Below, piece by piece: positions 1-59,081 of a stretch of 59,081 bases of DNA (positions are counted from its first letter, which is position 1; each line of letters starts with the position of its first letter). Under the pieces are notes generated by a model. It worked only from the letters and a program-made list of their open reading frames with translations, made no database searches and was not told the DNA's origin. The translations under genes were made by a program, and so were the position numbers. This stretch comes from Deltaproteobacteria bacterium. GTDB lineage: Bacteria; Myxococcota_A; Polyangia; Polyangiales; Ga0077539. The DNA lies in contig JAUXYJ010000014.1 of NCBI GenBank assembly GCA_030694465.1, positions 1 through 59,081 on the forward strand, written 5' to 3'.

Positions 1-2
1 GT

Positions 3-101
3 AACGCAGAGCGCAATTGGAAAGCTGCGCCCGCGTTTTGGCCCGAAGCGAAGAGACAACTCGTCGCCTACTTCGGCGAAGAGCGCTTTCTTACCCCTTA
101 A
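3..101 (+). CDS. 3' end of an unidentified protein (partial)
   Basis: The reading frame is open from the window edge to a TAA at 99-101 and gives a 32-residue tail ending in AYFGEERFLTP. Its composition (W, F, charged residues in a helical spacing) looks like a genuine globular C-terminus rather than the Arg/Ala/Pro-rich output of shadow frames here. I do not recognise the family. About 220 bp without a convincing gene separates it from the receptor gene downstream. Confidence 0.5.
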   Translation, partial: NAERNWKAAPAFWPEAKRQLVAYFGEERFLTP

Positions 102-320
102 ATTGATTTCCATTTCCGAGCACAAACTTCGTTACAGGCCCCAAAGTCGCGCTCAGGCAGCGGAAACAACACGGTCTTGTGAGTGCTCATGCGTTAACTC
201 GGTCCTCTTGGTGCGGGCGTGCGAACTCGTAGCACAGCCCGCGCAAACCGAGCGAGCGGTGCGCGGCCCACACACGACCACTCACACACCGCACACACTC
301 TGCGCTACAACGCTCGCTCT

Positions 321-2744
321 GTGGCCTCGCTAGCTCTGCACCGAGTCTGTCTCTCGCTGAGACGCTCCTTTGTGAGCGCGTGCGTCGCCCTCGCCCTGCC
401 CACGGTCGCCCTCGCAGACCACCCGCCACGGCTGCTCACCGCCCCCGCCGTCGAAGCGCCTGCAGATTTGCCCGCGACCAGCGCGCCCTTGCTCGAACTC
501 GACATTGACGCGCAGGGACACATCTCGCGCGCGGTCGTGGTCGAGGGCGTGCGGCCCGACGTCGACGCGCTCGTGCTCGACGCCGCGCGGGCCATGCGCT
601 TTGAGCCCGCCGAGCAAGCCGGGCGCCCGGTGAGCGTGCGAGTGCGCTTTCGGTTTCGCCTGCAATCAACGCAGGCAAGTGAGCCCACAGTGGCGACCCT
701 GCCCGCGCTGCCCGCGCTGCCCGAGCCCCTCGCGCTGCCGCTCAATCCGTATGCGATCGCGCCCGCAGCGACCGAGATCGTGTCCATCCGGCGACGTCGC
801 CGGGGTACAGACCAAGGGGTGCTCGTGCGGGGCGCTCGGCCCGAGCCCGGAGCCGCCACACGCATGACCTTTCGCGCCGAAGAGCTCACCACGGTGCCGG
901 GGACCTTTGGCGAGCCTACGCGGGTCGTCGCGACGCTCCCCGGTGTGGCGCGCACGCCGTTTGGCCTGGGATTTTTCGTGGTCCGCGGGGCCTCATTCGA
1001 AAACACCGGCTTCTTTATCGACGGCTACCCCGTGCTGATTTTGTATCACTTGGCCGCCGGGCCCGCGGTGATCAACTCGCGCTTGGTAGGCCAACTCGAT
1101 TTTTATCCCGGAGGCTATCCCCTCGAGTACGGCCGCTTCTCTGCGGGCGTGATCTCGCTGCAGACCCTTGCGCCGCCCGCGCAGCGCCCGCGCGCCGAGC
1201 TTGAGGTCGACGTGTTTCGCGCGTCCGCGCTGGGCGTGGTTCCGTTTGCGCAGGGCCGCGGGTCCATCGCCATCGGAGCGCGCCGGAGCTACTACGACCT
1301 ACTCTTGCCGTTGATCCAACCCGGTGTGCTCGTGAGCTTCGGCGACGCGCAAATTCGCTTGGATTATCGCGTCACCGAGCGGCTGCGCGCGAGCGTGTTT
1401 GCCTTCGCCTCGGGTGACGCGTTTGACCGCAGCGAGGCCGTAGGTCTTGGGGCTACCGCGGCCTCTGCGCGCGACGCGCTTCGTTATGACTTTGGCCGCG
1501 TGATCGCCAAGCTCGAGTACACCACGCCCACACTCACGGCCCACTGGAGCGGCATGGTGGGCTACGACAACACGAGTGTTGTACAGGTCGACCCAGGGCG
1601 CCCCGACCGCGGGCTCGGAGCCTTCGGATCGGTCGTCGGCACCCGCGCTTACCTCCGCTTTCGCTCGCCGCAAGTGCTCACGAGCACGATCGGCATCGAC
1701 GCGATCGGCTACAACTACCGCGTCGAGCTCGCGACCTCGCAGCCCGCTGGATTTGCAGCGGTCCCTGCACCCCAGGCCAACAGCCGTGTGCTGTCACTCA
1801 CGACCGGCGTCACCCAGTTAGGGGTCGCTGCGTGGGTCGAAGAGATCTTGCGCTTGCCCCGCGTTGAGCTCACCGCGGGCACGCGCGTCGAGCTCATGGC
1901 CTACCAGGGAAACCAGCACATCGTCGCAGACCCGCGCACCGTGATGCGCGTGCGAGTGCACCCGCGCGCGGTGGTCATCGGCTCGACGGGGATCTTTCAT
2001 CAAGCGCCCCCGGTGTTTGCGATCGTGCCCGAGCTGGGCGCACCCAATCTTTTGCCCCAGCGCGCGTGGCAGTCGAGCCTAGGGACTGAGCTGTCGCTCC
2101 CAGCGCAGTTTGAGCTGCGTTTGACCGGCTTTTTTAATCGTCAGTGGCAGCTCCCCAGGGCCTCGTACGAGTTTGTCGAAGGCCAAGGCCAGGGCGCCAT
2201 GCGCGCCCGCGCGCTCAGCGACGGCGAGGGCCGCGCGTACGGTCTTGAAGTACAGCTACGACGCAAGATCGAGCGAGGGGTGTACGGCTGGCTCTCGTAC
2301 ACGCTCTCGCGCTCCGAGCGCTTTATCGGCGAGGGGCGCGTGGTCCCGTTTACCTACGACCAGACGCACATTCTTAACCTCGCCCTCTCGTGGGACATCG
2401 GAAACCGCTTGCGCTTGGGCGCGCGATTTCAGCTCGCGACCGGCGCGCCGACTTCGCTTGTTCCCTGCAATCCAAGCTGCGGAGTGTACGACGCGGACTC
2501 GGACACCTACCGCCCGCAGTACATCGCCGAGGCCGACCGGCTGCCCACGTACCACCAGCTCGATGTGCGCGCGGACTACAAGTTTATGCTCGGCCCGCTG
2601 CAGATGTCCGCGTTTGTCGACGTGATCAACGCGTACTACGCACGCACCGCCGAGAGCTGGGTCTATCAGTACGATTTTCGCGACCGCAGACCCCGGCCGG
2701 GCCTGCCCATTTTGCCCACCATCGGGATCCGAGGCGAGCTGTGA
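321..2744 (+). CDS. TonB-dependent-receptor-like outer-membrane protein with N-terminal TonB-C-like domain
   Basis: About 807 residues. A Sec-type signal (LRRSFVSACVALALPTVALA) is followed at about residues 58-115 by a TonB C-terminal-like module with the pattern LDIDAQGHI...AVRAMRFEPA, seen in TonB and carboxypeptidase-regulatory-like units. Next come a plug-like segment at about 190-285 (GTFGEPTRVVATLPGV, FFIDGYPV, GGYPLEYGRFSAGVI) and a long beta-rich barrel region to the end. It probably binds or imports a substrate, or anchors the two lipoproteins encoded downstream. The frame is open back to GTG 219, but that extension is low-complexity and basic, so I prefer GTG 321, which puts the signal peptide near the N-terminus; neither start has a clear Shine-Dalgarno. 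The stop overlaps the next start (GTGA). The usual C-terminal aromatic residue is absent: the protein ends in RGEL. The family call is strong, the substrate unknown. Confidence 0.8.
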   Translation: MASLALHRVCLSLRRSFVSACVALALPTVALADHPPRLLTAPAVEAPADLPATSAPLLELDIDAQGHISRAVVVEGVRPDVDALVLDAARAMRFEPAEQAGRPVSVRVRFRFRLQSTQASEPTVATLPALPALPEPLALPLNPYAIAPAATEIVSIRRRRRGTDQGVLVRGARPEPGAATRMTFRAEELTTVPGTFGEPTRVVATLPGVARTPFGLGFFVVRGASFENTGFFIDGYPVLILYHLAAGPAVINSRLVGQLDFYPGGYPLEYGRFSAGVISLQTLAPPAQRPRAELEVDVFRASALGVVPFAQGRGSIAIGARRSYYDLLLPLIQPGVLVSFGDAQIRLDYRVTERLRASVFAFASGDAFDRSEAVGLGATAASARDALRYDFGRVIAKLEYTTPTLTAHWSGMVGYDNTSVVQVDPGRPDRGLGAFGSVVGTRAYLRFRSPQVLTSTIGIDAIGYNYRVELATSQPAGFAAVPAPQANSRVLSLTTGVTQLGVAAWVEEILRLPRVELTAGTRVELMAYQGNQHIVADPRTVMRVRVHPRAVVIGSTGIFHQAPPVFAIVPELGAPNLLPQRAWQSSLGTELSLPAQFELRLTGFFNRQWQLPRASYEFVEGQGQGAMRARALSDGEGRAYGLEVQLRRKIERGVYGWLSYTLSRSERFIGEGRVVPFTYDQTHILNLALSWDIGNRLRLGARFQLATGAPTSLVPCNPSCGVYDADSDTYRPQYIAEADRLPTYHQLDVRADYKFMLGPLQMSAFVDVINAYYARTAESWVYQYDFRDRRPRPGLPILPTIGIRGEL

Positions 2745-3841
2745 CCGCGCAGCGTAAGAGCGCGATTTGGCTTGGATATTTGCTGTCATTTTCGCTCGCG
2801 TCTGCGTGCGCGGACAAGCCCCTTGAGTCACGGCACAAGGTCACCTCGCCGCGCATTTTGGCCATGATCGCCGAGCCCCCCGAGGCGCGCCCCGGCGAGA
2901 GCATCGCGGTGCGCGTGGTCACTGGCGGGACGCAGTCGGACCCACCGAATTTCACGTGGTACTTCTGCGCGCGCGCCGAGGGCACGACCAACTTTGTCGC
3001 GCAGAGCACCTTTGGCCAAGCCGAGCCCAACGACGCCTGCTTTGGCGACGCGGGCGCCAACGTCGTGCGCTTGCCCTTCAGGGGTGACACGGCGGTGGTC
3101 ACAATCCCTGCGGATTTACTGGCTCAAATCGAAGCTCTCCGCGCAGTGTACGGCAACGGGCTCTCGGCTGCAGCATTGCAGACCATCGTACGGACCGCGG
3201 GGCTTCCGTTGACGCTGGCGGTCGAGATGCGCGCGGCGAACGGCGACGGCGGGGTCACCGTCGAGCGAGCCCTCAAGCGCGTGGTGGTGGTCGACCGCGC
3301 CGCGCGCAACCACAACCCACCGGGGCCGAGCTTTCGCTTTGGCGTGGGCCCCGACGGGGGCCCTGGTGGCGTGCCCATGCGGTATGTGCCCATGACCGAC
3401 CCCGAGCGCTGCGAGCCCGCGGACAACGCAGGCCCGCTGCGTGTGCGCCCAAGCGAGGTCGTTGAGCTCGCACCAGACCCCACCGAAGACCCCTGGCTCG
3501 AGGACTACACCATCCTCGATTCGGCGGGCCGTGTGGCGCAGACCCGCGAGACCGCGTTCTATTCGTTTTACTCGACGGGCGGGTCGTACCGTGACGATCG
3601 CACGCGGATTCCCACGCGCAATACGCTCTGGGAGGCGCCGCAGCGGCTCGGAGACATCACGCACTGGATGGTGGTGCGCGATGGCCGCGGAGGCACCAGC
3701 GCGTGCCGCTATACGCTCACCGTCACCCGCGACGGGGGTGGGCTGGACCAGCGCGACGCCGCGGCAATGGGCGACAGCGCGAGCGATGCACGCACGGACG
3801 TGAGCGCGATGGACGCGAGCGTGCCGATGGACGCGCGTTGA
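2741..3841 (+). CDS. Predicted lipoprotein, unknown function
   Basis: About 366 residues from a GTG that overlaps the preceding TGA by 4 bp, so translation is probably coupled to the receptor gene. The N-terminus is a lipoprotein signal (IWLGYLLSFSLASAC, Cys at about 23). The body lacks a domain I recognise: an early beta-rich segment (PPEARPGESIAVRVVTGG, like an Ig-fold opening), then a C-terminal half with paired Cys. It ends in a Asp/Ala/Met-rich tail (SDARTDVSAMDASVPMDAR). A much longer frame runs upstream of 2741, but it overlaps the receptor gene completely and lacks a signal peptide. I infer a periplasmic or outer-membrane partner of the receptor. Confidence 0.75.
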   Translation: MTAQRKSAIWLGYLLSFSLASACADKPLESRHKVTSPRILAMIAEPPEARPGESIAVRVVTGGTQSDPPNFTWYFCARAEGTTNFVAQSTFGQAEPNDACFGDAGANVVRLPFRGDTAVVTIPADLLAQIEALRAVYGNGLSAAALQTIVRTAGLPLTLAVEMRAANGDGGVTVERALKRVVVVDRAARNHNPPGPSFRFGVGPDGGPGGVPMRYVPMTDPERCEPADNAGPLRVRPSEVVELAPDPTEDPWLEDYTILDSAGRVAQTRETAFYSFYSTGGSYRDDRTRIPTRNTLWEAPQRLGDITHWMVVRDGRGGTSACRYTLTVTRDGGGLDQRDAAAMGDSASDARTDVSAMDASVPMDAR

Positions 3842-3902
3842 CGCTGACGTGACACACGTGCGAAATCTCGCGCCTTCGATCGATTCGAATGAGAAGGACG
3901 AG

Positions 3903-5639
3903 ATGAGAATGAGCACGATTTTTAAGCGATGGATGAGCGGCGTATTGCTGGCAACGGGCGCGGTCGCCTGCAGCCCCCCGCCGGTGAGCATGGACGTCAC
4001 GGGCGCTGACGCCGCGATGGACGCGGTGGGCGAGGCCAGCGTCGACGCGATGCCACAACCGCGCGTGTGTGAGATGGCCAACGTCGTCAACCTCGCGACC
4101 GCGGGCATGCGCATGGGATCGACTGTTCGCTACACCGGGACCACGGCGATGGCCGCGAACAACGCGATGATCGCGATCCCTGCGAGCTGCATCCAGGGCG
4201 GCATGGTGATCCGGCAGGTCGCGCACACCTACACCGCGATGGCGGCGGGATTCTTGCGGGTCACGACCAACCTCCCGGGCACACCCGCGGGCATGGGCGG
4301 GCACGACACGGTGGTCTGGATTCAGGACCGCTGTGACACGCGCGGGACCATGTCGCTCGGCTGCAACGATGACAGCGGCGGCGTGATCGCGTCGACGGTG
4401 GTGTCGAACCGCTTGGTGATGGCCGGGCAGACCGTGACCATCGTGGTCGGCACGTTGGCGATGGCAGCAGGCGGCCCTGGCATGGCGTACGAGCTCTCGA
4501 TCGAAGAGCTCCCGCCCATCATGGTGGGCGGCGAGTGTGATCCCTCGCAGGTCGACCGCTGTGTCGAAGGAAACACCTGCGTAGGCGCAGGCCAAATCGG
4601 CCGCTGTGTGGTCAACGGCTCGCTCGCAGCGCAGTGCCGCGCGATGGACATGTGTGACATGGGCCTTGAGTGCATCGACGTGAGCGCGACCGCCAAGCGC
4701 TGTCTTCGCCGCGCGACCGCAGGCGGCGCGTGCAATGGGCTGACCGTGTGCCCAGAAATGAGCGACTGCACCGACGACGGCATGATGCCCAACAGCAGCG
4801 TCTCTGGGCGCTGCCGCGCGCGCGGCACCGAGGGTGGCCTGTGCGGCGGCTCGGGCGGCGCGATGTGCACGGCCCCGCTGGTCTGCACTGGCGACGCCAT
4901 GCGCACCGGGACGTGTGTGCGTGAAGTGGCCGCGATGGCCGCCTGCGACCCCACAGGGGTCACCACCCGATGTGCCATGGGCAACAGCTGCTCACGCGGG
5001 GCCATGGGCTTTGTGTGCAGCCCCAACGGGACGGCCTCGGGCACCGCGTGTCTCGACGGCGCGATGCGCTGCACGGGCGCGATGCTCACGTGCACCACGG
5101 CCATGATGGCGGGCGTGTGTCAGTCCACGCTGGCCGCGGGCGCGATGTGCGACGCGCGCTTTGGCTCGAACAAGTGCGCGGGCACAGAGGTCTGCGCGGC
5201 TCTGGGCAACGCGACCGGCGAAGGCACCTGCACCGCCGCGGTCAACGAGGCCGCGGGCATGAACGACACCCCGGCGATGGCCGAGGCCGCGCGCGCGCTG
5301 CCGTTGGTGATCCGCGGCGCGATCACGCCCATGACCGACCGTGACTGCTACAGCGTGACCTTGCCCGCGTCGTCAACGTTGTTGATGCAAGTGAGCGACG
5401 GCGCAGGCGGCTGCCCGACGGGCGCGGACTCGATCGTGAGCGTGTACGACAGCATGGGCCGCTTTATCGCGGGCAACGACGACGCGTTTAACCTCTGCTC
5501 GTACCTGGACATGCGCGAAAACCCATTTACGCGCATGCTTCCGGCCGGAAACTACGCGGTCTGCGTCAACGCCTACCAGGGCATGACCGCGATCATGAGC
5601 TACGCGCTCAGCGTCCGCGCGGTCCCTAGCGCCCCGTGA
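3903..5639 (+). CDS. Met- and Cys-rich lipoprotein with C-terminal PPC-like domain
   Basis: About 578 residues. ATG 3903 is preceded by AAGGACGAG, a usable ribosome-binding site, and starts a lipoprotein signal with lipobox ATGAVAC; a second ATG two codons later is also possible. The frame extends to 3849, but without a signal peptide. After a short Asp/Ala linker comes a beta-rich domain, then a Cys-rich stretch at about 200-430 with repeated C-x(5-8)-C units resembling the Cys-rich secreted repeats of myxobacteria. The last 120 residues look like a pre-peptidase C-terminal (PPC) domain: DRDCYSVTLPASSTLLMQVS...LPAGNYAVCVNAY. Methionine is unusually frequent: I count about 43, near 7 percent. 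Probably the third gene of the receptor operon. Confidence 0.78.
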   Translation: MRMSTIFKRWMSGVLLATGAVACSPPPVSMDVTGADAAMDAVGEASVDAMPQPRVCEMANVVNLATAGMRMGSTVRYTGTTAMAANNAMIAIPASCIQGGMVIRQVAHTYTAMAAGFLRVTTNLPGTPAGMGGHDTVVWIQDRCDTRGTMSLGCNDDSGGVIASTVVSNRLVMAGQTVTIVVGTLAMAAGGPGMAYELSIEELPPIMVGGECDPSQVDRCVEGNTCVGAGQIGRCVVNGSLAAQCRAMDMCDMGLECIDVSATAKRCLRRATAGGACNGLTVCPEMSDCTDDGMMPNSSVSGRCRARGTEGGLCGGSGGAMCTAPLVCTGDAMRTGTCVREVAAMAACDPTGVTTRCAMGNSCSRGAMGFVCSPNGTASGTACLDGAMRCTGAMLTCTTAMMAGVCQSTLAAGAMCDARFGSNKCAGTEVCAALGNATGEGTCTAAVNEAAGMNDTPAMAEAARALPLVIRGAITPMTDRDCYSVTLPASSTLLMQVSDGAGGCPTGADSIVSVYDSMGRFIAGNDDAFNLCSYLDMRENPFTRMLPAGNYAVCVNAYQGMTAIMSYALSVRAVPSAP

Positions 5640-5644
5640 GGGTG

Positions 5645-5668
5645 TGACCCGGCGACGTCGCTGGGTCA
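5645..5668. repeat. GACGTC-centred palindrome, copy 1
   Basis: A 24-bp inverted repeat, symmetric apart from one G/T position, with the core GGCGACGTCGC between CCC and GGG arms. It lies between the convergent genes ending at 5639 and 5666 and overlaps the minus-strand stop codon. Further copies occur at 19832-19851 and 27809-27826. No T-tract follows, so it is either an atypical bidirectional terminator hairpin or a repetitive extragenic palindrome. Confidence 0.7.
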
Positions 5669-6289
5669 GTTAATGGTCTGCTCTCGCGTGTGCTCTTGCG
5701 CGAGCGATCGGATGAGCTCGAGCGTCGCGATGATCCGTGTGTCGTCGAGGTCCATTTCGGCGAAGGGCAGCGTGAGCTCCATCACGCCCTGGGTGACCCG
5801 AAGGTGCGCAGGGCCAAGCACGAGCAGGGCCTGCTGCGCTGCGCGAGACACCGCACAAAAAGCCCCCACGGGGTCGTTGGACGTGAGCGCATACATCAGA
5901 TCAAAGTCGTCGTCGCCCGTGGGGATCGCGTCGGTGCGGCCAGACTCTTCGTAGCGATCCGCAGCGATCACGACGAGGTCCACCGCGTGCTTGGGGAGCT
6001 CAGCGCGCACGCCCCACCAGACGTCGCGCCCATCCCGCATGGCCATCGTCGCAAACCACACCGGGATGCCCTCAAGCACGCCGTGGAGCGCGAGGCCGTA
6101 GGGGCTCTTGCGGGTCAAGCGCAGACCCGTGCGGCGAGAGATCTCGTGCCAGTGAAGCTCGAGCGCCTCGCGCTGTTTCTCGGCGTCCACGGCCTCGGCT
6201 TGGGTGTTGTTGCGCTGCATGACAAACGCACCGACAAACATCACAGCAAAGGCGCCGAGGACCATTAGTCCAATGAACTCAGAAGGCAT
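5666..6289 (-). CDS. Membrane-anchored protein of unknown function
   Basis: 207 residues. A single N-terminal hydrophobic segment (FIGLMVLGAFAVMFVGAFVM, about 5-24) would tether a soluble domain to the inner membrane. A short charged, probably helical stretch follows (EAVDAEKQREALELHWHEI), then a mixed alpha/beta domain with a conserved-looking core (LALHGVLEGIPVWFATM; WWGVRAELP). No motif I can assign. The stop codon lies inside the palindrome at 5645-5668. The start is 62 bp downstream of the HD-GYP gene stop on the same strand, so co-transcription is plausible. Confidence 0.7.
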   Translation of the reverse strand: MPSEFIGLMVLGAFAVMFVGAFVMQRNNTQAEAVDAEKQREALELHWHEISRRTGLRLTRKSPYGLALHGVLEGIPVWFATMAMRDGRDVWWGVRAELPKHAVDLVVIAADRYEESGRTDAIPTGDDDFDLMYALTSNDPVGAFCAVSRAAQQALLVLGPAHLRVTQGVMELTLPFAEMDLDDTRIIATLELIRSLAQEHTREQTIN

Positions 6290-6351
6290 GATGAGTGCGT
6301 TCTAGCGCGCAGAAGCCCGGCTGACCATCCCCTGTTGCGTGTGGTCCAACG

Positions 6352-8292
6352 CTACAGAACCACTCGGTACGCGCCAGACTCGACAAAAATCCGGAGCAAG
6401 TCCGGGTCAATCGAGCCTTCACGCACCTCGCTGTGCAAGATGTCCAACGCGCGATCGAGCGGCACCGCTTTTTTGTACGGGCGATCGGACGCGGTGAGCG
6501 CGTCGAAGATGTCCGCGATCGCCATGATGCGCGAGCCCAGCGGGATCTCGTCACCCTTGAGCCCCCGAGGGTAGCCTCGGCCGTTGAGCTTTTCGTGGTG
6601 ACAACCCGCGATGATCGGGACCTGCGAGAAGCTCTTTCCCCACGGAATTCTCGAGAGAAAATCAAACGTGTGGCTCACGTGCGACTGGATCTCTCGGTAC
6701 TCATCGAGCGTGAGCGACCCGCGGGTGACCTTGAGGGACACGAGCTCGTCACGCTCGAGGTAGGGCTTGGTGTTGCCGCGCGGGTCTTTGTAGGTCAGCG
6801 CGCTGAGCTCTTCGAGCCGCGAGCTGGCCTCTTGCGGCAGCACTGTGGGCTCGTTGGCGTCGCGCACGAGCGACCAGTACGCCTCGATCTGCCCAGCGCG
6901 AACGAGCAGCGATTCTTCAAGCGATTGAAGCTCCTCACGCCCTGCCCCTCGGGTGATGGCCTCGAGCTTTTGCGAGGCATACTCGGCTTCGTTCATCCGC
7001 AAGAGCTGGTCAAACCGAGAGCGCAAGAGCTCAAGCTGCCAGCCGTAGAGCTTCTTGGCTTTGACCAAGACCTGCTCACGGACACCGATTTTTCCGAAGT
7101 CATGCAAGAGAGACGCGTACTCGAGCTGTCGCAGATCAAAGGCCGTAAACGTCGTGGCCTTGTAGGGCCCCTCGCCCACGGAGGTCACCGCGTCGGCCAA
7201 CCGAAGCGACAGCGTCGCGACGCGCTGCGAGTGCCCCGAAGTCGTGGGATCTCGCTGCTCAATCGCTTGCACACTCGCGCGCACAAAGCCGTCCAAAATC
7301 CGTCGGATCTCTTCGTAGAGGGCAGCATTTTCGAGGGCGACTCCCGCTTGCGCCGCGAGCGACGCGACGAGCTCGACCGAGCGCTCGTCAAACGGGATCA
7401 CGTGAACGTCCGAGTCCGAAGGGCTGCGAAGTCTCTCGCGAGGATCGCGCTTTTTGTTAATGAGCTGGACGATGCCGATCACTTCGTCCTCGGCGCTCAC
7501 CAGCGGGACCGCGAGGATGCTCCGCGTGCGGTATCCGACGCGGCGGTCGAAGCTCGAGTCAAACTGAAACGGCGAGTCTTCTGGCAGGTGATACACGTCG
7601 TCGATCGCGACGAGCTTGCGCGTGATCGCCACGCTCCCTGCGATCGATTGCATCGAGATGGGCATGACAAATTCGCCCACCGGGAGCGTGAGTGACTCGT
7701 TTTGCGAGAGCTTAAACCGCAGCTGTCTCTTGGTGACGTCTGGGTCAGTCCCCTCGACCACGTAGATCGATCCTGCGTCTGCGCCCGCGAGATAGCGGCA
7801 GCGCTCAAGCACGGTCGCGAGCAGGCGCCCCATGTCGCGTTCGCGTGCGAGATCCCTCGCACAATCAATGAGCGTCCCGGCCTCGTAGCGATAGCGCCGG
7901 AGCCACCGCGCGCGGTTCTCTGCGCGGTCTTTGAGCTCGAGCATCTCGATCGCGTTGCGCAGCGTGAGCATCAAGCGCGCAGGCCCTAGCGCACCATCCA
8001 CGAGGTCATACACTCCGCGCGCCAAGAGCGACTCTAAGCGTGGGTCTTCGGGCCCCATGAGCACCAGCGCGATTTCGTCACGCAGGGCTTTGGCCAAAAG
8101 CGTTTCGGCCCGAGAATCACCAGACAAAATCGCATTGGACTCGGCCACAACGATCGCGTGTCCGCCCACCTCGAGCGCGACGATATCTCCCTGGTCTTGC
8201 CGCAGCGCGTCCGCGCGGCCCAGCCGCTCGAGCGCATGCAAGACCTTGGTCGCGAGCGCGCTCGGCTCAGCCTGTCGTGGCGGATCGGTCAT
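6352..8292 (-). CDS. GAF/HD-GYP domain protein, probable cyclic-di-GMP phosphodiesterase
   Basis: 646 residues. An N-terminal region of about 120 residues of receiver-like character (IVALEVGGHAIVVAES, LVLMGPEDPRLESLL) precedes a GAF domain at about 140-325 (CRYLAGADAGSIYVVEG, ILAVPLVSAEDEVIGIVQL). The HD-GYP catalytic domain follows: HSQRV at about 355, LLHDFGKIGV (the HD pair) at about 395, and HHEKLNGRGYPRGLKG at about 565, then SRIMAIADIFDAL. The metal-ligand pattern and the GYP element are intact, so hydrolysis of cyclic di-GMP is likely. Odd feature: about 150 helical residues separate the HD half from the GYP half, much more than in canonical members. An AGGTG precedes the start; the PhoH gene stop is 12 bp upstream. 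Confidence 0.9.
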   Translation of the reverse strand: MTDPPRQAEPSALATKVLHALERLGRADALRQDQGDIVALEVGGHAIVVAESNAILSGDSRAETLLAKALRDEIALVLMGPEDPRLESLLARGVYDLVDGALGPARLMLTLRNAIEMLELKDRAENRARWLRRYRYEAGTLIDCARDLARERDMGRLLATVLERCRYLAGADAGSIYVVEGTDPDVTKRQLRFKLSQNESLTLPVGEFVMPISMQSIAGSVAITRKLVAIDDVYHLPEDSPFQFDSSFDRRVGYRTRSILAVPLVSAEDEVIGIVQLINKKRDPRERLRSPSDSDVHVIPFDERSVELVASLAAQAGVALENAALYEEIRRILDGFVRASVQAIEQRDPTTSGHSQRVATLSLRLADAVTSVGEGPYKATTFTAFDLRQLEYASLLHDFGKIGVREQVLVKAKKLYGWQLELLRSRFDQLLRMNEAEYASQKLEAITRGAGREELQSLEESLLVRAGQIEAYWSLVRDANEPTVLPQEASSRLEELSALTYKDPRGNTKPYLERDELVSLKVTRGSLTLDEYREIQSHVSHTFDFLSRIPWGKSFSQVPIIAGCHHEKLNGRGYPRGLKGDEIPLGSRIMAIADIFDALTASDRPYKKAVPLDRALDILHSEVREGSIDPDLLRIFVESGAYRVVL

Positions 8293-8304
8293 CGATGCAC
8301 CTGA

Positions 8305-9402
8305 CTAGGTCGCCTCACGCGCCGCGCGAACGCGCGCGTCGTGCTCTTCGCGCAGCTGCTCGTCGTGCTCTTCGCGCATGGCTCTCGCGCGCTCGATCGC
8401 GGCGGTGCGAGCCTCGTAGGCCTCCACGATCTTTCCGACGAGCGGGTGTCGCACGACATCGATCGAGGTGAAGGTGCACATCTTGATTCCCTCGACGCCT
8501 GAGAGCAGTTGCACAGCGTCGGAGAGCCCGGATTTTTGCCCACGCGGGAGGTCTACTTGGGTCACGTCGCCGGTGATCACCGCTTTGGACTCCATGCCCA
8601 AGCGCGTGAGAAACATCTTCATCTGCTCGGCCGTGGTGTTCTGCGCTTCGTCCATGATCACAAACGAATCGTTGAGCGTGCGGCCGCGCATAAACGCCAA
8701 GGGCGCCACCTCGATTTGACCGCGTTGGATCAGCGCCTGGGCTTTGTCAAAGTCCATCATGTCGTGCAACGCGTCGTAGAGCGGGCGCAGGTACGGGTTG
8801 ACCTTTTCAGCGAGATCTCCGGGCAAAAACCCTAGCTTTTCTCCGGCTTCGACCGCGGGGCGCGTGAGAATAATTCGCTTCACTTGGCGCTGCATCAGCG
8901 CGGCGACGGCCATGGCCATCGCGAGGTAGGTCTTGCCCGTGCCCGCAGGACCAATGCCAAAGACCACGTCGTGTGAGCGAATGGCCTCGATGTACTTCTT
9001 TTGCGCGAGGCCCTTCGGGGCGATCACACGGTGTCTCGCAGAGACCAAGACCACGTCGTCGTAGACGTCTTTGAGCCGCAGCCCAGGGTGCTCTCGCAAG
9101 AGCCTCGCGGCGCGGGCGACGTCGTTGGGACCCAGCGCGTTGCCATCGCGAAGGGACGAGACCAGCTCGGCCAAGACACGCTCTGCGAAGGCCACCTCGT
9201 CGGCGGGGCCTTGCAAGAGGATCTGGTTTCCGCGCATGCCGATGGTGATCGAGGCTTCTTGCTCGAGGGCACGCAAGTTGTCGTTGCGCGCTCCCGTGAT
9301 CGCCATCATCACCGCCGGATCATTGATCTCCACTTGGGCATTCGCGTTCGCGCGATTGCTCTTCTTGTTTGGATCAGCCCCTCGCTCTTGTCCATTTGCC
9401 AT
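8305..9402 (-). CDS. phoH: PhoH-family ATPase (YbeZ-like)
   Basis: 365 residues from ATG 9402; a GTG 21 bp further out is the only longer option and adds nothing recognisable. The N-terminal segment resembles the KH-like lead of YbeZ (IGMRGNQILLQGPADEVAFAE). The PhoH P-loop is VFGIGPAGTGKTYLAMA, followed by the family block ILTRPAVEAGEKLGFLPGD, the Walker B/DEAQ motif FVIMDEAQNTT, and a sensor-like VITGDVTQVDLPRG. PhoH proteins are cytoplasmic ATPases linked to RNA metabolism and ribosome maturation, usually beside ybeY and a 7TM-HD protein. Here the neighbour 12 bp downstream is instead a GAF/HD-GYP protein, and no ybeY is seen. The last 40 residues form a charged helix rich in Arg and Glu. 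Confidence 0.95.
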   Translation of the reverse strand: MANGQERGADPNKKSNRANANAQVEINDPAVMMAITGARNDNLRALEQEASITIGMRGNQILLQGPADEVAFAERVLAELVSSLRDGNALGPNDVARAARLLREHPGLRLKDVYDDVVLVSARHRVIAPKGLAQKKYIEAIRSHDVVFGIGPAGTGKTYLAMAMAVAALMQRQVKRIILTRPAVEAGEKLGFLPGDLAEKVNPYLRPLYDALHDMMDFDKAQALIQRGQIEVAPLAFMRGRTLNDSFVIMDEAQNTTAEQMKMFLTRLGMESKAVITGDVTQVDLPRGQKSGLSDAVQLLSGVEGIKMCTFTSIDVVRHPLVGKIVEAYEARTAAIERARAMREEHDEQLREEHDARVRAAREAT

Positions 9403-9471
9403 GTACCGCGAAGCGTACACCACTCTGCGCCAGGTGTAGCCAAACCGGCACGATTCGCAGCAAAAGCAGGG

Positions 9472-10779
9472 CTACCTTAGGGCTTCTACGAGCGATTTGC
9501 GGGTCTGCTCGGGGCTGCTTGTCTCGTGGCGCCCCTGTTTGAGAAAGCGCTCAAGGGCCTCGATCTTTGCGATGGCTTCGTCGGTCGCGCGGTCGCTCCC
9601 GCGCTGGTATGCGCCTAGCGCGATGAGGTCTCGCTTGCTCTCGTACGCAGACAAAATCTGCCTAAATCGCTGCCCCAGTGCGACATGCTCTTCGTCTACG
9701 ACCATGTCCATCACGCGCGACAGAGAAGCCAACGCGTCGATCGCGGGCCAGCGTCCACGGGTGCCCAGGGCGCGGTCGAGCACGATGTGCCCATCAAGGA
9801 TCCCGCGGACCTCGTCGGCGACGGGCTCTTCCATGTCGCCCCCCTCGATGAGCACGGTGTAGAGCGCTGTAATCGCGCCGGTTTCCCCTGCCCCAGTGCG
9901 CTCGAGCAACCGCGGAAGCAGTGCAAATACACTGGGCGGATAGCCGCGCCGCGCCGGAGGCTCCCCCGCCGCGAGCCCCACCTCGCGCTGCGCCCGCGCT
10001 ACACGCGTGACCGAGTCCATCATCAGCAACACGCTCGCGCCCTGATCGCGAAAGTACTCTGCGATCGCCGTGGCCACGCTCGCGCTCTCTAAGCGCACCA
10101 GCGCCGGAGCGTCGCTCGTCGCGACCACCACGCACGCCCTCGCCCTGCCGCGATCGCCCAGTGAATCTTCAAGAAACTCACGGACTTCGCGCCCTCGCTC
10201 GCCCACCAGCGCGATCACCACGATGTCCGCTTCGCACTGCCGCGCGATCTGCCCCAAGAGCGTGCTCTTGCCCACGCCCGAGCCCGCAAAGAGCCCCACG
10301 CGCTGCCCCACGCCCACCGTGAGCAGGCCATCCACGGCGCGCACGCCCACGGGCATCGGGCGGCTCACCCGCTGCCGAGTCATGGGGTCTGGAGGCGCTC
10401 GCTCGACGGACCATGCCTGTGTGACCCCAGCGATGGGCCCGAGGCCATCCATGGGGCGCCCCAGACCATCGAGCACGCGTCCGAGCACGCCACGGCCCAC
10501 GGTGATGCTCAGCGAGGCTCCGGTGGGGCGCACACGGTCGTCGAGCCCGACGCCCACGGGGTCTCCGAGGGGCATCAAGATCGCGCTGTGGTCATCGAAG
10601 CCCACGACCTTGGCCTCGAGCGGTCCGTGCGGCGCGGGGCGCTCGATTACCACGAGCTCACCTACGCGGACTGCGGGGATATTCGCACGCAATGTGAGCC
10701 CTACGAGCCCCGAGATGCTCCCCTGTGCGATGAGTGTATCGGCGGCTCCGAGCTGCGCGCGCAATCGATCAAGTGACAC
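9472..10779 (-). CDS. Orphan FliI/SctN-type ATPase (flagellar or type III secretion family)
   Basis: 435 residues from GTG 10779, the usual family length; the frame is open 46 codons further upstream, but that extension is low-complexity and would overlap the sigma-factor gene. N-terminal beta-barrel-like segment, then Walker A GLFAGSGVGKSTLLG at about 165, the characteristic LVGERGREVREF, Walker B SVLLMMDSVTRVARAQRE, and the block GEPPARRGYPPSVFALLPRLLERTG split by short linkers. The pattern fits FliI, SctN (YscN/HrcN) ATPases rather than F1 beta subunits. These proteins energise export at the base of a flagellum or injectisome, but no other export gene is in the window. Either the system is encoded elsewhere or the ATPase has another job. 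Confidence 0.92.
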   Translation of the reverse strand: MSLDRLRAQLGAADTLIAQGSISGLVGLTLRANIPAVRVGELVVIERPAPHGPLEAKVVGFDDHSAILMPLGDPVGVGLDDRVRPTGASLSITVGRGVLGRVLDGLGRPMDGLGPIAGVTQAWSVERAPPDPMTRQRVSRPMPVGVRAVDGLLTVGVGQRVGLFAGSGVGKSTLLGQIARQCEADIVVIALVGERGREVREFLEDSLGDRGRARACVVVATSDAPALVRLESASVATAIAEYFRDQGASVLLMMDSVTRVARAQREVGLAAGEPPARRGYPPSVFALLPRLLERTGAGETGAITALYTVLIEGGDMEEPVADEVRGILDGHIVLDRALGTRGRWPAIDALASLSRVMDMVVDEEHVALGQRFRQILSAYESKRDLIALGAYQRGSDRATDEAIAKIEALERFLKQGRHETSSPEQTRKSLVEALR

Positions 10780-10869
10780 GCGCGGGAGTGTACCCGGTTG
10801 GGGAGTGTGGTGGGTGCGAAGCGGGGAGAGAGCCAACGGCAGCGTGAGGTCGGCGGGCGAAAGCGCAGT

Positions 10870-10896
10870 GGGGCGTGAAGTAGAGCCCCCCGCCCC
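10870..10896 (-). terminator. Possible stem-loop after the sigma-factor gene
   Basis: GGGGCG at 10870-10875 pairs with CGCCCC at 10891-10896 across a 15-nt loop, starting 8 bp past the stop of the minus-strand ECF gene. There is no T-tract, so termination is only a guess. Confidence 0.3.
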
Positions 10897-10903
10897 TACT
10901 CCC

Positions 10904-11782
10904 TCACCCCTGCGCAAACGAGGCGCCTTCTGCGATGTAGCTCACATAGCGGTAGTCCCTGATCGCCCGCACGGCCCCGTCGCGCACCTCTACCAGCACC
11001 CAGTACCTGGGCAAGATCGCACCCTCTAAGTACGCCCCGAGCGCGAGCTGACCATCGAGCATCCCGACGCGCAGCGTGACAAACTCTCGCTCGTAGCGCG
11101 CAAAGTACATCCCCACCGCGCGGCCAGAGCGCTGGGATTTGCCTACTAGATCAAGTCTGCAATCTTCGCCGACGAGTGCGCGGACGCCGTCCCACTCGCC
11201 CGCGTTAAAGAGCGCCACGTAGCGCGCGAGCACTTCACTCGCGCGAGCTTGCTCGTGTGCATCGGGAGGCTCGTTGGCCCCTGCACGCAGGGCGGCGCGG
11301 CCACGAACGAGCGCGGCTTTGACCGCGGGGACGCTGGTCTCCATGGTGACTGCGCACTGCTCGAGCGTGTGATCGAGTACGTCTTTTAAGATCACCGCGC
11401 ACCGCTGGGTCACCGGCAGCGTCAAGAACGCGCGCAACGCCAGCGAGAGGGCCAGAGGGTCGTGCACAGGGTCAACCTCGCGCGGGTCGACAAGCGCGTC
11501 CATGTCATCGCTCGGGTCGGTCAACCGATGGCTGTGTCGCTTGAGAAAATCCAGGGCCGTATTGTGCGCGATGCGAAAGAGCCAAGGGCGCAACACGGGC
11601 ACCTCGGGGCTGAGACTCAGCGCATAGAGAGCCTTCGCGAGCGTGTCCTGGACGATGTCTTCGCCGTCGATCACCGAGCCGGTCAACCGCGCGCAATACC
11701 GATGCAGCTCTGGCCGCACCGACTGCACGAGGGACAAGAATTCTTCTCGCGCGCGGACTAAGCCCTCAGGGATCTCACTCAC
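10904..11782 (-). CDS. ECF sigma-70 factor with C-terminal SnoaL/NTF2-like domain
   Basis: 292 residues from GTG 11782, chosen because it falls just after the stop of the upstream gene (13 bp gap); the frame continues to 11857 into that gene. Sigma region 2 is visible at about 15-90 (RYCARLTGSVIDGEDIVQDT, RPWLFRIAHNTALDFLKRH) and region 4 at about 115-170 (LTLPVTQRCAVILKDVL, VPAVKAALVRGRAALR). A NTF2/SnoaL-like domain of about 110 residues follows (ARYVALFNAGEWDGVRALVG...). This arrangement is known from SigJ/ECF41-type factors, where the C-terminal domain regulates activity in place of a separate anti-sigma factor; no anti-sigma gene is adjacent. Its direct neighbour upstream is an SRPBCC protein. 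Confidence 0.88.
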   Translation of the reverse strand: MSEIPEGLVRAREEFLSLVQSVRPELHRYCARLTGSVIDGEDIVQDTLAKALYALSLSPEVPVLRPWLFRIAHNTALDFLKRHSHRLTDPSDDMDALVDPREVDPVHDPLALSLALRAFLTLPVTQRCAVILKDVLDHTLEQCAVTMETSVPAVKAALVRGRAALRAGANEPPDAHEQARASEVLARYVALFNAGEWDGVRALVGEDCRLDLVGKSQRSGRAVGMYFARYEREFVTLRVGMLDGQLALGAYLEGAILPRYWVLVEVRDGAVRAIRDYRYVSYIAEGASFAQG

Positions 11783-11795
11783 ACAAGAGTGCGTA

Positions 11796-12263
11796 TCACG
11801 CGCTGGCTTCGGCCGCGCGCTTAAGGTCCTCGGCGTAGGTCTCGAAGATCGGACCAAAGTCCGGCAGCGAGCCCTTGATCATCGGCAACATCAGCCCCGA
11901 GAACACCTCGCGCATAGCGAACTTCGTGCGCCCCTCGCCCGCGTCACTGAGCGCAAATGTGCGCACGCCCTTGAACATCGGCGCCATGCCATCACTCCAG
12001 GTCATCGCGCGGTTGGGCTCGAGCCCCGAGACCTTGGGCTTAAACGTCTGCCCCGGCGCGCTTGGCACCGTGATCTTGAGCTTCTGCCCCTCGGCGATCT
12101 CGCCCTCGATCTTGGTGACCGTTGAGTTCCATCGCGAAAAATCCTGGGCATTGGTGAGAAGCGCCCAGACCTTCTCGGCGCTGGCTGAGATCACGATCTC
12201 GACCGAACAGTCGAGTCTAAAAGTGCTCTGGGTCTTGCTTGCTTGGGTCTTGGTGGTGGTCAT
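11796..12263 (-). CDS. SRPBCC (START/Bet v1-like) small-molecule-binding protein
   Basis: 155 residues. ATG 12263 has a good ribosome-binding site (AGGAG 9 bp before it), so the longer frame to 12485 is discarded. The sequence follows the SRPBCC pattern: an opening strand with VEIVISASAEKVWALLTNAQ, then DFSRWNSTVTKIEG, a central LEPNRAMTWSDG, and a closing amphipathic helix (FETYAEDLKRAAEA). Such proteins bind hydrophobic ligands in a helix-grip cavity. Pairing with an ECF sigma factor 13 bp downstream is a recurrent arrangement for SRPBCC/AHSA1-like proteins in bacteria, but ligand and function cannot be read from sequence. Confidence 0.85.
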   Translation of the reverse strand: MTTTKTQASKTQSTFRLDCSVEIVISASAEKVWALLTNAQDFSRWNSTVTKIEGEIAEGQKLKITVPSAPGQTFKPKVSGLEPNRAMTWSDGMAPMFKGVRTFALSDAGEGRTKFAMREVFSGLMLPMIKGSLPDFGPIFETYAEDLKRAAEASA

Positions 12264-12330
12264 CCGTGGCTCTCCTGCTGCGACAACGACTGAGCCCACC
12301 GCAAAGATGCGCTCGCGTCTCTCTTTTGTT

Positions 12331-12846
12331 TCACTCGAATCCGTCGAGCCCGTCTGGCTCGTCTCGCAGCACCCACGCGACCTCGCCCTCGAGCACAAAG
12401 GTCTCGCCCACGAGGGCGCCCGCGAGCCTAAGGTTGCGCGCCACCCACTGCGCGCGGTCTCGATCCGTCTTGGGAGTGTTTTCACTGACGGTTACGGTCG
12501 AGCCGATCAGACGAACGGGCCCTGGGGGCTGTTCGTCGTCGGCCTCGATCTTCTCGATTTGCATCGGCAAGAGGGCGTTAAACACGTTGCGCGCCCACTG
12601 CGAAGACCAGTCGACCAAGTCCACGCTGCCGCCGATTTCACCAATCATGTCGCGGATACGTCCGCCCTTCATCCCGACGCATGCGCCCACCGCGTCGACG
12701 TCCATGTCCTTCGAAGTGACTGCGATTTTGCTGTGCGAATCCTCGGAGACCACACGTTCGATCACCACCACGCCCTCGGTGATCTCAGGGATGTACTTCG
12801 CAAACGCCGCGCGCACGCGCTGGTCTCGGTTGGGGTCCGACTTCAT
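12331..12846 (-). CDS. Stand-alone NusA-like KH-domain protein
   Basis: 171 residues from ATG 12846 (MKSDPNRDQRV...). The segment VPEITEGVV-type (here IPEITEGVVVIERVV) leading to SKIAVTSKDMDVDAVGACVG and MKGGRIRDMIGEIGG, then VDLVDWSSQWARNVFNALLP, matches the end of the S1 domain and the first KH domain of transcription factor NusA. The N-terminal RNAP-binding domain and a full S1 domain are missing; the last 60 residues (a beta-rich segment ending in LEGEVAWVLRDEP) are unfamiliar. The GxxG loop is present (GMKG), so RNA binding is plausible. A NusA paralogue reduced to its RNA-binding part is a reasonable reading. It lies upstream of the SRPBCC-ECF pair on the same strand. Confidence 0.78.
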   Translation of the reverse strand: MKSDPNRDQRVRAAFAKYIPEITEGVVVIERVVSEDSHSKIAVTSKDMDVDAVGACVGMKGGRIRDMIGEIGGSVDLVDWSSQWARNVFNALLPMQIEKIEADDEQPPGPVRLIGSTVTVSENTPKTDRDRAQWVARNLRLAGALVGETFVLEGEVAWVLRDEPDGLDGFE

Positions 12847-12994
12847 CGCGCAAGAGATGACACACCCGGGCGACGCTGCGCGAGGGGGAGAGCACATCGC
12901 AATGCGTGAGAATCCATCGCGTGAGCCCCCAATGGTGTGTCCAGGGGCATCCCTGCCACTTCGCGCTCACTCACCCACGAAAGCTCGCTCGACC

Positions 12995-13477
12995 ATGCGC
13001 AACACCGCTCTTGCTTCGCTTGTATTCAGTCTTTTTGCGCTTCATTGCGCCCCTGCGCCCGTGATGGCCACCGACACGCAGACCTCGGACGCGGTGGTCT
13101 CAAGCGATGTCACGAGCACCCCAGATGCGGTCTCATCCCAGGACGCGGCCCCCGACGCACAGACCCCCGAGACGGGCGTCACGGGAATGCGCTGCGGGAC
13201 CACCACCTGCGGCGCCGGACAAGCGTGCTGCGTGGCTACGGGCCCCATGGCACCCGAGCGCTGCGACACGCCATCTGCCTGCTCGCGGATCCGCTGCGAT
13301 GGCCCCGAGCACTGCAGCGGGTCCACTCAGTGCTGCACCGACGGGATTCAGTCCACGTGCCAAGAGAGCGGCTCGTGCTTTGAGCGCGCGTGCCGCACTG
13401 CGGTCGACTGCCCCAACGGCCAATCGTGCTGCCCTTTTGGGCTGGGCGGCAACGCGTGCCGTATGGGGAGCTGCTAG
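12995..13477 (+). CDS. Small Cys-rich lipoprotein
   Basis: 160 residues. Lipoprotein signal MRNTALASLVFSLFALHC, then an Asp/Thr/Ser-rich linker of about 40 residues and a Cys-rich C-terminal domain with repeated CC pairs (GAGQACC, SGSTQCC, GQSCC). It is presumably exported, lipidated and disulfide-bonded. The long frame upstream of 12995 overlaps minus-strand genes and has no signal. The gene diverges from the NusA-like gene (start at 12846) across about 150 bp and is followed at once by a 43-bp tandem repeat array. Function unknown. Confidence 0.75.
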   Translation: MRNTALASLVFSLFALHCAPAPVMATDTQTSDAVVSSDVTSTPDAVSSQDAAPDAQTPETGVTGMRCGTTTCGAGQACCVATGPMAPERCDTPSACSRIRCDGPEHCSGSTQCCTDGIQSTCQESGSCFERACRTAVDCPNGQSCCPFGLGGNACRMGSC

Positions 13478-13494
13478 GAGCATCCACCCCGCCC

Positions 13495-13709
13495 CAGCAT
13501 CCCCATGATCCTCCATCCCCGATGGATCGCGCTGCTCCGGCATCCCGATGATCCCTGGCACCCGATGGATCGCGCTCGCTCAGCATCCCCATGATCCCCG
13601 GCACCCGATGGATCGCGCTACCTCAGCATCCCCATGCTGACCCGTCCCCGATGGATCGCGCGCGCTCAGCAGCTCGGTGATCCCCTAGGCCCGATGCATC
13701 GCGGGGTGG
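13495..13709. repeat. Five-copy 43-bp tandem repeat between convergent genes
   Basis: Five imperfect units with an exact 43-bp period. The conserved GATGGATCGCG block starts at 13521, 13564, 13607, 13650 and 13693 (the last as GATGCATCGCG), and the CATCCCCATGATCC block recurs at 13498, 13541, 13584 and 13627, degenerate in the fifth unit. The array ends at the base before the minus-strand stop at 13710. The period is not a multiple of three, so it does not encode a peptide repeat. GATCC and GGATC in each unit can pair in a small stem-loop. Confidence 0.85.
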
Positions 13710-14456
13710 TCACTCAACCGGAGGCAGCGGAGCGCTGGGGTCCGCGGGCGGCGGTGTGGACTTGCTTGCGCGACGCGTCCGGTTGGCACTGCGCGCTTGG
13801 TCAAACGGAACCAACGCGGCCGACGCGTGCTCGGTCGAGACCTCTCCGAGCAGCACAAACGCGGTAAGGACTCTCACGTACGCGGTGAGATCTTCGCGCA
13901 CTTGGCGCAGGGGCTCGGCGAGGTCGGCGGTGGCCGACGCCACGCGCGTTGAGGTCACCCCGAGCGCGGCGCCGTACTCGTGATGGCGCTGTCGAACGAG
14001 GTCAAGATAGGGCTTGCCAGCCAAGCGCTCGATCGAGGCTGCCAAGTGGTTTGACTCGATGCGCGCAAAGATGGCTTCGCCCTCGGACCACTGCGCGCGA
14101 TAGCGGTCACGCAAGAACATCATCCCCTTCGGAAACAACACCCCTCTCACTCGCTCGGCCTCTTGGGCCGTGGCTTCATCGAGCTCAAGGGCGGCTTCGA
14201 GGCGCGCGTCCAACGCTCCCCACGCGCGGTCCATCCGAGTGTCCGCCTCGCGGGTGTTGCTCGTGGGCTTGGCCTCGGGCGCGGCAAACGCGTCTTGCAG
14301 TGATTGCGTGCTCGCCCGCAGCGCGGTGAGCATGGACTTGACCTTGCTGTGACTCTTCAAGGGTTTGGCTGCGGTCAACAGCGCGTGCACAAGCGCAATG
14401 GTCTCGGCTACGCGAAGCTGCGGCAGGTGTGTATACGACGACAGATCCAGGGTCAT
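13710..14456 (-). CDS. Helical protein of unknown function
   Basis: 248 residues from ATG 14456, which has a strong ribosome-binding site (AAAGGAG, 8 bp spacing); the upstream part of the open frame (to 14576) is therefore not coding. Predicted almost entirely helical, soluble, no signal peptide or membrane segment. It begins TLDLSSYTHLPQLRVAETIA and ends in a basic, Pro-rich tail (RTRRASKSTPPPADPSAPLPP). A charged segment at about 95-175 (ARLEAALELDEATAQEAERV, FLRDRYRAQWSEGEAIFARI) may be a helical bundle or coiled coil. I do not recognise the family. The stop abuts the 43-bp repeat array. Confidence 0.72.
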   Translation of the reverse strand: MTLDLSSYTHLPQLRVAETIALVHALLTAAKPLKSHSKVKSMLTALRASTQSLQDAFAAPEAKPTSNTREADTRMDRAWGALDARLEAALELDEATAQEAERVRGVLFPKGMMFLRDRYRAQWSEGEAIFARIESNHLAASIERLAGKPYLDLVRQRHHEYGAALGVTSTRVASATADLAEPLRQVREDLTAYVRVLTAFVLLGEVSTEHASAALVPFDQARSANRTRRASKSTPPPADPSAPLPPVE

Positions 14457-14673
14457 GAGAGAGGCTCCTTTCGACAACCATTCAACGTGAAGCCCAAGGC
14501 TACCCAGGCCCTCAACCACAACCACTGAACACGCGGCGGTTTGCGCAAGTGACAGAATACTCTCCGACGGAGACACCTACGCCAAACTAGGGCATCCTCG
14601 CTGGGTCCATCACGGCCCTCGGCACCATGGCCTCTATGTTGCACTTGTGGCTGAATTGTCAGGAGACTCTCCC

Positions 14674-16485
14674 ATGCGTGTCACTCAGTGGTGCTCGGTT
14701 GTTCTTGCGGCTTCGATGCTTGTTGCGTGTGCTGAAGGCGACGTAGAGGTCCCTCGGCCACGTGCGGATGCGGGCAGTGATGTGCTGAACGGCATGGACG
14801 GCGCCCTGCCCCCGGTGGACACCGACGGGGGCGCTCCGGTGGACATGGACAGCGGATCTCCCATGGGCACGGACAGCGGCGGCGGCGGCACCGAGGGCGG
14901 GACAACGACACCGCTCGGACCCGAGGTCTGCAACAACGGCGCAGACGACGACGGCGACGGGATGGTCGACGAGGACTGCACCTGTGGCCCCGGAGACATG
15001 CAGCGATGCTCTCTCGGCACGCCCTCGCAAGCGGGCGTGGGCGCGTGTGTGTGGGGCATGCAGACCTGCGAAGGCTCGGGCGAGTTTGGCACCTGGGGCG
15101 CGTGCCGTGGCGGGGTCGCTCCGAGCACCGAGCGCTGCGATTTGCTGGACAACAACTGCGACGGGCGCGTCGACGAAAACTGCGGATGTACCGCGGGCGA
15201 GATGCGCAATTGCTACTCGGGCCCCCCCGGCACCGCGGGCGTTGGGATCTGCCGCATTGGGCGCCAGCGCTGCGCGGCGGACGCGATGGGCCGCGCGACC
15301 TGGGGAGCGTGCGACGGACAGGTCCTCCCTGCGACCGAGCGCTGCGACAACGTGGACAACAACTGCGATGGGCGCGTGGACGACACGTGCCGCTGCCCGC
15401 TTGGCACCTCGCGGCCTTGCTACACCGGGCGCGCAGGAACGCAGAACGTAGGTGCATGCCGCGCAGGCATGCAGCCCTGCATGGTCACCAACAATCTCAT
15501 CACGCGCATCGAAGAGGGCAGCGACTGGGGCGCTTGTGTGGGCCAGGCGCTTCCGAGCGGTGAGATCTGCGACGACCGAATTGACAACGACTGCGATGGC
15601 GCATCGGACTGTCTCGACGCCGAGTGCATGGGCAGGGCTGTGTGCACGACGTGTCGACCCGGGGGTGAGCGCTTTGACGTGCTGGGCGACCCCGTCGAAG
15701 TGCTCTTTGTGGTCGACCGCTCGGGAAGCATGAGCTCGGCCACGCCGGACGGACGCACGCGCTGGACAGCCCTGCGCTCGGCGGTCGAAGCCGTGCTGCC
15801 GACCATTGACCGCACGCACCACATGGGGCTGTTTATCTTTCCGTTTCCGTCGAGCTGCAGTGTGACCACGGCGCCGCAGGTCGCGATCACCATGCCCGCG
15901 GCGTCGAGCATCGCGGTGCAGCTCGCAGCGGGCGGCCCGAGCGGGACGACCCCCACCACCGAGGCCCTGCGCAACGCCGAGGCGTATCTCGCGCGCACAC
16001 CGTCTACCCGCAGGCGGTTTATTGTGCTGGCCACCGACGGCGCGCCCAACTGCTCGGGCTCGGTCGCGACCACGGTCACGCAGCTCTCGGGCATCCGGTC
16101 GCGGCTGGGCGTCGACACGTTTGTGTTGGGCATCCCCGGCAACGACGCGTCCCTACGCAGCTCGCTCGACATGATGGCTCGCGCCGGAGGCCGCCCCCGC
16201 GCTGGCTCGCCCACGTACTACGAAGCCAGCTCGACGGCCGAGTTCGAGGTCGCCCTACGCTCGATCGCGGCCTCCACGGCGTCGTGCACCTTTAGGCTCT
16301 CGTCGCGGCCGTCCATGCCCACGGGCGTGGTGATCTCGTTTGACGGCGTCGCGCTCCCGCGCAGCAACGCCAACGGCTGGGATTACACCGACGCGACGTA
16401 CACCACGATCCGGTTTTACGGCACCGCGTGCACACGATTGCAGGGCGGGACCGTGCGCGCGATCACGGCGACGTACAACTGCTGA
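14674..16485 (+). CDS. Lipoprotein with MopE-like Cys repeats and a von Willebrand A domain
   Basis: 603 residues. ATG 14674 has AGGAG 9 bp upstream; the lipobox is SMLVAC. A Gly/Asp-rich linker is followed at about 85-320 by repeated units of the kind PEVCNNGADDDGDGMVDEDC and ERCDNVDNNCDGRVDDTC, with Asp/Asn-rich calcium-type loops between Cys pairs, as in MopE-like and other secreted myxobacterial proteins. A vWA domain follows (VLFVVDRSGSM at about 345 with the MIDAS DxSxS, later VLATDGAPNC). The C-terminal 80 residues are beta-rich. Probably a surface adhesion or binding protein. It converges with the FG-GAP gene at 16546. Confidence 0.85.
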   Translation: MRVTQWCSVVLAASMLVACAEGDVEVPRPRADAGSDVLNGMDGALPPVDTDGGAPVDMDSGSPMGTDSGGGGTEGGTTTPLGPEVCNNGADDDGDGMVDEDCTCGPGDMQRCSLGTPSQAGVGACVWGMQTCEGSGEFGTWGACRGGVAPSTERCDLLDNNCDGRVDENCGCTAGEMRNCYSGPPGTAGVGICRIGRQRCAADAMGRATWGACDGQVLPATERCDNVDNNCDGRVDDTCRCPLGTSRPCYTGRAGTQNVGACRAGMQPCMVTNNLITRIEEGSDWGACVGQALPSGEICDDRIDNDCDGASDCLDAECMGRAVCTTCRPGGERFDVLGDPVEVLFVVDRSGSMSSATPDGRTRWTALRSAVEAVLPTIDRTHHMGLFIFPFPSSCSVTTAPQVAITMPAASSIAVQLAAGGPSGTTPTTEALRNAEAYLARTPSTRRRFIVLATDGAPNCSGSVATTVTQLSGIRSRLGVDTFVLGIPGNDASLRSSLDMMARAGGRPRAGSPTYYEASSTAEFEVALRSIAASTASCTFRLSSRPSMPTGVVISFDGVALPRSNANGWDYTDATYTTIRFYGTACTRLQGGTVRAITATYNC

Positions 16486-16504
16486 GCGCGCAGGGGGAGC
16501 GCGC

Positions 16505-16558
16505 GGGGGGCGCAGGGCTTAGCTCAATGGCGGGGGGCGCAGGGCTTAGCTCAATGGC
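16505..16558. repeat. 27-bp tandem duplication at a convergent gene end
   Basis: The block GGGGGGCGCAGGGCTTAGCT plus CAATGGC occurs twice with a period of 27 bp. The second copy contains the minus-strand stop codon at 16546-16548 and the last codons of the FG-GAP gene; the first copy is downstream of it. It looks like a recent slippage duplication. Confidence 0.8.
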
Positions 16559-18540
16559 GCGACGCGTCGCGCTTGGCCAAGCCGGAGCCGGTCCACACGG
16601 GCGACCACGATATCGCCGTTTGTATTCGGACAGGACAAGAGCACTACCGCTGTCGCGCTCAGCCCTGTGGCGCTGCCGAGATAAACACGCGCGTTGTCTG
16701 GCACCCCAACGACCACGTCTGCAAAGCCGTCGCCGTTGACATCCCCGGCACCTGAGATCGACGTGATAAAAACCTCGCCTGCCGCACCTTGCAGCACCGA
16801 AGCCGGTGTAGGGCTGAGCCCCGTGGCGCTGCCAAGATACAGCCGGATGCTCCCGACGCCCATAAACGGGACACCTGGCATGCTCGGCTGCACTCCCGGC
16901 GCCCCTACCACCACGTCGGCAAAGCCGTCGCCGTTGACATCTCCGGCGCTCGCCATGGTCTCACCGAAACCATCCCCAAGCAGCGGCCCTGTGATCACCA
17001 ACGACGGCGTTGTGCTCAGTCCTGCCGCGCTGCCATAGAAGACCCTCGCGGTGCCAAACCCCATAGGGTCCCCGACTCCCCTCCTCGCTGGGGCGCCCAC
17101 TACCACATCCGCGAAGCCATCTCCGTTCAGATCTCCACCACTTGCCACGGAGGAGCCCACTCGTTCGTTCTGTACAGTCCCCGCGATCTCCCACGCTGGC
17201 GTTGCACTCAGTCCTGTGGCGCTGCCCAGATACGCCCTTGCATTGCCGGGCCCCGAGCCTACACCGAAGCTGGTACGCCGTGCGACCAGCATATCGGCGA
17301 AGCCGTCCCCGTTGAGGTCCCCCGCGCCCGCCACACCAACACCCGAAGACAAGACCGTGGCAGGCGTTGTCGCCAAGCCTGTCAAACCGCCGAGATATAA
17401 TCTTGAGCCGCCAAACCCCTCCCCGCCAAACCCCTCCCCGGCGAGGACATCTGCGAAGCCATCCCCATTGACATCTCCAGCCCCTTCGACGGTCCAGCCT
17501 AACGCTACGCCGAGGCTCATCACCGGTTCTCCCTCGATCACGAGGGATGCTGTTCTCGGAAGGCCCATCGCGCTGCCGTAAAACACGCTCACACGACCCA
17601 AATGGTGAAATACACGAGAGTTCTCTCGGATCGCGCCGACCACGAGATCCGCAAAGCCGTCGCCGTTAATATCTCTCGCGCTTGCGACCGACCGCCCCAG
17701 CTGCTCCCTGATCTCGGTGCCCACGATCTCAAAGCCGGGCGTCGTGCGCGTGCCAGCCGCGCTGCCATAAAACACATTGACGACCCCCAGCCTCGAATAA
17801 ACCGTACCGGGTGCAGCATACGGCGCCCCCACGACCACATCGGCATAACCGTCGCCGTTGAAGTCGATGTCGTTGTCCCAAGAGCTGTCGACCATTGTGC
17901 TACGGGCTCCGACACTGAACTGCCATACGGGGCTCGCCGTGGTCGCCGGAGTGCCCGCAACAACGCTTCGCACACGCCAGTACCACCGCCCCATCGCGAG
18001 GCTTGCCGTGGGCCTGGTGCTGCTGCCCGTCACCGTCTGCATCTGGCATGCAGCGCTCATCGCGCGATCTCGACAGAGCTCAACGCGGGTCGCGCTGCTC
18101 GCAGCCGGAGATGACCACTTGAGCGTGGGGCGGCTTGAGGTCACTGTGCTGCTGCTCAGCGGCGCGATCGCCCGCAGCATGCTCACCCCGCTGTCCGTAG
18201 CCGCACCGTCCGTGGCATCCGTAGCCGCTTCGCGTGTGGCATCCACCGAGGCGTCGTGCTCGCGCACGTCCATCGCAGAATCTGCACCGCTGTCTGCACC
18301 GGCATCTGTCCCAGGATCCGCGGTGTCCGTCGCAGCGTCGTTTACGCCCGACTCAAGCACCGCGCCATCGGGCCCCAAGCACACCCCGCTGCTCGAAGTG
18401 CTGCCGCACGGGAGCAAGCACTGCCGAACAGACTCGGCGTACAGGGTCCCAGGCGCATCACACTTTGGTGCGGTATTGCAGGCCCCCACCAGCACGCCCA
18501 CCACCGTCACAAGACCACGCTTCACTTGCTTGCCCACCAT
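16546..18540 (-). CDS. FG-GAP/integrin-alpha-like repeat lipoprotein
   Basis: 664 residues from ATG 18540, which has AAGGAG 8 bp before it. Lipobox VVGVLVGAC. A Cys-containing segment and an Asp/Ala-rich linker lead to a fibronectin-like segment at about 150-240 (LKWSSPAASSATRVELCRD). Then come about seven FG-GAP units from 245 to the end, each with a calcium loop such as DFNGDGYADVVVGAP, DINGDGFADLVVGA or DVNGDGFADVVVGVPD. These repeats fold as a beta-propeller and bind calcium; in bacteria they occur on surface and secreted proteins. The DNA encoding the repeats is itself repetitive. Divergent from bioB across about 180 bp. Confidence 0.9.
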   Translation of the reverse strand: MVGKQVKRGLVTVVGVLVGACNTAPKCDAPGTLYAESVRQCLLPCGSTSSSGVCLGPDGAVLESGVNDAATDTADPGTDAGADSGADSAMDVREHDASVDATREAATDATDGAATDSGVSMLRAIAPLSSSTVTSSRPTLKWSSPAASSATRVELCRDRAMSAACQMQTVTGSSTRPTASLAMGRWYWRVRSVVAGTPATTASPVWQFSVGARSTMVDSSWDNDIDFNGDGYADVVVGAPYAAPGTVYSRLGVVNVFYGSAAGTRTTPGFEIVGTEIREQLGRSVASARDINGDGFADLVVGAIRENSRVFHHLGRVSVFYGSAMGLPRTASLVIEGEPVMSLGVALGWTVEGAGDVNGDGFADVLAGEGFGGEGFGGSRLYLGGLTGLATTPATVLSSGVGVAGAGDLNGDGFADMLVARRTSFGVGSGPGNARAYLGSATGLSATPAWEIAGTVQNERVGSSVASGGDLNGDGFADVVVGAPARRGVGDPMGFGTARVFYGSAAGLSTTPSLVITGPLLGDGFGETMASAGDVNGDGFADVVVGAPGVQPSMPGVPFMGVGSIRLYLGSATGLSPTPASVLQGAAGEVFITSISGAGDVNGDGFADVVVGVPDNARVYLGSATGLSATAVVLLSCPNTNGDIVVARVDRLRLGQARRVAPLS

Positions 18541-18721
18541 ACTCGTCACTCCTTAGGTCCCTGCGCCCGCCACTTATTGGCACAGCGCTTCGATCCACAC
18601 ACCTTCGTTGTCTGCTGGACACCAAGCATTCACTTGCCACAGTGATTCTTCGCACAGCCCTCTCTGCCCCCACAGACCGGGTGTATCTCAGTCTCGCGTT
18701 GCGGTACTGTGCGCCCCGCTC

Positions 18722-19828
18722 ATGACTGACACCACGCACACCCCCACCCCCGCGCACGCTCACTCTGACGCTACGACCAAGACCTGGACCGTGGCCGAGG
18801 CCCTGGCCATTCACAACACGCCGTTGTTGTCCTTGGTGCACCAAGCGCAGGTGATTCACCGCGAAAATCATCAGCCCGACACGGTGCAGCTCGCGACGCT
18901 GCTCTCGGTCAAGACTGGGGGATGTCCCGAGGACTGCTCGTACTGCCCGCAGTCGTCCAAGTACGACACCGCGGTGGGGGCCGAGCGCATGCTCTCGGTC
19001 GACGAGGTGCTCTCGAAAGCGCGCGCTGCTCGCACGGCCGGGGCCTCGCGGTTTTGCATGGGCGCGGCGTGGCGCGAAGTGAAAGAGGGCCCCGCGTTTG
19101 ATCGCGTCGTCGAGATGGTCAAGGGCGTCAAGACCCTCGGCCTCGAGGCCTGCTGCACCCTCGGAATGCTCGATGAATCACAGGCCCAACGGCTCAAAGA
19201 CGCCGGGCTCGACATGTACAATCACAACCTGGACACCTCGCGCGAGTTCTATGGCTCGGTGATCCAGACGCGCACGTTTGACGACCGCCTTCGTACGCTC
19301 GACAACGTGCGCAAGGCCGGCATCGGCGTGTGCTCGGGCGGGATCATTGGCATGGGCGAGCGCGTCCGTGACCGCGTCGCGATGTTGGTGACCTTGGCCA
19401 ACATGAGCCCGCAGCCCGACAGCGTTCCGATTAACACGTTGGTCGCGGTCGAGGGCACGCCCCTCGAAGCGCAAGAGCCAGTGGATTCGCTTGAGCTCGT
19501 GCGGATGATCGCGACGGCGCGGATCATGATGCCCAAGGCCTTTGTGCGCTTGTCCGCGGGCCGCACACGCCTTGCGCGCGAGGCACAGTTGTTTTGCTTC
19601 ATGGCGGGCGCAAACTCGATTTTCTATGGAGAGAAGCTGCTCACCACGCCCAACCCCGAGGTCGACGAAGACGCCGCGATGTTGCGCGACGCGGGGCTCA
19701 CCGCGCTCAAGTCTGTGCACCACGACGCGTCGATCGAAGCGAGCAGCACCGCAGCAGCGCATCATTTTGCACACGAGGGAAGCGACGGCCCCACCTGCGG
19801 CACGTGTGACCTGCACCCCACCGCGTGA
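18722..19828 (+). CDS. bioB: Biotin synthase
   Basis: 368 residues from ATG 18722. It catalyses sulfur insertion into dethiobiotin, the last step of biotin synthesis, as a radical-SAM enzyme. The 4Fe-4S motif is CPEDCSYC at about 67-74; the 2Fe-2S ligand Cys residues ([31 protein letters not shown]) and the Arg of LSAGRTRL are all present, and the tail is the usual [12 protein letters not shown]. An N-terminal extension of about 20 residues is rich in Thr, His and Ala. No other bio gene is adjacent, so it is a lone biotin gene here. It ends 4 bp before the palindrome at 19832. Confidence 0.97.
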
Positions 19829-19831
19829 GCG

Positions 19832-19851
19832 ACCCGGCGACGTCGCCGGGT
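19832..19851. repeat. GACGTC-centred palindrome, copy 2
   Basis: A perfect 20-bp palindrome, ACCCGGCGACGTCGCCGGGT, sitting 3 bp past the bioB stop and 8 bp before the stop of the convergent permease gene. Same core as at 5645-5668 and 27809-27826. Its placement suits a bidirectional terminator stem, but there is no T-run on either side. Confidence 0.8.
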
Positions 19852-19859
19852 GAGCGGTC

Positions 19860-20723
19860 TTAGCCCTTGACTCCGCCCGACGTGAGCCCGCCCACGAGGT
19901 TCTTTTGTAGGGCATAAAACAGGGCCATCACGGGGAGGCTCACGATGATCGAGCCAGCAGCGAAGCGGCCCCACGCGGCGTCGTATTCGCCCACGTGGCG
20001 CTGCAGGGCGACGGGCAGGGTGAAGGCGCTCTCGTGGGATAAGAACGTGGCGGCGAGGATAAACTCGTTCCACGCGGACATGAAGGCGAAGAGGGCGGTG
20101 ACGGCGAGGGCTGGACGCGCGGCCGGGAGCACCACGCGCACAAAGGCTTGCAAGCGGGTCGCGCCGTCGACCATGGCGGCCTCTTCGAGGTCCTTGGGGA
20201 TGCTCTCAAACGCGCCACGGAGCTGAAAAATCGCAAACGGAACAGCCGTCGTCGCGTACACCAAGATCAGCCCCAGCTGTGTGTCCAGCAGGTGCAATTT
20301 GTCTAACAAAATGTAGAGCGGGATCGCGCTCGCGACCCCCGGAAACATCTGCGTCGCCAACAGCGCCTTGGTCCCAGACTGTGCCCCCACGAACTTCGGA
20401 AACCTCGCGAGCGCATACGCCGCCGGGGTCGCGATCGCGATGGCCGTGAGCGCCGTCATCGCGCTCACCACAATCGAGTTGGTGAGCTGCCGCGCAAAGA
20501 GCCACGTCCCCTCGCGGGAGTGCGCAAAGAGCACCGCGCGAAAGTGATCAAGCGACGGCGCCACAGGCCATGGGAGCGCGCGCCCGCTGGGCCTCTGCGC
20601 CCCGTCCAGGGCGAGCGAGACCACCCAGAGCACGGGATAGAGCGCGAAGCCCACCGCGGCGATCACGGCGGCGTGGGCGGCCATGCGCCAGGGCAAGGGC
20701 GGGGGCCGCTGCAAGGGCGTCAT
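19860..20723 (-). CDS. ABC sugar importer permease, MalG type
   Basis: 287 residues with about six hydrophobic segments. The cytoplasmic coupling-loop (EAA) motif is EEAAMVDGATRLQAFVRVVLP at about 190 (written here split: EEAAMVDGATRL, AFVRVVLP). This is the MalG-like half of a carbohydrate-uptake-1 type importer that carries a substrate across the inner membrane. Its ATG overlaps the stop of the fused binding-protein/permease gene by 4 bp, so the three importer genes are translationally coupled. It is the last gene of the operon, facing bioB. Confidence 0.93.
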   Translation of the reverse strand: MTPLQRPPPLPWRMAAHAAVIAAVGFALYPVLWVVSLALDGAQRPSGRALPWPVAPSLDHFRAVLFAHSREGTWLFARQLTNSIVVSAMTALTAIAIATPAAYALARFPKFVGAQSGTKALLATQMFPGVASAIPLYILLDKLHLLDTQLGLILVYATTAVPFAIFQLRGAFESIPKDLEEAAMVDGATRLQAFVRVVLPAARPALAVTALFAFMSAWNEFILAATFLSHESAFTLPVALQRHVGEYDAAWGRFAAGSIIVSLPVMALFYALQKNLVGGLTSGGVKG

Positions 20724-22972
20724 GAGTTCTCTCCCTTGGGCCGCGCGGGGCCCTGCGTGACACGGTCGAGCGCGCGGGTGAGCAGCACCAGCACACCAAA
20801 GATCAGCACCGCGTACGCAGCCGCGTAGCCGTACTGCGCTTGCCGGGTAAAAGCCCAGCGATACGCCTCGGTCACTAAGATCTCGGTGCCGCCATCAGGC
20901 TCGCCGCCAGACACGAGATAGATCACGTTAAACTGGTTGAAGGTCCACACGGCGCCCATGGCGACCGCGGGCAAGAGCGAGGGCTTGAGCAGGGGCACGG
21001 TGATCAGCCAGAACTGCTGCCACGCCGAGGCTCCGTCGACCTCGGCGGCTTCGTAGAGGTCTTGCGGGATCCCAGCGAGCGCCCCCAACGTGACCACCAT
21101 CATGAACGGAAACCCGAGCCAGGTGTTGGTGAGCACGTTGGCCGTAAACGCAGTCGAAAAGCTGGCAAACCAGCTCACGGGCTCGACGCCGACCATGTGC
21201 AACATCGCGTTGATCGCGCCGGTCTGTCGCTGAAACATTCCCTTCCACGACAGGGCCGTGACGTACGAAGGGACGGCCCACGGGACGATCAAGAGCACGC
21301 GATAAATCCCACGCAGCGAGAGCCAGGTGCGCGAGAGCAAGAGCGCCAAGATCACTCCGATGGACACATGCAAGACCAGGTTCGCGAGAGTCCAGAGCAC
21401 GGTCACCAAGAGCACCGCGTAGAAGCTCCCCGACGAGAGCAGCCCCGCGCCCTGCGCTGTGAGAATCTCGCGATAATTCGCGGTCCCCACGTAGCTCAGC
21501 GCGCCATCACGGCCCGCGTAGAGCGAGGTGAGCGCGCCCACGACGAGCGGGGACACCACGAGCAGACCCACCACAATCACCGCGTGCGAGACGTACGCAT
21601 ACGCGGTGCGCGAAGCACGAACGGACTGACGAAACACAGGGTCTCGAGCACGCTGCACTGTGCGATAGATCGCGGTGAGCGCGAGCGAACCGAGCAACAG
21701 CTGCAGCCACAGCGGGTTGCTCGCCGGGGGCAGAGGGCGCGTGCCCACGGCAAACCGTCGCGCGCCCGCTTCGAGAGCGACACGCAGGGCCGCGGGGTCA
21801 CGCAGGGCCCTTCGCAGGGCCTGATTTGCAGGCTCAAACGCGAGGCGCATGTTGCTATGGGTGGGCATCGCGAGCCCCACGCGCGCCGCGCGCAAGAAGG
21901 GCTGCAGGGTGCGGTCTTGGGCGAGGGCCGGGTCGCTCCAGGCGGCGCGCGTAGCGACGACCTGGCGGCCCACGCGTGCGCGCACTTGGGCAGCGTCTGC
22001 GCGGACTAAGAACGCCGCGAGGGCGCGGGCCAGGGCGGGCTCGCGGGCGTGCTGGGCCAAGAGCGCACCCTCGACGGTGACAAACGAGCGCATGGGCTGC
22101 CCGGTCTGTCGCAGCCTCGGCAGCGCGACAATGCGCACGGGGCGATCGCCGAGCTCGCCGAGCATCCACGGGCCGCTGATCGCGGCGAGGGATTTTCCGG
22201 CACGAAACATCTGCGAGACCGCGGCGCCGTCGAGCTCTTGCGGGGTCACATGGTCGCGCTGCAGCTGCGTGACAAACTGCACCGAGCGCTCGGCGCGTTC
22301 GCCCACAAACGCGTAGCGCCCATCGGCGGGGTCGAGCAGCGAGCCACCGAAGGCATGCAAGATCGGCGCGTGAAAATACGCGTTGGACGCGTAGTAGACC
22401 AACGGGACCACGCCCTCTCCGAGCCTCCCGTCTGTGAACGCGCTGAGCGACTCGAGCTCGTCGAGCGGGGGCGAGCCCGCGCGCACATAGAGCGCCTCGT
22501 CGACAAAGAGCGCGAGGCACTTGAGCGCGAGGGGCGCTCCCCATACGTGCGAATTTGCAGAGAAAGCGTCGAGTGATACCTGCTCAAACACGTCACTCGC
22601 GGACAACCGAGCCCCTGCGCCAGAAGCCTCTGTGCGCGCGAGATCGAGCACCGCGTCGCTGTCGACAATGAGCCCGCGGGCGCGGTAGGAGCTCACCCGC
22701 TCGTGCGCATCGAGAAACAAATCAGGCCCATTTTGCCTGGGAATCGCCGCTTCGAGCTTGGACGCGTAGGCATCGAAGGGCACAGCGAGAACGGACACGC
22801 GCACGTTGGGTTGCGTGCGCTCGAAGCTACGGATCAATTGCTCGAGGGCCTGCTGCTCGGCGCCTCGGTACGCGTGCCAGAGGGTCACCGTGCGCTGCGT
22901 GGGCTGCGCGGACGCGTGAGATTGCGTGAAAAAAAGCAGAGCAAAAACACAGCACGCGAGCCACGCTCTCAC
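20720..22972 (-). CDS. Fused solute-binding protein and MalF-type ABC permease
   Basis: 750 residues that join two proteins usually encoded apart. Residues 1-22 form a signal segment (CCVFALLFFTQSHASA); residues 25-400 are a family-1 extracellular solute-binding domain (VTLWHAYRGAEQQALEQLI, GPDLFLDAHERV, FRAGKSLAAISGPWML). After a membrane segment at about 425 (NPLWLQLLLGSLALTAIY) comes a MalF-like permease with about six further segments and the EAA loop YEAAEVDGASAWQQFW at about 650. The binding domain is thus tethered in the periplasm to its own transporter. A single open frame with no frameshift supports a true fusion. I recall a MalE-MalF fusion described in Bdellovibrio. Substrate unknown; sugars or glycerol phosphates are typical for the family. 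Confidence 0.92.
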   Translation of the reverse strand: MRAWLACCVFALLFFTQSHASAQPTQRTVTLWHAYRGAEQQALEQLIRSFERTQPNVRVSVLAVPFDAYASKLEAAIPRQNGPDLFLDAHERVSSYRARGLIVDSDAVLDLARTEASGAGARLSASDVFEQVSLDAFSANSHVWGAPLALKCLALFVDEALYVRAGSPPLDELESLSAFTDGRLGEGVVPLVYYASNAYFHAPILHAFGGSLLDPADGRYAFVGERAERSVQFVTQLQRDHVTPQELDGAAVSQMFRAGKSLAAISGPWMLGELGDRPVRIVALPRLRQTGQPMRSFVTVEGALLAQHAREPALARALAAFLVRADAAQVRARVGRQVVATRAAWSDPALAQDRTLQPFLRAARVGLAMPTHSNMRLAFEPANQALRRALRDPAALRVALEAGARRFAVGTRPLPPASNPLWLQLLLGSLALTAIYRTVQRARDPVFRQSVRASRTAYAYVSHAVIVVGLLVVSPLVVGALTSLYAGRDGALSYVGTANYREILTAQGAGLLSSGSFYAVLLVTVLWTLANLVLHVSIGVILALLLSRTWLSLRGIYRVLLIVPWAVPSYVTALSWKGMFQRQTGAINAMLHMVGVEPVSWFASFSTAFTANVLTNTWLGFPFMMVVTLGALAGIPQDLYEAAEVDGASAWQQFWLITVPLLKPSLLPAVAMGAVWTFNQFNVIYLVSGGEPDGGTEILVTEAYRWAFTRQAQYGYAAAYAVLIFGVLVLLTRALDRVTQGPARPKGENS

Positions 22973-24060
22973 GGCACACTCCGGGCGAGCGAGCGACGCG
23001 ACTCGGGATCAAAGAGGTAGACGCGGTCGTCGGCGAGGGTGAGCCCGAGCGTGTCTCCGGGCTTGGGAAGCGCGTGCGCTTCAGAGCTCAGCCGCGCGAT
23101 GAAGTGCGACCCGGCGACGTGGCCGTGGGCAAACGCTTCGAAGCCCATGGCTTCGACCACGTCGATCGCGAGGGTGAGCATCGCGGGGCCATCGAGCGCG
23201 GGCTGCACATCGTGCGGGCGCAGGCCCACGAGCACACGTTGGTCTGGTTTTAATGAGACAAAACGCGCAGGGTCCAGCGTGAGCGAGAGCCCCTCGGCGC
23301 GCAGGGTGCGGGTATCTTTTGCGACTGTGGCCTCGAGAAAGTTCATCGAGGGCGAGCCCAAAAACTCGGCCACAAAGCGCGACACAGGCTGGGCGTACAC
23401 GGTGAGGGGCGGGCCGTTTTGCTCAATGGTTCCGGCGCTTAAGACCACGAGCTGGTCGGCGAGGGTCATCGCCTCGACCTGGTCGTGGGTGACATAGATC
23501 ATCGTGGCCCCAAGCGTCGCGTGGAGCTTCTTGATCTCGACGCGGACTTGATTGCGCAGGGCTGCGTCGAGGTTGCTCAGCGGCTCGTCAAAGAGAAAGA
23601 GCTTGGGTCTGCGTGCGATCGCGCGGCCCATCGCGACGCGCTGCCGTTGGCCTCCGGACATGTCCCTGGGCAAGCGGTCTAAGAGTGTGTCGAGACCGAG
23701 CATGGCCGAAACTTCTTCGATCCGCGCGCGGATGAGCTTCTCGGGTTCTTTGCGCAAACGCAGGCCAAACGCGAGGTTCTCGCGCACGGTCAGGTGCGGA
23801 TAGAGCGCATAGGACTGAAAGACCATCGCGATGTCGCGGTCGCGGGGCTCGGCGCGCGTGACGTCACGATCGCCCAGCGTGATCACGCCTGTGTCGGGTG
23901 ACTCTAAGCCCGCGATGGTGCGCAAGAGCGTGCTTTTTCCGCAGCCAGAGGGTCCGACGAGCACGGTGAGCGAGCCATCAGGGACCTCAAGGTCGATGCC
24001 CTTGAGGATGGCGTTGGCGCCGAGTGTCTTGCGAATTCCACGAAGTGAGAGCGACGACAC
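22969..24060 (-). CDS. ABC importer ATPase, MalK/UgpC type
   Basis: 363 residues from GTG 24060 (the frame extends nine codons further to 24087). Walker A VGPSGCGKSTLL at about 40, Q-loop MVFQSYALYPHLTV, signature MSGGQRQRVAMGRA, Walker B LFLFDEPLSNLDAAL, H-loop IYVTHDQVEA. The C-terminal 120 residues form the MalK-type regulatory OB domain (VLVGLRPHDVQPAL, DDRVYLFDPES). It powers the importer encoded by the next two genes; its stop overlaps the fusion gene's start by 4 bp. The start lies only 32 bp from the divergent MBL-fold gene, so each promoter must overlap the other or lie within coding sequence. Confidence 0.95.
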   Translation of the reverse strand: MSSLSLRGIRKTLGANAILKGIDLEVPDGSLTVLVGPSGCGKSTLLRTIAGLESPDTGVITLGDRDVTRAEPRDRDIAMVFQSYALYPHLTVRENLAFGLRLRKEPEKLIRARIEEVSAMLGLDTLLDRLPRDMSGGQRQRVAMGRAIARRPKLFLFDEPLSNLDAALRNQVRVEIKKLHATLGATMIYVTHDQVEAMTLADQLVVLSAGTIEQNGPPLTVYAQPVSRFVAEFLGSPSMNFLEATVAKDTRTLRAEGLSLTLDPARFVSLKPDQRVLVGLRPHDVQPALDGPAMLTLAIDVVEAMGFEAFAHGHVAGSHFIARLSSEAHALPKPGDTLGLTLADDRVYLFDPESRRSLARSVP

Positions 24061-24092
24061 CGCGCGATGGTACCCTCGCTGCCACACAAACG

Positions 24093-24923
24093 ATGCAAAT
24101 CCATCATCTCTCGTGCAGCAGCATGTGTCCCTTGGGCGGCTCCCTCGTGGGCGCGCAGGGCTCGGTGCTCAGCCGTGGCCGCATGATCTGCCACTGCCTT
24201 CTCATCGAGACCGACGCGCACGGGCTCGTCTTGGTCGACACGGGCTTTGGCACCGCGGACATCGCGAGCCCCAACGAGCGCATCGGGCGCGCGTTTATGG
24301 CCCTCAGCAAGCCGAGCTTAGACCCGCACGAGACCGCGATTGGGCGTGTGAAATCACTGGGTTTTCGCGCAGAAGACGTTCGGCATATTTTGCTCACGCA
24401 CATGGACTTAGACCACGCCGGAGGGCTCGGAGATTTTCCGCATGCCAAGGTGCACGTGCTGTCTGCAGAGCTCAGCGCAGCCCTTGCGCGAGACACGCTC
24501 AACGAGAAGGGCCGGTACAAGCCCACACAGTGGGCGCACAATCCCGACTGGTCTGCGTACGTCCCGAGCGAGGGCGACCGCTGGAAGGGCTTTGCGTGCG
24601 TACGTGACCTCACGGGGCTCCCGCCCGAGATCTTGATGGTGCCGCTGACCGGGCACACCCGCGGACACGCGGCGATCGCAGTGCAAGACGCGCAGGGCTG
24701 GCTCATGCACTGCGGCGACTCGTATTTTTATCACGGCGAAATGGAGCAGATTTATCGCTGCCCCGCGGGGCTCAAGGCCTTTCAGCGCACCATGGCCTAC
24801 GACCGCAAGCAGTGCCTCGATAACCAAGCGCGGCTGCGTGAGCTCGTGCAGACCGAGGGCGCCTCGTTGCGCACGTTTAGCGCGCATGACCCTGTCGAGT
24901 ACGAGCGATTGACCAAGCAATAA
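24093..24923 (+). CDS. MBL-fold metallo-hydrolase (AHL-lactonase-like)
   Basis: 276 residues from ATG 24093; the frame is open to 24024 but that part overlaps the divergent ATPase gene. The zinc-binding motif is LLTHMDLDHAGGLGDF (HxxxDH) at about 110, with further ligands in PLTGHTRGHAAI and LMHCGDSYFYH. Overall layout resembles the branch of the superfamily that includes N-acyl-homoserine-lactone lactonases (AttM/AiiA-like), but substrate cannot be inferred from motifs alone. No signal peptide, so cytoplasmic. Converges with the MFS gene (stop at 24936). Confidence 0.88.
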   Translation: MQIHHLSCSSMCPLGGSLVGAQGSVLSRGRMICHCLLIETDAHGLVLVDTGFGTADIASPNERIGRAFMALSKPSLDPHETAIGRVKSLGFRAEDVRHILLTHMDLDHAGGLGDFPHAKVHVLSAELSAALARDTLNEKGRYKPTQWAHNPDWSAYVPSEGDRWKGFACVRDLTGLPPEILMVPLTGHTRGHAAIAVQDAQGWLMHCGDSYFYHGEMEQIYRCPAGLKAFQRTMAYDRKQCLDNQARLRELVQTEGASLRTFSAHDPVEYERLTKQ

Positions 24924-24935
24924 GCAGGGGATTCG

Positions 24936-26171
24936 CTACAGCGTGGTCGCGGGCACGTGGCGCTTGCTGCGCGGGTCGTCGCCGTCAAACACCAACGCAA
25001 AGACCATCACCGCGAACCACATCACGGCGAACTGCCAAAAGAGCGCGTCGCCGCCTAGGCGCTTAAACACGCGGCCCGACAAGAAGGGGCCGAGCACCAA
25101 GCCCATCGCGTAAAAGCCGTTGACCACACCGTTGGCGCGGCCGTACTCGCGCGCGGGCAAGACAACGCCTTGCAGCGCGAGGCTCAAGGGCCACACGGTC
25201 GAGAGCGCTGCGCCAGCGATGAAGGTCGCGAACGCGATCAGCGGGTACGCCGTGAGCCAGGTGAACCCGATGATCACCGCGATGCCCACGGCGATCAGGA
25301 CACGCAAGACACGCAGGTGCCCAAAGCGGTCGCCGATGGGGCCGATGAAGTTCATGAGCAAGAGCATTCCGCCTGCAAAAAAAGCGGGAAGCATCACGAC
25401 CTGCTCGGTCGTAAAGTGCCTCACGTCCGCAAAGTACAGCGGCACAAAGAGCAAGAGGGCGCTCTGAAAATACCCATACGCAAAGGCCGCTACGATGGAC
25501 ACCCGCACACGCTGAATGAGCCCCAAGAGCGAGAGCGTGGGCGCCTCACGCGAGGCCTCGTCGTGTCCCTCGGTGTGACGCAACGGAGGCAGCGCCAAGA
25601 TCGCCACGAGCGCAGCCACCACGGTGAGCGACGCAGCCCCGTAAAACACCGCGCGCATCGAGAACTGTTCGGTGAGTATCCGCGCGATCATGGGCCCACT
25701 GACGTACCCCAGCGAGAGAGCGACGGCGTAGCGTGTGGTCGCGCTCGCTTTGCGATCGGGCGGCGAATACGCGAGCAACGTGGACTCCGACGCGGTCCAC
25801 ACGCACACCGAGAACACGCCATCGAGCGCGCGCGCGAGCGCGATGGGCCAGAAGCCGTTGAGCCACGGGAGGGCGGCGGTCACGAGCGAATAGCCCAGCA
25901 ATCCCCCAGCCAAAACAGGGCGGGCGCCCATGCGCGAGATCATCGTGCCCACGGGCAACGAGCAGGCGATCACGCCCATGGCAAAGTAGGACGAGAGCGA
26001 CCCGATCGCGTCCGCTGTCTGCCCACGGCCACGCAAATAGAGCGAGAGCACCGCGAGGGTCATGCCGTACGCGTGACCCAAGAGCGCGCAGATCGCGTAG
26101 ACCAAGAGCACACGGTGGTCTCTCGGCGCAGCGACCACGTTGTCCTCGCTGTTCACTTGCGATGGCCGCAT
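24936..26171 (-). CDS. MFS transporter
   Basis: 411 residues with about 12 predicted membrane segments, no large soluble domain. The loop between segments 2 and 3 has a MFS-like signature (GTMISRMGARPVLAGGLL) and a second copy after the midpoint (IGPIGDRFGHLRVLRVLI). Either ATG 26171 or the GTG at 26156, which overlaps the TGA of the upstream gene in a GTGA, could be the start; I chose the ATG. Co-transcription with rlmM is very likely. Substrate unknown; an efflux or small-metabolite exporter is typical. Confidence 0.88.
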   Translation of the reverse strand: MRPSQVNSEDNVVAAPRDHRVLLVYAICALLGHAYGMTLAVLSLYLRGRGQTADAIGSLSSYFAMGVIACSLPVGTMISRMGARPVLAGGLLGYSLVTAALPWLNGFWPIALARALDGVFSVCVWTASESTLLAYSPPDRKASATTRYAVALSLGYVSGPMIARILTEQFSMRAVFYGAASLTVVAALVAILALPPLRHTEGHDEASREAPTLSLLGLIQRVRVSIVAAFAYGYFQSALLLFVPLYFADVRHFTTEQVVMLPAFFAGGMLLLMNFIGPIGDRFGHLRVLRVLIAVGIAVIIGFTWLTAYPLIAFATFIAGAALSTVWPLSLALQGVVLPAREYGRANGVVNGFYAMGLVLGPFLSGRVFKRLGGDALFWQFAVMWFAVMVFALVFDGDDPRSKRHVPATTL

Positions 26172-27685
26172 ACGGTGATCTCTTCGCGGTCGTGATAGAG
26201 CTGCCGAGCGCGGACGCGGGTCCAGCCGCCATCTTGCAAAATCGTGACAATTCGCTCGATAAATGGCGCTTTGTGCTTCATCGGGAGCTTGATGTTTGCG
26301 ATGAGCATCGAGGCCCACCCGCGGCGCGCCCATTTGGCCAAGAGCGCGGCGACCTCAAGCGGGCGCCACACCATGTCGCAAAAGAGCCAGTCGACCGGCT
26401 GATCAGGCTCCACGTCAAACGCGCTCCCGAGGATGTGCTCGAGCCCGCGGTGGTTCGCGAGCGAGGGCGCCATCTGGCCCGGATCAATCGCGAGCACCTG
26501 TGCCCCGCGTCCGAGCAACACGTGCGTCCATCCGCCCGGGGCCGCGCCAAGATCGACACACCGGTCTCCGCGCGAGGGGCCCTCGCCAAACCAATCGAGC
26601 GCCTCTTCGAGCTTCATCGCGGCGCGCGAGGGCGCTGCCGAGTCCACACGCATGCGCGCTCGGCCTCCGGGGTGCAGCGAGTGCGCGTCGATCGCGGGCT
26701 GCGCCGAGACAACGGCCTCTGTGGCGCTGAGCACACAGACCTGGGCGAGCCACCCGAGCGCGTCGCGTGCAGCGCGCGCGTTGGGCACCCGTCGGTTGGC
26801 CCACGCGAGATCCACCGAAGCAGCCTGCGCGGTCACCGAGCGATCGAGCATATCCGCGATGCGCGCGAAACGATTGGACTCTTCGGAGTCTGCGACCCAC
26901 ACGTGAAGCGCCCAGGGTTTGTCCGGCGCGTCGCGCACCAAGAGCTCACGCAGGGTCTGGGTGACTTGGCGGTCAAGCTCGGTCGCGTGAGTGGTCTTTA
27001 CGATGGCGCGGATGGGCATGGCCTGCCGGGCAAACGTGGCGTCGTGGTAGCCCGCTGGGGCAGCCACGAGGCCGGGCGAAATCACGCGCGCGCCGTCGAG
27101 TTTGCGCGCGATCGAGAGCTCCTCGAGCAGGTCCTGCTCATAGCCCTCGCGGGTCGTAAAGAGCCACTCGCCACGGACGAGCGGAGCGACCGGGCGCGAG
27201 GGGTCTACGGGCTTGAGCGGATAGAGCTTCTTGGGTCCCGCGATGCCTCGGCGCGTCGAGGCGGCCTCGGGCTTGGGCACGTGGGCGCTGAAGCTCTTCG
27301 AGAAGCTCTTTGCGGGAGGCTTGGCAGGGGTCTTTGAGGGGGGCTTGCCGGCAGCCTTCGCGATGGGCTTGCCTGCAGCTTTGCCCGTGGCGCGGCTGGG
27401 CGGAGGCCCCAAACGCTTGGTCTCGGGCGCCTCACTGGGCTTGGTCGAGGGCGTCGCAAACAGCCTACGGGGGGGCTCTGAGGGCGTCGCAAGAGGCTTG
27501 CGGGTGCCACGACCGAACAGCGCGCCCGTGGGCTTTCCCGTGGGCTTTCCCGTGGGCTTTCTGGGCGCGGAGTCCCCGGGAGGGGCTGATTTTTGAGGGC
27601 GATTGGCAGAGGCTGCGCGAGGGGCCGGGGAGGCCTGTCGGGGTGCGCTCTTGGCGTCGCGGCGCTTGGGCGGAGGGCGGTTCAT
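26153..27685 (-). CDS. rlmM: 23S rRNA 2'-O-ribose methyltransferase RlmM-like, with long Lys/Pro-rich N-terminal tail
   Basis: 510 residues. Residues from about 165 resemble RlmM: a THUMP-like part (GEWLFTTREGYEQDLLEEL), then the SAM motif CVDLGAAPGGWTHVLLGRG, VLAIDPGQMAPSL, the catalytic stretch WLFCDMVWRPLEVAALLAKW, IANIKLPMKHK and ARQLYHDREEITV. RlmM methylates the ribose of one C in 23S rRNA (C2498 in E. coli). The first 165 residues are unlike E. coli RlmM: basic, Pro/Lys/Ala-rich and probably disordered, with KPTG encoded three times by a perfect 12-bp repeat at 27525-27560. Such a tail could bind RNA. Located just upstream of the MFS gene, with which it overlaps. Confidence 0.88.
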   Translation of the reverse strand: MNRPPPKRRDAKSAPRQASPAPRAASANRPQKSAPPGDSAPRKPTGKPTGKPTGALFGRGTRKPLATPSEPPRRLFATPSTKPSEAPETKRLGPPPSRATGKAAGKPIAKAAGKPPSKTPAKPPAKSFSKSFSAHVPKPEAASTRRGIAGPKKLYPLKPVDPSRPVAPLVRGEWLFTTREGYEQDLLEELSIARKLDGARVISPGLVAAPAGYHDATFARQAMPIRAIVKTTHATELDRQVTQTLRELLVRDAPDKPWALHVWVADSEESNRFARIADMLDRSVTAQAASVDLAWANRRVPNARAARDALGWLAQVCVLSATEAVVSAQPAIDAHSLHPGGRARMRVDSAAPSRAAMKLEEALDWFGEGPSRGDRCVDLGAAPGGWTHVLLGRGAQVLAIDPGQMAPSLANHRGLEHILGSAFDVEPDQPVDWLFCDMVWRPLEVAALLAKWARRGWASMLIANIKLPMKHKAPFIERIVTILQDGGWTRVRARQLYHDREEITVCGHRK

Positions 27686-27762
27686 GCGAGACTGTGGCGA
27701 GTCTTACCGTGTTTTGCGCGCGAGGTCCCATTGCGCGCGACGAGCGCATCGGTGCGCACCCT

Positions 27763-27806
27763 GCGTCACCGAGTACACAGCGCATGGGGTGTGTACTCGG
27801 TGACGC
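27763..27806. repeat. Perfect 17-bp inverted repeat with 10-nt loop
   Basis: The arms 27763-27779 (GCGTCACCGAGTACACA) and 27790-27806 are exact reverse complements, separated by 10 nt. This is the longest uninterrupted stem seen in the window. It lies in the 223-bp divergent region between rlmM and mfd, immediately before the palindrome at 27809-27826. Candidate roles: operator, leader RNA structure, or part of a mobile repeat. Confidence 0.85.
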
Positions 27807-27808
27807 CA

Positions 27809-27826
27809 CCCGGCGACGTCGCCGGG
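27809..27826. repeat. GACGTC-centred palindrome, copy 3
   Basis: A perfect 18-bp palindrome CCCGGCGACGTCGCCGGG, 2 bp after the 17-bp inverted repeat and about 80 bp upstream of the mfd start. Unlike the other two copies it lies between divergent genes, which argues against a role only in termination. Confidence 0.8.
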
Positions 27827-27908
27827 CAAGACACTCGCGCGCTCTTTTTGCACTTCGCGACGCCCTACGCGGGCACGTCGCTCTGCGATTTGCTATGCGC
27901 ACTTCGTC

Positions 27909-30900
27909 GTGACCGTAGACCCATCCAGCGAGCCCCTCGCCCAGCCCGAAGAGCCCGCGCACACAGCCCCACGCGCGGTGCTCTCACTCGACGCGATCGC
28001 CGAGCAAATTGCCACGCTCGACAGCGGTCGATTGGACCTCTGTGGGGCCCCCTCGGCCAGCCTCGCGTGGCTGTTGGCCGAGAGCATCGTGCGCGGCGCT
28101 CCCCGCGTGTTGGCCATCACACAAGACCTCGACAGCGCGCGAAAGCTGGCCGAAGACATCGCGTTCTTTTTGCGAGCCCGCGAAGACGCGCCCGACGAGG
28201 ACGAAGACGCCCTGCAGGGCGAGGTGCTGGTGCTGCCTGTGCCCGATCACTCGCCCTTTGTCGAGGTCGCGCCCGACCGGGTCGCGGCCATGGGACGTTT
28301 GGCCACGTTGTTTCATATTTCGCAGGGATTGCCCTGGCGTGTGCTGGTCGCGCCCATCGCGGCCATCGCGCGCAAGGTGGTCCCGCGCGCTGCGCTTGGC
28401 GCTCGCTCAGACCTCGTGCAAGCCGAAGAGCTCCTTGACCGCGACGCGCTCGTCACGAGCCTCACCGAGGGCGGCTACCTCCGCGTCCCGGCCGTCGAAG
28501 ACCCCGGAACCTTCGCCGTCCGCGGCGCAGTCCTCGATGTGTGGGCCCCCGCTTGCACGCACCCCGCGCGCATCGAGCTCGACGAAGAGCTCGTAGTGTC
28601 CATCAAGCTCTTTGACCCCGACGGGCAACGGACGATCCGCAAGGTCCGCGAGCTGTATCTTCACCCCGTCCGCGAAGCTCTCTTGGGCGAGCCCGAAAAA
28701 CGCCACGCCAACGACGCGATCACGGCCCTGTGCGAGGCCGCAGACGTCGCCCACGTCAAGCAAGTGCGCTTGCTCGACGATGTCCTCGCGGGCCGGGGTT
28801 TCTACGGCTCCGATGGCTATCTTCCTGCGTATTATCCAGCACTTGAGAGCGTCTTTGACTACCTCCCGCGCGAGATCCGGGTTGTGCTTGAAGACCCCTC
28901 GCGCTGTGCCCGCGCCCTGCGCGAAGAGACCGAGAGGGCTCTGCGTGATCGCCGCGCCCGGATCGAAGCCCGCGTCCCCTGCTTTGAGCGCGAGCAGCTC
29001 TACTTTGACGAGCGCGCCACGGTAGACAGCCTGACGGCGTGCCCACTGGTGTTGGCACACTCGCTGGTCGTGCGCGGAGAACCAGACCCAGATTCACCTG
29101 CAAATTTGCTAGAATTTATCCCGCCAGGGACGCACGCCTTAGACCTCGGCGCAGAGTCTCTGGATCGCCTCGCGCAAGAGATCCGCACCGTTCGCAATGA
29201 GCGTGGACGCAACGACGCGCTCTTGCCCCTGGTCGACCACTGTCAGTACTGGCACAGCGAGAACTACCGCGTGCTCGTGACCGGCCGCACAGCGACTCAG
29301 GCCGAGCGCGTCGCGGCGCTCTTGCGTGCACATTCGCTGCAGGCACGGCTGCAGCTCGCGCCCTTGTCGATGTCTCAAGCGCTTGACGAACTGCACACGA
29401 TTGACGTGCGTGTGGGATCCCTTTCGTCTGGATTTGTCCTGCCTTCGCGACGCATCGCGGTGGTCACCGAAGAAGAGATCTTTGGCGCTCGCGCTCACCG
29501 CGCCAAACGCACACACAGCAAAGAGCGCAACAAGACCAAGGCGTTCTTGGACGACCTGCGGGCCCTCGCGGTGGGCGACTACGTGGTGCACACAGACCAC
29601 GGGATCGGGCGCTATTTGGGTCTCGAACACCGCAAGCTCGGGATCCACGAAGCGGACCTCTTGCTCATCGAGTACGCGGGGGGCGACCGGTTGTTCTTGC
29701 CCGTGACGCGGCTCAACCAGATCCAAAAATGGTCTGGCGCCGAGGGCTCTCCCAAGCTCGATCGCCTCGGCGGAACGTCATTTTCTCGCAGCAAAGCCAA
29801 GGTCGAACGCGAAGTTAAGCAAATGGCCGACGAGCTCTTGCGCTTGTACGCCGAGCGCAAAGCAAACCCAGGGCGCACGTTTGCAAAGCCCGACCTGAGC
29901 TACCGCGAGTTCGAAGCGACGTTTCCGTTCGAAGAGACCGACGATCAATTGCGCGCGATCGAGGACGTACTCGGTGACCTCCAAGATCCCATGCCCATGG
30001 ACCGCTTGGTCTGTGGCGACGTGGGCTTTGGCAAGACCGAGGTGGCAGTGCGCGCGGCGTTTTTGGTCGCATCCCAGGGCGCCCAGGCCGCAGTGCTCTG
30101 CCCCACGACCGTGCTCGCTCAGCAGCATTTTCGCACATTTTCTGAGCGCCTGAGCTCGTACGGCCTCGAGGTCGGCGTGCTCTCGCGCTTTGTGAGCCCC
30201 GCCCGCCAGCGCGACACGCTCGACAAGCTCAAGCGCGGCCGCATCGACGTGCTCGTGGGCACACATCGGTTGCTCAGCAAAGACGTGCACTTCAAAGACC
30301 TCGGGCTGCTCGTCGTCGACGAAGAGCAGCGCTTCGGAGTGACCCACAAAGAGCGCATCAAGCAGCTCCGCGCGCGACTCGATGTGCTCACGCTGAGCGC
30401 GACGCCCATTCCGCGCACGCTTCAGATGGCTGTCTCGGGACTGCGTGAGCTCTCACTGATCACGACACCCCCCGTCGATCGCCGCGCAGTGCGCACGATT
30501 GTCTCAAGCGAAGACCCCGCACTCGTCCGCGAGAGCATCGCGCGTGAGCTCTCGCGCGGAGGCCAGTGCTTCTATGTGTACAACCGCATCGAGGGCCTCT
30601 ACGAGCGCGCCGAACGCCTGCAAAAACTCTTGCCAACCGCGCGCATCGCCGTGGCCCATGGGCAGATGAGCGCCGAGGCTCTCGAGACCGTGATGACCGA
30701 TTTTGTCGAGGGCCAGTACGACGTACTTTGCTCCACCGCGATCATCGAGAGCGGCATTGATATCCCCCGCGCCAACACCATGATTGTCGACCGCGCAGAC
30801 CTCTTTGGGCTCTCGCAGCTCTACCAAATCCGAGGCCGCGTGGGGCGCTCTCGTGAGCGCGCGTACTGCGTGCTCTTGGTGCCGCCGCCCTCTAAAATGA

Positions 30901-31553
30901 CCGACGACGCGCGCAGCCGCATCGAGGCCATCGAGAAGTTCACAGAGCTCGGCGCGGGCTTTCATGTGGCGCAGCTCGACATGGAGCTCCGTGGCGCCGG
31001 AGACCTCTTGGGCGCAGAGCAAACAGGCAGCGTCGCGCAGGTCGGGTTTGACCTCTATGTGCAAATGTTAGAGAGCGCGATCGCCGAGCTCAAGGGCCAG
31101 CCGGTTGTGACGCAAATCGAGCCTGACCTGTCTTTTGACACACCGTTTTATCTTCCGGCCGAGTACATCGAAGAGGTCGGGCTGCGGTTGTCCATGTACA
31201 AGCGCCTCGCGTGCGCACATGACGAAGACGACATCGCAGAGATCGCCAACGAGATGGAGGATCGCTTCGGAGTCGCCCCGGGTCCGGCCCGCGTTCTCTT
31301 TCGCGTGATGGCGGTCAAAGCCCGATTGCGCCCCCTGCGTGCGCTCGGAATCGAGGCCAACCGAGAGCGCGTGGTCGTGCATCTCCGCGAGGATTCGCCG
31401 GTCGATGGCGACCAAATCGCCGCGCTCTGCAGCAAACGTGGCTCGCTCTGGAAGCTCACCCCAGACCTGCGCTTGTCACGCAAGTTTGGCAGCGAGTACG
31501 GGCTCGCAAATGCAGAGCGCGTGCTGACCGAGCTCGAAGCGATCATGCACTGA
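27909..31553 (+). CDS. mfd: Transcription-repair coupling factor Mfd
   Basis: 1214 residues, about the usual length, from GTG 27909. Mfd removes RNA polymerase stalled at DNA lesions and recruits UvrA. The N-terminal UvrB-like part spans about 1-350. The CarD-like RNAP-interaction domain lies near 550-610 (VGDYVVHTDHGIGRYLGLEH). Helicase motifs follow: Walker A VCGDVGFGKTEVAVRAA at about 700, DEEQRFG at about 805, TLSATPIPRTLQMAVSG, and motif VI QIRGRVGRSRERAYC. The C-terminal TRCF domain is at about 1080-1200. All motifs are intact. The upstream region holds two inverted repeats (27763-27826). Confidence 0.97.
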   Translation: MTVDPSSEPLAQPEEPAHTAPRAVLSLDAIAEQIATLDSGRLDLCGAPSASLAWLLAESIVRGAPRVLAITQDLDSARKLAEDIAFFLRAREDAPDEDEDALQGEVLVLPVPDHSPFVEVAPDRVAAMGRLATLFHISQGLPWRVLVAPIAAIARKVVPRAALGARSDLVQAEELLDRDALVTSLTEGGYLRVPAVEDPGTFAVRGAVLDVWAPACTHPARIELDEELVVSIKLFDPDGQRTIRKVRELYLHPVREALLGEPEKRHANDAITALCEAADVAHVKQVRLLDDVLAGRGFYGSDGYLPAYYPALESVFDYLPREIRVVLEDPSRCARALREETERALRDRRARIEARVPCFEREQLYFDERATVDSLTACPLVLAHSLVVRGEPDPDSPANLLEFIPPGTHALDLGAESLDRLAQEIRTVRNERGRNDALLPLVDHCQYWHSENYRVLVTGRTATQAERVAALLRAHSLQARLQLAPLSMSQALDELHTIDVRVGSLSSGFVLPSRRIAVVTEEEIFGARAHRAKRTHSKERNKTKAFLDDLRALAVGDYVVHTDHGIGRYLGLEHRKLGIHEADLLLIEYAGGDRLFLPVTRLNQIQKWSGAEGSPKLDRLGGTSFSRSKAKVEREVKQMADELLRLYAERKANPGRTFAKPDLSYREFEATFPFEETDDQLRAIEDVLGDLQDPMPMDRLVCGDVGFGKTEVAVRAAFLVASQGAQAAVLCPTTVLAQQHFRTFSERLSSYGLEVGVLSRFVSPARQRDTLDKLKRGRIDVLVGTHRLLSKDVHFKDLGLLVVDEEQRFGVTHKERIKQLRARLDVLTLSATPIPRTLQMAVSGLRELSLITTPPVDRRAVRTIVSSEDPALVRESIARELSRGGQCFYVYNRIEGLYERAERLQKLLPTARIAVAHGQMSAEALETVMTDFVEGQYDVLCSTAIIESGIDIPRANTMIVDRADLFGLSQLYQIRGRVGRSRERAYCVLLVPPPSKMTDDARSRIEAIEKFTELGAGFHVAQLDMELRGAGDLLGAEQTGSVAQVGFDLYVQMLESAIAELKGQPVVTQIEPDLSFDTPFYLPAEYIEEVGLRLSMYKRLACAHDEDDIAEIANEMEDRFGVAPGPARVLFRVMAVKARLRPLRALGIEANRERVVVHLREDSPVDGDQIAALCSKRGSLWKLTPDLRLSRKFGSEYGLANAERVLTELEAIMH

Positions 31554-31572
31554 GCCGCTCGCGAGCGAGCCC

Positions 31573-33339
31573 TTAGTTTCCGTCGGCCTCAAGCTCTGCG
31601 AAGAGATTGTGCAGCACCGGAACGGGCCGAAGATCGTCGGCGAGTTTGACCGCATCCGCCATCAATCCCTGCTCAATTTGCGCCATTTCGGCGCCCAATT
31701 GCCCCACGGATTGCTGCACTTGCCCGCTCTCGTCTTCGGCCGCTTGCGACAGCTTCGCGAGCTGCGAGCGCAGCGCCTCGATCTGAAAGTTAACGTCTTG
31801 CACCTCGCGCTCTTTGGCCTCGAGCCAGGCGACCGCGCGCTGGTGCTCATGCATCGCGCGCCCAAGGTTCTCAAGCGCCTCGAGCCCTGCACGATACAGC
31901 TGCGTAAGCTCCGCAGTGGGCGCTGCCGGCGAAGACACCACCTTCGAGTGAATCTGCGCAAACGGGGTCCCGCCCCGCGCGAGCACGTGCTGGTACTCAT
32001 CGCGCACTTGTTTGGCCCGCGCGATCTCTTCGCGCACGCGCGATTGATCCTGGCCCAGCGTGTCCATCGCGCGCCCAAAGCGCCCCTGCGCTTCGCGAGA
32101 TTGCGTGTGAATGGCCTCGATTTTCATCTGTTCGCGCAGTGAGCGCTGGCGCTGCTCACCCATCCGCGTGACCGCCGTACGGACACGATCCAAGAGCGAA
32201 GACAGCTCTGGCTTGCTGCGCCCACCCGGATACGCGCGGTCCATCATCTGCGAGAAGATTTGCACGCGTCGCTCCCAGCGCTCGAACGTCGCCGGGGCGA
32301 GCGTCCCTTTGCGCGCGGCCGCCCCACGCGCCTGCCCAAGGGGCCCCTCAAGCGAAGGCACCGCCGGGCGCGACGTCGGGGGCGGAGGCACACGCCGCGC
32401 GACCTGAGGCCTGGGGATCTGGGCCGCAATCGCGCTGAGCTCTTTGATCACCGCGTGCGCATCGACGGGGCGTTTTGCTGGGTCTTTCTCGAGCAGCCGC
32501 AAGATCAAGGTGTCCAGCGCCTTCGGGATATCTGGCACGTGTTTGCTCGGCGCGACGGGCACCTCGCGCAGGTGCTTGAGCAAGAAGCCCGAGATGTCGT
32601 TGGCCTCAAACGGGAGCCTGTTGGTGACGATCTGGTAGAGCATCACGCCGATGGCGTACAGGTCGGCCGAGGGCCCCGCGTCGATGCTCGTGATGCGCTC
32701 GGGGGCCATGTACTGCGGCGTCCCAAAGACCTCGCCCGCGCCCGTCAACCGAGGATCGTGCATCGATCGAGCGATGCCGAAATCCAAGATTTTCATGTGG
32801 TCTGAGCCATCTTCGAGGCGCACCACGAAGAGATTGTCGGGCTTGAGGTCGCGGTGGACGACCTCGAAATCGTGCGCGCGCGCGAGGCCATCGAGCGTCT
32901 GCAGCATGAGATCAATCCCGCGTGCCAGCGGGACCTGCCCCTGCTCAAAGACGCTCTCAAGCGACTCGCCCGACAGGTACTCCATCACGAGATATTGCGT
33001 GCCATCCTCGGTCTCGCCCGAGTCCATGATCTCGATGATGTGTGGGTGCGCGAGGCGCTTAGCGCTTGTCGCTTCTCTGCGAAATCGCTCACGAAGCTTC
33101 TGATCCTTCGCGAGCTCTTTGCGAAAGATCTTGATCGCGACGGGCTTGCCGTCCAGGGCTGTGCGTGCCGCGTAGACCATCGCCATCCCGCCCTCACCCA
33201 AGAGCGATTCGATGCGATAGCGCCCACCGATGAGCCGCCCAATGTTGGGATCCGGCGCCTCGTTTAGCTCTGCTCGATCGATGAAGCAGTGGGTGTTCTC
33301 GTCGGGATAACGCAGACCACAAGTAGGACAGATCTTCAT
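31573..33339 (-). CDS. Ser/Thr protein kinase with N-terminal zinc ribbon and C-terminal coiled coil
   Basis: 588 residues from ATG 33339; the open frame to 33447 has no further recognisable domain. A short Cys motif opens the protein (MKICPTCGLRYPDENTHC). The kinase domain covers about 35-305: Gly-loop LLGEGGMAMVYAA, Lys in VAIKIFRKE, catalytic loop VVHRDLKPDNLFV, DFGIARS, and YMAPE. After a Pro-rich linker (about 310-345) a helical region follows to the end, with coiled-coil-like stretches (QVRDEYQHVLARG; LEAKEREVQDVNFQIEAL). No membrane segment, so it is probably cytoplasmic; its substrates are unknown. Converges with mfd across only 19 bp. Confidence 0.93.
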   Translation of the reverse strand: MKICPTCGLRYPDENTHCFIDRAELNEAPDPNIGRLIGGRYRIESLLGEGGMAMVYAARTALDGKPVAIKIFRKELAKDQKLRERFRREATSAKRLAHPHIIEIMDSGETEDGTQYLVMEYLSGESLESVFEQGQVPLARGIDLMLQTLDGLARAHDFEVVHRDLKPDNLFVVRLEDGSDHMKILDFGIARSMHDPRLTGAGEVFGTPQYMAPERITSIDAGPSADLYAIGVMLYQIVTNRLPFEANDISGFLLKHLREVPVAPSKHVPDIPKALDTLILRLLEKDPAKRPVDAHAVIKELSAIAAQIPRPQVARRVPPPPTSRPAVPSLEGPLGQARGAAARKGTLAPATFERWERRVQIFSQMMDRAYPGGRSKPELSSLLDRVRTAVTRMGEQRQRSLREQMKIEAIHTQSREAQGRFGRAMDTLGQDQSRVREEIARAKQVRDEYQHVLARGGTPFAQIHSKVVSSPAAPTAELTQLYRAGLEALENLGRAMHEHQRAVAWLEAKEREVQDVNFQIEALRSQLAKLSQAAEDESGQVQQSVGQLGAEMAQIEQGLMADAVKLADDLRPVPVLHNLFAELEADGN

Positions 33340-33526
33340 GACACGCTCAGCGCTACAGTGACTTGTCAGAACGAAGGTACAGACCATCCCACGACCCGTC
33401 GCGCGATTGCCCACACATCCAGCGTACTTTACGCGGCTGACAGCCACGGCGAATGTACCATCGCCACGGTGGCGCTACACAAGACTCGCGACGCCAAACC
33501 GCACTTCGACTCAAGTCCAGAGATCC

Positions 33527-34477
33527 ATGCAACCACCCAGCACCACGACGCCTGAGAGCTTCGAACACATTGTCACCCGCGACGAGGCCAAGCAGACGCT
33601 CGCCGCGGTCGTCCGAGGTCAAATCTCATTGCCGTGGGAGCGTGTCCGCGAGCTCATCCGCCGCGGCCGCGTGGCGGTCAACGACGCTCCCGTGCTTGAC
33701 CCCGCCCTGAGGCTCCCAGAGGGCAGCAAGGTCACCCTCGGCAAGCCCGCGCGACGCCTCGATCGTCCCACCAATGACCTCATCGATTCGCAGATTGTCC
33801 ACTGCGACGAGCACCTCATCGTGGTCAACAAACCCTCGGGGATCAGCACCGTCCCATTCGACGAAAAAGAGCGCGGAACGCTCGTCGATCGTGTCGGACA
33901 CTGGCTCCATCACCGCCGCGGAGTCCCCACCAGCGCGCCGCTCTTTGTGGTCCATCGCATTGACAAAGAGACCTCGGGGCTCGTCGTGTTTGGTCGCACA
34001 TGGTTGGCCAAACGACACCTCGCGGGGCTCTTTCGCGCACACACGATCGAGCGAAGGTACCTCGCGCTCGTGCACGGCTGGATGACCACCGAGCGACAGA
34101 CCATGGACAGCGTGCTCGTCGAAAACCGTGGAGACGGCCTGCGCGGAAGCGCGCGTGGGGGCAAAGTCAACGGCCAACGCGCGATCACGCACGTCACGAT
34201 GCGCGAGCGCCTCGTGCAGCCAGCGACGCTCTTGGAGTGCTCTCTTGAGACGGGCCGCACGCACCAGATCCGAATTCACCTCGCCGAGGCAGGGCACCCG
34301 CTCTTGGGTGAGCGTGTGTACAACCGACACTTCAACGTGCAGATCGAGGCCCCCCGGCTCATGTTGCACGCATTTTTACTGGGATTTTCGCACCCTTCGC
34401 GCCCCGAAGAGACCCTGCGCTTTGAGTGCGAGCCCCCCGAGGATTTCGCCACGAGGCTCACACAGCTACGGGACTGA
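33527..34477 (+). CDS. RluA-family RNA pseudouridine synthase
   Basis: 316 residues from ATG 33527. An N-terminal S4-like segment (VRELIRRGRVAVNDAPVLDP) is followed by the pseudouridine synthase domain: IVVNKPSGISTVPFD at about 105, the catalytic Asp block FVVHRIDKETSGLVVFGRT at about 145, YLALVHGWM, and LETGRTHQIRIHLAEAGHPLLG. These enzymes isomerise specific uridines in rRNA or tRNA. Which site cannot be told. It diverges from the kinase gene with about 190 bp between their starts. Confidence 0.93.
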   Translation: MQPPSTTTPESFEHIVTRDEAKQTLAAVVRGQISLPWERVRELIRRGRVAVNDAPVLDPALRLPEGSKVTLGKPARRLDRPTNDLIDSQIVHCDEHLIVVNKPSGISTVPFDEKERGTLVDRVGHWLHHRRGVPTSAPLFVVHRIDKETSGLVVFGRTWLAKRHLAGLFRAHTIERRYLALVHGWMTTERQTMDSVLVENRGDGLRGSARGGKVNGQRAITHVTMRERLVQPATLLECSLETGRTHQIRIHLAEAGHPLLGERVYNRHFNVQIEAPRLMLHAFLLGFSHPSRPEETLRFECEPPEDFATRLTQLRD

Positions 34478-34510
34478 CGCAGAGCTCGCACGTGCGCTTC
34501 GCGCCAACGC

Positions 34511-34543
34511 AAAAGAGAGCGAACCCCCTAAGGATTCACTCTC
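34511..34543 (-). terminator. Intrinsic terminator for the vWA gene
   Basis: On the minus strand, GAGAGTGAA (34543-34535) pairs with TTCGCTCTC (34523-34515) as a 9-bp stem including one G-U pair, with an 11-nt loop, followed directly by TTTT (34514-34511). It starts about 36 bp after the stop of the gene at 34579. On the plus strand the same stem has a C-A mismatch and no following T-run, so it should act mainly on minus-strand transcripts. Confidence 0.65.
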
Positions 34544-34578
34544 TCACGCCGGCCCACTGGCTTGTGTTACCCCAGTGC

Positions 34579-36555
34579 TCAGTTCATGGTGCTCACGCTC
34601 TGGATGCACTCCAGGCGCGTGATCGTCCCAGGTCCAGGGGCACCGTTCGACGTAAACGAGATGCGCTGCAAACAGGTGGGGTTCGAAGCATCACGCGAGC
34701 GGTCGTAGTACCAACCGGGCATGGTGTTGACCGGCTGGCCTGCGGTGGGCGTGCCCATAGGGGCCGTCGAGATCTGCCTGATGTCACACACCGTGCGAGG
34801 CGTACCGTTGTCATCGAAGGTTCGATCGGTCATCTGCTCGGGGTCGTTACGGCCACGGGTTGCATCACACATGGTCTGACCTGCAGGGAGAATCTCGCGA
34901 ACGACACACGAGACCTCGTCGTTGCCGTTGCCGTCCGGCGTCACTCGCAGCACGCGTGGCAGGCACTTGCCGCCGATACGTGAGGCAATCTTCTGGATGA
35001 TCGCGTCCATCGCGGGTCCGAAGTTCGTCGAACAGATCGACGTCACGAGACCATTGCGACACGCGGTCCCGTTGCACGCGGGGTACTCGTCGAAGCGGCG
35101 AGCGAGCTCGACCACACGACGCGACGGAAACGCCATCTGCTGCGCGCTTGAGCACGAGCGCATCGGGTCATACATGCTGCCCTGACGACGACACGCTGGC
35201 ACCACGTGGGTACACATGGGGTCTTGGTTGGCGGCCTGCATCGAGAACGGACCCGCGGTCTCTTGGGTGCCACTTGCGGACATGGCCGAGTTACGGCCGA
35301 TGAAATCATTGGGGTTTCCCGCGGCGGGTGTGCCCAAGAGCCGATCCCACTCGATGCGCGTCTCGGTCCCGTCCATACGGGTCGGGACTGCCAACGGAAC
35401 GCCGACGATGCCTGCAAACACGATGCGCTCGGGGTGACCGGGCTTGAGTGAGAGCAGGTCGCGGGTCCAGCGATTGGCCACGGTCGAGGGCGCGGTGTTG
35501 TAGTACCGGTCCATGTTCCAGGTGGGATCGCGGTCGTCGCCGGGGCGGTAGAGGTAGAAGCGCAAGTCCGGGTTGGTGGGATGTGCCCACGCGCCAGAGC
35601 TTGAGACATAGACGTCCTTGGCGTCACGGCAGCTTCCGCCACCCTGAGCCGAGAAGCCAGAGTCGAAGTCACAGTTGCGCACCGAGCCGTCTTCTTCGTC
35701 GGTGAGCATCAGGATCGCGAGGAGCGCGTCTTCGCGGAGAAAGCCTGCGTTGGGCGAGGTGTTTCCAGCGCGGCTTGTCGCGTCATGAAACACAAGCCCA
35801 CGCCAAACAGCTTCGATCTGCGATTCGAGCCCGCAGCCGTTGACAAACAAGCCCGCGTTGCAACGAAACCAGTCTGCAAACACAGCAGAGTCACGCGTGC
35901 TCGCGAACATCCCAGCGACGTCACAGCTTGGATCCGCTGCGTTCGAGCAGAACGAGATAAAGCTCGGAAACTGGTTTGTATTGTTGTTGCACGCCGTCGG
36001 ACGAAAGCCTGCCGGAGCGGTCTCGGCGTTGGTTCGTCGTGGCGCCCACGGCAAATGGATCTGCAGTGCGGGTCCATTGCGAATGGGGTTGAGCAGACCG
36101 TGGTCACCACGATCGGAGTCATCACAGCCTGGGACGGTCGACCCCGGAGTCCCGAGATCCGACGAGACCACACCCACGTGAAGATCTTTCACCGCGGGAT
36201 ACTGTGGCGTGTCATCCATATTGGCCGGGTTGCACGCGTGGGGCGCGCCTCCGCCAGGCATCGTGCGAGAGATACACGGCGGGTTGGTCAACCGCGAAAT
36301 GAGCGGACCAAACTGCGCCATGATGTTGGTCTGGTTGTCACGCATCGAGCCTGAGTTATCGACCATCAACAGCAGGTCGACCTTCTCGACCGACTCGTTG
36401 ACAACCACCTCAGAGATGCCGGACTGAATCACCGGGACCACCGCAGCCACTGGTCGATCGAGGCAGCCCAAAGCCGCTGCTCCCATCGCTCCAACGACGC
36501 TGATTGCGGCTCTCCAACCGCCTGCGCCCTTTCGCGCCTCGAACTTGGACGTCAT
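34579..36555 (-). CDS. Secreted or lipidated protein with a von Willebrand A-like domain
   Basis: 658 residues from ATG 36555, with GGAGG upstream (GTG 36561 is equally in range). The signal ends in a lipobox-like GAMGAAALGC. A vWA-type domain begins at about 60 (VDLLLMVDNSGSMRDNQ, MIDAS DxSxS) and continues past AILMLTDEEDGSV at about 280. The remainder is a long Cys-containing region with many aromatic and Asn residues and no recognised fold (RFYLYRPGDDRDPTWNMDRY; RRVVELARRFDEYPACNG). Similar large vWA lipoproteins are frequent in myxobacteria; the function is inferred only as surface or periplasmic binding. A good terminator follows. Confidence 0.78.
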   Translation of the reverse strand: MTSKFEARKGAGGWRAAISVVGAMGAAALGCLDRPVAAVVPVIQSGISEVVVNESVEKVDLLLMVDNSGSMRDNQTNIMAQFGPLISRLTNPPCISRTMPGGGAPHACNPANMDDTPQYPAVKDLHVGVVSSDLGTPGSTVPGCDDSDRGDHGLLNPIRNGPALQIHLPWAPRRTNAETAPAGFRPTACNNNTNQFPSFISFCSNAADPSCDVAGMFASTRDSAVFADWFRCNAGLFVNGCGLESQIEAVWRGLVFHDATSRAGNTSPNAGFLREDALLAILMLTDEEDGSVRNCDFDSGFSAQGGGSCRDAKDVYVSSSGAWAHPTNPDLRFYLYRPGDDRDPTWNMDRYYNTAPSTVANRWTRDLLSLKPGHPERIVFAGIVGVPLAVPTRMDGTETRIEWDRLLGTPAAGNPNDFIGRNSAMSASGTQETAGPFSMQAANQDPMCTHVVPACRRQGSMYDPMRSCSSAQQMAFPSRRVVELARRFDEYPACNGTACRNGLVTSICSTNFGPAMDAIIQKIASRIGGKCLPRVLRVTPDGNGNDEVSCVVREILPAGQTMCDATRGRNDPEQMTDRTFDDNGTPRTVCDIRQISTAPMGTPTAGQPVNTMPGWYYDRSRDASNPTCLQRISFTSNGAPGPGTITRLECIQSVSTMN

Positions 36556-36898
36556 CTTCACTCAGCCTCCAGAGAGTCACTTCACAGAGTGACCCTTCTA
36601 TCAACGCTTCCAGCTAAGACCTGTCTGCCAAAACGCAGCACACGCCTCGCGGACGGCGAGGTTATCGACCGGCAGACGACCGGGTCAAACCCTTTCGCCT
36701 GCACCACACAACTAGCCAATGTTTTTGCAACTCTGAGACCAACAGCGCTGGGCAGGTCCTGAGACTCGCACCAGACCCCGTCGTCACTCTGATTTCTTAG
36801 CATTCTCGCTGCAATTACGGGGAGTTTCTATTGCAAAATTCTGTCTATTGTCTCGCGAACATGACAACTCAAGTTGGCACTACCGCCACCCGCACGTG
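36556..36898. other. 343-bp intergenic region, relatively AT-rich
   Basis: No open frame with coding character. It separates two minus-strand genes and presumably carries the promoter of the vWA gene. The stretch 36800-36880 is noticeably richer in A and T than its surroundings. Only a weak sigma-70-like box pair stands out (36659-36688). Confidence 0.6.
36659..36688 (-). promoter_or_regulatory. Possible sigma-70-like promoter for the vWA gene
   Basis: On the minus strand TTGACC (36688-36683) and TAACCT (36664-36659) are 18 bp apart, about 100 bp upstream of the start at 36555. The -35 fit is good, the -10 fit moderate. Myxobacterial promoters often deviate from this consensus, so this is tentative. 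Confidence 0.3.
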
Positions 36899-37699
36899 CT
36901 AGCGACACGCTCCCGGCGGCGGCACACACAGCCCGTCGACCCTAAACGCCCAGGGCCCCTGCCCGGCGTCGGTCACGCTCCCCGCGTCGCTTGCCGCGCG
37001 CTCGTCTGCGTGCACGTCCACCACGAGACGCCGCGCAAAGATGGTCCCGACGCCCTCGGCGTGCGCACCGGGATAGACCAAGTACGCGCGACGACAGCCC
37101 AACGTGCGCGTCGCAGCGTAGGTACCCACGACCCGCAACGCCAAGCGCGTGCTCCCAAGCACGGACGCAAAGAGCCCCGCTTCGATGCGCGACACGTTCG
37201 ACGGCGGCGTGGCCGACAGGGCCTCGATGGACATCCCTAGGCGCGAAGGGTCTAGGCCGTCGACTCCCGCGGGGGTGTCTAAGAAGGCCGGGTACACGGC
37301 GCCTCCGTTGCCACGATAGACAAAGGTCACGACGCGCTCGACGTAGCTCTCGGGGCGCTCGGACCACTGCAGCACGCTGTCCGGGGGCGGATCCGACGCG
37401 CGCACGGGCGAGGTGTACGCGGTAAACTCGAAGTGATCGCTCAGCCCGTCGCCATCGGTGTCTACGCGTGTGGGATCGCTGCCAAAAGCCCGCTCGGTGT
37501 CATCGCAGAGGCCGTCTCTGTCGGTGTCTTCGCGCGGTCGTTCGGGCATCGAGGGGCTGTCGATGGCAGCGTCGGAGCGAGCGTCAGGGGACGGCGCGCC
37601 ATCCCCGTTGGCATTCACCGCACGTGGAGCACATCCGCAAAGCACCGAGAGCAACAGGACGAGCCGCACAGCCCTAGGGTATACACCCCCGCGTTGCAT
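36899..37699 (-). CDS. Lipoprotein with thrombospondin-type-3-like calcium repeats
   Basis: 266 residues from ATG 37699 (GAGGG upstream). Lipobox LLLSVLCGC. After an Asp/Ala/Pro linker come two Asp-rich loops typical of TSP3/calcium repeats: DTDRDGLCDDTERAFGSDP and DTDGDGLSDHFEF. The rest is a beta-rich domain of about 180 residues with one pair of Cys near the middle (LGCRRAYLVYPG) and Cys at the end. The start region collides with ttcA: this ATG overlaps the divergent ttcA start at 37701 almost base to base. A later GTG (37669) would avoid that and keep the lipobox, so the start is uncertain. Confidence 0.75.
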   Translation of the reverse strand: MQRGGVYPRAVRLVLLLSVLCGCAPRAVNANGDGAPSPDARSDAAIDSPSMPERPREDTDRDGLCDDTERAFGSDPTRVDTDGDGLSDHFEFTAYTSPVRASDPPPDSVLQWSERPESYVERVVTFVYRGNGGAVYPAFLDTPAGVDGLDPSRLGMSIEALSATPPSNVSRIEAGLFASVLGSTRLALRVVGTYAATRTLGCRRAYLVYPGAHAEGVGTIFARRLVVDVHADERAASDAGSVTDAGQGPWAFRVDGLCVPPPGACR

Positions 37700-37700
37700 C

Positions 37701-38555
37701 ATGAAGCCCTCGGATACTGCGCAGCGAATTCTCCGTACGATGGGTCGCGCCATCGCCGATCATAAGCTCATCGACGAGGGCGATCGCATCATGGTGGCCG
37801 TCTCTGGAGGCAAAGACAGCTACACCATGCTTGAGCTCTTGCGGGTGCTGCAAAAGCGCGCTCCAGTAGCGTTTTCGCTGGTCGCAGTGCACCTCGACCA
37901 AGGGCAACCGGGCTACGACGGACAGCATCTTCGCGCGTGGCTTGTCGAGCACGGGTACGAGCATCACATCTTGCGCGAGGACACCTACTCGATCGTCGTG
38001 GACAAGATCACCGACGGCAAGACCTATTGCTCGCTCTGTTCGCGCTTGCGCCGTGGGGTGCTCTACAACGCCGCCGAGCGACTGGGATGCAACAAGATCG
38101 CGCTGGGCCACCACCGAGACGACGCGCTTGAGACCCTGATGCTCAACTTGTTTTTCGCCGGAAAGCTCTCGTCGATGCCCGCGAAACTCCACAGCGACGA
38201 CGGCCGCAACACGGTGATCCGCCCGCTCATCTATTGCGTCGAGAGTGAGCTCAGCGCGTATGCAGACGAGCGCGCGTTTCCGATTTTGCCGTGCAACCTC
38301 TGTGGCTCGCAGACCAACGCGCAGCGCAAACAGATCAAGGCCCTGCTCGGTCGGCTCGAGTCCGAGCACCCGACGCTCAAGAAATCCATGCTCGCCGCGC
38401 TCGGCAACGTGATCCCATCCCACCTGCTTGACACCTCTCTCGCGGCCCTCGCCAGCGCGCGCACCCCCGAGCCCGACCCCTTCTTGGGGCCCCTCGCGCA
38501 AGAGCCCATTGCGCAAGATCTCTCTGCCCGCAAGCGCCTCCCCATCGCCGACTGA
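37701..38555 (+). CDS. ttcA: tRNA 2-thiocytidine synthetase TtcA
   Basis: 284 residues. TtcA thiolates C32 of certain tRNAs, using ATP and an Fe-S cluster. The PP-loop is VAVSGGKDSYTML at about 35, and the two CxxC pairs are CSLCSRLRRG and PCNLCGSQTN, with the surrounding family blocks (KIALGHHRDDALETLMLN; VIPSHLLDTSL). Start ATG 37701 matches where the E. coli protein aligns; an ATG 39 bp later is less likely. The C-terminal 40 residues (ASARTPEPDPFLGP...) are an extra tail. Divergent from the TSP3-like lipoprotein with no room for a private promoter outside coding sequence. Confidence 0.95.
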   Translation: MKPSDTAQRILRTMGRAIADHKLIDEGDRIMVAVSGGKDSYTMLELLRVLQKRAPVAFSLVAVHLDQGQPGYDGQHLRAWLVEHGYEHHILREDTYSIVVDKITDGKTYCSLCSRLRRGVLYNAAERLGCNKIALGHHRDDALETLMLNLFFAGKLSSMPAKLHSDDGRNTVIRPLIYCVESELSAYADERAFPILPCNLCGSQTNAQRKQIKALLGRLESEHPTLKKSMLAALGNVIPSHLLDTSLAALASARTPEPDPFLGPLAQEPIAQDLSARKRLPIAD

Positions 38556-38614
38556 ACCATCATTCACCGCGTCCCTGATGCGCGATTCGCACAAACTGCT
38601 CTGCTGGATGATCT

Positions 38615-39451
38615 GTGTACGACCCCGAGCCCCTCGACGACGACACCCCCGAGAGCGCTGACCCATCGTGGGAGCCCCCCGAGGCCTCTCCCGAGGCCCA
38701 CCGCGCCGCGCGCACAGAGGCCCTGGTGCAGCTCGCGCTTGGGATCTCACTGGTCGCCATCCCGTGGCTCGCCCTCAAGCGCGTGGGGATCTACGAGTGG
38801 GTCGCGACCCACGCCCCCGCGTGGCACGTCCCCAGCGTCGTCTTTGCCCAAGGGCTCACCGCCCTCGCCGCGATCGCGATCACGATCCGCCTGCGAAAAT
38901 CCAACCTCACGTCGCTAGGCCTGCACCCACTCAAGCACCGCGCGCAGGCCATCCTCCGCGGGCTCTCGATCGTCGGGATCACCTACGCCTTCATGATCCC
39001 CGTGATGCTCGCCACCACGCTGCTCCTGCAAGGCCCCGCGCAACAAGCGATGGTCCAACGCAAGGCGCAGTCCCTCGGGGTCTTCGTGCGCATCCCGATG
39101 CTCATGGTCTTGCCCTGCGCCATCATGGCGGGCGTGTACGAAGAGGTCTTGGTGCGAGGCTTCTTGCAGAGCCGATTGGCGAGGCTCTTTGCAGGGGCAA
39201 AGCCACTGGGTCTCAGCCACAAATCTCTCGCCGTCTTGCTTGGCTCATTGCTCTTCGCGCTCGCCCACCTCTACCAAGGCGCGATGGGCGTGATGCAGAC
39301 GCTCCTCGTGGGGCTGATCCTCGGAACCTGCGCCACCACCTGGCGCTCTCTCTGGCCTGCCATCATCGCCCACATCACCATCGACACGATCGGGTTGCTC
39401 GCCTCACGCTACCTCGTCCCTACTGCCCAAAGAATGATCGATCGCTCATGA
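38615..39451 (+). CDS. CPBP-family intramembrane metalloprotease
   Basis: 278 residues from GTG 38615. An acidic N-terminal 35 residues (YDPEPLDDDTPESADPSWEP) precede about seven hydrophobic segments. Family motifs: EEVLVRGFLQSRL (EExxxR) at about 172, FALAHLYQG (H of motif 2) at about 215, and AHITIDTIGLL (H...D of motif 3) near 255. This is the Rce1/CAAX-protease-like (Abi) family: a glutamate-activated protease in the membrane, with diverse roles including bacteriocin immunity. The stop overlaps the start of the next gene in ATGA, so the double-DsbA lipoprotein is translationally coupled to it. Confidence 0.9.
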   Translation: MYDPEPLDDDTPESADPSWEPPEASPEAHRAARTEALVQLALGISLVAIPWLALKRVGIYEWVATHAPAWHVPSVVFAQGLTALAAIAITIRLRKSNLTSLGLHPLKHRAQAILRGLSIVGITYAFMIPVMLATTLLLQGPAQQAMVQRKAQSLGVFVRIPMLMVLPCAIMAGVYEEVLVRGFLQSRLARLFAGAKPLGLSHKSLAVLLGSLLFALAHLYQGAMGVMQTLLVGLILGTCATTWRSLWPAIIAHITIDTIGLLASRYLVPTAQRMIDRS

Positions 39452-41178
39452 CACCGCGTGTTTACTCAGTATTTTTGCACGGATTATCACTCGCGCTCTG
39501 CGCCCTTCTTGCGTGCGCTTCGATGGGCGTCGACCAAGACGGTCGCCCCCTCGGTCAAGCCCGCGCGATCGCCACTGCAGCCACTGCGGCCGCCGACGCG
39601 CAGCAAGACAGCGCGACGATCCCCGTCGGGGACTCGCCCGTGCTTGGACCCAGCAACGCCCTCGCGACGCTGGTGGTCTTCTCGGATTTTCAGTGCCCCC
39701 ACTGCGAGCGGCTCGCACGCACGATGGCCGTCGTCCATGAGCGCTACGAGACCGACGTGCGCATTGTGTTTAAGCACCTGCCGCTGTCACGTCATCGCAA
39801 CGCACAGCTCGCGGCCGAGGCCAGCATGGCCGCACACGCGCAGGGGCGATTTTGGCAGTATCACGACCTGCTCTTTGCGCAGCAAGACGCCCTCGCGCAC
39901 GACGACTTGGTTCGCTACGCCGAGCAAGCCGGGCTCGACGTCGAGCGCTTTCGCGCAGACCTGGATGGACACCGCTTTCGCGAGCGCGTGGCGCAAGACG
40001 TCGCCCTCGCGCGGCGCCTGCAAATCGACTCGACCCCGAGCACCTACGTCAACGGGACCGTCGTGCGCGGGGCCAAGCGCTTCGCACACTTTGTCCGCGT
40101 CGTAGACCGAGTCTTGGCCCACGCCCGCACCCTCACGCCCGCCGAGCAGGTCTATGCGCAAATGACCGCACAGCCGCTCGAGTCCGAGCCCGAAGACCGC
40201 CCCACGCCGCCCGAGCCCACGTTTGACCTCGACGCCGTGCACGCGATCCCCGTCGACAACGCGCCCTTTCGGGGCCCCCTCGATGCGCCCGTGACGCTGT
40301 CTGTCTTCTCGGACTTTGAGTGCAGCTATTGTGCGCGATTTGTCCCGACCCTCGAGCAGCTCTTGCGCGCACATCCCCAGGATATTCGCTTGCAGTTTCG
40401 ACATGCTCCGGGCGCGAGACACCCCCACGCGCTCGACGCCGCCGCGTTTGCCGAAGAGGCCCGCGCCCAGGGCGGAGACGCTGGGTTTTATCGCGCACAC
40501 GACCTGCTCTTTGCGCACCGTGACGCGCTCACCCGCGAAGACCTCATGCGATACGGAGCCGAACTGCGGCTCGACGCAGCGCGATTGACCAGCGCGTTTG
40601 CACAGAATTCTCACCAAGCCGCGATTGATCGAGATGTCGCCATCGCGCGTCGCTTTGACGTCGACGGGACGCCCACGATCTTTATCAACGGCCGCCGTGT
40701 CCTGGGCGCGCGCCCGCTCGAAGAGCTTGAGCAATCGGTCCAGCGCGCGATGGCTGAGGCCCAAGCGCTCATCGCACAAGGCGCCCCTCGCGCCGAGGTC
40801 TACTCGCGCGTCACCGCGCGCGGAGCCGCACAGGCCGTGTACGAGCGCGCCCCCGAAGAGATCCACGCGGCGCACTTCTTGGTGATGCACACAGGCTCAC
40901 AGCGCGCGCCCGCGGGCATCACACGCACACGCGAGGAGGCGCTGGTCCGCACGCAAGAGGCCCTGCGTGCCCTGCGGGCGGGAGCCACGTTTGAGGCCAT
41001 CGTGACCCAGTACTCGGACGAGCCCGGCGCGGGCGAACGCGCTGGAGATCTAGGCACATTTCGCCACGGCGCGATGGTCCCAGCGTTTGACGCTGCGGCC
41101 TTTCGGTTGCGCGTCGGCGAGACCAGCGGGATCGTCGAGACCCCGTTTGGGTTTCACGTGATCCGACGACTGCCGTGA
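39448..41178 (+). CDS. Lipoprotein with two DsbA-like thioredoxin domains and a C-terminal parvulin domain
   Basis: 576 residues from ATG 39448. Lipobox LALCALLAC. Domain 1, about 60-225, has the redox motif CPHC (83-86) in VVFSDFQCPHCERLA and cis-Pro DSTPSTYVNG; domain 2, about 270-430, repeats the architecture with CSYC (292-295) in SVFSDFECSYCARF and DGTPTIFINGRRV. The last 105 residues are a PpiC/parvulin-type peptidyl-prolyl isomerase (HFLVMHTGSQ, TQYSDEPGAGERAGDLGTF, VETPFGFHVIRRL). It probably acts on periplasmic or outer-membrane clients, joining disulfide chemistry with proline isomerisation. It is coupled to a CPBP protease and faces the selenoprotein gene: the stops are 6 bp apart. 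Confidence 0.9.
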   Translation: MTPRVYSVFLHGLSLALCALLACASMGVDQDGRPLGQARAIATAATAAADAQQDSATIPVGDSPVLGPSNALATLVVFSDFQCPHCERLARTMAVVHERYETDVRIVFKHLPLSRHRNAQLAAEASMAAHAQGRFWQYHDLLFAQQDALAHDDLVRYAEQAGLDVERFRADLDGHRFRERVAQDVALARRLQIDSTPSTYVNGTVVRGAKRFAHFVRVVDRVLAHARTLTPAEQVYAQMTAQPLESEPEDRPTPPEPTFDLDAVHAIPVDNAPFRGPLDAPVTLSVFSDFECSYCARFVPTLEQLLRAHPQDIRLQFRHAPGARHPHALDAAAFAEEARAQGGDAGFYRAHDLLFAHRDALTREDLMRYGAELRLDAARLTSAFAQNSHQAAIDRDVAIARRFDVDGTPTIFINGRRVLGARPLEELEQSVQRAMAEAQALIAQGAPRAEVYSRVTARGAAQAVYERAPEEIHAAHFLVMHTGSQRAPAGITRTREEALVRTQEALRALRAGATFEAIVTQYSDEPGAGERAGDLGTFRHGAMVPAFDAAAFRLRVGETSGIVETPFGFHVIRRLP

Positions 41179-41184
41179 CAAGAC

Positions 41185-41529
41185 TTACGCTGTAAGCTTG
41201 GCAAAGAGCGCCTCGTCCCATCCGCCCACAAGGGTCGAATCGATCGCGACGGTGGGAGCGCGCAGGGTCCCGCTTGTCCCAAGAAAAGCCTTGGCGATCT
41301 CGTCGTCGCTGGCCTTCTTAGGGTCAAGCTCGATGAGCTTGCTGCCCTTCTTGGCAAACGCGCGGGTAAACGTGCGCACAAGCTTGATCGTGTCTTCGCG
41401 AGAGACTGGCTCTTTGCGGACGTCTTCGAAGCGATGCTCGACCTTGCTTCGCGCGAGAAACTCTCGCACCGGGCGGCAGCCCGTTCAGGCACGGCCGTAA
41501 AACGTGATGACTTTTTGTGTCTTGCTCAT
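41185..41529 (-). CDS. ArsC/Spx-like thioredoxin-fold selenoprotein (TGA read as Sec)
   Basis: 114 residues counting one Sec. Starting at ATG 41529, 15 bp after the crtC stop, the frame reads MSKTQKVITFYGRA-Sec-TGC-RPVREFL and runs to TAA 41185. Codon 15 is TGA (41487-41485), exactly at the first redox residue of a UxxC motif (Sec15, Cys18) after the first beta-strand. The rest is family-like: RAPTVAIDSTLVGGWDEALF carries the conserved R-x-P of ArsC/Spx-type folds. A start after the TGA (GTG 41469) would give 94 residues lacking strand 1 and the active site, which would be non-functional. A SECIS-like hairpin follows the TGA. Probable role: thiol-dependent reductase, perhaps of arsenate, glutathione or thioredoxin partners. 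Alternatives: a nonsense mutation or sequencing error. The Sec machinery is not in the window. Confidence 0.82.
41451..41469 (-). promoter_or_regulatory. Candidate bacterial SECIS hairpin
   Basis: On the mRNA, GUGCGAGA (41469-41462) pairs with UCUCGCGC (41458-41451) in an 8-bp stem (one G-U pair) with a GUU triloop (41461-41459). The loop begins 24 nt after the UGA, inside the 16-37 nt range usually required, and its first base is G, as in the bacterial SECIS consensus. A smaller GGGC-UGCC-GCCC hairpin lies between it and the UGA. The fit is to a known consensus; binding to SelB is inferred. Confidence 0.7.
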
Positions 41530-41544
41530 TCGGGTTGTGCTCGC

Positions 41545-42555
41545 TCACGTAACACGGCGTGACCTAAACGGGAGCATTCTCTGCATGCTCGGAAGCGCGA
41601 AGCGGTCGAGATCTAGGTGCTCTCCCACGGCGGGGTGGCCTGTGGGTGTCTGCGCGGCAAATCGCACATAAAATGGGCTACTCTCGACGCGCCGCACGTG
41701 CATCAGCGCGGTCTGTGCGTCCACTCGCAGGGTCTTGGGCTCTTGCAGAGTCCAGCCTCCGAGCTTGAGCTCCATCGCGCGCGGCTCGCTACGATGCGAT
41801 CCCTGCAATTGGTCACCGCGCAGGGCCAGATCGAGCACCCTTCGCTCGCCGCCGCGCAGGGCGCGATCGTAGCGAATGCGGGTCTGCGTGGGCTCGTGCG
41901 AGCGCGCCCAGTGCCAGCGCACAAACGCGGCGCCCAGGGGCTCATCGCCGTGGTTGACGTCGTGATAGCCCTCGCCCTCGAAGACCAACGACGGCGCAGA
42001 GAACACCGCACGGACACGACACCGCGGCGCCACCGGGAGCCAGCGATGTCGACCCTCTTGATCGAGGGTGTAAGGCTCGCCATCGACAAGCGCGCTGGGA
42101 CCCACGGGCGCAAATCGCACCTCGCCGCGGACCACCGAAGACAGCGAAAACAGCGGCGAAATGTCATCGAGCCGCAGCACGTACTCACCGCTCGGCTCCT
42201 TGCGCAGGGTGTTGCCGCCGATGACCAGACCGTCGCGGAGCGAGCCCTCAAAGCCCGCGTACTCCGAGAAGACCCAGCGCGACGCGAGCGGGTGCCCCTT
42301 GCGGCTGAGCGCGATGTTGACCGCGCAGTGCTCGCGCGGGAGGGGGCCCTCCCCACGCAGTGTGCGGCCAAAATACCAGGGCGAAAACACGCTACCTACG
42401 AACACGATGATCACGAGCGAGTGCTCGCCGTCGTCGCTCGTGGCGTCGAAGTACCACCACTGGTAGGCGCCCGATCGCGTGGGATCGATCACCAGCGATT
42501 CGTCCACGTCGCGGGCATGCAGGGGCATCGAAGTGATCAGTGAATCACGGTTCAT
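41545..42555 (-). CDS. crtC: Carotenoid 1,2-hydratase (CrtC family)
   Basis: 336 residues from ATG 42555. CrtC adds water across the terminal double bond of acyclic carotenoids such as neurosporene and lycopene. The N-terminal block GAYQWWYFDATSDDGEHSLVIIVFVG and the central YHDVNHGDEPLG, then FVRWHWARSHEP, are family hallmarks (shown here in parts). Together with the CrtI/CrtD-type desaturase 21 bp upstream it could convert an acyclic carotenoid to its hydroxylated, further-desaturated derivative. It is the fourth gene of a five-gene operon. Confidence 0.88.
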   Translation of the reverse strand: MNRDSLITSMPLHARDVDESLVIDPTRSGAYQWWYFDATSDDGEHSLVIIVFVGSVFSPWYFGRTLRGEGPLPREHCAVNIALSRKGHPLASRWVFSEYAGFEGSLRDGLVIGGNTLRKEPSGEYVLRLDDISPLFSLSSVVRGEVRFAPVGPSALVDGEPYTLDQEGRHRWLPVAPRCRVRAVFSAPSLVFEGEGYHDVNHGDEPLGAAFVRWHWARSHEPTQTRIRYDRALRGGERRVLDLALRGDQLQGSHRSEPRAMELKLGGWTLQEPKTLRVDAQTALMHVRRVESSPFYVRFAAQTPTGHPAVGEHLDLDRFALPSMQRMLPFRSRRVT

Positions 42556-42576
42556 CGTTGGGCCTACAGGGTCATT

Positions 42577-44124
42577 CTATCTGAGATTTTTCAGGTCTTC
42601 GTGGATGAGTCGCGCGACGTGTTCGCCGCCGAGGGTCACCATCGGGACGCCCCCACCGGGGTGCGCGCTCCCCGTCGCGAGGTAGAGCCCACGCAGCGAG
42701 TCGACGCGCTGTTTGGGCCGGCGAAACGGCGCGGTGGCGCCGTGGGGTGCCTCGCCATAGATCGCTCCGCCCACGGACCCAAGCGCCGCAATGGTCCTGG
42801 GTGTCACCCTCGCCCGCGTCACAATCCGAGCCGAAATCCCCGGAACAATCTCTTCGAGCCGCTTGAGAATCACCGCGTCGAGCGCGCGCACCACGTCCGA
42901 GTCGTCATCCCACTGCGCGGGGCTGTCTCCGGTCGCAGGGGCATTGACCAGCACATAGAGCGAGTGACAGCCCTCGGGCGCCACGCCGGGCTCGGTCAGG
43001 CTCGGCACGTTGACGTACAACGTGGGCTCGCCAGGCGGGAGCTTGCGCGCGAAGAGATCGGTAAACTCTCGCGCATAATCCGGGCAAAAATACAGCGAAT
43101 GGTGCTTAAGCGGCGCCACATCTCCGCGCACCCCGAGCAAGAGCGCGTAGCACGACACGCTGCGCTCGCGCGCCCTGAGCGCAGGGAGGTCCAGGGCCTT
43201 GGCGGCGTGCGACAAGAAGCTCTCGACCGCGGACTGCGGGTCCACGTTGACCACCACCGCGTGCGCCCTGAGGGTCTCGTGATCGGTGCGCACAGAGACC
43301 ACACGATCTCGCTCGAATTGCACGTCACGCGCAGGAGTATCCAGCACGATGCGCACACCGCGCGCGGTGAGATTCTTGGCGAGGGCGTAGGCGATCGCGG
43401 CCATCCCGCCCCGCGGATGCTGTGCCCCGAGCGTGCACTCGACGTGCGCGATGTTGGCGTACGCCGCCGAGGTGTGCATGGGATCTCCGCCCACGTACGT
43501 CGCAAATCGCTGCACAAACGCACGCATTTCGTCGGTGCGAAAGCGCTCAACAGACAGCTCTCGCAGCGTGCCCAGGCTCTTGCCCAGGCGCACCGCCCCC
43601 ATGCCGCGCTTGAGCACACGCGCCGCAAACCCGGCGTAGCTCGTAAACGGAGCCTCGAGATAGGGCTCGCTCGCGTAGCGCCAGAGCGTCGCGGCGTGCG
43701 AGATAAACTCTCGGTACGCGCGGCCTTCGCCTGCAAAAACACGCTCAATCGCCGAGGCCGTCTCCACCGCGTCTTGCGTCACATCGAGCGTGCGTCCCCC
43801 TGAAAAGAAGTACCGCGTCTCGGGATGAATCGGCAAGAGCCCCACGTCTCGGTCAAGGTCGCCCCCCGCCGCGACAAACGCGCGACGCAGCACATCGGCC
43901 ATGGTCAAGAGCGTCGGCCCCGTGTCAAAGCGAAAGCCATCTTGCTCAAGACGCCCTGCTTTTCCGCCCACGGAGGGGCCCTGCTCGAGCACGGTCACCC
44001 TGTGCCCTTGCGCGCTCAAATGGGCCGCCGCGGACAAGCCGCCCATGCCTGCGCCGATCACCACGATGTCCAAGCGTTCACGATCTGTCACGACCGAGTG
44101 TGATGCGCTACGTGAGCCTATCAT
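42577..44124 (-). CDS. CrtI/CrtD-type carotenoid desaturase
   Basis: 515 residues from ATG 44124, which overlaps the crtB TGA in ATGA. N-terminal FAD-binding motif LDIVVIGAGMGGLSAAAHL, followed by HRVTVLEQGPSVGGKAGRLE and FDTGPTLLTM; C-terminal block GLYLATGSAHPGGGVPM and GEHVARLI. This family includes phytoene desaturase (CrtI) and hydroxyneurosporene desaturase (CrtD). The gene order crtB-this-crtC recalls the carotenoid operon of Myxococcus, where the gene between crtB and crtC is crtD, so CrtD is my preferred reading; sequence alone does not exclude CrtI. No crtE or second desaturase is present here. Confidence 0.9.
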   Translation of the reverse strand: MIGSRSASHSVVTDRERLDIVVIGAGMGGLSAAAHLSAQGHRVTVLEQGPSVGGKAGRLEQDGFRFDTGPTLLTMADVLRRAFVAAGGDLDRDVGLLPIHPETRYFFSGGRTLDVTQDAVETASAIERVFAGEGRAYREFISHAATLWRYASEPYLEAPFTSYAGFAARVLKRGMGAVRLGKSLGTLRELSVERFRTDEMRAFVQRFATYVGGDPMHTSAAYANIAHVECTLGAQHPRGGMAAIAYALAKNLTARGVRIVLDTPARDVQFERDRVVSVRTDHETLRAHAVVVNVDPQSAVESFLSHAAKALDLPALRARERSVSCYALLLGVRGDVAPLKHHSLYFCPDYAREFTDLFARKLPPGEPTLYVNVPSLTEPGVAPEGCHSLYVLVNAPATGDSPAQWDDDSDVVRALDAVILKRLEEIVPGISARIVTRARVTPRTIAALGSVGGAIYGEAPHGATAPFRRPKQRVDSLRGLYLATGSAHPGGGVPMVTLGGEHVARLIHEDLKNLR

Positions 44125-44996
44125 CGCGCCCAAACCGTTCGCGCGATCGCCGAGAGCTTGCGCTGGGTGCTCACCACCGCGCGGCCCGCGAGCAGATCAA
44201 AATCGCGCTCACGCAAGACCTCGAGGATCTCGCTGTAGCTCCCGCGCATCATCGTGGTCGCCACGCGACCTGTGCGCGACGTGATGTGCGGCACCCCTGC
44301 GTCGGCCGACACGTAGCGCGCCTCGGCCATGCGCGCCACCTCGCGGGCGATGGCCCTTAGCGCAGGCGATGCAGTGACTTCACCCAGTGATTCACGCGAG
44401 ATTTCGTATCGATCGAGCATCGTCTGCGGCAGGTACACGCGCCCCCGTTGCACATAGTCTTCGCGCACATCGCGCAAGATGTTGGTGAGCTGCATCGCGA
44501 CCCCGAGGTCCACCGCGGGCCCAAGCGCCTCGCGGTCGTCCACGCCAAACACCGTCGCCATGAGCAAGCCCACGGTCCCCGCGACGAGATAGCAATAGCG
44601 CAAGAGCTCGGCCTCATCCGCGACCTTGGTCAGCGTCACGTCCAGCGCCACACCGTCAATCAGCTCATCGAGCGGCTCGCGCGCGATGCCGTGCCGGCGC
44701 ATCGTGTCTCTCAACGCCAACAGCACCGCGTCGTCTAACGGAGCAAAGCCACACACGTCGTCAAGCTGCGCGCGCAGCGCGATCACGCGTGACTCAAGCT
44801 CTTCGCGCGGAGCCCCCTCGGCCTCGTCGATGGCGTCGTCGACACGCCGACAGAACGCATAGATCGCGTACGCACTGCGACGCCGTGTGGGATCCAGCGC
44901 GTGCGATGCCAAGTAGAAACTACGTGCGTTTTCGCGGGTGACTGTGCGACACGCCTCGTAGGCGCGGGCCATGTCCCATCGAGCTCGGATCGTCAC
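44121..44996 (-). CDS. crtB: Phytoene synthase (squalene/phytoene synthase family)
   Basis: 291 residues from GTG 44996 (overlap GTGA with the acyl-CoA dehydrogenase stop); ATG 44972 is an alternative. CrtB condenses two geranylgeranyl diphosphates to phytoene. Family features: RENARSFYLASHALDPTRR at the start, the first Asp-rich motif FCRRVDDAIDEAEG, and the second, AMQLTNILRDVREDYVQRGR, followed by VYLPQ. Both metal-binding motifs are intact. The substrate would have to come from a GGPP synthase gene located elsewhere. Confidence 0.95.
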   Translation of the reverse strand: MTIRARWDMARAYEACRTVTRENARSFYLASHALDPTRRRSAYAIYAFCRRVDDAIDEAEGAPREELESRVIALRAQLDDVCGFAPLDDAVLLALRDTMRRHGIAREPLDELIDGVALDVTLTKVADEAELLRYCYLVAGTVGLLMATVFGVDDREALGPAVDLGVAMQLTNILRDVREDYVQRGRVYLPQTMLDRYEISRESLGEVTASPALRAIAREVARMAEARYVSADAGVPHITSRTGRVATTMMRGSYSEILEVLRERDFDLLAGRAVVSTQRKLSAIARTVWAR

Positions 44997-46669
44997 GACA
45001 GGTCCATCGCCAACCGGGACGCGTCGTCAAGAGCGCTGCCCTCGCGCATCCAGTCAATGCCTCGCTGCGCATAGCGAGCGGCGGCGAGCGAAGGCCGGAG
45101 ATCTCCCTCGACAGTGAGTGACCACGACGCGTGAGAGCACAACAGCGCGAGCGACAACGAGCGTGCAAGAGTCATAGCGAGTTTGCGTCCGTGCGCTTCG
45201 ATGACGCGAAGCTCACCGCCGTTGCGCGCGAGCCAGGCGAGGGCGCGCTCACACGCACGTTGCGCGTCGAGCGCGTGCGTCTCAAGCGCGGTTTCTCTGC
45301 AATTTCGCACACAACGCGCAAACTCTTCGCGCAGGGCTTCGTGCGCTTCACTCCGCGCGAGCGCACGCAACACATCGAGCGAGAGCACGTTGGTCGTCCC
45401 CTCCCAAATGGGCAACACCTGCGCGTCTCGCAACAGCACCGGAAGCCCCGTGTCTTCGACGTAGCCCGCGCCACCGAAGCACTCCATCGCCTCGCTCGTG
45501 AGCGCGACGGCTTGCTTGCCCGTCGACAATTTGGCCAAGGGCGTGAGCAGCCGCAAGAGCTGCTCGCCGTGCCCATCGAGCGCGCCGTCGTCGTCGAGTC
45601 CCAAGAGCTCACACACCCGAAATGTCAGCGAAAATGCAGCTTCGAATTCACTCTGCATGTCCGCAAGGGTCTCGACGTGGAGGGGCTTGTCTGCCAAGCG
45701 CTCGCCAAACGCGACACGCTTGCGCGCGTAGTCTCGCGCCATCGAGAGGCTGCGACGCATGAAGGCGATCGAGCAGACCGCGTTCCAGGTGCGGGTGACG
45801 TTGAGCATGGGCGTGATGGCGCGGACGCCATCGGTAGTGCTCGAGACCAACGTCGCGGGAGTGTCTTGGAGCGACAGCTCGGCGGTCGGGACCTTGCGTG
45901 TCCCGAGCTTGTCCTTCAACCGATTGATCGAGATGTTTCTCAGGAGCCCCTGCCCATCGCGCGTCTCGACGTAGAACAGCGCCAGGCCCTTGCTGCCCTC
46001 GGGGTTGCCCTCGGGGCGCGCGAGCGTGAGCGCCATTTCGCTCGTCGTTGCGCTGGTAAACCACTTGGTCCCTGACAAGCTCCACGCGCCGCTGGGGTCT
46101 CTCCGCGCGACGGTCTCGCTGCGGCCTACGTCACTGCCGCCTGTGCGCTCGGTCATCCATTGGCCACTCGTCCACGCGAGCGTCGGATCCCGCGAGATCA
46201 ACCGCGAGACCGCGTGTGCATCAAGCGTCGCGTGCTTGTGCGAGCGCAGCGTACGGGCGGCCCCATCGGTCATCGCGAGGGGACAGGTGTACACATCGGA
46301 CGAGGGCGCGAAGAGATAAACCAGTGCGAATTGTGCGGCGCGAGAGAGCGCACCGTACGCGCGCTCATAGCCCGTCGCGACGAGCCCGTGCTCGGCCGCG
46401 AGGACCTTGGCCCGCTTCCACAGGGCGGTCACCTCGATGTGATCTACGCGGTGTCCCCACGGGTCCCACGCCGTCAACGTGGGCTCGTAGAGTCGATCGG
46501 CGCGCTGCAACGGATCGAGCTCGTCGAGCACGACGCGTGAGAGAGACGCGAGCGCGGGCTCGAGGACCTCACGTTCGGACTGCGAAAACACACGTCGAAT
46601 GTACGCACGAAGCACACGATCGCTCTCGTACGGGTCTTCGAGCGCCGGGGGATCTTGATAGAACGCCAT
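44993..46669 (-). CDS. Acyl-CoA dehydrogenase-family flavoprotein (AidB-like)
   Basis: 558 residues, longer than ordinary acyl-CoA dehydrogenases and closer to the AidB branch. Motifs: WMTERTGGSDVGRSETVA, SGTKWFTSATTSEMALTLAR, the central NVTRTWNAVCSIAFMRRSL, and the C-terminal ECFGGAGYVEDTGLPVLLRD and LPIWEGTTNVLSLD (catalytic base region). It is the first gene of the operon and is joined to crtB by a GTGA overlap, so it is probably made with the carotenoid enzymes. The connection is unexplained: it may act on an acyl or lipid substrate, or be a neighbour by chance. A dyad symmetry is found 28 bp upstream. Confidence 0.88.
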   Translation of the reverse strand: MAFYQDPPALEDPYESDRVLRAYIRRVFSQSEREVLEPALASLSRVVLDELDPLQRADRLYEPTLTAWDPWGHRVDHIEVTALWKRAKVLAAEHGLVATGYERAYGALSRAAQFALVYLFAPSSDVYTCPLAMTDGAARTLRSHKHATLDAHAVSRLISRDPTLAWTSGQWMTERTGGSDVGRSETVARRDPSGAWSLSGTKWFTSATTSEMALTLARPEGNPEGSKGLALFYVETRDGQGLLRNISINRLKDKLGTRKVPTAELSLQDTPATLVSSTTDGVRAITPMLNVTRTWNAVCSIAFMRRSLSMARDYARKRVAFGERLADKPLHVETLADMQSEFEAAFSLTFRVCELLGLDDDGALDGHGEQLLRLLTPLAKLSTGKQAVALTSEAMECFGGAGYVEDTGLPVLLRDAQVLPIWEGTTNVLSLDVLRALARSEAHEALREEFARCVRNCRETALETHALDAQRACERALAWLARNGGELRVIEAHGRKLAMTLARSLSLALLCSHASWSLTVEGDLRPSLAAARYAQRGIDWMREGSALDDASRLAMDLS

Positions 46670-46696
46670 AGCCCGCGAGTGTATCGCTGGGTCGGC

Positions 46697-46714
46697 ACTG
46701 AATCACCATTCAGT
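46697..46714. promoter_or_regulatory. 18-bp dyad (candidate operator) upstream of the carotenoid operon
   Basis: ACTGAAT-CACC-ATTCAGT is an inverted repeat with perfect 7-bp arms and a 4-bp spacer, 28-45 bp upstream of the first start codon (46669) of the operon. A TACACT that could be a -10 box lies between it and the start, at about the right distance for the dyad to overlap the -35 region. Carotenoid genes in myxobacteria are light- and B12-regulated through MerR-type repressors, so it is a plausible operator, but the regulator is not identified. Confidence 0.45.
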
Positions 46715-46747
46715 CTCGTCACGCTGCGGGTTTCGCCCCCCGCGCGC

Positions 46748-48400
46748 TCAGGGGATCGGGCTAAACCTCACCGAGGTGTTCGACAGCGGCGCACAGTTGG
46801 TCGCGCCCGCTGTGCAGCCACCGACGGCGAGCATCCCCGTCTGATCTTCGAGCCCCACCGTCGATGCGCGCGCGCCCGTCATCGCCCCGTACACAAAATC
46901 AATGAGGTTGCTCGTCTCGGAGATCACGATCTCGTACGTCGTGTCCACGCCTGCGGGCGAGCAACAGTGGTAGGCGTTGCGCCACTCGATCACCCATCGA
47001 CGGTTGGGCGCGCTGCCCACAGTGGCCACACAGATCCCCGCTGCGTTGGTGTAGTTGTCGAAGAAGTACGGCGCGACGATCGCGTTGGGCAGAGCAGCGG
47101 CCGGAATGCTCCCACTGAGATAGTTGTCCCCCGCGCCGTTGAGCTGGAGATACCCGTTGGTGCTCACATGGGCGGGCGCTCCGGCGAGCAAATTCGTGCT
47201 CCAAAATCGCAGCGCAAAGGGCAGCGTGACTGCCGCGACGCTGTCATCTAGGCTGGGCACCAAGACCACGCGGCCGGGCTGCGCGCACGCGTCGATGTAC
47301 GTCTGCGGCGAGGGTGCGCTCGCCGCGTATCGCGAGTTGAGCGCGCTGCGACAAGTGCCCGAGACGCACGTCGTCCCCGCGCCGCACACCACGCCACAAC
47401 CACCGCAGTTTGTCGCGCTGGTCTGAAGATTCACACACGAGGTCCCGCACTGGTTTTGCCCTGCGGGACACGCCGCTTGGCAGATCCCAAGGACGCACGA
47501 GGTGCTGCCGCCCAACGGTGCGCGACAGACCGTGCCACAACCGCCGCAGTTGCTGACGTTGCTCCGCACATCAAGCTCACACCCGTTGCTCGTGTTGCCA
47601 TCGCAATTGGCAAACCCAGCCGCGCACGCAAGCGAGCACGAGCCCGCCGTACAAGTGCCCATTGAATTTGCACCACCGCACACACGACCGCACGCCCCGC
47701 AGCTCGCTACGCTTGAGTTCGTGTCGGTCTCGCAGCCGTTAGAGCGCGCCATGTCGCAGTCCGCGAAGCCTGCGTTGCACGTGAGCGAACAGGCTCCCAT
47801 CGTGCACGTCGAGGTGCCATTGGCGCCCGTGCACGCGCGGCCACAGGCCCCGCAGTTCGCGAGTGAGCTTTGGGTGTCTTGCTCGCATCCGTTGGTGCGA
47901 TTGAGGTCGCAGTCGCTAAAGCCTGGCGAGCACGTCGTGGTGCACATCCCCGAGGTGCAGAGCGTGTTGTTCGCGCATGTTCGGCCACACATTCCGCAGT
48001 GGGTCGGGTCGCTGGTGGTCGTGACGCAGCGGCCGCCGCAGCAGATATCTCCGGGCCTACACGCGCCACAGCTCGCGTCCGGAACGTCGGCGATATCCAG
48101 GGCGATCGTAACATCCGACCCATCCAGCTGCCCCACGTCCATCGCGTCCACGGTGAGGTCACCATCTCTCGCTGCGTCGCTTGCATCAAGGCTCCCCTGC
48201 GCGTCTGCGTCTTGGCCTTGGAGCACATCGCTTCCATCGCGAAGGACGACATCCTCGCGGTCTGCGCTCACGATGTCCGCGCGATCAAGCGCCTGGTCGC
48301 CACGGGCGTCTTGCGGCCGAACATCCAGCAAATTCGGATCGTAGACCGCACACGAAGCGAGACCATACGCAGCAAACACCAAGCGAAAACGAGAAGCCAT
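46748..48400 (-). CDS. Lipoprotein with repeated Cys-rich (GCE) modules
   Basis: 550 residues. Lipobox AAYGLASC, then an Asp-rich linker with little structure. From about 110 to 340 there are around six Cys-rich modules of about 35-45 residues with the pattern C-x2-G-x-ANCGACGR-x-C and GFADCD-x3-NGCE (for example SDCDLNRTNGCE, ADCDMARSNGCE, ANCDGNTSNGCE). The last 200 residues are a beta-rich globular domain (VLVPSLDDSVAAVTLPFALRF, WVIEWRNAYHCC) of unknown fold. Exported and disulfide-rich. It is the first of four consecutive lipoprotein genes on the minus strand. Confidence 0.8.
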   Translation of the reverse strand: MASRFRLVFAAYGLASCAVYDPNLLDVRPQDARGDQALDRADIVSADREDVVLRDGSDVLQGQDADAQGSLDASDAARDGDLTVDAMDVGQLDGSDVTIALDIADVPDASCGACRPGDICCGGRCVTTTSDPTHCGMCGRTCANNTLCTSGMCTTTCSPGFSDCDLNRTNGCEQDTQSSLANCGACGRACTGANGTSTCTMGACSLTCNAGFADCDMARSNGCETDTNSSVASCGACGRVCGGANSMGTCTAGSCSLACAAGFANCDGNTSNGCELDVRSNVSNCGGCGTVCRAPLGGSTSCVLGICQAACPAGQNQCGTSCVNLQTSATNCGGCGVVCGAGTTCVSGTCRSALNSRYAASAPSPQTYIDACAQPGRVVLVPSLDDSVAAVTLPFALRFWSTNLLAGAPAHVSTNGYLQLNGAGDNYLSGSIPAAALPNAIVAPYFFDNYTNAAGICVATVGSAPNRRWVIEWRNAYHCCSPAGVDTTYEIVISETSNLIDFVYGAMTGARASTVGLEDQTGMLAVGGCTAGATNCAPLSNTSVRFSPIP

Positions 48401-48453
48401 TGAACTTGAGGGTCCAGGCTCTGTTCGCTCACGTCAACCCCACCCAAGCAACC

Positions 48454-50388
48454 TCAGCCCACACCACCACAGCGCCACGTGAACGACAGCGCGCGCAATA
48501 CCGGCGTGGCCACCATGGGCATGCTCACGGGCGTAAACGTGACGGTAATGCGAGCAAATCTCCCGAGATTGATCACGCCGGCGTCACGCAGCTTCTGCGC
48601 AATGTTGATCGGTGAGGGGTCTCGCGGCGCGACACCGAGCGCGATCACCGGCGCCATCGCCAAGCCCGTGCGCGAATCCGCGAGCTGAATCGCAAAGCTC
48701 AGCGAGGTCCCCGCGGGGGTCTCCGAGCGCCAATAGAGCTCGCCGTAGGTGCCGCCCTCGCACGTCTCATAGTCCTCGCTGTAGGTCCCGGTCCCGATCA
48801 CCAAGCGACGCACTGCGCCGGTAAAATCCGTGTACGTGTAGACTTGGTTGGGACCCGTAAACGCGTCCGTGGCCGCGGTCACAGGGTTGTACCGAAGCAA
48901 GGGTGCGCCCGCCGCAGCCGACGTGACCCAGATCAGGCCCGCGCGGTCTGCGCCGATCGCGCTCGAGCCATAGCTCCGCGGGATGCTCACCACGGTCACG
49001 CGATCGCGGGGGATGAGGCCGTTGGGGACAAAGTCCGACGCGTTCCAGTGCATCAGGCGCAGGGGATTTCCGCTCATGGGGGCCCAGACGCGGCCGCTGG
49101 GGTCGACGGTGATGCCCGAGCCCACGTTGGTGCCCATGGGCATGCCCGTAGCCTCTTGCAGAGGCACACGCGTCCACGTGCTCGTCTCGGTGTCATAGCC
49201 CACCGCGTCGGTGCAGTTGGAGCCGCTCAGCCACACGCGCCGACCATCCGTCGTGATCCCGTACGTGCGCTCCCACGTGTTCGCCGCGGTGCACGTCGGC
49301 CGCATCGCCGCAGGCAACGGGATCATCGCGCCCACGGTCCCTGCGGTCACGTTCACTGGGATGAGCCCCTCGCCCAGCGCGTGCTCGTAGAGCGTGTTGT
49401 CTCGCGTGACCACCGCGCCGTAGAGACAGCGCGTCCCGGGCAACGTGCGCAACACACGCCCCGTGCGCGAATCGAGCTGCCAAATCCCTGCGTTTCCTGT
49501 AGCACCAAAGCTCGGGTCACCGCACGCCGCGACCCACGGAGAGCCGCGTGGGTCATCCATTGTTCCGTTGTCGATCGCGATCGAGCGCAAGATCGCGTTG
49601 GCAGAACCCACCGGCGCGGTCCACAGCACGCACTCGTCTTGATCAAACGGGCGCACATCCATCGGCCCTGTGCTCGTGTCAATCATCCCGTTGCCGTTGC
49701 GATCAATGCAATCGCGCGTCTCGGCAGCCATCTTGGTGACCGTGCCCTGCATCGCAAACCCGCGGTTGGCCACGTACGCGTCGCCCTGCCCATCCACCAC
49801 CACACGCGAGGGCATGTTGCAGTTGGACGCGTGACAGCACTGCCCACGACACTCGCCGCTCGCGAGACCCACACGGTAGCGCGCGATCTCGGTCCCAGTG
49901 TTGGCGTCCCACTTGGACACCGTGCTCTCGGCCACGTTGGGAATCCACAGGTAATCTGCACGTCGCGACTCAGCCCGCACGACCAACCCGCCCGAGGGTT
50001 CGTCGTAGGACACTCCGCGCTGAGCTTCTTCGCTAAACGGCCTGCCGCCCATGCCCCCCGTGCGCACCGAGTTGCACGACGTGTCGCGCGTGTGCTGGCA
50101 ACGCCCTACAACGCAGCGGTCAATCGTGCAGCCCTCGTCGTCGTTGCAATCGATGTCATCCGCGCACGGCCGCGCGGTGCTGCCGTCGCCCACAGCGCCG
50201 TCCGACTCTGTGCCTCCGTCGCCTCCCGAGGCGCCATCGCCCTGCGCGACGACGTCCGACGTCAAACCTGAATCTACATTCATGTTTGGGCCGTCTCGTC
50301 CCGCGTCTCGTGGGTTGGGCTGCTCTGGATCAGAACACCCAACGATCCCCAACAACATCACCGCCAAAGACAATCGAGGTACGCGCAT
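48454..50388 (-). CDS. Beta-propeller lipoprotein, paralogue A
   Basis: 644 residues from ATG 50388; the frame is open to 50499, but the signal (MRVPRLSLAVMLLGIVGC) starts here. Asp/Gly-rich linker, a Cys-containing segment (DCNDDEGCTIDRCVVGRCQH), then a propeller-like region with NHL/Vgb-type repeats (YLWIPNVAESTVSKWDANTG, PSRVVVDGQGDAYVANRGF, YGITTDGRRVWLSGSNC). A Cys-framed loop, DRNGNGMIDTS, fits an EF-hand calcium loop. The C-terminal 150 residues form a second domain (GTYGELYWRSETPAGTSLSF). Its last 100 residues are almost identical to those of the next gene. Function unknown; extracellular binding is likely. Confidence 0.8.
   Translation of the reverse strand: MRVPRLSLAVMLLGIVGCSDPEQPNPRDAGRDGPNMNVDSGLTSDVVAQGDGASGGDGGTESDGAVGDGSTARPCADDIDCNDDEGCTIDRCVVGRCQHTRDTSCNSVRTGGMGGRPFSEEAQRGVSYDEPSGGLVVRAESRRADYLWIPNVAESTVSKWDANTGTEIARYRVGLASGECRGQCCHASNCNMPSRVVVDGQGDAYVANRGFAMQGTVTKMAAETRDCIDRNGNGMIDTSTGPMDVRPFDQDECVLWTAPVGSANAILRSIAIDNGTMDDPRGSPWVAACGDPSFGATGNAGIWQLDSRTGRVLRTLPGTRCLYGAVVTRDNTLYEHALGEGLIPVNVTAGTVGAMIPLPAAMRPTCTAANTWERTYGITTDGRRVWLSGSNCTDAVGYDTETSTWTRVPLQEATGMPMGTNVGSGITVDPSGRVWAPMSGNPLRLMHWNASDFVPNGLIPRDRVTVVSIPRSYGSSAIGADRAGLIWVTSAAAGAPLLRYNPVTAATDAFTGPNQVYTYTDFTGAVRRLVIGTGTYSEDYETCEGGTYGELYWRSETPAGTSLSFAIQLADSRTGLAMAPVIALGVAPRDPSPINIAQKLRDAGVINLGRFARITVTFTPVSMPMVATPVLRALSFTWRCGGVG
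48602..48858. repeat. Near-identical block shared with 50623-50879
   Basis: Aligned without gaps at a constant offset of 2021 bp, this block differs from 50623-50879 at only about 11 of some 257 bases, mostly silent or third-position. The flanking parts of the two genes diverge much more. It encodes the propeller end and C-terminal domain of paralogues A and B. Confidence 0.8.
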
Positions 50389-50474
50389 GAAGAGTATTCT
50401 TGCACGACTCTCGTTCCGGTGGAGGATGGCATTTCGCAGCAGCATTCTCCACGTTTTGTCTAAGTGCCTAGACC

Positions 50475-52421
50475 TCAGCCCACGCCGCCGCAGCGCCACG
50501 TAAACGAGAGCGCGCGCAATACCGGAGTGGCCACCATCGGCGTACTCACAGGGTTGAACGTGACCGTAATGCGAGCAAATCTCCCGAGATTCGTCACTCC
50601 GGCGTCACGCAATTTTTGTGCGATGTTGATCGGTGAGGGGTCTCGCGGCGCGACACCGAGCGCGATCACCGGCGCCATGGCCAAGCCCGTGCGCGAATCC
50701 GCGAGCTGAATCGCAAAGCTCAGCGACGTCCCCGCGGGGGTCTCTGAGCGCCAATACAGCTCGCCGTACGTGCCGCCCTCGCACGTCTCGTAGTCCTCGC
50801 TGTAGGTCCCCGTGCCGATCACCAAGCGTCGCACTGCGCCGGTAAAATCCGTGTACGTGTAGACTTGGTTGGGCCCGTTGAGCGAGGTCCAGCGGTTCAT
50901 CGCGGGCTCATAGCGCAGCAGCGGAGAGGGCCGCGCGGCCGAGGCGATCCAGATGTTGCCCGCGCGGTCTGCGCCGACGGCCGTGGGCTGCTGATGTGGC
51001 ACCGTCGGAGTCAACAGGGTCGCCATGGACGACGGGATGGTCGCGTTGGGCGCAAACAGATCCGCGTTGACGTGCGCGATGCGTGTAATCCCAGTCCAAT
51101 CGGCGCTCAGAGAGATGGGAACCCACAGGCGATTGGTCGGGTCCACCGTGATCCCTAGCCCCGCGCCGCCGCCTGCAGGGATGTGCGCCGAGAGGTCCAC
51201 GCGCGACCACTGAGACGTCGCGGGATCGTAGCCGAGGATGTCACGGCACGTGCGGCCCGAGAGCCAGATGCGGCCGCGTGCGTCGGTTGTGATGCCGTAG
51301 CTCGCGCCGCAGCCACCGCGCAGCGCTGTGGGCAACGGGACAAACGCACCCACGGCACCCGAAATCGGATTGACCGGGGTAATTCCACTCGAAATCGAGT
51401 GCTCCCACACGGTCCCGTCGGGTGTGACCACGCCGCCGTAGGCGCAGCGCCCAAAGGGCACATTACGGATCACTTCGCCCGTGCGCGGGTTGAGCTGAAA
51501 CAGCCCATTGTTGCCTGCCGCGGCGGTCGTCGCGCACGAGCCCACCCACGCGGTCCCGCTCGGAAACGTCTCGTTTCCGCGGTCAATCGCGATCGAGCGC
51601 AGCACCGAGTTGGCAGCGCCCACGTTGGCGGTCCACAAGACACACTCGTCTTGGCCGTAGGGCCGCACGTCCATCGGGCCCATGCTCGTGTCAATCATGC
51701 CGTTGCCGTTGCGGTCGACGCAGTCGCGAGGATCTGCTGCAATTTTGCTGACCGTTCCCTGCATCATAAACGCGCGGTTGGCGACGTATGCGTCACCGTT
51801 GCCGTCGACCACGGTGCGCGAGGGCATGTTGCAGCCGTTCTCCCAGCAGCAGCGACCCACACACTCACCCGCCGCGAGACCCACACGATAGCGGCCTACT
51901 TCGACCGCGGTGTTCGCGTCCCACTTTGAGAGCGTGCTCTCGGCCACGTTGGGAATCCACAGGTAATCTGCACGTCGCGACTCGGCCCGCACGACCAACC
52001 CGCCCGAGGGCTCGTCGAAGGCTACGCCCCGCTGAGCCTCTTCGCTAAACGGCCTGCCGCCCATGCCCCCCGTGCGCACCGAGTTGCACGAGGTGTCCCG
52101 TGTGTACTCACACACGCCTCGCATCGTGTTGCACCGATCGATGGTGCAGCCCTCTTCGTCATCGCACATCGCGTCGGTCGTGCAGGGCCGCGCAGGTGCG
52201 CCGCCATCGGTCACACCGCCGCCGCCATCGCCGCCGCTGCCGCCCCCGTCCCCACCGTCCGAGAGCGTGCTCCCGGTGTCCCCTGCGGCGCCGTCGGAGT
52301 TTGTGACACGGCCGCCGTCGCCACCGTCGGATCCACCGTGAACAACCTCGGGATCGCTACACGACGCGCTCAACGCAAACACGAGTAAACCAAGGGATTT
52401 GCGGACATTCCAAGCAATCAT
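50475..52421 (-). CDS. Beta-propeller lipoprotein, paralogue B
   Basis: 648 residues from ATG 52421 with GGAGG upstream. Lipobox VFALSASC. A longer Gly/Asp-rich linker than in paralogue A is followed by the same Cys segment (MCDDEEGCTIDRCNTMRGVC), propeller motifs (YLWIPNVAESTLSKWDANTA, AYVANRAFMMQGTVSK), the Cys-framed DRNGNGMIDTS loop, and the C-terminal domain. The block at 50623-50879 is about 96 percent identical in DNA to that of paralogue A, while the middle of the protein is much less similar. Same strand and spacing (86 bp) suggest descent by tandem duplication. Function unknown. Confidence 0.8.
   Translation of the reverse strand: MIAWNVRKSLGLLVFALSASCSDPEVVHGGSDGGDGGRVTNSDGAAGDTGSTLSDGGDGGGSGGDGGGGVTDGGAPARPCTTDAMCDDEEGCTIDRCNTMRGVCEYTRDTSCNSVRTGGMGGRPFSEEAQRGVAFDEPSGGLVVRAESRRADYLWIPNVAESTLSKWDANTAVEVGRYRVGLAAGECVGRCCWENGCNMPSRTVVDGNGDAYVANRAFMMQGTVSKIAADPRDCVDRNGNGMIDTSMGPMDVRPYGQDECVLWTANVGAANSVLRSIAIDRGNETFPSGTAWVGSCATTAAAGNNGLFQLNPRTGEVIRNVPFGRCAYGGVVTPDGTVWEHSISSGITPVNPISGAVGAFVPLPTALRGGCGASYGITTDARGRIWLSGRTCRDILGYDPATSQWSRVDLSAHIPAGGGAGLGITVDPTNRLWVPISLSADWTGITRIAHVNADLFAPNATIPSSMATLLTPTVPHQQPTAVGADRAGNIWIASAARPSPLLRYEPAMNRWTSLNGPNQVYTYTDFTGAVRRLVIGTGTYSEDYETCEGGTYGELYWRSETPAGTSLSFAIQLADSRTGLAMAPVIALGVAPRDPSPINIAQKLRDAGVTNLGRFARITVTFNPVSTPMVATPVLRALSFTWRCGGVG
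50623..50879. repeat. Near-identical block shared with 48602-48858
   Basis: Partner of the block in paralogue A (see there). Its ends do not coincide with a gene boundary, as expected for gene conversion or selection on one domain. Confidence 0.8.
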
Positions 52422-52497
52422 GGGGCCTCCAACGACAGCACATTCAACGGACAAGACCTGGGGTCGTGCAGTGAGTCTACGCTAATTGCGCGTGAAG

Positions 52498-54357
52498 CTA
52501 GCCTGGCCCAACAGGACAGCGCCACGCGAGGGCGACGCGATGCAAGGTCGGCACCTGCAATTCGCTCGAAGCGTACATTTGCAAGGTCATTCGCGCGTAC
52601 CTCCCTGCGCGAATACTTGGACGAGCACGCAACAGCGCAGTGAGATCCACGGGAGACGCAGCGGTCGGAAGCTCAAGCGTCAGCACGTCCTGCGTCGCGT
52701 AGGAGCTACCATTTTGCGAGAACGCTAGGCGCACTGAGATCCGAGAATCTTCTGGAATTTCTGCGGTCCATTGCACTTCGGCCCACTGAGGGTTCTCGCA
52801 CCCCGCGAGCACCGTCTCGACGAGCGGCTGCCCACCGAGCAGCAAGCGACGGACCCCTCCGGTGAAATCCGAGTAGGTGTACACACGGTTCGGTCCGTCG
52901 TGGAGGGACGCCGTCCGCGCCACAGGATCCAGCCGAATCAGCGGTGTATTGAGACTTGCCGACGCGAGCCAGACCATCCCCGCGCGATCGATGCCCACGG
53001 CCGAGGGAGCGAACGGCACCGAGAGCGCAGCGCGCGGCGTGATCTGCTCCATCGCGTCCGCTGGGATAGGACCATTGGCGACAAAGCGATCGGAGTGAAA
53101 GCGCATCAGGCTCGGGGGCGTAGTGTTGATCGGAGACCAGACGACACCCGAAGAATCCGTGGTAATTCCCAGGCCCACATTAATCGTACGGCCCTGGACG
53201 GGCGATACCGCGCGGGTCCATGCGCGCATCGCCGGGTCATAGCCAACAACGTCCGCGCAGGCCGAGCCGGACAACCAAATGCGACCGCGTCTGTCAGCTG
53301 TGATCCCATACGAGTTGCCTACACAGCCCCGCAAGCGATCGGGTAAAAAGACCATCGCGCCGACCTCGCCGCTGATGGGATTCACCGGAGTAATTCCGGT
53401 GTTAATCGTGTGTTGCCAGAGGGTCCCGTCGGGCGTCACCACGCTGCCATACGCGCACGCGTCGAAGGGGACTGTACGCATCACAGACCCACGCCGCGGG
53501 TCCAACTGCACGAGCCCCGCGTTGCGTGTCCCAGCGGTCGCTCTGCACGCCCCAACCCACACAGTCCCCTGCGGAAAATCCTCGCTCCCGCGATCAATCG
53601 CAAGCGAGCGCAGCACCGCGTCGACGGGCCCCACAGGCACAGTCCACACGACGCACTCGTCGGTACCCAAGGGCAGCACGTTGTCCGCCGAGGTGCTCGT
53701 GTCGATCATCCCGTTGCCATTGCGGTCGACACACTCGGTGCGTTCGGCAGCGATTTTGCTCACGGTTCCCTGCATCGAGAAGCCGCGATTGGCGACGTAG
53801 GCGTCACCCGATCCGTCCACCACCACGCGCGAGGGCATGTTGCACCCCGTGGTGTGACAACACTGTCCGCGACACTCACCGCTCGCGAGCCCTACTCGGT
53901 ACCGCGCGATTTCGCGCTGCGTGCGAGCGTCCCATTTCGACACAGTGCTCTCGGCCACGTTGGGCACCCAGAGATAGTCGCTGTCGACGAGCGAGCGCTC
54001 CAACACCAGCCCTCCCTCGGGTGTCACCCTCGTACCGTCTGGGATCGTGTCTGGCTCAAACGGGCGCTCGGTCTCTGCGCCGCGCGCGTACTCGATGCAG
54101 CCCGGGCCGCAGCTGCACACGGTCAACACGGGACTGTGCACACACGCTCCCGAGACACACTGCGAAATCGTGCACGGATCGCTGTCTTCGCAGAGCGTCT
54201 CTCCGCACCGAAGGCGCGTGTCTTGTCGCGCGTCCACAGGGCGCCCAGCGTCCCAGTCCAGCATCTCAACCGGTAGCTCCATGGGACCACTGCACGCCGC
54301 CAGGGCCACGAGGATCCAGAGCGACACACTGAGTCGAGGAGAGAGTTGCAGCACCAT
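52498..54357 (-). CDS. Beta-propeller lipoprotein, paralogue C
   Basis: 619 residues. Lipobox WILVALAAC. It has the same architecture as A and B but has diverged: a shorter linker, a Cys segment (CEDSDPCTISQCVSGACVH), propeller repeats (YLWVPNVAESTVSKWDARTQ, PSRVVVDGSGDAYVANRGF), the conserved DRNGNGMIDTS loop, and a C-terminal domain that keeps only the outline (VYTYSDFTGGVRRLLLGG). It does not share the near-identical DNA block. Probably the oldest member of the tandem family, and furthest upstream in the run. Its start is about 100 bp from the divergent GGDEF gene. Confidence 0.8.
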   Translation of the reverse strand: MVLQLSPRLSVSLWILVALAACSGPMELPVEMLDWDAGRPVDARQDTRLRCGETLCEDSDPCTISQCVSGACVHSPVLTVCSCGPGCIEYARGAETERPFEPDTIPDGTRVTPEGGLVLERSLVDSDYLWVPNVAESTVSKWDARTQREIARYRVGLASGECRGQCCHTTGCNMPSRVVVDGSGDAYVANRGFSMQGTVSKIAAERTECVDRNGNGMIDTSTSADNVLPLGTDECVVWTVPVGPVDAVLRSLAIDRGSEDFPQGTVWVGACRATAGTRNAGLVQLDPRRGSVMRTVPFDACAYGSVVTPDGTLWQHTINTGITPVNPISGEVGAMVFLPDRLRGCVGNSYGITADRRGRIWLSGSACADVVGYDPAMRAWTRAVSPVQGRTINVGLGITTDSSGVVWSPINTTPPSLMRFHSDRFVANGPIPADAMEQITPRAALSVPFAPSAVGIDRAGMVWLASASLNTPLIRLDPVARTASLHDGPNRVYTYSDFTGGVRRLLLGGQPLVETVLAGCENPQWAEVQWTAEIPEDSRISVRLAFSQNGSSYATQDVLTLELPTAASPVDLTALLRARPSIRAGRYARMTLQMYASSELQVPTLHRVALAWRCPVGPG

Positions 54358-54459
54358 GCGTCGTGATGAAGAATGACCCTAGCACCGCATAAACGAAGTA
54401 AAGCAGCGTAATTTTCTTGGGTTTTTCTGGGGATATCAACGCTACCGTTGGGGACCTCA

Positions 54460-55881
54460 ATGTCTTCAGAGAGCGTACGTATGCGGACCGTGTTGCTTGT
54501 GGATGACAGCCCTGCGGCGCGCCGCGCGCTGAGCGAGCATCTCGAAGCCAACGAGTTTGTGGTGACCACCGCGGCGAGCGCAGAGGACGCGTTTGAGCTG
54601 GCGCTGGCCACGCCACCAGACATTGTCGTGACCGACCTCTGGATGCCCGGAATGTCCGGCGTACAACTCTGTCGCTTGCTTCGCGCAGAGCGGAGCACCT
54701 CGTCGATCCCGATTCTGCTTTTGACCGCATCCGAAGACCGACGCACTCGATTTTGGGCACGCTGCGCAGGCGCAGACGCGTACGTCCACAAGGGCAAGAT
54801 CCACGAGCTCATTGAGCGGATTCAGCAAGCGGTCCCGCGCCCTGAGATCGCCCCAACGGGGATGTCACAGCTCCGTGGTGGCGCAAACGAGCGGCTCGCG
54901 CAGCTGCTCGACACAGCGCTCTTCGAGTCGGTCATCGCGGGCTCGCTTCGCGCGCTCACGCAGCACGACAGCGAGTCCGATCTCTTTCGCGCGCTCGCGA
55001 CCACGGCGTCCGATGTTCTGGAGTATCGCTGGCTCGCGCTCGTCCGCGAGGGCCGCGGCGCGATGTGCATTCACGCGAACCAAGCCGAGCCCGCGATCCT
55101 CGCCGAGGCCAAAGAAGCGCTGCGTTGTCCCGACCGAACACCGAGCTTTCTGTGCGACGACCGCCCTCACCAAGGCCCTCCGTCACAGACCCAAGCGGTC
55201 ACCCACGAGATCCGACTTGGCGACAAGCTCTTGGGTCACCTCGCGATGAGCCCCTCGCGACGAAGCCGCCCAGAAGACGACCGATTGTTCATGGAGGTCG
55301 CCGCGCGGGAGCTCGGCGCAGTGCTTCACACGCTCTCGTTGGTCGAAGACGCGCGACGATTGGCGGCCACGGACACGCTCACTGGCCTGATGAATCGCAG
55401 GGCGTTTGTCGACTCGATCCGACGCGAGATCTCGCGATGCACACGACACTCGTTCTCGCTCTCGCTGCTGTTGCTCGACGTCGACCACTTCAAGCGCGTC
55501 AACGATACGCATGGACACGGCGCCGGAGACCAGGTGCTCGTGACCGTCGCGCGCGCCCTTGAGCGCTCGACGCGGACCAGTGACATTGTCGCGCGTTGGG
55601 GCGGCGAAGAGTTTGTCGTGGCGCTGATCCAGAGCGGAGAGGCTGGCGCGAGGATCGCGGCCGAGCGAATTCGACGCGCGATCGCGACCGCTCCGACCCA
55701 GGCGGACGGCGGCGTGGTGATTGACATCAGCGCGTCGATTGGCGTCGCGAGCGTCGATGGGCTCGACAAGGGCTGTGACCTCGACGATCTCGTTCGGCGC
55801 GCGGACGAGGCGATGTACACGGCGAAACAGCGTGGAAGAAACCGCGTCGAGATCGCCCCCGCATTGCGCCCTGCGACCTGA
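54460..55881 (+). CDS. Response regulator with GGDEF output, probable diguanylate cyclase
   Basis: 473 residues from ATG 54460. A receiver domain at about 5-125 (VLLVDDSPAARRALSEHL, phospho-acceptor Asp in VVTDLWMPGMSG, Lys in AYVHKGKI), a GAF-like middle domain at about 150-305, and a GGDEF domain at about 310-465 with the active motif WGGEEFVVAL. The inhibitory I-site RxxD (RTSD) lies the usual five residues before GGEEF, so feedback inhibition by c-di-GMP is expected. ATDTLTGLMNRRAF begins the domain. The cyclase is predicted active and controlled by a phosphorylation input; no kinase is adjacent. The HD-GYP protein near 7 kb is the other c-di-GMP enzyme in the window. Confidence 0.94.
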   Translation: MSSESVRMRTVLLVDDSPAARRALSEHLEANEFVVTTAASAEDAFELALATPPDIVVTDLWMPGMSGVQLCRLLRAERSTSSIPILLLTASEDRRTRFWARCAGADAYVHKGKIHELIERIQQAVPRPEIAPTGMSQLRGGANERLAQLLDTALFESVIAGSLRALTQHDSESDLFRALATTASDVLEYRWLALVREGRGAMCIHANQAEPAILAEAKEALRCPDRTPSFLCDDRPHQGPPSQTQAVTHEIRLGDKLLGHLAMSPSRRSRPEDDRLFMEVAARELGAVLHTLSLVEDARRLAATDTLTGLMNRRAFVDSIRREISRCTRHSFSLSLLLLDVDHFKRVNDTHGHGAGDQVLVTVARALERSTRTSDIVARWGGEEFVVALIQSGEAGARIAAERIRRAIATAPTQADGGVVIDISASIGVASVDGLDKGCDLDDLVRRADEAMYTAKQRGRNRVEIAPALRPAT

Positions 55882-55928
55882 GTGCAAATCTCTCAACGCG
55901 CCCGCTCGGTGTGCTCTACTCGCGCGCT

Positions 55929-56294
55929 GTGAACGACATCGCGATGCCCCCCGAGGACGACGCATGGGACGACCGCGTGGTTTGCCCCGACGACCTCTGC
56001 ACCGGAACTCTCAACAGCGCGGGTCACTGCGGTACCTGTGAGGTCACGTTCGAGGCTCACGCTCGGCCCACCCAAGATCCGACCTATCCCACGGATATCA
56101 CTGACGAATCGGCAGAGACACCGCCCGACGACGCGCTCCCCTCGGCTGCTCTCACGGTGGCCAGCGAAGACAGCGAAGACTGCGAAGACAGCGCCAAGGT
56201 ATCCGACGACCGCGAGCCCTGTGACGACGACCTCTGTGTGGGCGTCTTCGATGCACATGGGCGGTGCGGCACCTGCGGCGCAGAGCGCGCTTAG
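55929..56294 (+). CDS. Small protein with duplicated Cys motifs, unknown
   Basis: 121 residues from GTG 55929. Two copies of a C-x4-C-x(8-9)-CGTC motif, VCPDDLCTGTLNSAGHCGTC near the N-terminus and PCDDDLCVGVFDAHGRCGTC near the C-terminus, flank a long acidic linker rich in Asp, Glu, Ser and Thr. The Cys spacing is like a small zinc-binding ribbon or rubredoxin-type knuckle, but I cannot name the family. No signal peptide. It lies between the GGDEF gene and yhbY on the same strand, with gaps of 47 and 31 bp. Confidence 0.65.
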   Translation: MNDIAMPPEDDAWDDRVVCPDDLCTGTLNSAGHCGTCEVTFEAHARPTQDPTYPTDITDESAETPPDDALPSAALTVASEDSEDCEDSAKVSDDREPCDDDLCVGVFDAHGRCGTCGAERA

Positions 56295-56325
56295 CGCGAC
56301 ACGCTGAGGGTGATACGCTCTCTGC

Positions 56326-56640
56326 GTGGAACTAAGCGGCAAGCAAAAACGTCACCTTCGCGCACTCGGCAACACCCTCAACCCTGTCGTTCGGCTCGGC
56401 AAAGCGGGCCTCGGAGACGCGCTCGTGACCGCGGTCGACAGCGCCCTCACGCGACACGAGCTGGTCAAGATCAAGCTGAGCCCCGAGACCCCCGAGTCTC
56501 GCGACGAGGTCGCAGATTTTCTCTCCGAGCACACCAAGAGCGCGATCGCGCAGGTGATGGGCGGCACCATCTTGTTGTACCGACGCCACCCCGAAGAACC
56601 CAAAATTGTGCTGCCTGCGCGCAGCGACGGGACACACTGA
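56326..56640 (+). CDS. yhbY: YhbY/CRS1-type RNA-binding protein
   Basis: 104 residues from GTG 56326, the typical length of YhbY. The CRM-domain pattern is clear: LSGKQKRHLRALGNTLNPVV, RLGKAGLGDALVTAV, HELVKIKL and a closing TILLYRR. YhbY binds pre-ribosomal RNA and takes part in 50S assembly. It sits in a + strand run with the Cys-motif protein upstream and the acyltransferase 18 bp downstream. Confidence 0.93.
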   Translation: MELSGKQKRHLRALGNTLNPVVRLGKAGLGDALVTAVDSALTRHELVKIKLSPETPESRDEVADFLSEHTKSAIAQVMGGTILLYRRHPEEPKIVLPARSDGTH

Positions 56641-56658
56641 GCATCAGAGACGAAACCC

Positions 56659-57375
56659 ATGATCCCGGCCGCGCATAGACCGCTGTTTCACCGCGCTTTT
56701 GCAGCGTATTCGCGACGTCTCCTCGCGGGCCGCTTTCACGCCGTCTGGACCCGTGGAGAGCTCTCTGCGTCTCCAGAGCCCTACGTCATGGCCGTGCAGC
56801 ACGTAGCGTGGTGGGACCCATTGCTCTTGATCTACCTGTCTAAGTACGCGTGGGAACCCGCGACGTACTTCGTCATGATGGATGAGCGCAATCTCAAGAA
56901 ATATCCCTTCTTTCGCTACGTTGGCGCGTTTGGCGTCGACCTCTCGACCCCCGAAGGGCGCCAAGAATCTCTCGCGTACGCGCAAGCCCGCGCGACCGAA
57001 CAAAACGCCCGCGTCGTGCTCTTTGCGCAGGGCCTGCAGAGACCCATGGACCTGCGCCCGATCGTGTGTCGCCCTGGGGCGCGCAAGATCGCAACGGACG
57101 CTCGGTGCCCCATCGTGCCCATCGCGCTGCGCTACGAATTTCTCGAAGACGAGTACCCCGATGTCTTTGTCTCTCACGGCGCCCCACGGTGGGTTCACAC
57201 CGACGAGAGCTCGCACGACCTCGTGGGTCAATGGCTCACAGAAGAGGCAGATTCGCTGCGCGATGACGTGCACGCCGGGAGGCTCGATCGCTTCGTCCGG
57301 CGGCTCGAAGGCCGCGGCGAGAGGGACCCGCTGAGCGAACAATCCATCGGGAAGAGCATGTTCAATCGCAGCTAA
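56659..57375 (+). CDS. PlsC-like 1-acyl-glycerol-phosphate/lysolipid acyltransferase
   Basis: 238 residues from ATG 56659. The catalytic motif HX4D is HVAWWD (VQHVAWWDPLL) at about 48-53; the glycerol-phosphate-binding FPEG-type motif is replaced by LFAQGLQRP at about 120, and the following block is CPIVPIALRYEF. This fits the lysophospholipid acyltransferase superfamily, though the substrate could equally be a glycolipid or carotenoid precursor. There is no clear long membrane segment; association with the inner membrane is usual. It follows yhbY by 18 bp. Confidence 0.85.
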   Translation: MIPAAHRPLFHRAFAAYSRRLLAGRFHAVWTRGELSASPEPYVMAVQHVAWWDPLLLIYLSKYAWEPATYFVMMDERNLKKYPFFRYVGAFGVDLSTPEGRQESLAYAQARATEQNARVVLFAQGLQRPMDLRPIVCRPGARKIATDARCPIVPIALRYEFLEDEYPDVFVSHGAPRWVHTDESSHDLVGQWLTEEADSLRDDVHAGRLDRFVRRLEGRGERDPLSEQSIGKSMFNRS

Positions 57376-57608
57376 CGGTTGACTTTCGGGGCATTGTGAT
57401 GAAAACCCCGCCCACCGCAGCGCGCGGCGGCGTCGCGCGCGTTGGCTCTATCCAATGGCTCGATCGTTTGTCACCCATCGCTCAGGCGAGGCACAAACCA
57501 TCCCAGACGTAGAGCTCCTCACGTCTTACGCCCGCACCAGCTGCCCATTGCGATCTACGCAACGCGCCACTCGTCCGGGTACGCCGCACGAAAGCGCATC
57601 ATTTCCCA

Positions 57609-59081
57609 GTGAATTCATTTGAAGAGCTCTCCCTTGTTGAGCCCCTTCTCCGTGCTGTACGCGCCGAGAACTACACCACGCCGACGCCCATCCAAGCGCA
57701 GGCCATCCCCCACGCACTCCGCGGCTTAGACCTCCTTGGGTGTGCACAGACTGGCACGGGCAAGACCGCAGCGTTCGCGCTCCCGACCCTCCAACACCTC
57801 GCCACCAAGCCCCCCGCAGAGCCCTCTGAGCCTTCGCGGTCTTCAGACGGACGCCGTGGCCCCGTCCGCAGCACTCCTTCGCGCCCCGTGCGTTGCCTCG
57901 TGCTGACCCCCACGCGTGAGCTTGCATCACAAATTGCTGAAACATTTCGCACACTTGGACGCGAGCTCCCGCTGCGCACCGCCGTGGTCTTCGGCGGCGT
58001 CGGCTACGAGCAACAAGAGCGCATGCTACGGGGCGGCGTCGACATTCTTGTCGCGACCCCAGGACGACTGATCGACTGGCTCCAAAAGGGCGTGGTCAAC
58101 CTTGAGCGCGTCGAAGTGTTGGTCCTCGACGAAGCAGACCAAATGCTCGACATGGGCTTTATTCACGACGTTCGACGCATCGTCGCGCGTGTGCCCAGCA
58201 AGCGACAGACGCTGTTCTTCTCGGCCACCATGCCGCCAGAGATCCGCAAGCTCAGCAGCGAGTGGCTCCACGACCCGGTCGAGATCTCGGTCGTGCCTCC
58301 GGCGACCACCGCAGAGCGCGTCGAGCAGAAGGTCTTTTTCGTCGAGACCGCGGACAAGCGCTTGCTTCTTGAGCACCTGCTCAAGGGCCGTGATGTGACC
58401 CGCGCGCTGGTGTTTTCGCGCACAAAACACGGCGCAAACAAGATCGCCAAATGGCTCGAGGCCGCCTCGGTCACCGCCGAAGCGATCCACGGAAACAAGT
58501 CTCAGAACGCACGCGAGCGCGCCCTCGAGAGCTTCAAGACCGGCCAGACCCGTGTGCTCGTCGCGACCGACATCGCGGCACGCGGCCTGGACATCGACCA
58601 GGTCTCGCACGTCGTAAACTTCGACCTCCCGAACGTCCCCGAAGTGTACGTTCACCGCATCGGGCGCACAGCGCGCGCAGGCGCAGAGGGTGTCGCGTGG
58701 TCGTTTTGCAACGACGAAGAGCGCGAGTACCTCCGTGACATCGAGCGCATCACACGCCAGCACATCGACATCGCACGCGAGCACCCCTACGCGTCGCACC
58801 TGCCGCCCCCCTCGGCGACCAACCTCACCCCCGCGCAGCAGGCGGTCCGTGGGCCAGCGACTTCGCGGCCTCGCGCGACCAACCACCGCGGACCTCAGCG
58901 CGGTGGGCAGCGTGGCCCTGCGCCACGTGCTCCGCAGGGGCCGAGCAGTGGCGAGCGCCGACCAGACTCGCACGCACACGCGCCGCGGCCCGCACAGGCC
59001 AACGCAGGCGCCCAGCCGCGCAACAGCAACAACGCGCCGCCCCGCTCGGCCGAGCCCGCGCGAGGGCCTCGCACGGACGCT
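57609..59081 (+). CDS. DEAD-box RNA helicase, RhlE-like (partial, C-terminus missing)
   Basis: The frame starts at GTG 57609 ([20 protein letters not shown]) and is still open at the window end, 491 codons later. Motifs in order: Q motif [13 protein letters not shown], Walker [33 protein letters not shown] box [18 protein letters not shown] in LFFSATMP, and [16 protein letters not shown], then [13 protein letters not shown]. Such helicases remodel RNA during ribosome assembly and cold growth. The last 90 residues seen are a disordered Pro/Arg/Gly/Gln-rich tail. The 230 bp upstream shows no gene and no clear promoter. A shorter plus-strand frame in that gap (57455-) is not convincing. Confidence 0.93.

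What the first reader, a model, noticed from the sequence alone, without database searches (positions are those of the whole stretch)
41185..41529. Hidden selenoprotein: in-frame TGA at the UxxC active site of an ArsC/Spx-like protein
Seen: reading through TGA codon 15 (41487-41485) restores the missing N-terminal strand and gives FYGRA-U-TGC, so the TGA is at the first residue of the redox motif. Without readthrough the protein lacks its active site. The start lies 15 bp after crtC. An 8-bp stem with a G-first triloop sits 23 nt past the UGA. Known: bacterial selenoproteins of ArsC-like, glutaredoxin-like and thioredoxin-like families use UxxC and need such a hairpin. Inference: it is a genuine selenoprotein and would be missed or truncated by standard annotation.
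Basis: partly seen in the sequence, partly recalled or inferred. Interest (0 to 1): 0.88.

Follow-up and report, generated by a model that had tools for sequence, protein, structure and literature searches.

The report
Hidden ArsC-like selenoprotein beside carotenoid genes
A small redox protein gene in a genome related to myxobacteria has a stop-type TGA codon at its active site that is predicted to be read as selenocysteine: the same codon stands at the matching place in all 19 relatives found in 192 other genomes, the genome carries all four genes for making selenocysteine, and the four database copies of its closest relatives lack this part of the protein.

Summary
Frame 41529-41185 (-) reads MSKTQKVITFYGRA-TGA-TGC... 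to a 114-residue ArsC/Spx-like protein. The genome holds selA, selB, tRNA-Sec and selD, plus two other TGA-containing selenoprotein genes (SelD itself, a SelW-like protein). All 20 homologues found in 193 genomes (own included) have TGA at the homologous codon and keep 7 or 8 of 8 hairpin pairs, with compensatory changes; the one Cys form seen in the wider family lacks that hairpin. The window's hairpin alone is not rare; its conservation makes the case. Four of four outside database relatives of the close subfamily begin five codons after the TGA, so annotation loses the active site. It is not a new kind: UxxC ArsC-like selenoproteins are a named family (NF041106; listed in PMC13188914). This protein and five relatives form a well-supported separate clade; this one scores 67.2 bits against that model's cut-off of 85. 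No Cys form of the clade was found. It directly follows crtC in 3 of the 4 genomes of its family that have it, a weak hint at photo-oxidative stress. Arsenate reductase and Spx membership failed. Expression, Sec insertion and substrate are untested.

The parts
41185..41529 (-). ArsC/Spx-like selenoprotein gene, 114 residues with predicted Sec at 15 (end includes the TAA stop)
41485..41487 (-). in-frame TGA, predicted Sec codon 15 (first residue of UTGC)
   Evidence: TGA at the homologous codon in 20 of 20 homologues
41476..41478 (-). Cys18, last residue of the UxxC motif (resolving role inferred)
   Evidence: invariant in alignment A1 of 20
41451..41469 (-). bacterial SECIS-like hairpin: 8-bp stem, loop GUU (41461-41459), loop 23 nt after the UGA
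41185..41469 (-). 94-residue GTG ORF that gene callers report in place of the whole protein (no active site)
   Evidence: (P0002)
41545..42555 (-). crtC-like carotenoid 1,2-hydratase; its stop is a TGA, 15 nt upstream of the selenoprotein start
   Evidence: NF045922 E 3.3e-33 but 115 bits against a cut-off of 400; no Pfam match above cut-off, no PDB sequence match
42577..44133 (-). phytoene desaturase family gene (crtI)
   Evidence: TIGR02734 350.8 bits, above its cut-off
44121..44996 (-). squalene/phytoene synthase family gene (crtB-like by context)
   Evidence: PF00494 231.6 bits; no NCBIfam model over its cut-off, best HpnD 221 against 278.6
44993..46669 (-). acyl-CoA dehydrogenase (AidB-like) at the head of the same gene run

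Best explanation
The gene encodes a small protein, predicted to have the ArsC/Spx fold, whose in-frame TGA is very likely translated as selenocysteine, giving a UxxC active site. Shown here: the frame, the conserved TGA, the conserved and covarying hairpin, the four sel genes, and a confident fold prediction closest to Spx/YffB. Inferred: SelB carrying Sec-tRNA(Sec) would bind the hairpin just 3' of the UGA and deliver Sec at the ribosome. The selenolate of Sec15 would attack an oxidised substrate and Cys18 would resolve the Se-S intermediate, which would then be re-reduced by a thiol donor, so the protein would work as a selenol-based disulfide (or peroxide) reductase and not as an arsenate reductase or an Spx-type transcription factor. 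It is probably co-transcribed with crtC in this lineage, which would put it in the response to photo-oxidative stress; that last step is weakly supported.
For: Sec machinery: selB (317 bits, cut-off 242), tRNA-Sec with TCA anticodon, selA (508 bits), selD, which itself carries a TGA at HGAGUACK; a SelW-like gene with CVAU. TGA at the homologous codon in 20 of 20 homologues out of 193 genomes, own included. selA is found in 19 of those 20 genomes and in 49 of the other 173 (Fisher p 5.6e-9; genomes not independent). Hairpin: 20 of 20 keep 7 or 8 of 8 pairs. On 15 of them (11 distinct) 97.7% of cells pair, 3 pairs change on both sides (3 of 500 shuffles as high) and the covariation score exceeds all 500 shuffles. 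In 30 loci of the named family, 5 of them genomes already counted, 28 keep 7 or 8 pairs and the other two have a 6-bp stem. The one Cys form among 78 over-cut-off family matches in 377 genomes (G486) lacks that hairpin (5 of 8 pairs; -1.2 kcal/mol over the stretch where the Sec forms give -7.3 to -15.6). In the five codons before the TGA, pairwise among six relatives, 29 codon differences are synonymous and 9 not. TGA is an ordinary stop elsewhere in the window (23 of 35 frames of 150 residues or more picked by codon composition). Fold: mean pLDDT 89; best PDB matches Spx, YffB and ArsC-related chains, TM about 0.54-0.59.
Against: No protein, Se-75 or transcript evidence. The hairpin alone is within chance for this GC-rich coding sequence at the few-percent level. 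In one search the number of further pair types does not exceed shuffles (446 of 500 as high) and the shuffles ignore relatedness. The Cys form folds into a different stable hairpin (-14.4 kcal/mol over nt 3-42), so 'no hairpin' holds only for the SECIS place, and it is a single case. Over eight codons before the TGA the counts are even (37 synonymous, 37 not). No clear Shine-Dalgarno before the ATG by eye. G096 has a homologue with TGA but no selA found (3.6-kb contig, 6% contamination). The crt linkage is not general: G009 has the gene beside a photolyase-related gene with crtC on another contig; the stretches of the two f7 genomes show no match to the window's crt proteins; 9 of 13 family genomes have crtC without this gene.
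Confidence: 0.93

Rival explanations
1. The TGA is a true stop; the real product is the 94-residue protein from GTG 41469, and the upstream frame is leftover or a short leader.
For: This is what databases hold: 4 of 4 outside hits start there. Over the eight codons before the TGA synonymous and non-synonymous differences are equal.
Against: FYGR before the TGA is invariant in the six close relatives, with mostly synonymous changes in the last five codons (29 against 9); the codon is TGA, never TAA or TAG, in 20 of 20 homologues; the truncated protein lacks strand 1 and the redox site; Cys proteins of the wider family run across the site (6 of 14 fetched).
Confidence: 0.03
2. The TGA is decoded as Trp or Cys by near-cognate suppression or a changed code, without selenium.
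For: One fetched database entry of the wider family shows Trp at this place (P0035), which looks like a gene call with TGA read as Trp.
Against: TGA is the commonest stop in the window and ends crtC 15 nt upstream; a complete Sec system with tRNA-Sec is present; the hairpin is conserved and covaries and is absent in the one Cys form; six fetched wider-family proteins have Cys there.
Confidence: 0.02
3. Sequencing or assembly error, or a decayed gene.
For: The window is a draft contig of a 105-contig assembly.
Against: Same TGA in 20 genomes of 12 genera, and in a further public contig not among them (L047).
Confidence: 0.01
4. It is a selenoprotein acting as an arsenate reductase or as an Spx-type regulator of RNA polymerase.
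For: Fold and best PDB hits are Spx and ArsC-related; family name; many wider-family proteins carry the Pfam ArsC domain PF03960.
Against: This protein has no PF03960 match at E up to 1; Spx/MgsR model 26.4 bits against a cut-off of 75; none of the 14 neighbour proteins scanned with Pfam is an arsenic gene, though no wider search for arsenic genes was made.
Confidence: 0.1

Closest known systems
NCBIfam NF041106 ArsC_rel_Se_1, 'ArsC family (seleno)protein' (arsenate reductase-like UxxC selenoprotein in the list of PMC13188914)
   Same: UxxC site with TGA, same hairpin position, similar length, shared RAP and G-F/W-D motifs; E 1.7e-18
   Different: 67.2 bits, below the curated 85; begins FYGRxUTGCRPVREFLAR in place of WYYHRKGUTSCTRA; a separate clade with 100/100 support on a long branch
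ArsC-like / 'Arsenate reductase 2 (cd03032, UxxC)' selenoproteins of PMC1794560 and PMC2398784
   Same: Sec in an ArsC-like protein with UxxC or UxxS, deltaproteobacterial and marine sources (passages read)
Spx (1z3e, 3l78) and YffB (1rw1)
   Same: fold and CxxC-type site position
   Different: Cys not Sec (recalled for these structures); 16-19% identity; Spx model cut-off not met
Uxx-star glutaredoxin-like selenoproteins (NF041212)
   Same: glutaredoxin-like, Sec at the first active-site residue (from the family name)
   Different: 13 bits against a cut-off of 66

Membership tests
Bacterial selenoprotein gene | selA, selB, tRNA-Sec and selD in the same genome | tested here: met
Bacterial selenoprotein gene | in-frame TGA conserved, or replaced by Cys, at the redox site in homologues | tested here: met
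   TGA in 20 of 20; Cys in 6 of 14 fetched wider-family proteins
Bacterial selenoprotein gene | bSECIS model: loop 3-9 nt, stem 4-16 bp, G in the first two loop bases, 16-37 nt from UGA to loop, MFE at most -7.5 (legend in PMC13188914) | tested here: met
   loop 3 (GUU), stem 8, spacing 23, -12.3 kcal/mol over the hairpin stretch
Bacterial selenoprotein gene | Sec shown in the product | not testable with these tools
   needs Se-75 labelling or mass spectrometry
NF041106 ArsC_rel_Se_1 | score above the curated cut-off of 85 bits | tested here: not met
   67.2 bits
NF041106 ArsC_rel_Se_1 | UxxC at the N-terminal redox loop | tested here: met
Spx/MgsR regulators (TIGR01617) | score above 75.05 bits | tested here: not met
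   26.4 bits
Spx/MgsR regulators (TIGR01617) | binds the RNA polymerase alpha C-terminal domain | not testable with these tools
   -
Classical ArsC arsenate reductase (PF03960) | Pfam match | tested here: not met
   no match at E up to 1; only a sub-threshold glutaredoxin match. Many wider-family proteins do match it
Uxx-star (NF041212) | score above 66 bits | tested here: not met
   13 bits

The most novel reading that the evidence does not exclude
A selenocysteine-only subfamily of ArsC/Spx-like proteins, unseen by annotation because its database copies are cut after the Sec codon, is the last gene of a carotenoid operon and forms a selenium-dependent arm of photo-oxidative defence in these relatives of the myxobacteria.
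Probability: 0.2. Interest if true: 0.62.

Novelty: new member of a known kind. Interest (0 to 1): 0.42.

Why it matters
It adds a well-supported clade of predicted selenoproteins that scores under the curated model's cut-off and that databases store without the active site, which suggests a simple fix: a model for the FYGRxUTGC clade or a lower cut-off. The crtC linkage in three genomes makes a selenium-carotenoid link testable. Selenoproteins are not new to myxobacteria as such: PMC1794560 lists 11 in Anaeromyxobacter dehalogenans, none of them ArsC-like (passage).

Tried and rejected
Hairpin as stand-alone proof: rejected, since synonymous recoding gives an 8-pair stem there in 2.6% and equal energy in 8.6% of cases. 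Arsenate reductase and Spx membership: not met. General crt linkage: tested with crtC over the 13 family genomes; 13 of 13 have crtC, 4 of 13 have this gene, 3 of those 4 have the two side by side, so it is a lineage trait at most. A selenocysteine FdhA in the own genome: no match over the cut-off, no TGA.

Rows dropped or chosen: for the tree 5 of the 30 loci were left out as repeats of genomes already present, and 13 Cys proteins were picked by hand from the 120 listed (of 6887 found); so its 'one change' for Cys is not evidence of a single origin. For the pair count 15 of 20 sequences were given, the 5 with a longer loop being one base longer; their pairs are. TGA position was read directly in 20 loci, 30 loci (five being repeats) and L047 and L088; for the other over-cut-off matches only the tool's count of one TGA in the stretch was seen. 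The 78 over-cut-off matches were counted by eye (77 with one TGA, one without, in 77 of 377 genomes); matches below the cut-off, many without TGA, were not counted. My notebook gives 7 nt between the convergent stop codons; 6 is right.

Full report
WHAT IS THERE. On the minus strand, 15 nt after the stop of a crtC-like gene, ATG 41529 opens a frame that meets TGA at 41487-41485 (codon 15) and then runs to TAA at 41185. With the TGA read as Sec the protein is 114 residues with FYGRA-U-TGC. The only ATG/GTG/TTG in frame between the crtC stop and the TGA is that ATG; crtC ends with TGA in the same frame, so the same triplet is a stop and, as codon 15 of the next gene, a predicted Sec codon. An 8-bp stem with loop GUU has its loop 23 nt after the UGA.

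SEC SYSTEM. The genome (7.2 Mb, 105 contigs) holds selB (317 bits), selA (508 bits), selD and a tRNA-Sec of 97-98 nt with anticodon TCA. SelD itself has TGA in HGAGUACK, followed by a 6-bp stem with a GCA triloop 15 nt after it. A SelW-like gene has CVAU. The genome therefore has at least three predicted selenoprotein genes; of the two other families I looked for, formate dehydrogenase showed no TGA form and SelW-like did.

CONSERVATION OF THE CODON. P0001 was searched in 193 genomes, own included: 20 have a homologue (12 genera), and all 20 carry TGA at the homologous codon (in one, L036, it lies just upstream of the matched stretch). selA is found in 19 of these 20 and in 49 of the other 173 at E up to 0.001 (Fisher p 5.6e-9, with related genomes counted as independent); the exception, G096, is a 3.6-kb contig of an assembly with 6% contamination. 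In the phylum sample the named family NF041106 gives 78 over-cut-off matches in 77 of 377 genomes, 77 with one TGA and one without. The one without (G486) has Cys. The P0001 clade itself shows there only as matches below the cut-off.

CONSERVATION OF THE HAIRPIN. Of 20 sequences 15 pair in the triloop register (13 with 8 pairs, L026 and L033 with 7 and a wider loop) and five in a register with a four-base loop (L039 with 7 pairs); so 20 of 20 keep 7 or 8 of 8. On the 15 (11 distinct) 97.7% of cells pair, three pairs change on both sides (3 of 500 shuffles as high), and 0 of 500 shuffles reach the covariation score; the count of further pair types is not above shuffles (446 of 500), and sliding the partner by -2 still pairs 81.8%. 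In 30 loci of the named family (five already among the 20) 28 keep 7 or 8 pairs, one pair occurring as G-C, G-U, A-U and C-G, and the remaining two show a 6-bp stem; the weakest, L064, gives -7.3 kcal/mol. The Cys form lacks it (5 of 8 pairs, -1.2 kcal/mol), though it forms another hairpin over the wider stretch (-14.4 kcal/mol), and it is a single case. The window's hairpin taken alone is not rare.

WHAT PROTEIN IT IS. Best model NF041106 'ArsC family (seleno)protein', 67.2 bits, cut-off 85; Spx/MgsR 26.4 bits, cut-off 75; no PF03960 match, although many wider-family proteins carry PF03960. All 20 homologues match NF041106 at E up to 0.001. The AlphaFold model has mean pLDDT 89; Foldseek (TM about 0.54-0.59 for the leading chains) and the sequence profile both lead with Spx, YffB and ArsC-related chains. 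In a tree of 59 rows and 116 columns the six FYGRxUTGC proteins form one clade, 100/100, on a branch of 2.1 changes per column. Residues invariant in all 20: U15, C18, G84, G87, R90, A91, P92, G103.

HIDDEN FROM ANNOTATION. A search of 5.8 billion proteins with the whole protein returned the window's own truncated ORF and four others, 94-97 residues, all starting at residue 21, five codons after the TGA. With the alignment as query the wider family appears (6887 hits, 120 listed); of 14 proteins fetched from both lists, 6 have Cys at the position, 7 start after it and one has Trp there.

NEIGHBOURS. Acyl-CoA dehydrogenase, squalene/phytoene synthase, phytoene desaturase, crtC-like and this gene stand in the same order in G000, G006 and G004, with gaps of 15, 52 and 51 nt before this gene. 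G009 has the gene directly after a photolyase-related (DPRP) gene and crtC on another contig. In G018 an AMP-binding enzyme precedes it; no match to the window's crt proteins was seen in the stretches fetched from G042, G018, G182 and G106. A light or oxidative-stress link is a hint only.

ORGANISM.

MECHANISM. Shown: frame, TGA, hairpin, sel genes, fold prediction. Inferred: SelB-dependent Sec insertion, selenolate attack by Sec15 and resolution by Cys18, re-reduction by a cellular thiol. Not shown: substrate, expression.

LITERATURE. PMC1794560, PMC2398784, PMC9312934, PMC13188914, PMC12013277 and PMC5029168 were seen as passages around search terms only. PMC1794560 lists ArsC-like selenoproteins in Desulfotalea and Desulfuromonas, and 11 selenoproteins, none ArsC-like, in Anaeromyxobacter (a myxobacterium, recalled); PMC2398784 lists ArsC UxxS and UxxC; PMC13188914 lists NF041106 UxxC and gives the bSECIS constraints used here. 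Searches for selenoprotein with carotenoid biosynthesis and operon (one unrelated paper listed), with myxobacteria (none) and with ArsC family or Myxococcota (four unrelated by title) showed no report of this clade or of a selenoprotein in a carotenoid operon; the library lacks most subscription journals.

VERDICT.

Noticed in passing
window 39457-41178 (+): ORF with two DsbA/Thioredoxin_4 domains followed by a PpiC-type rotamase domain in one chain, convergent with the selenoprotein gene, 6 nt between the stop codons.
   Followed up: partly
window 46748-54357 (-): Four consecutive large genes with lipoprotein-like starts (by eye); three of them (48454-50499, 50475-52454, 52498-54357) match one and the same stretch in G006 and in G004, so the window seems to have a local expansion.
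   Followed up: no
P0035 (database protein): A wider-family entry with Trp at the Sec position, as if TGA had been translated as Trp by the gene caller.
   Followed up: no
G000:C22:130735-130938 (L100): SelW-like gene with an in-frame TGA (YCVAU), over the curated cut-off.
   Followed up: partly
L085 (G486:C28:296300-296900): The only match without TGA among 78 over-cut-off NF041106 matches in 377 genomes; it has Cys and lacks the hairpin at the SECIS place (another hairpin forms): a natural Sec-to-Cys or never-Sec control.
   Followed up: partly
L048 8039-9757: In G009 the gene next to the selenoprotein is a photolyase-related (DPRP) gene in place of crtC.
   Followed up: partly
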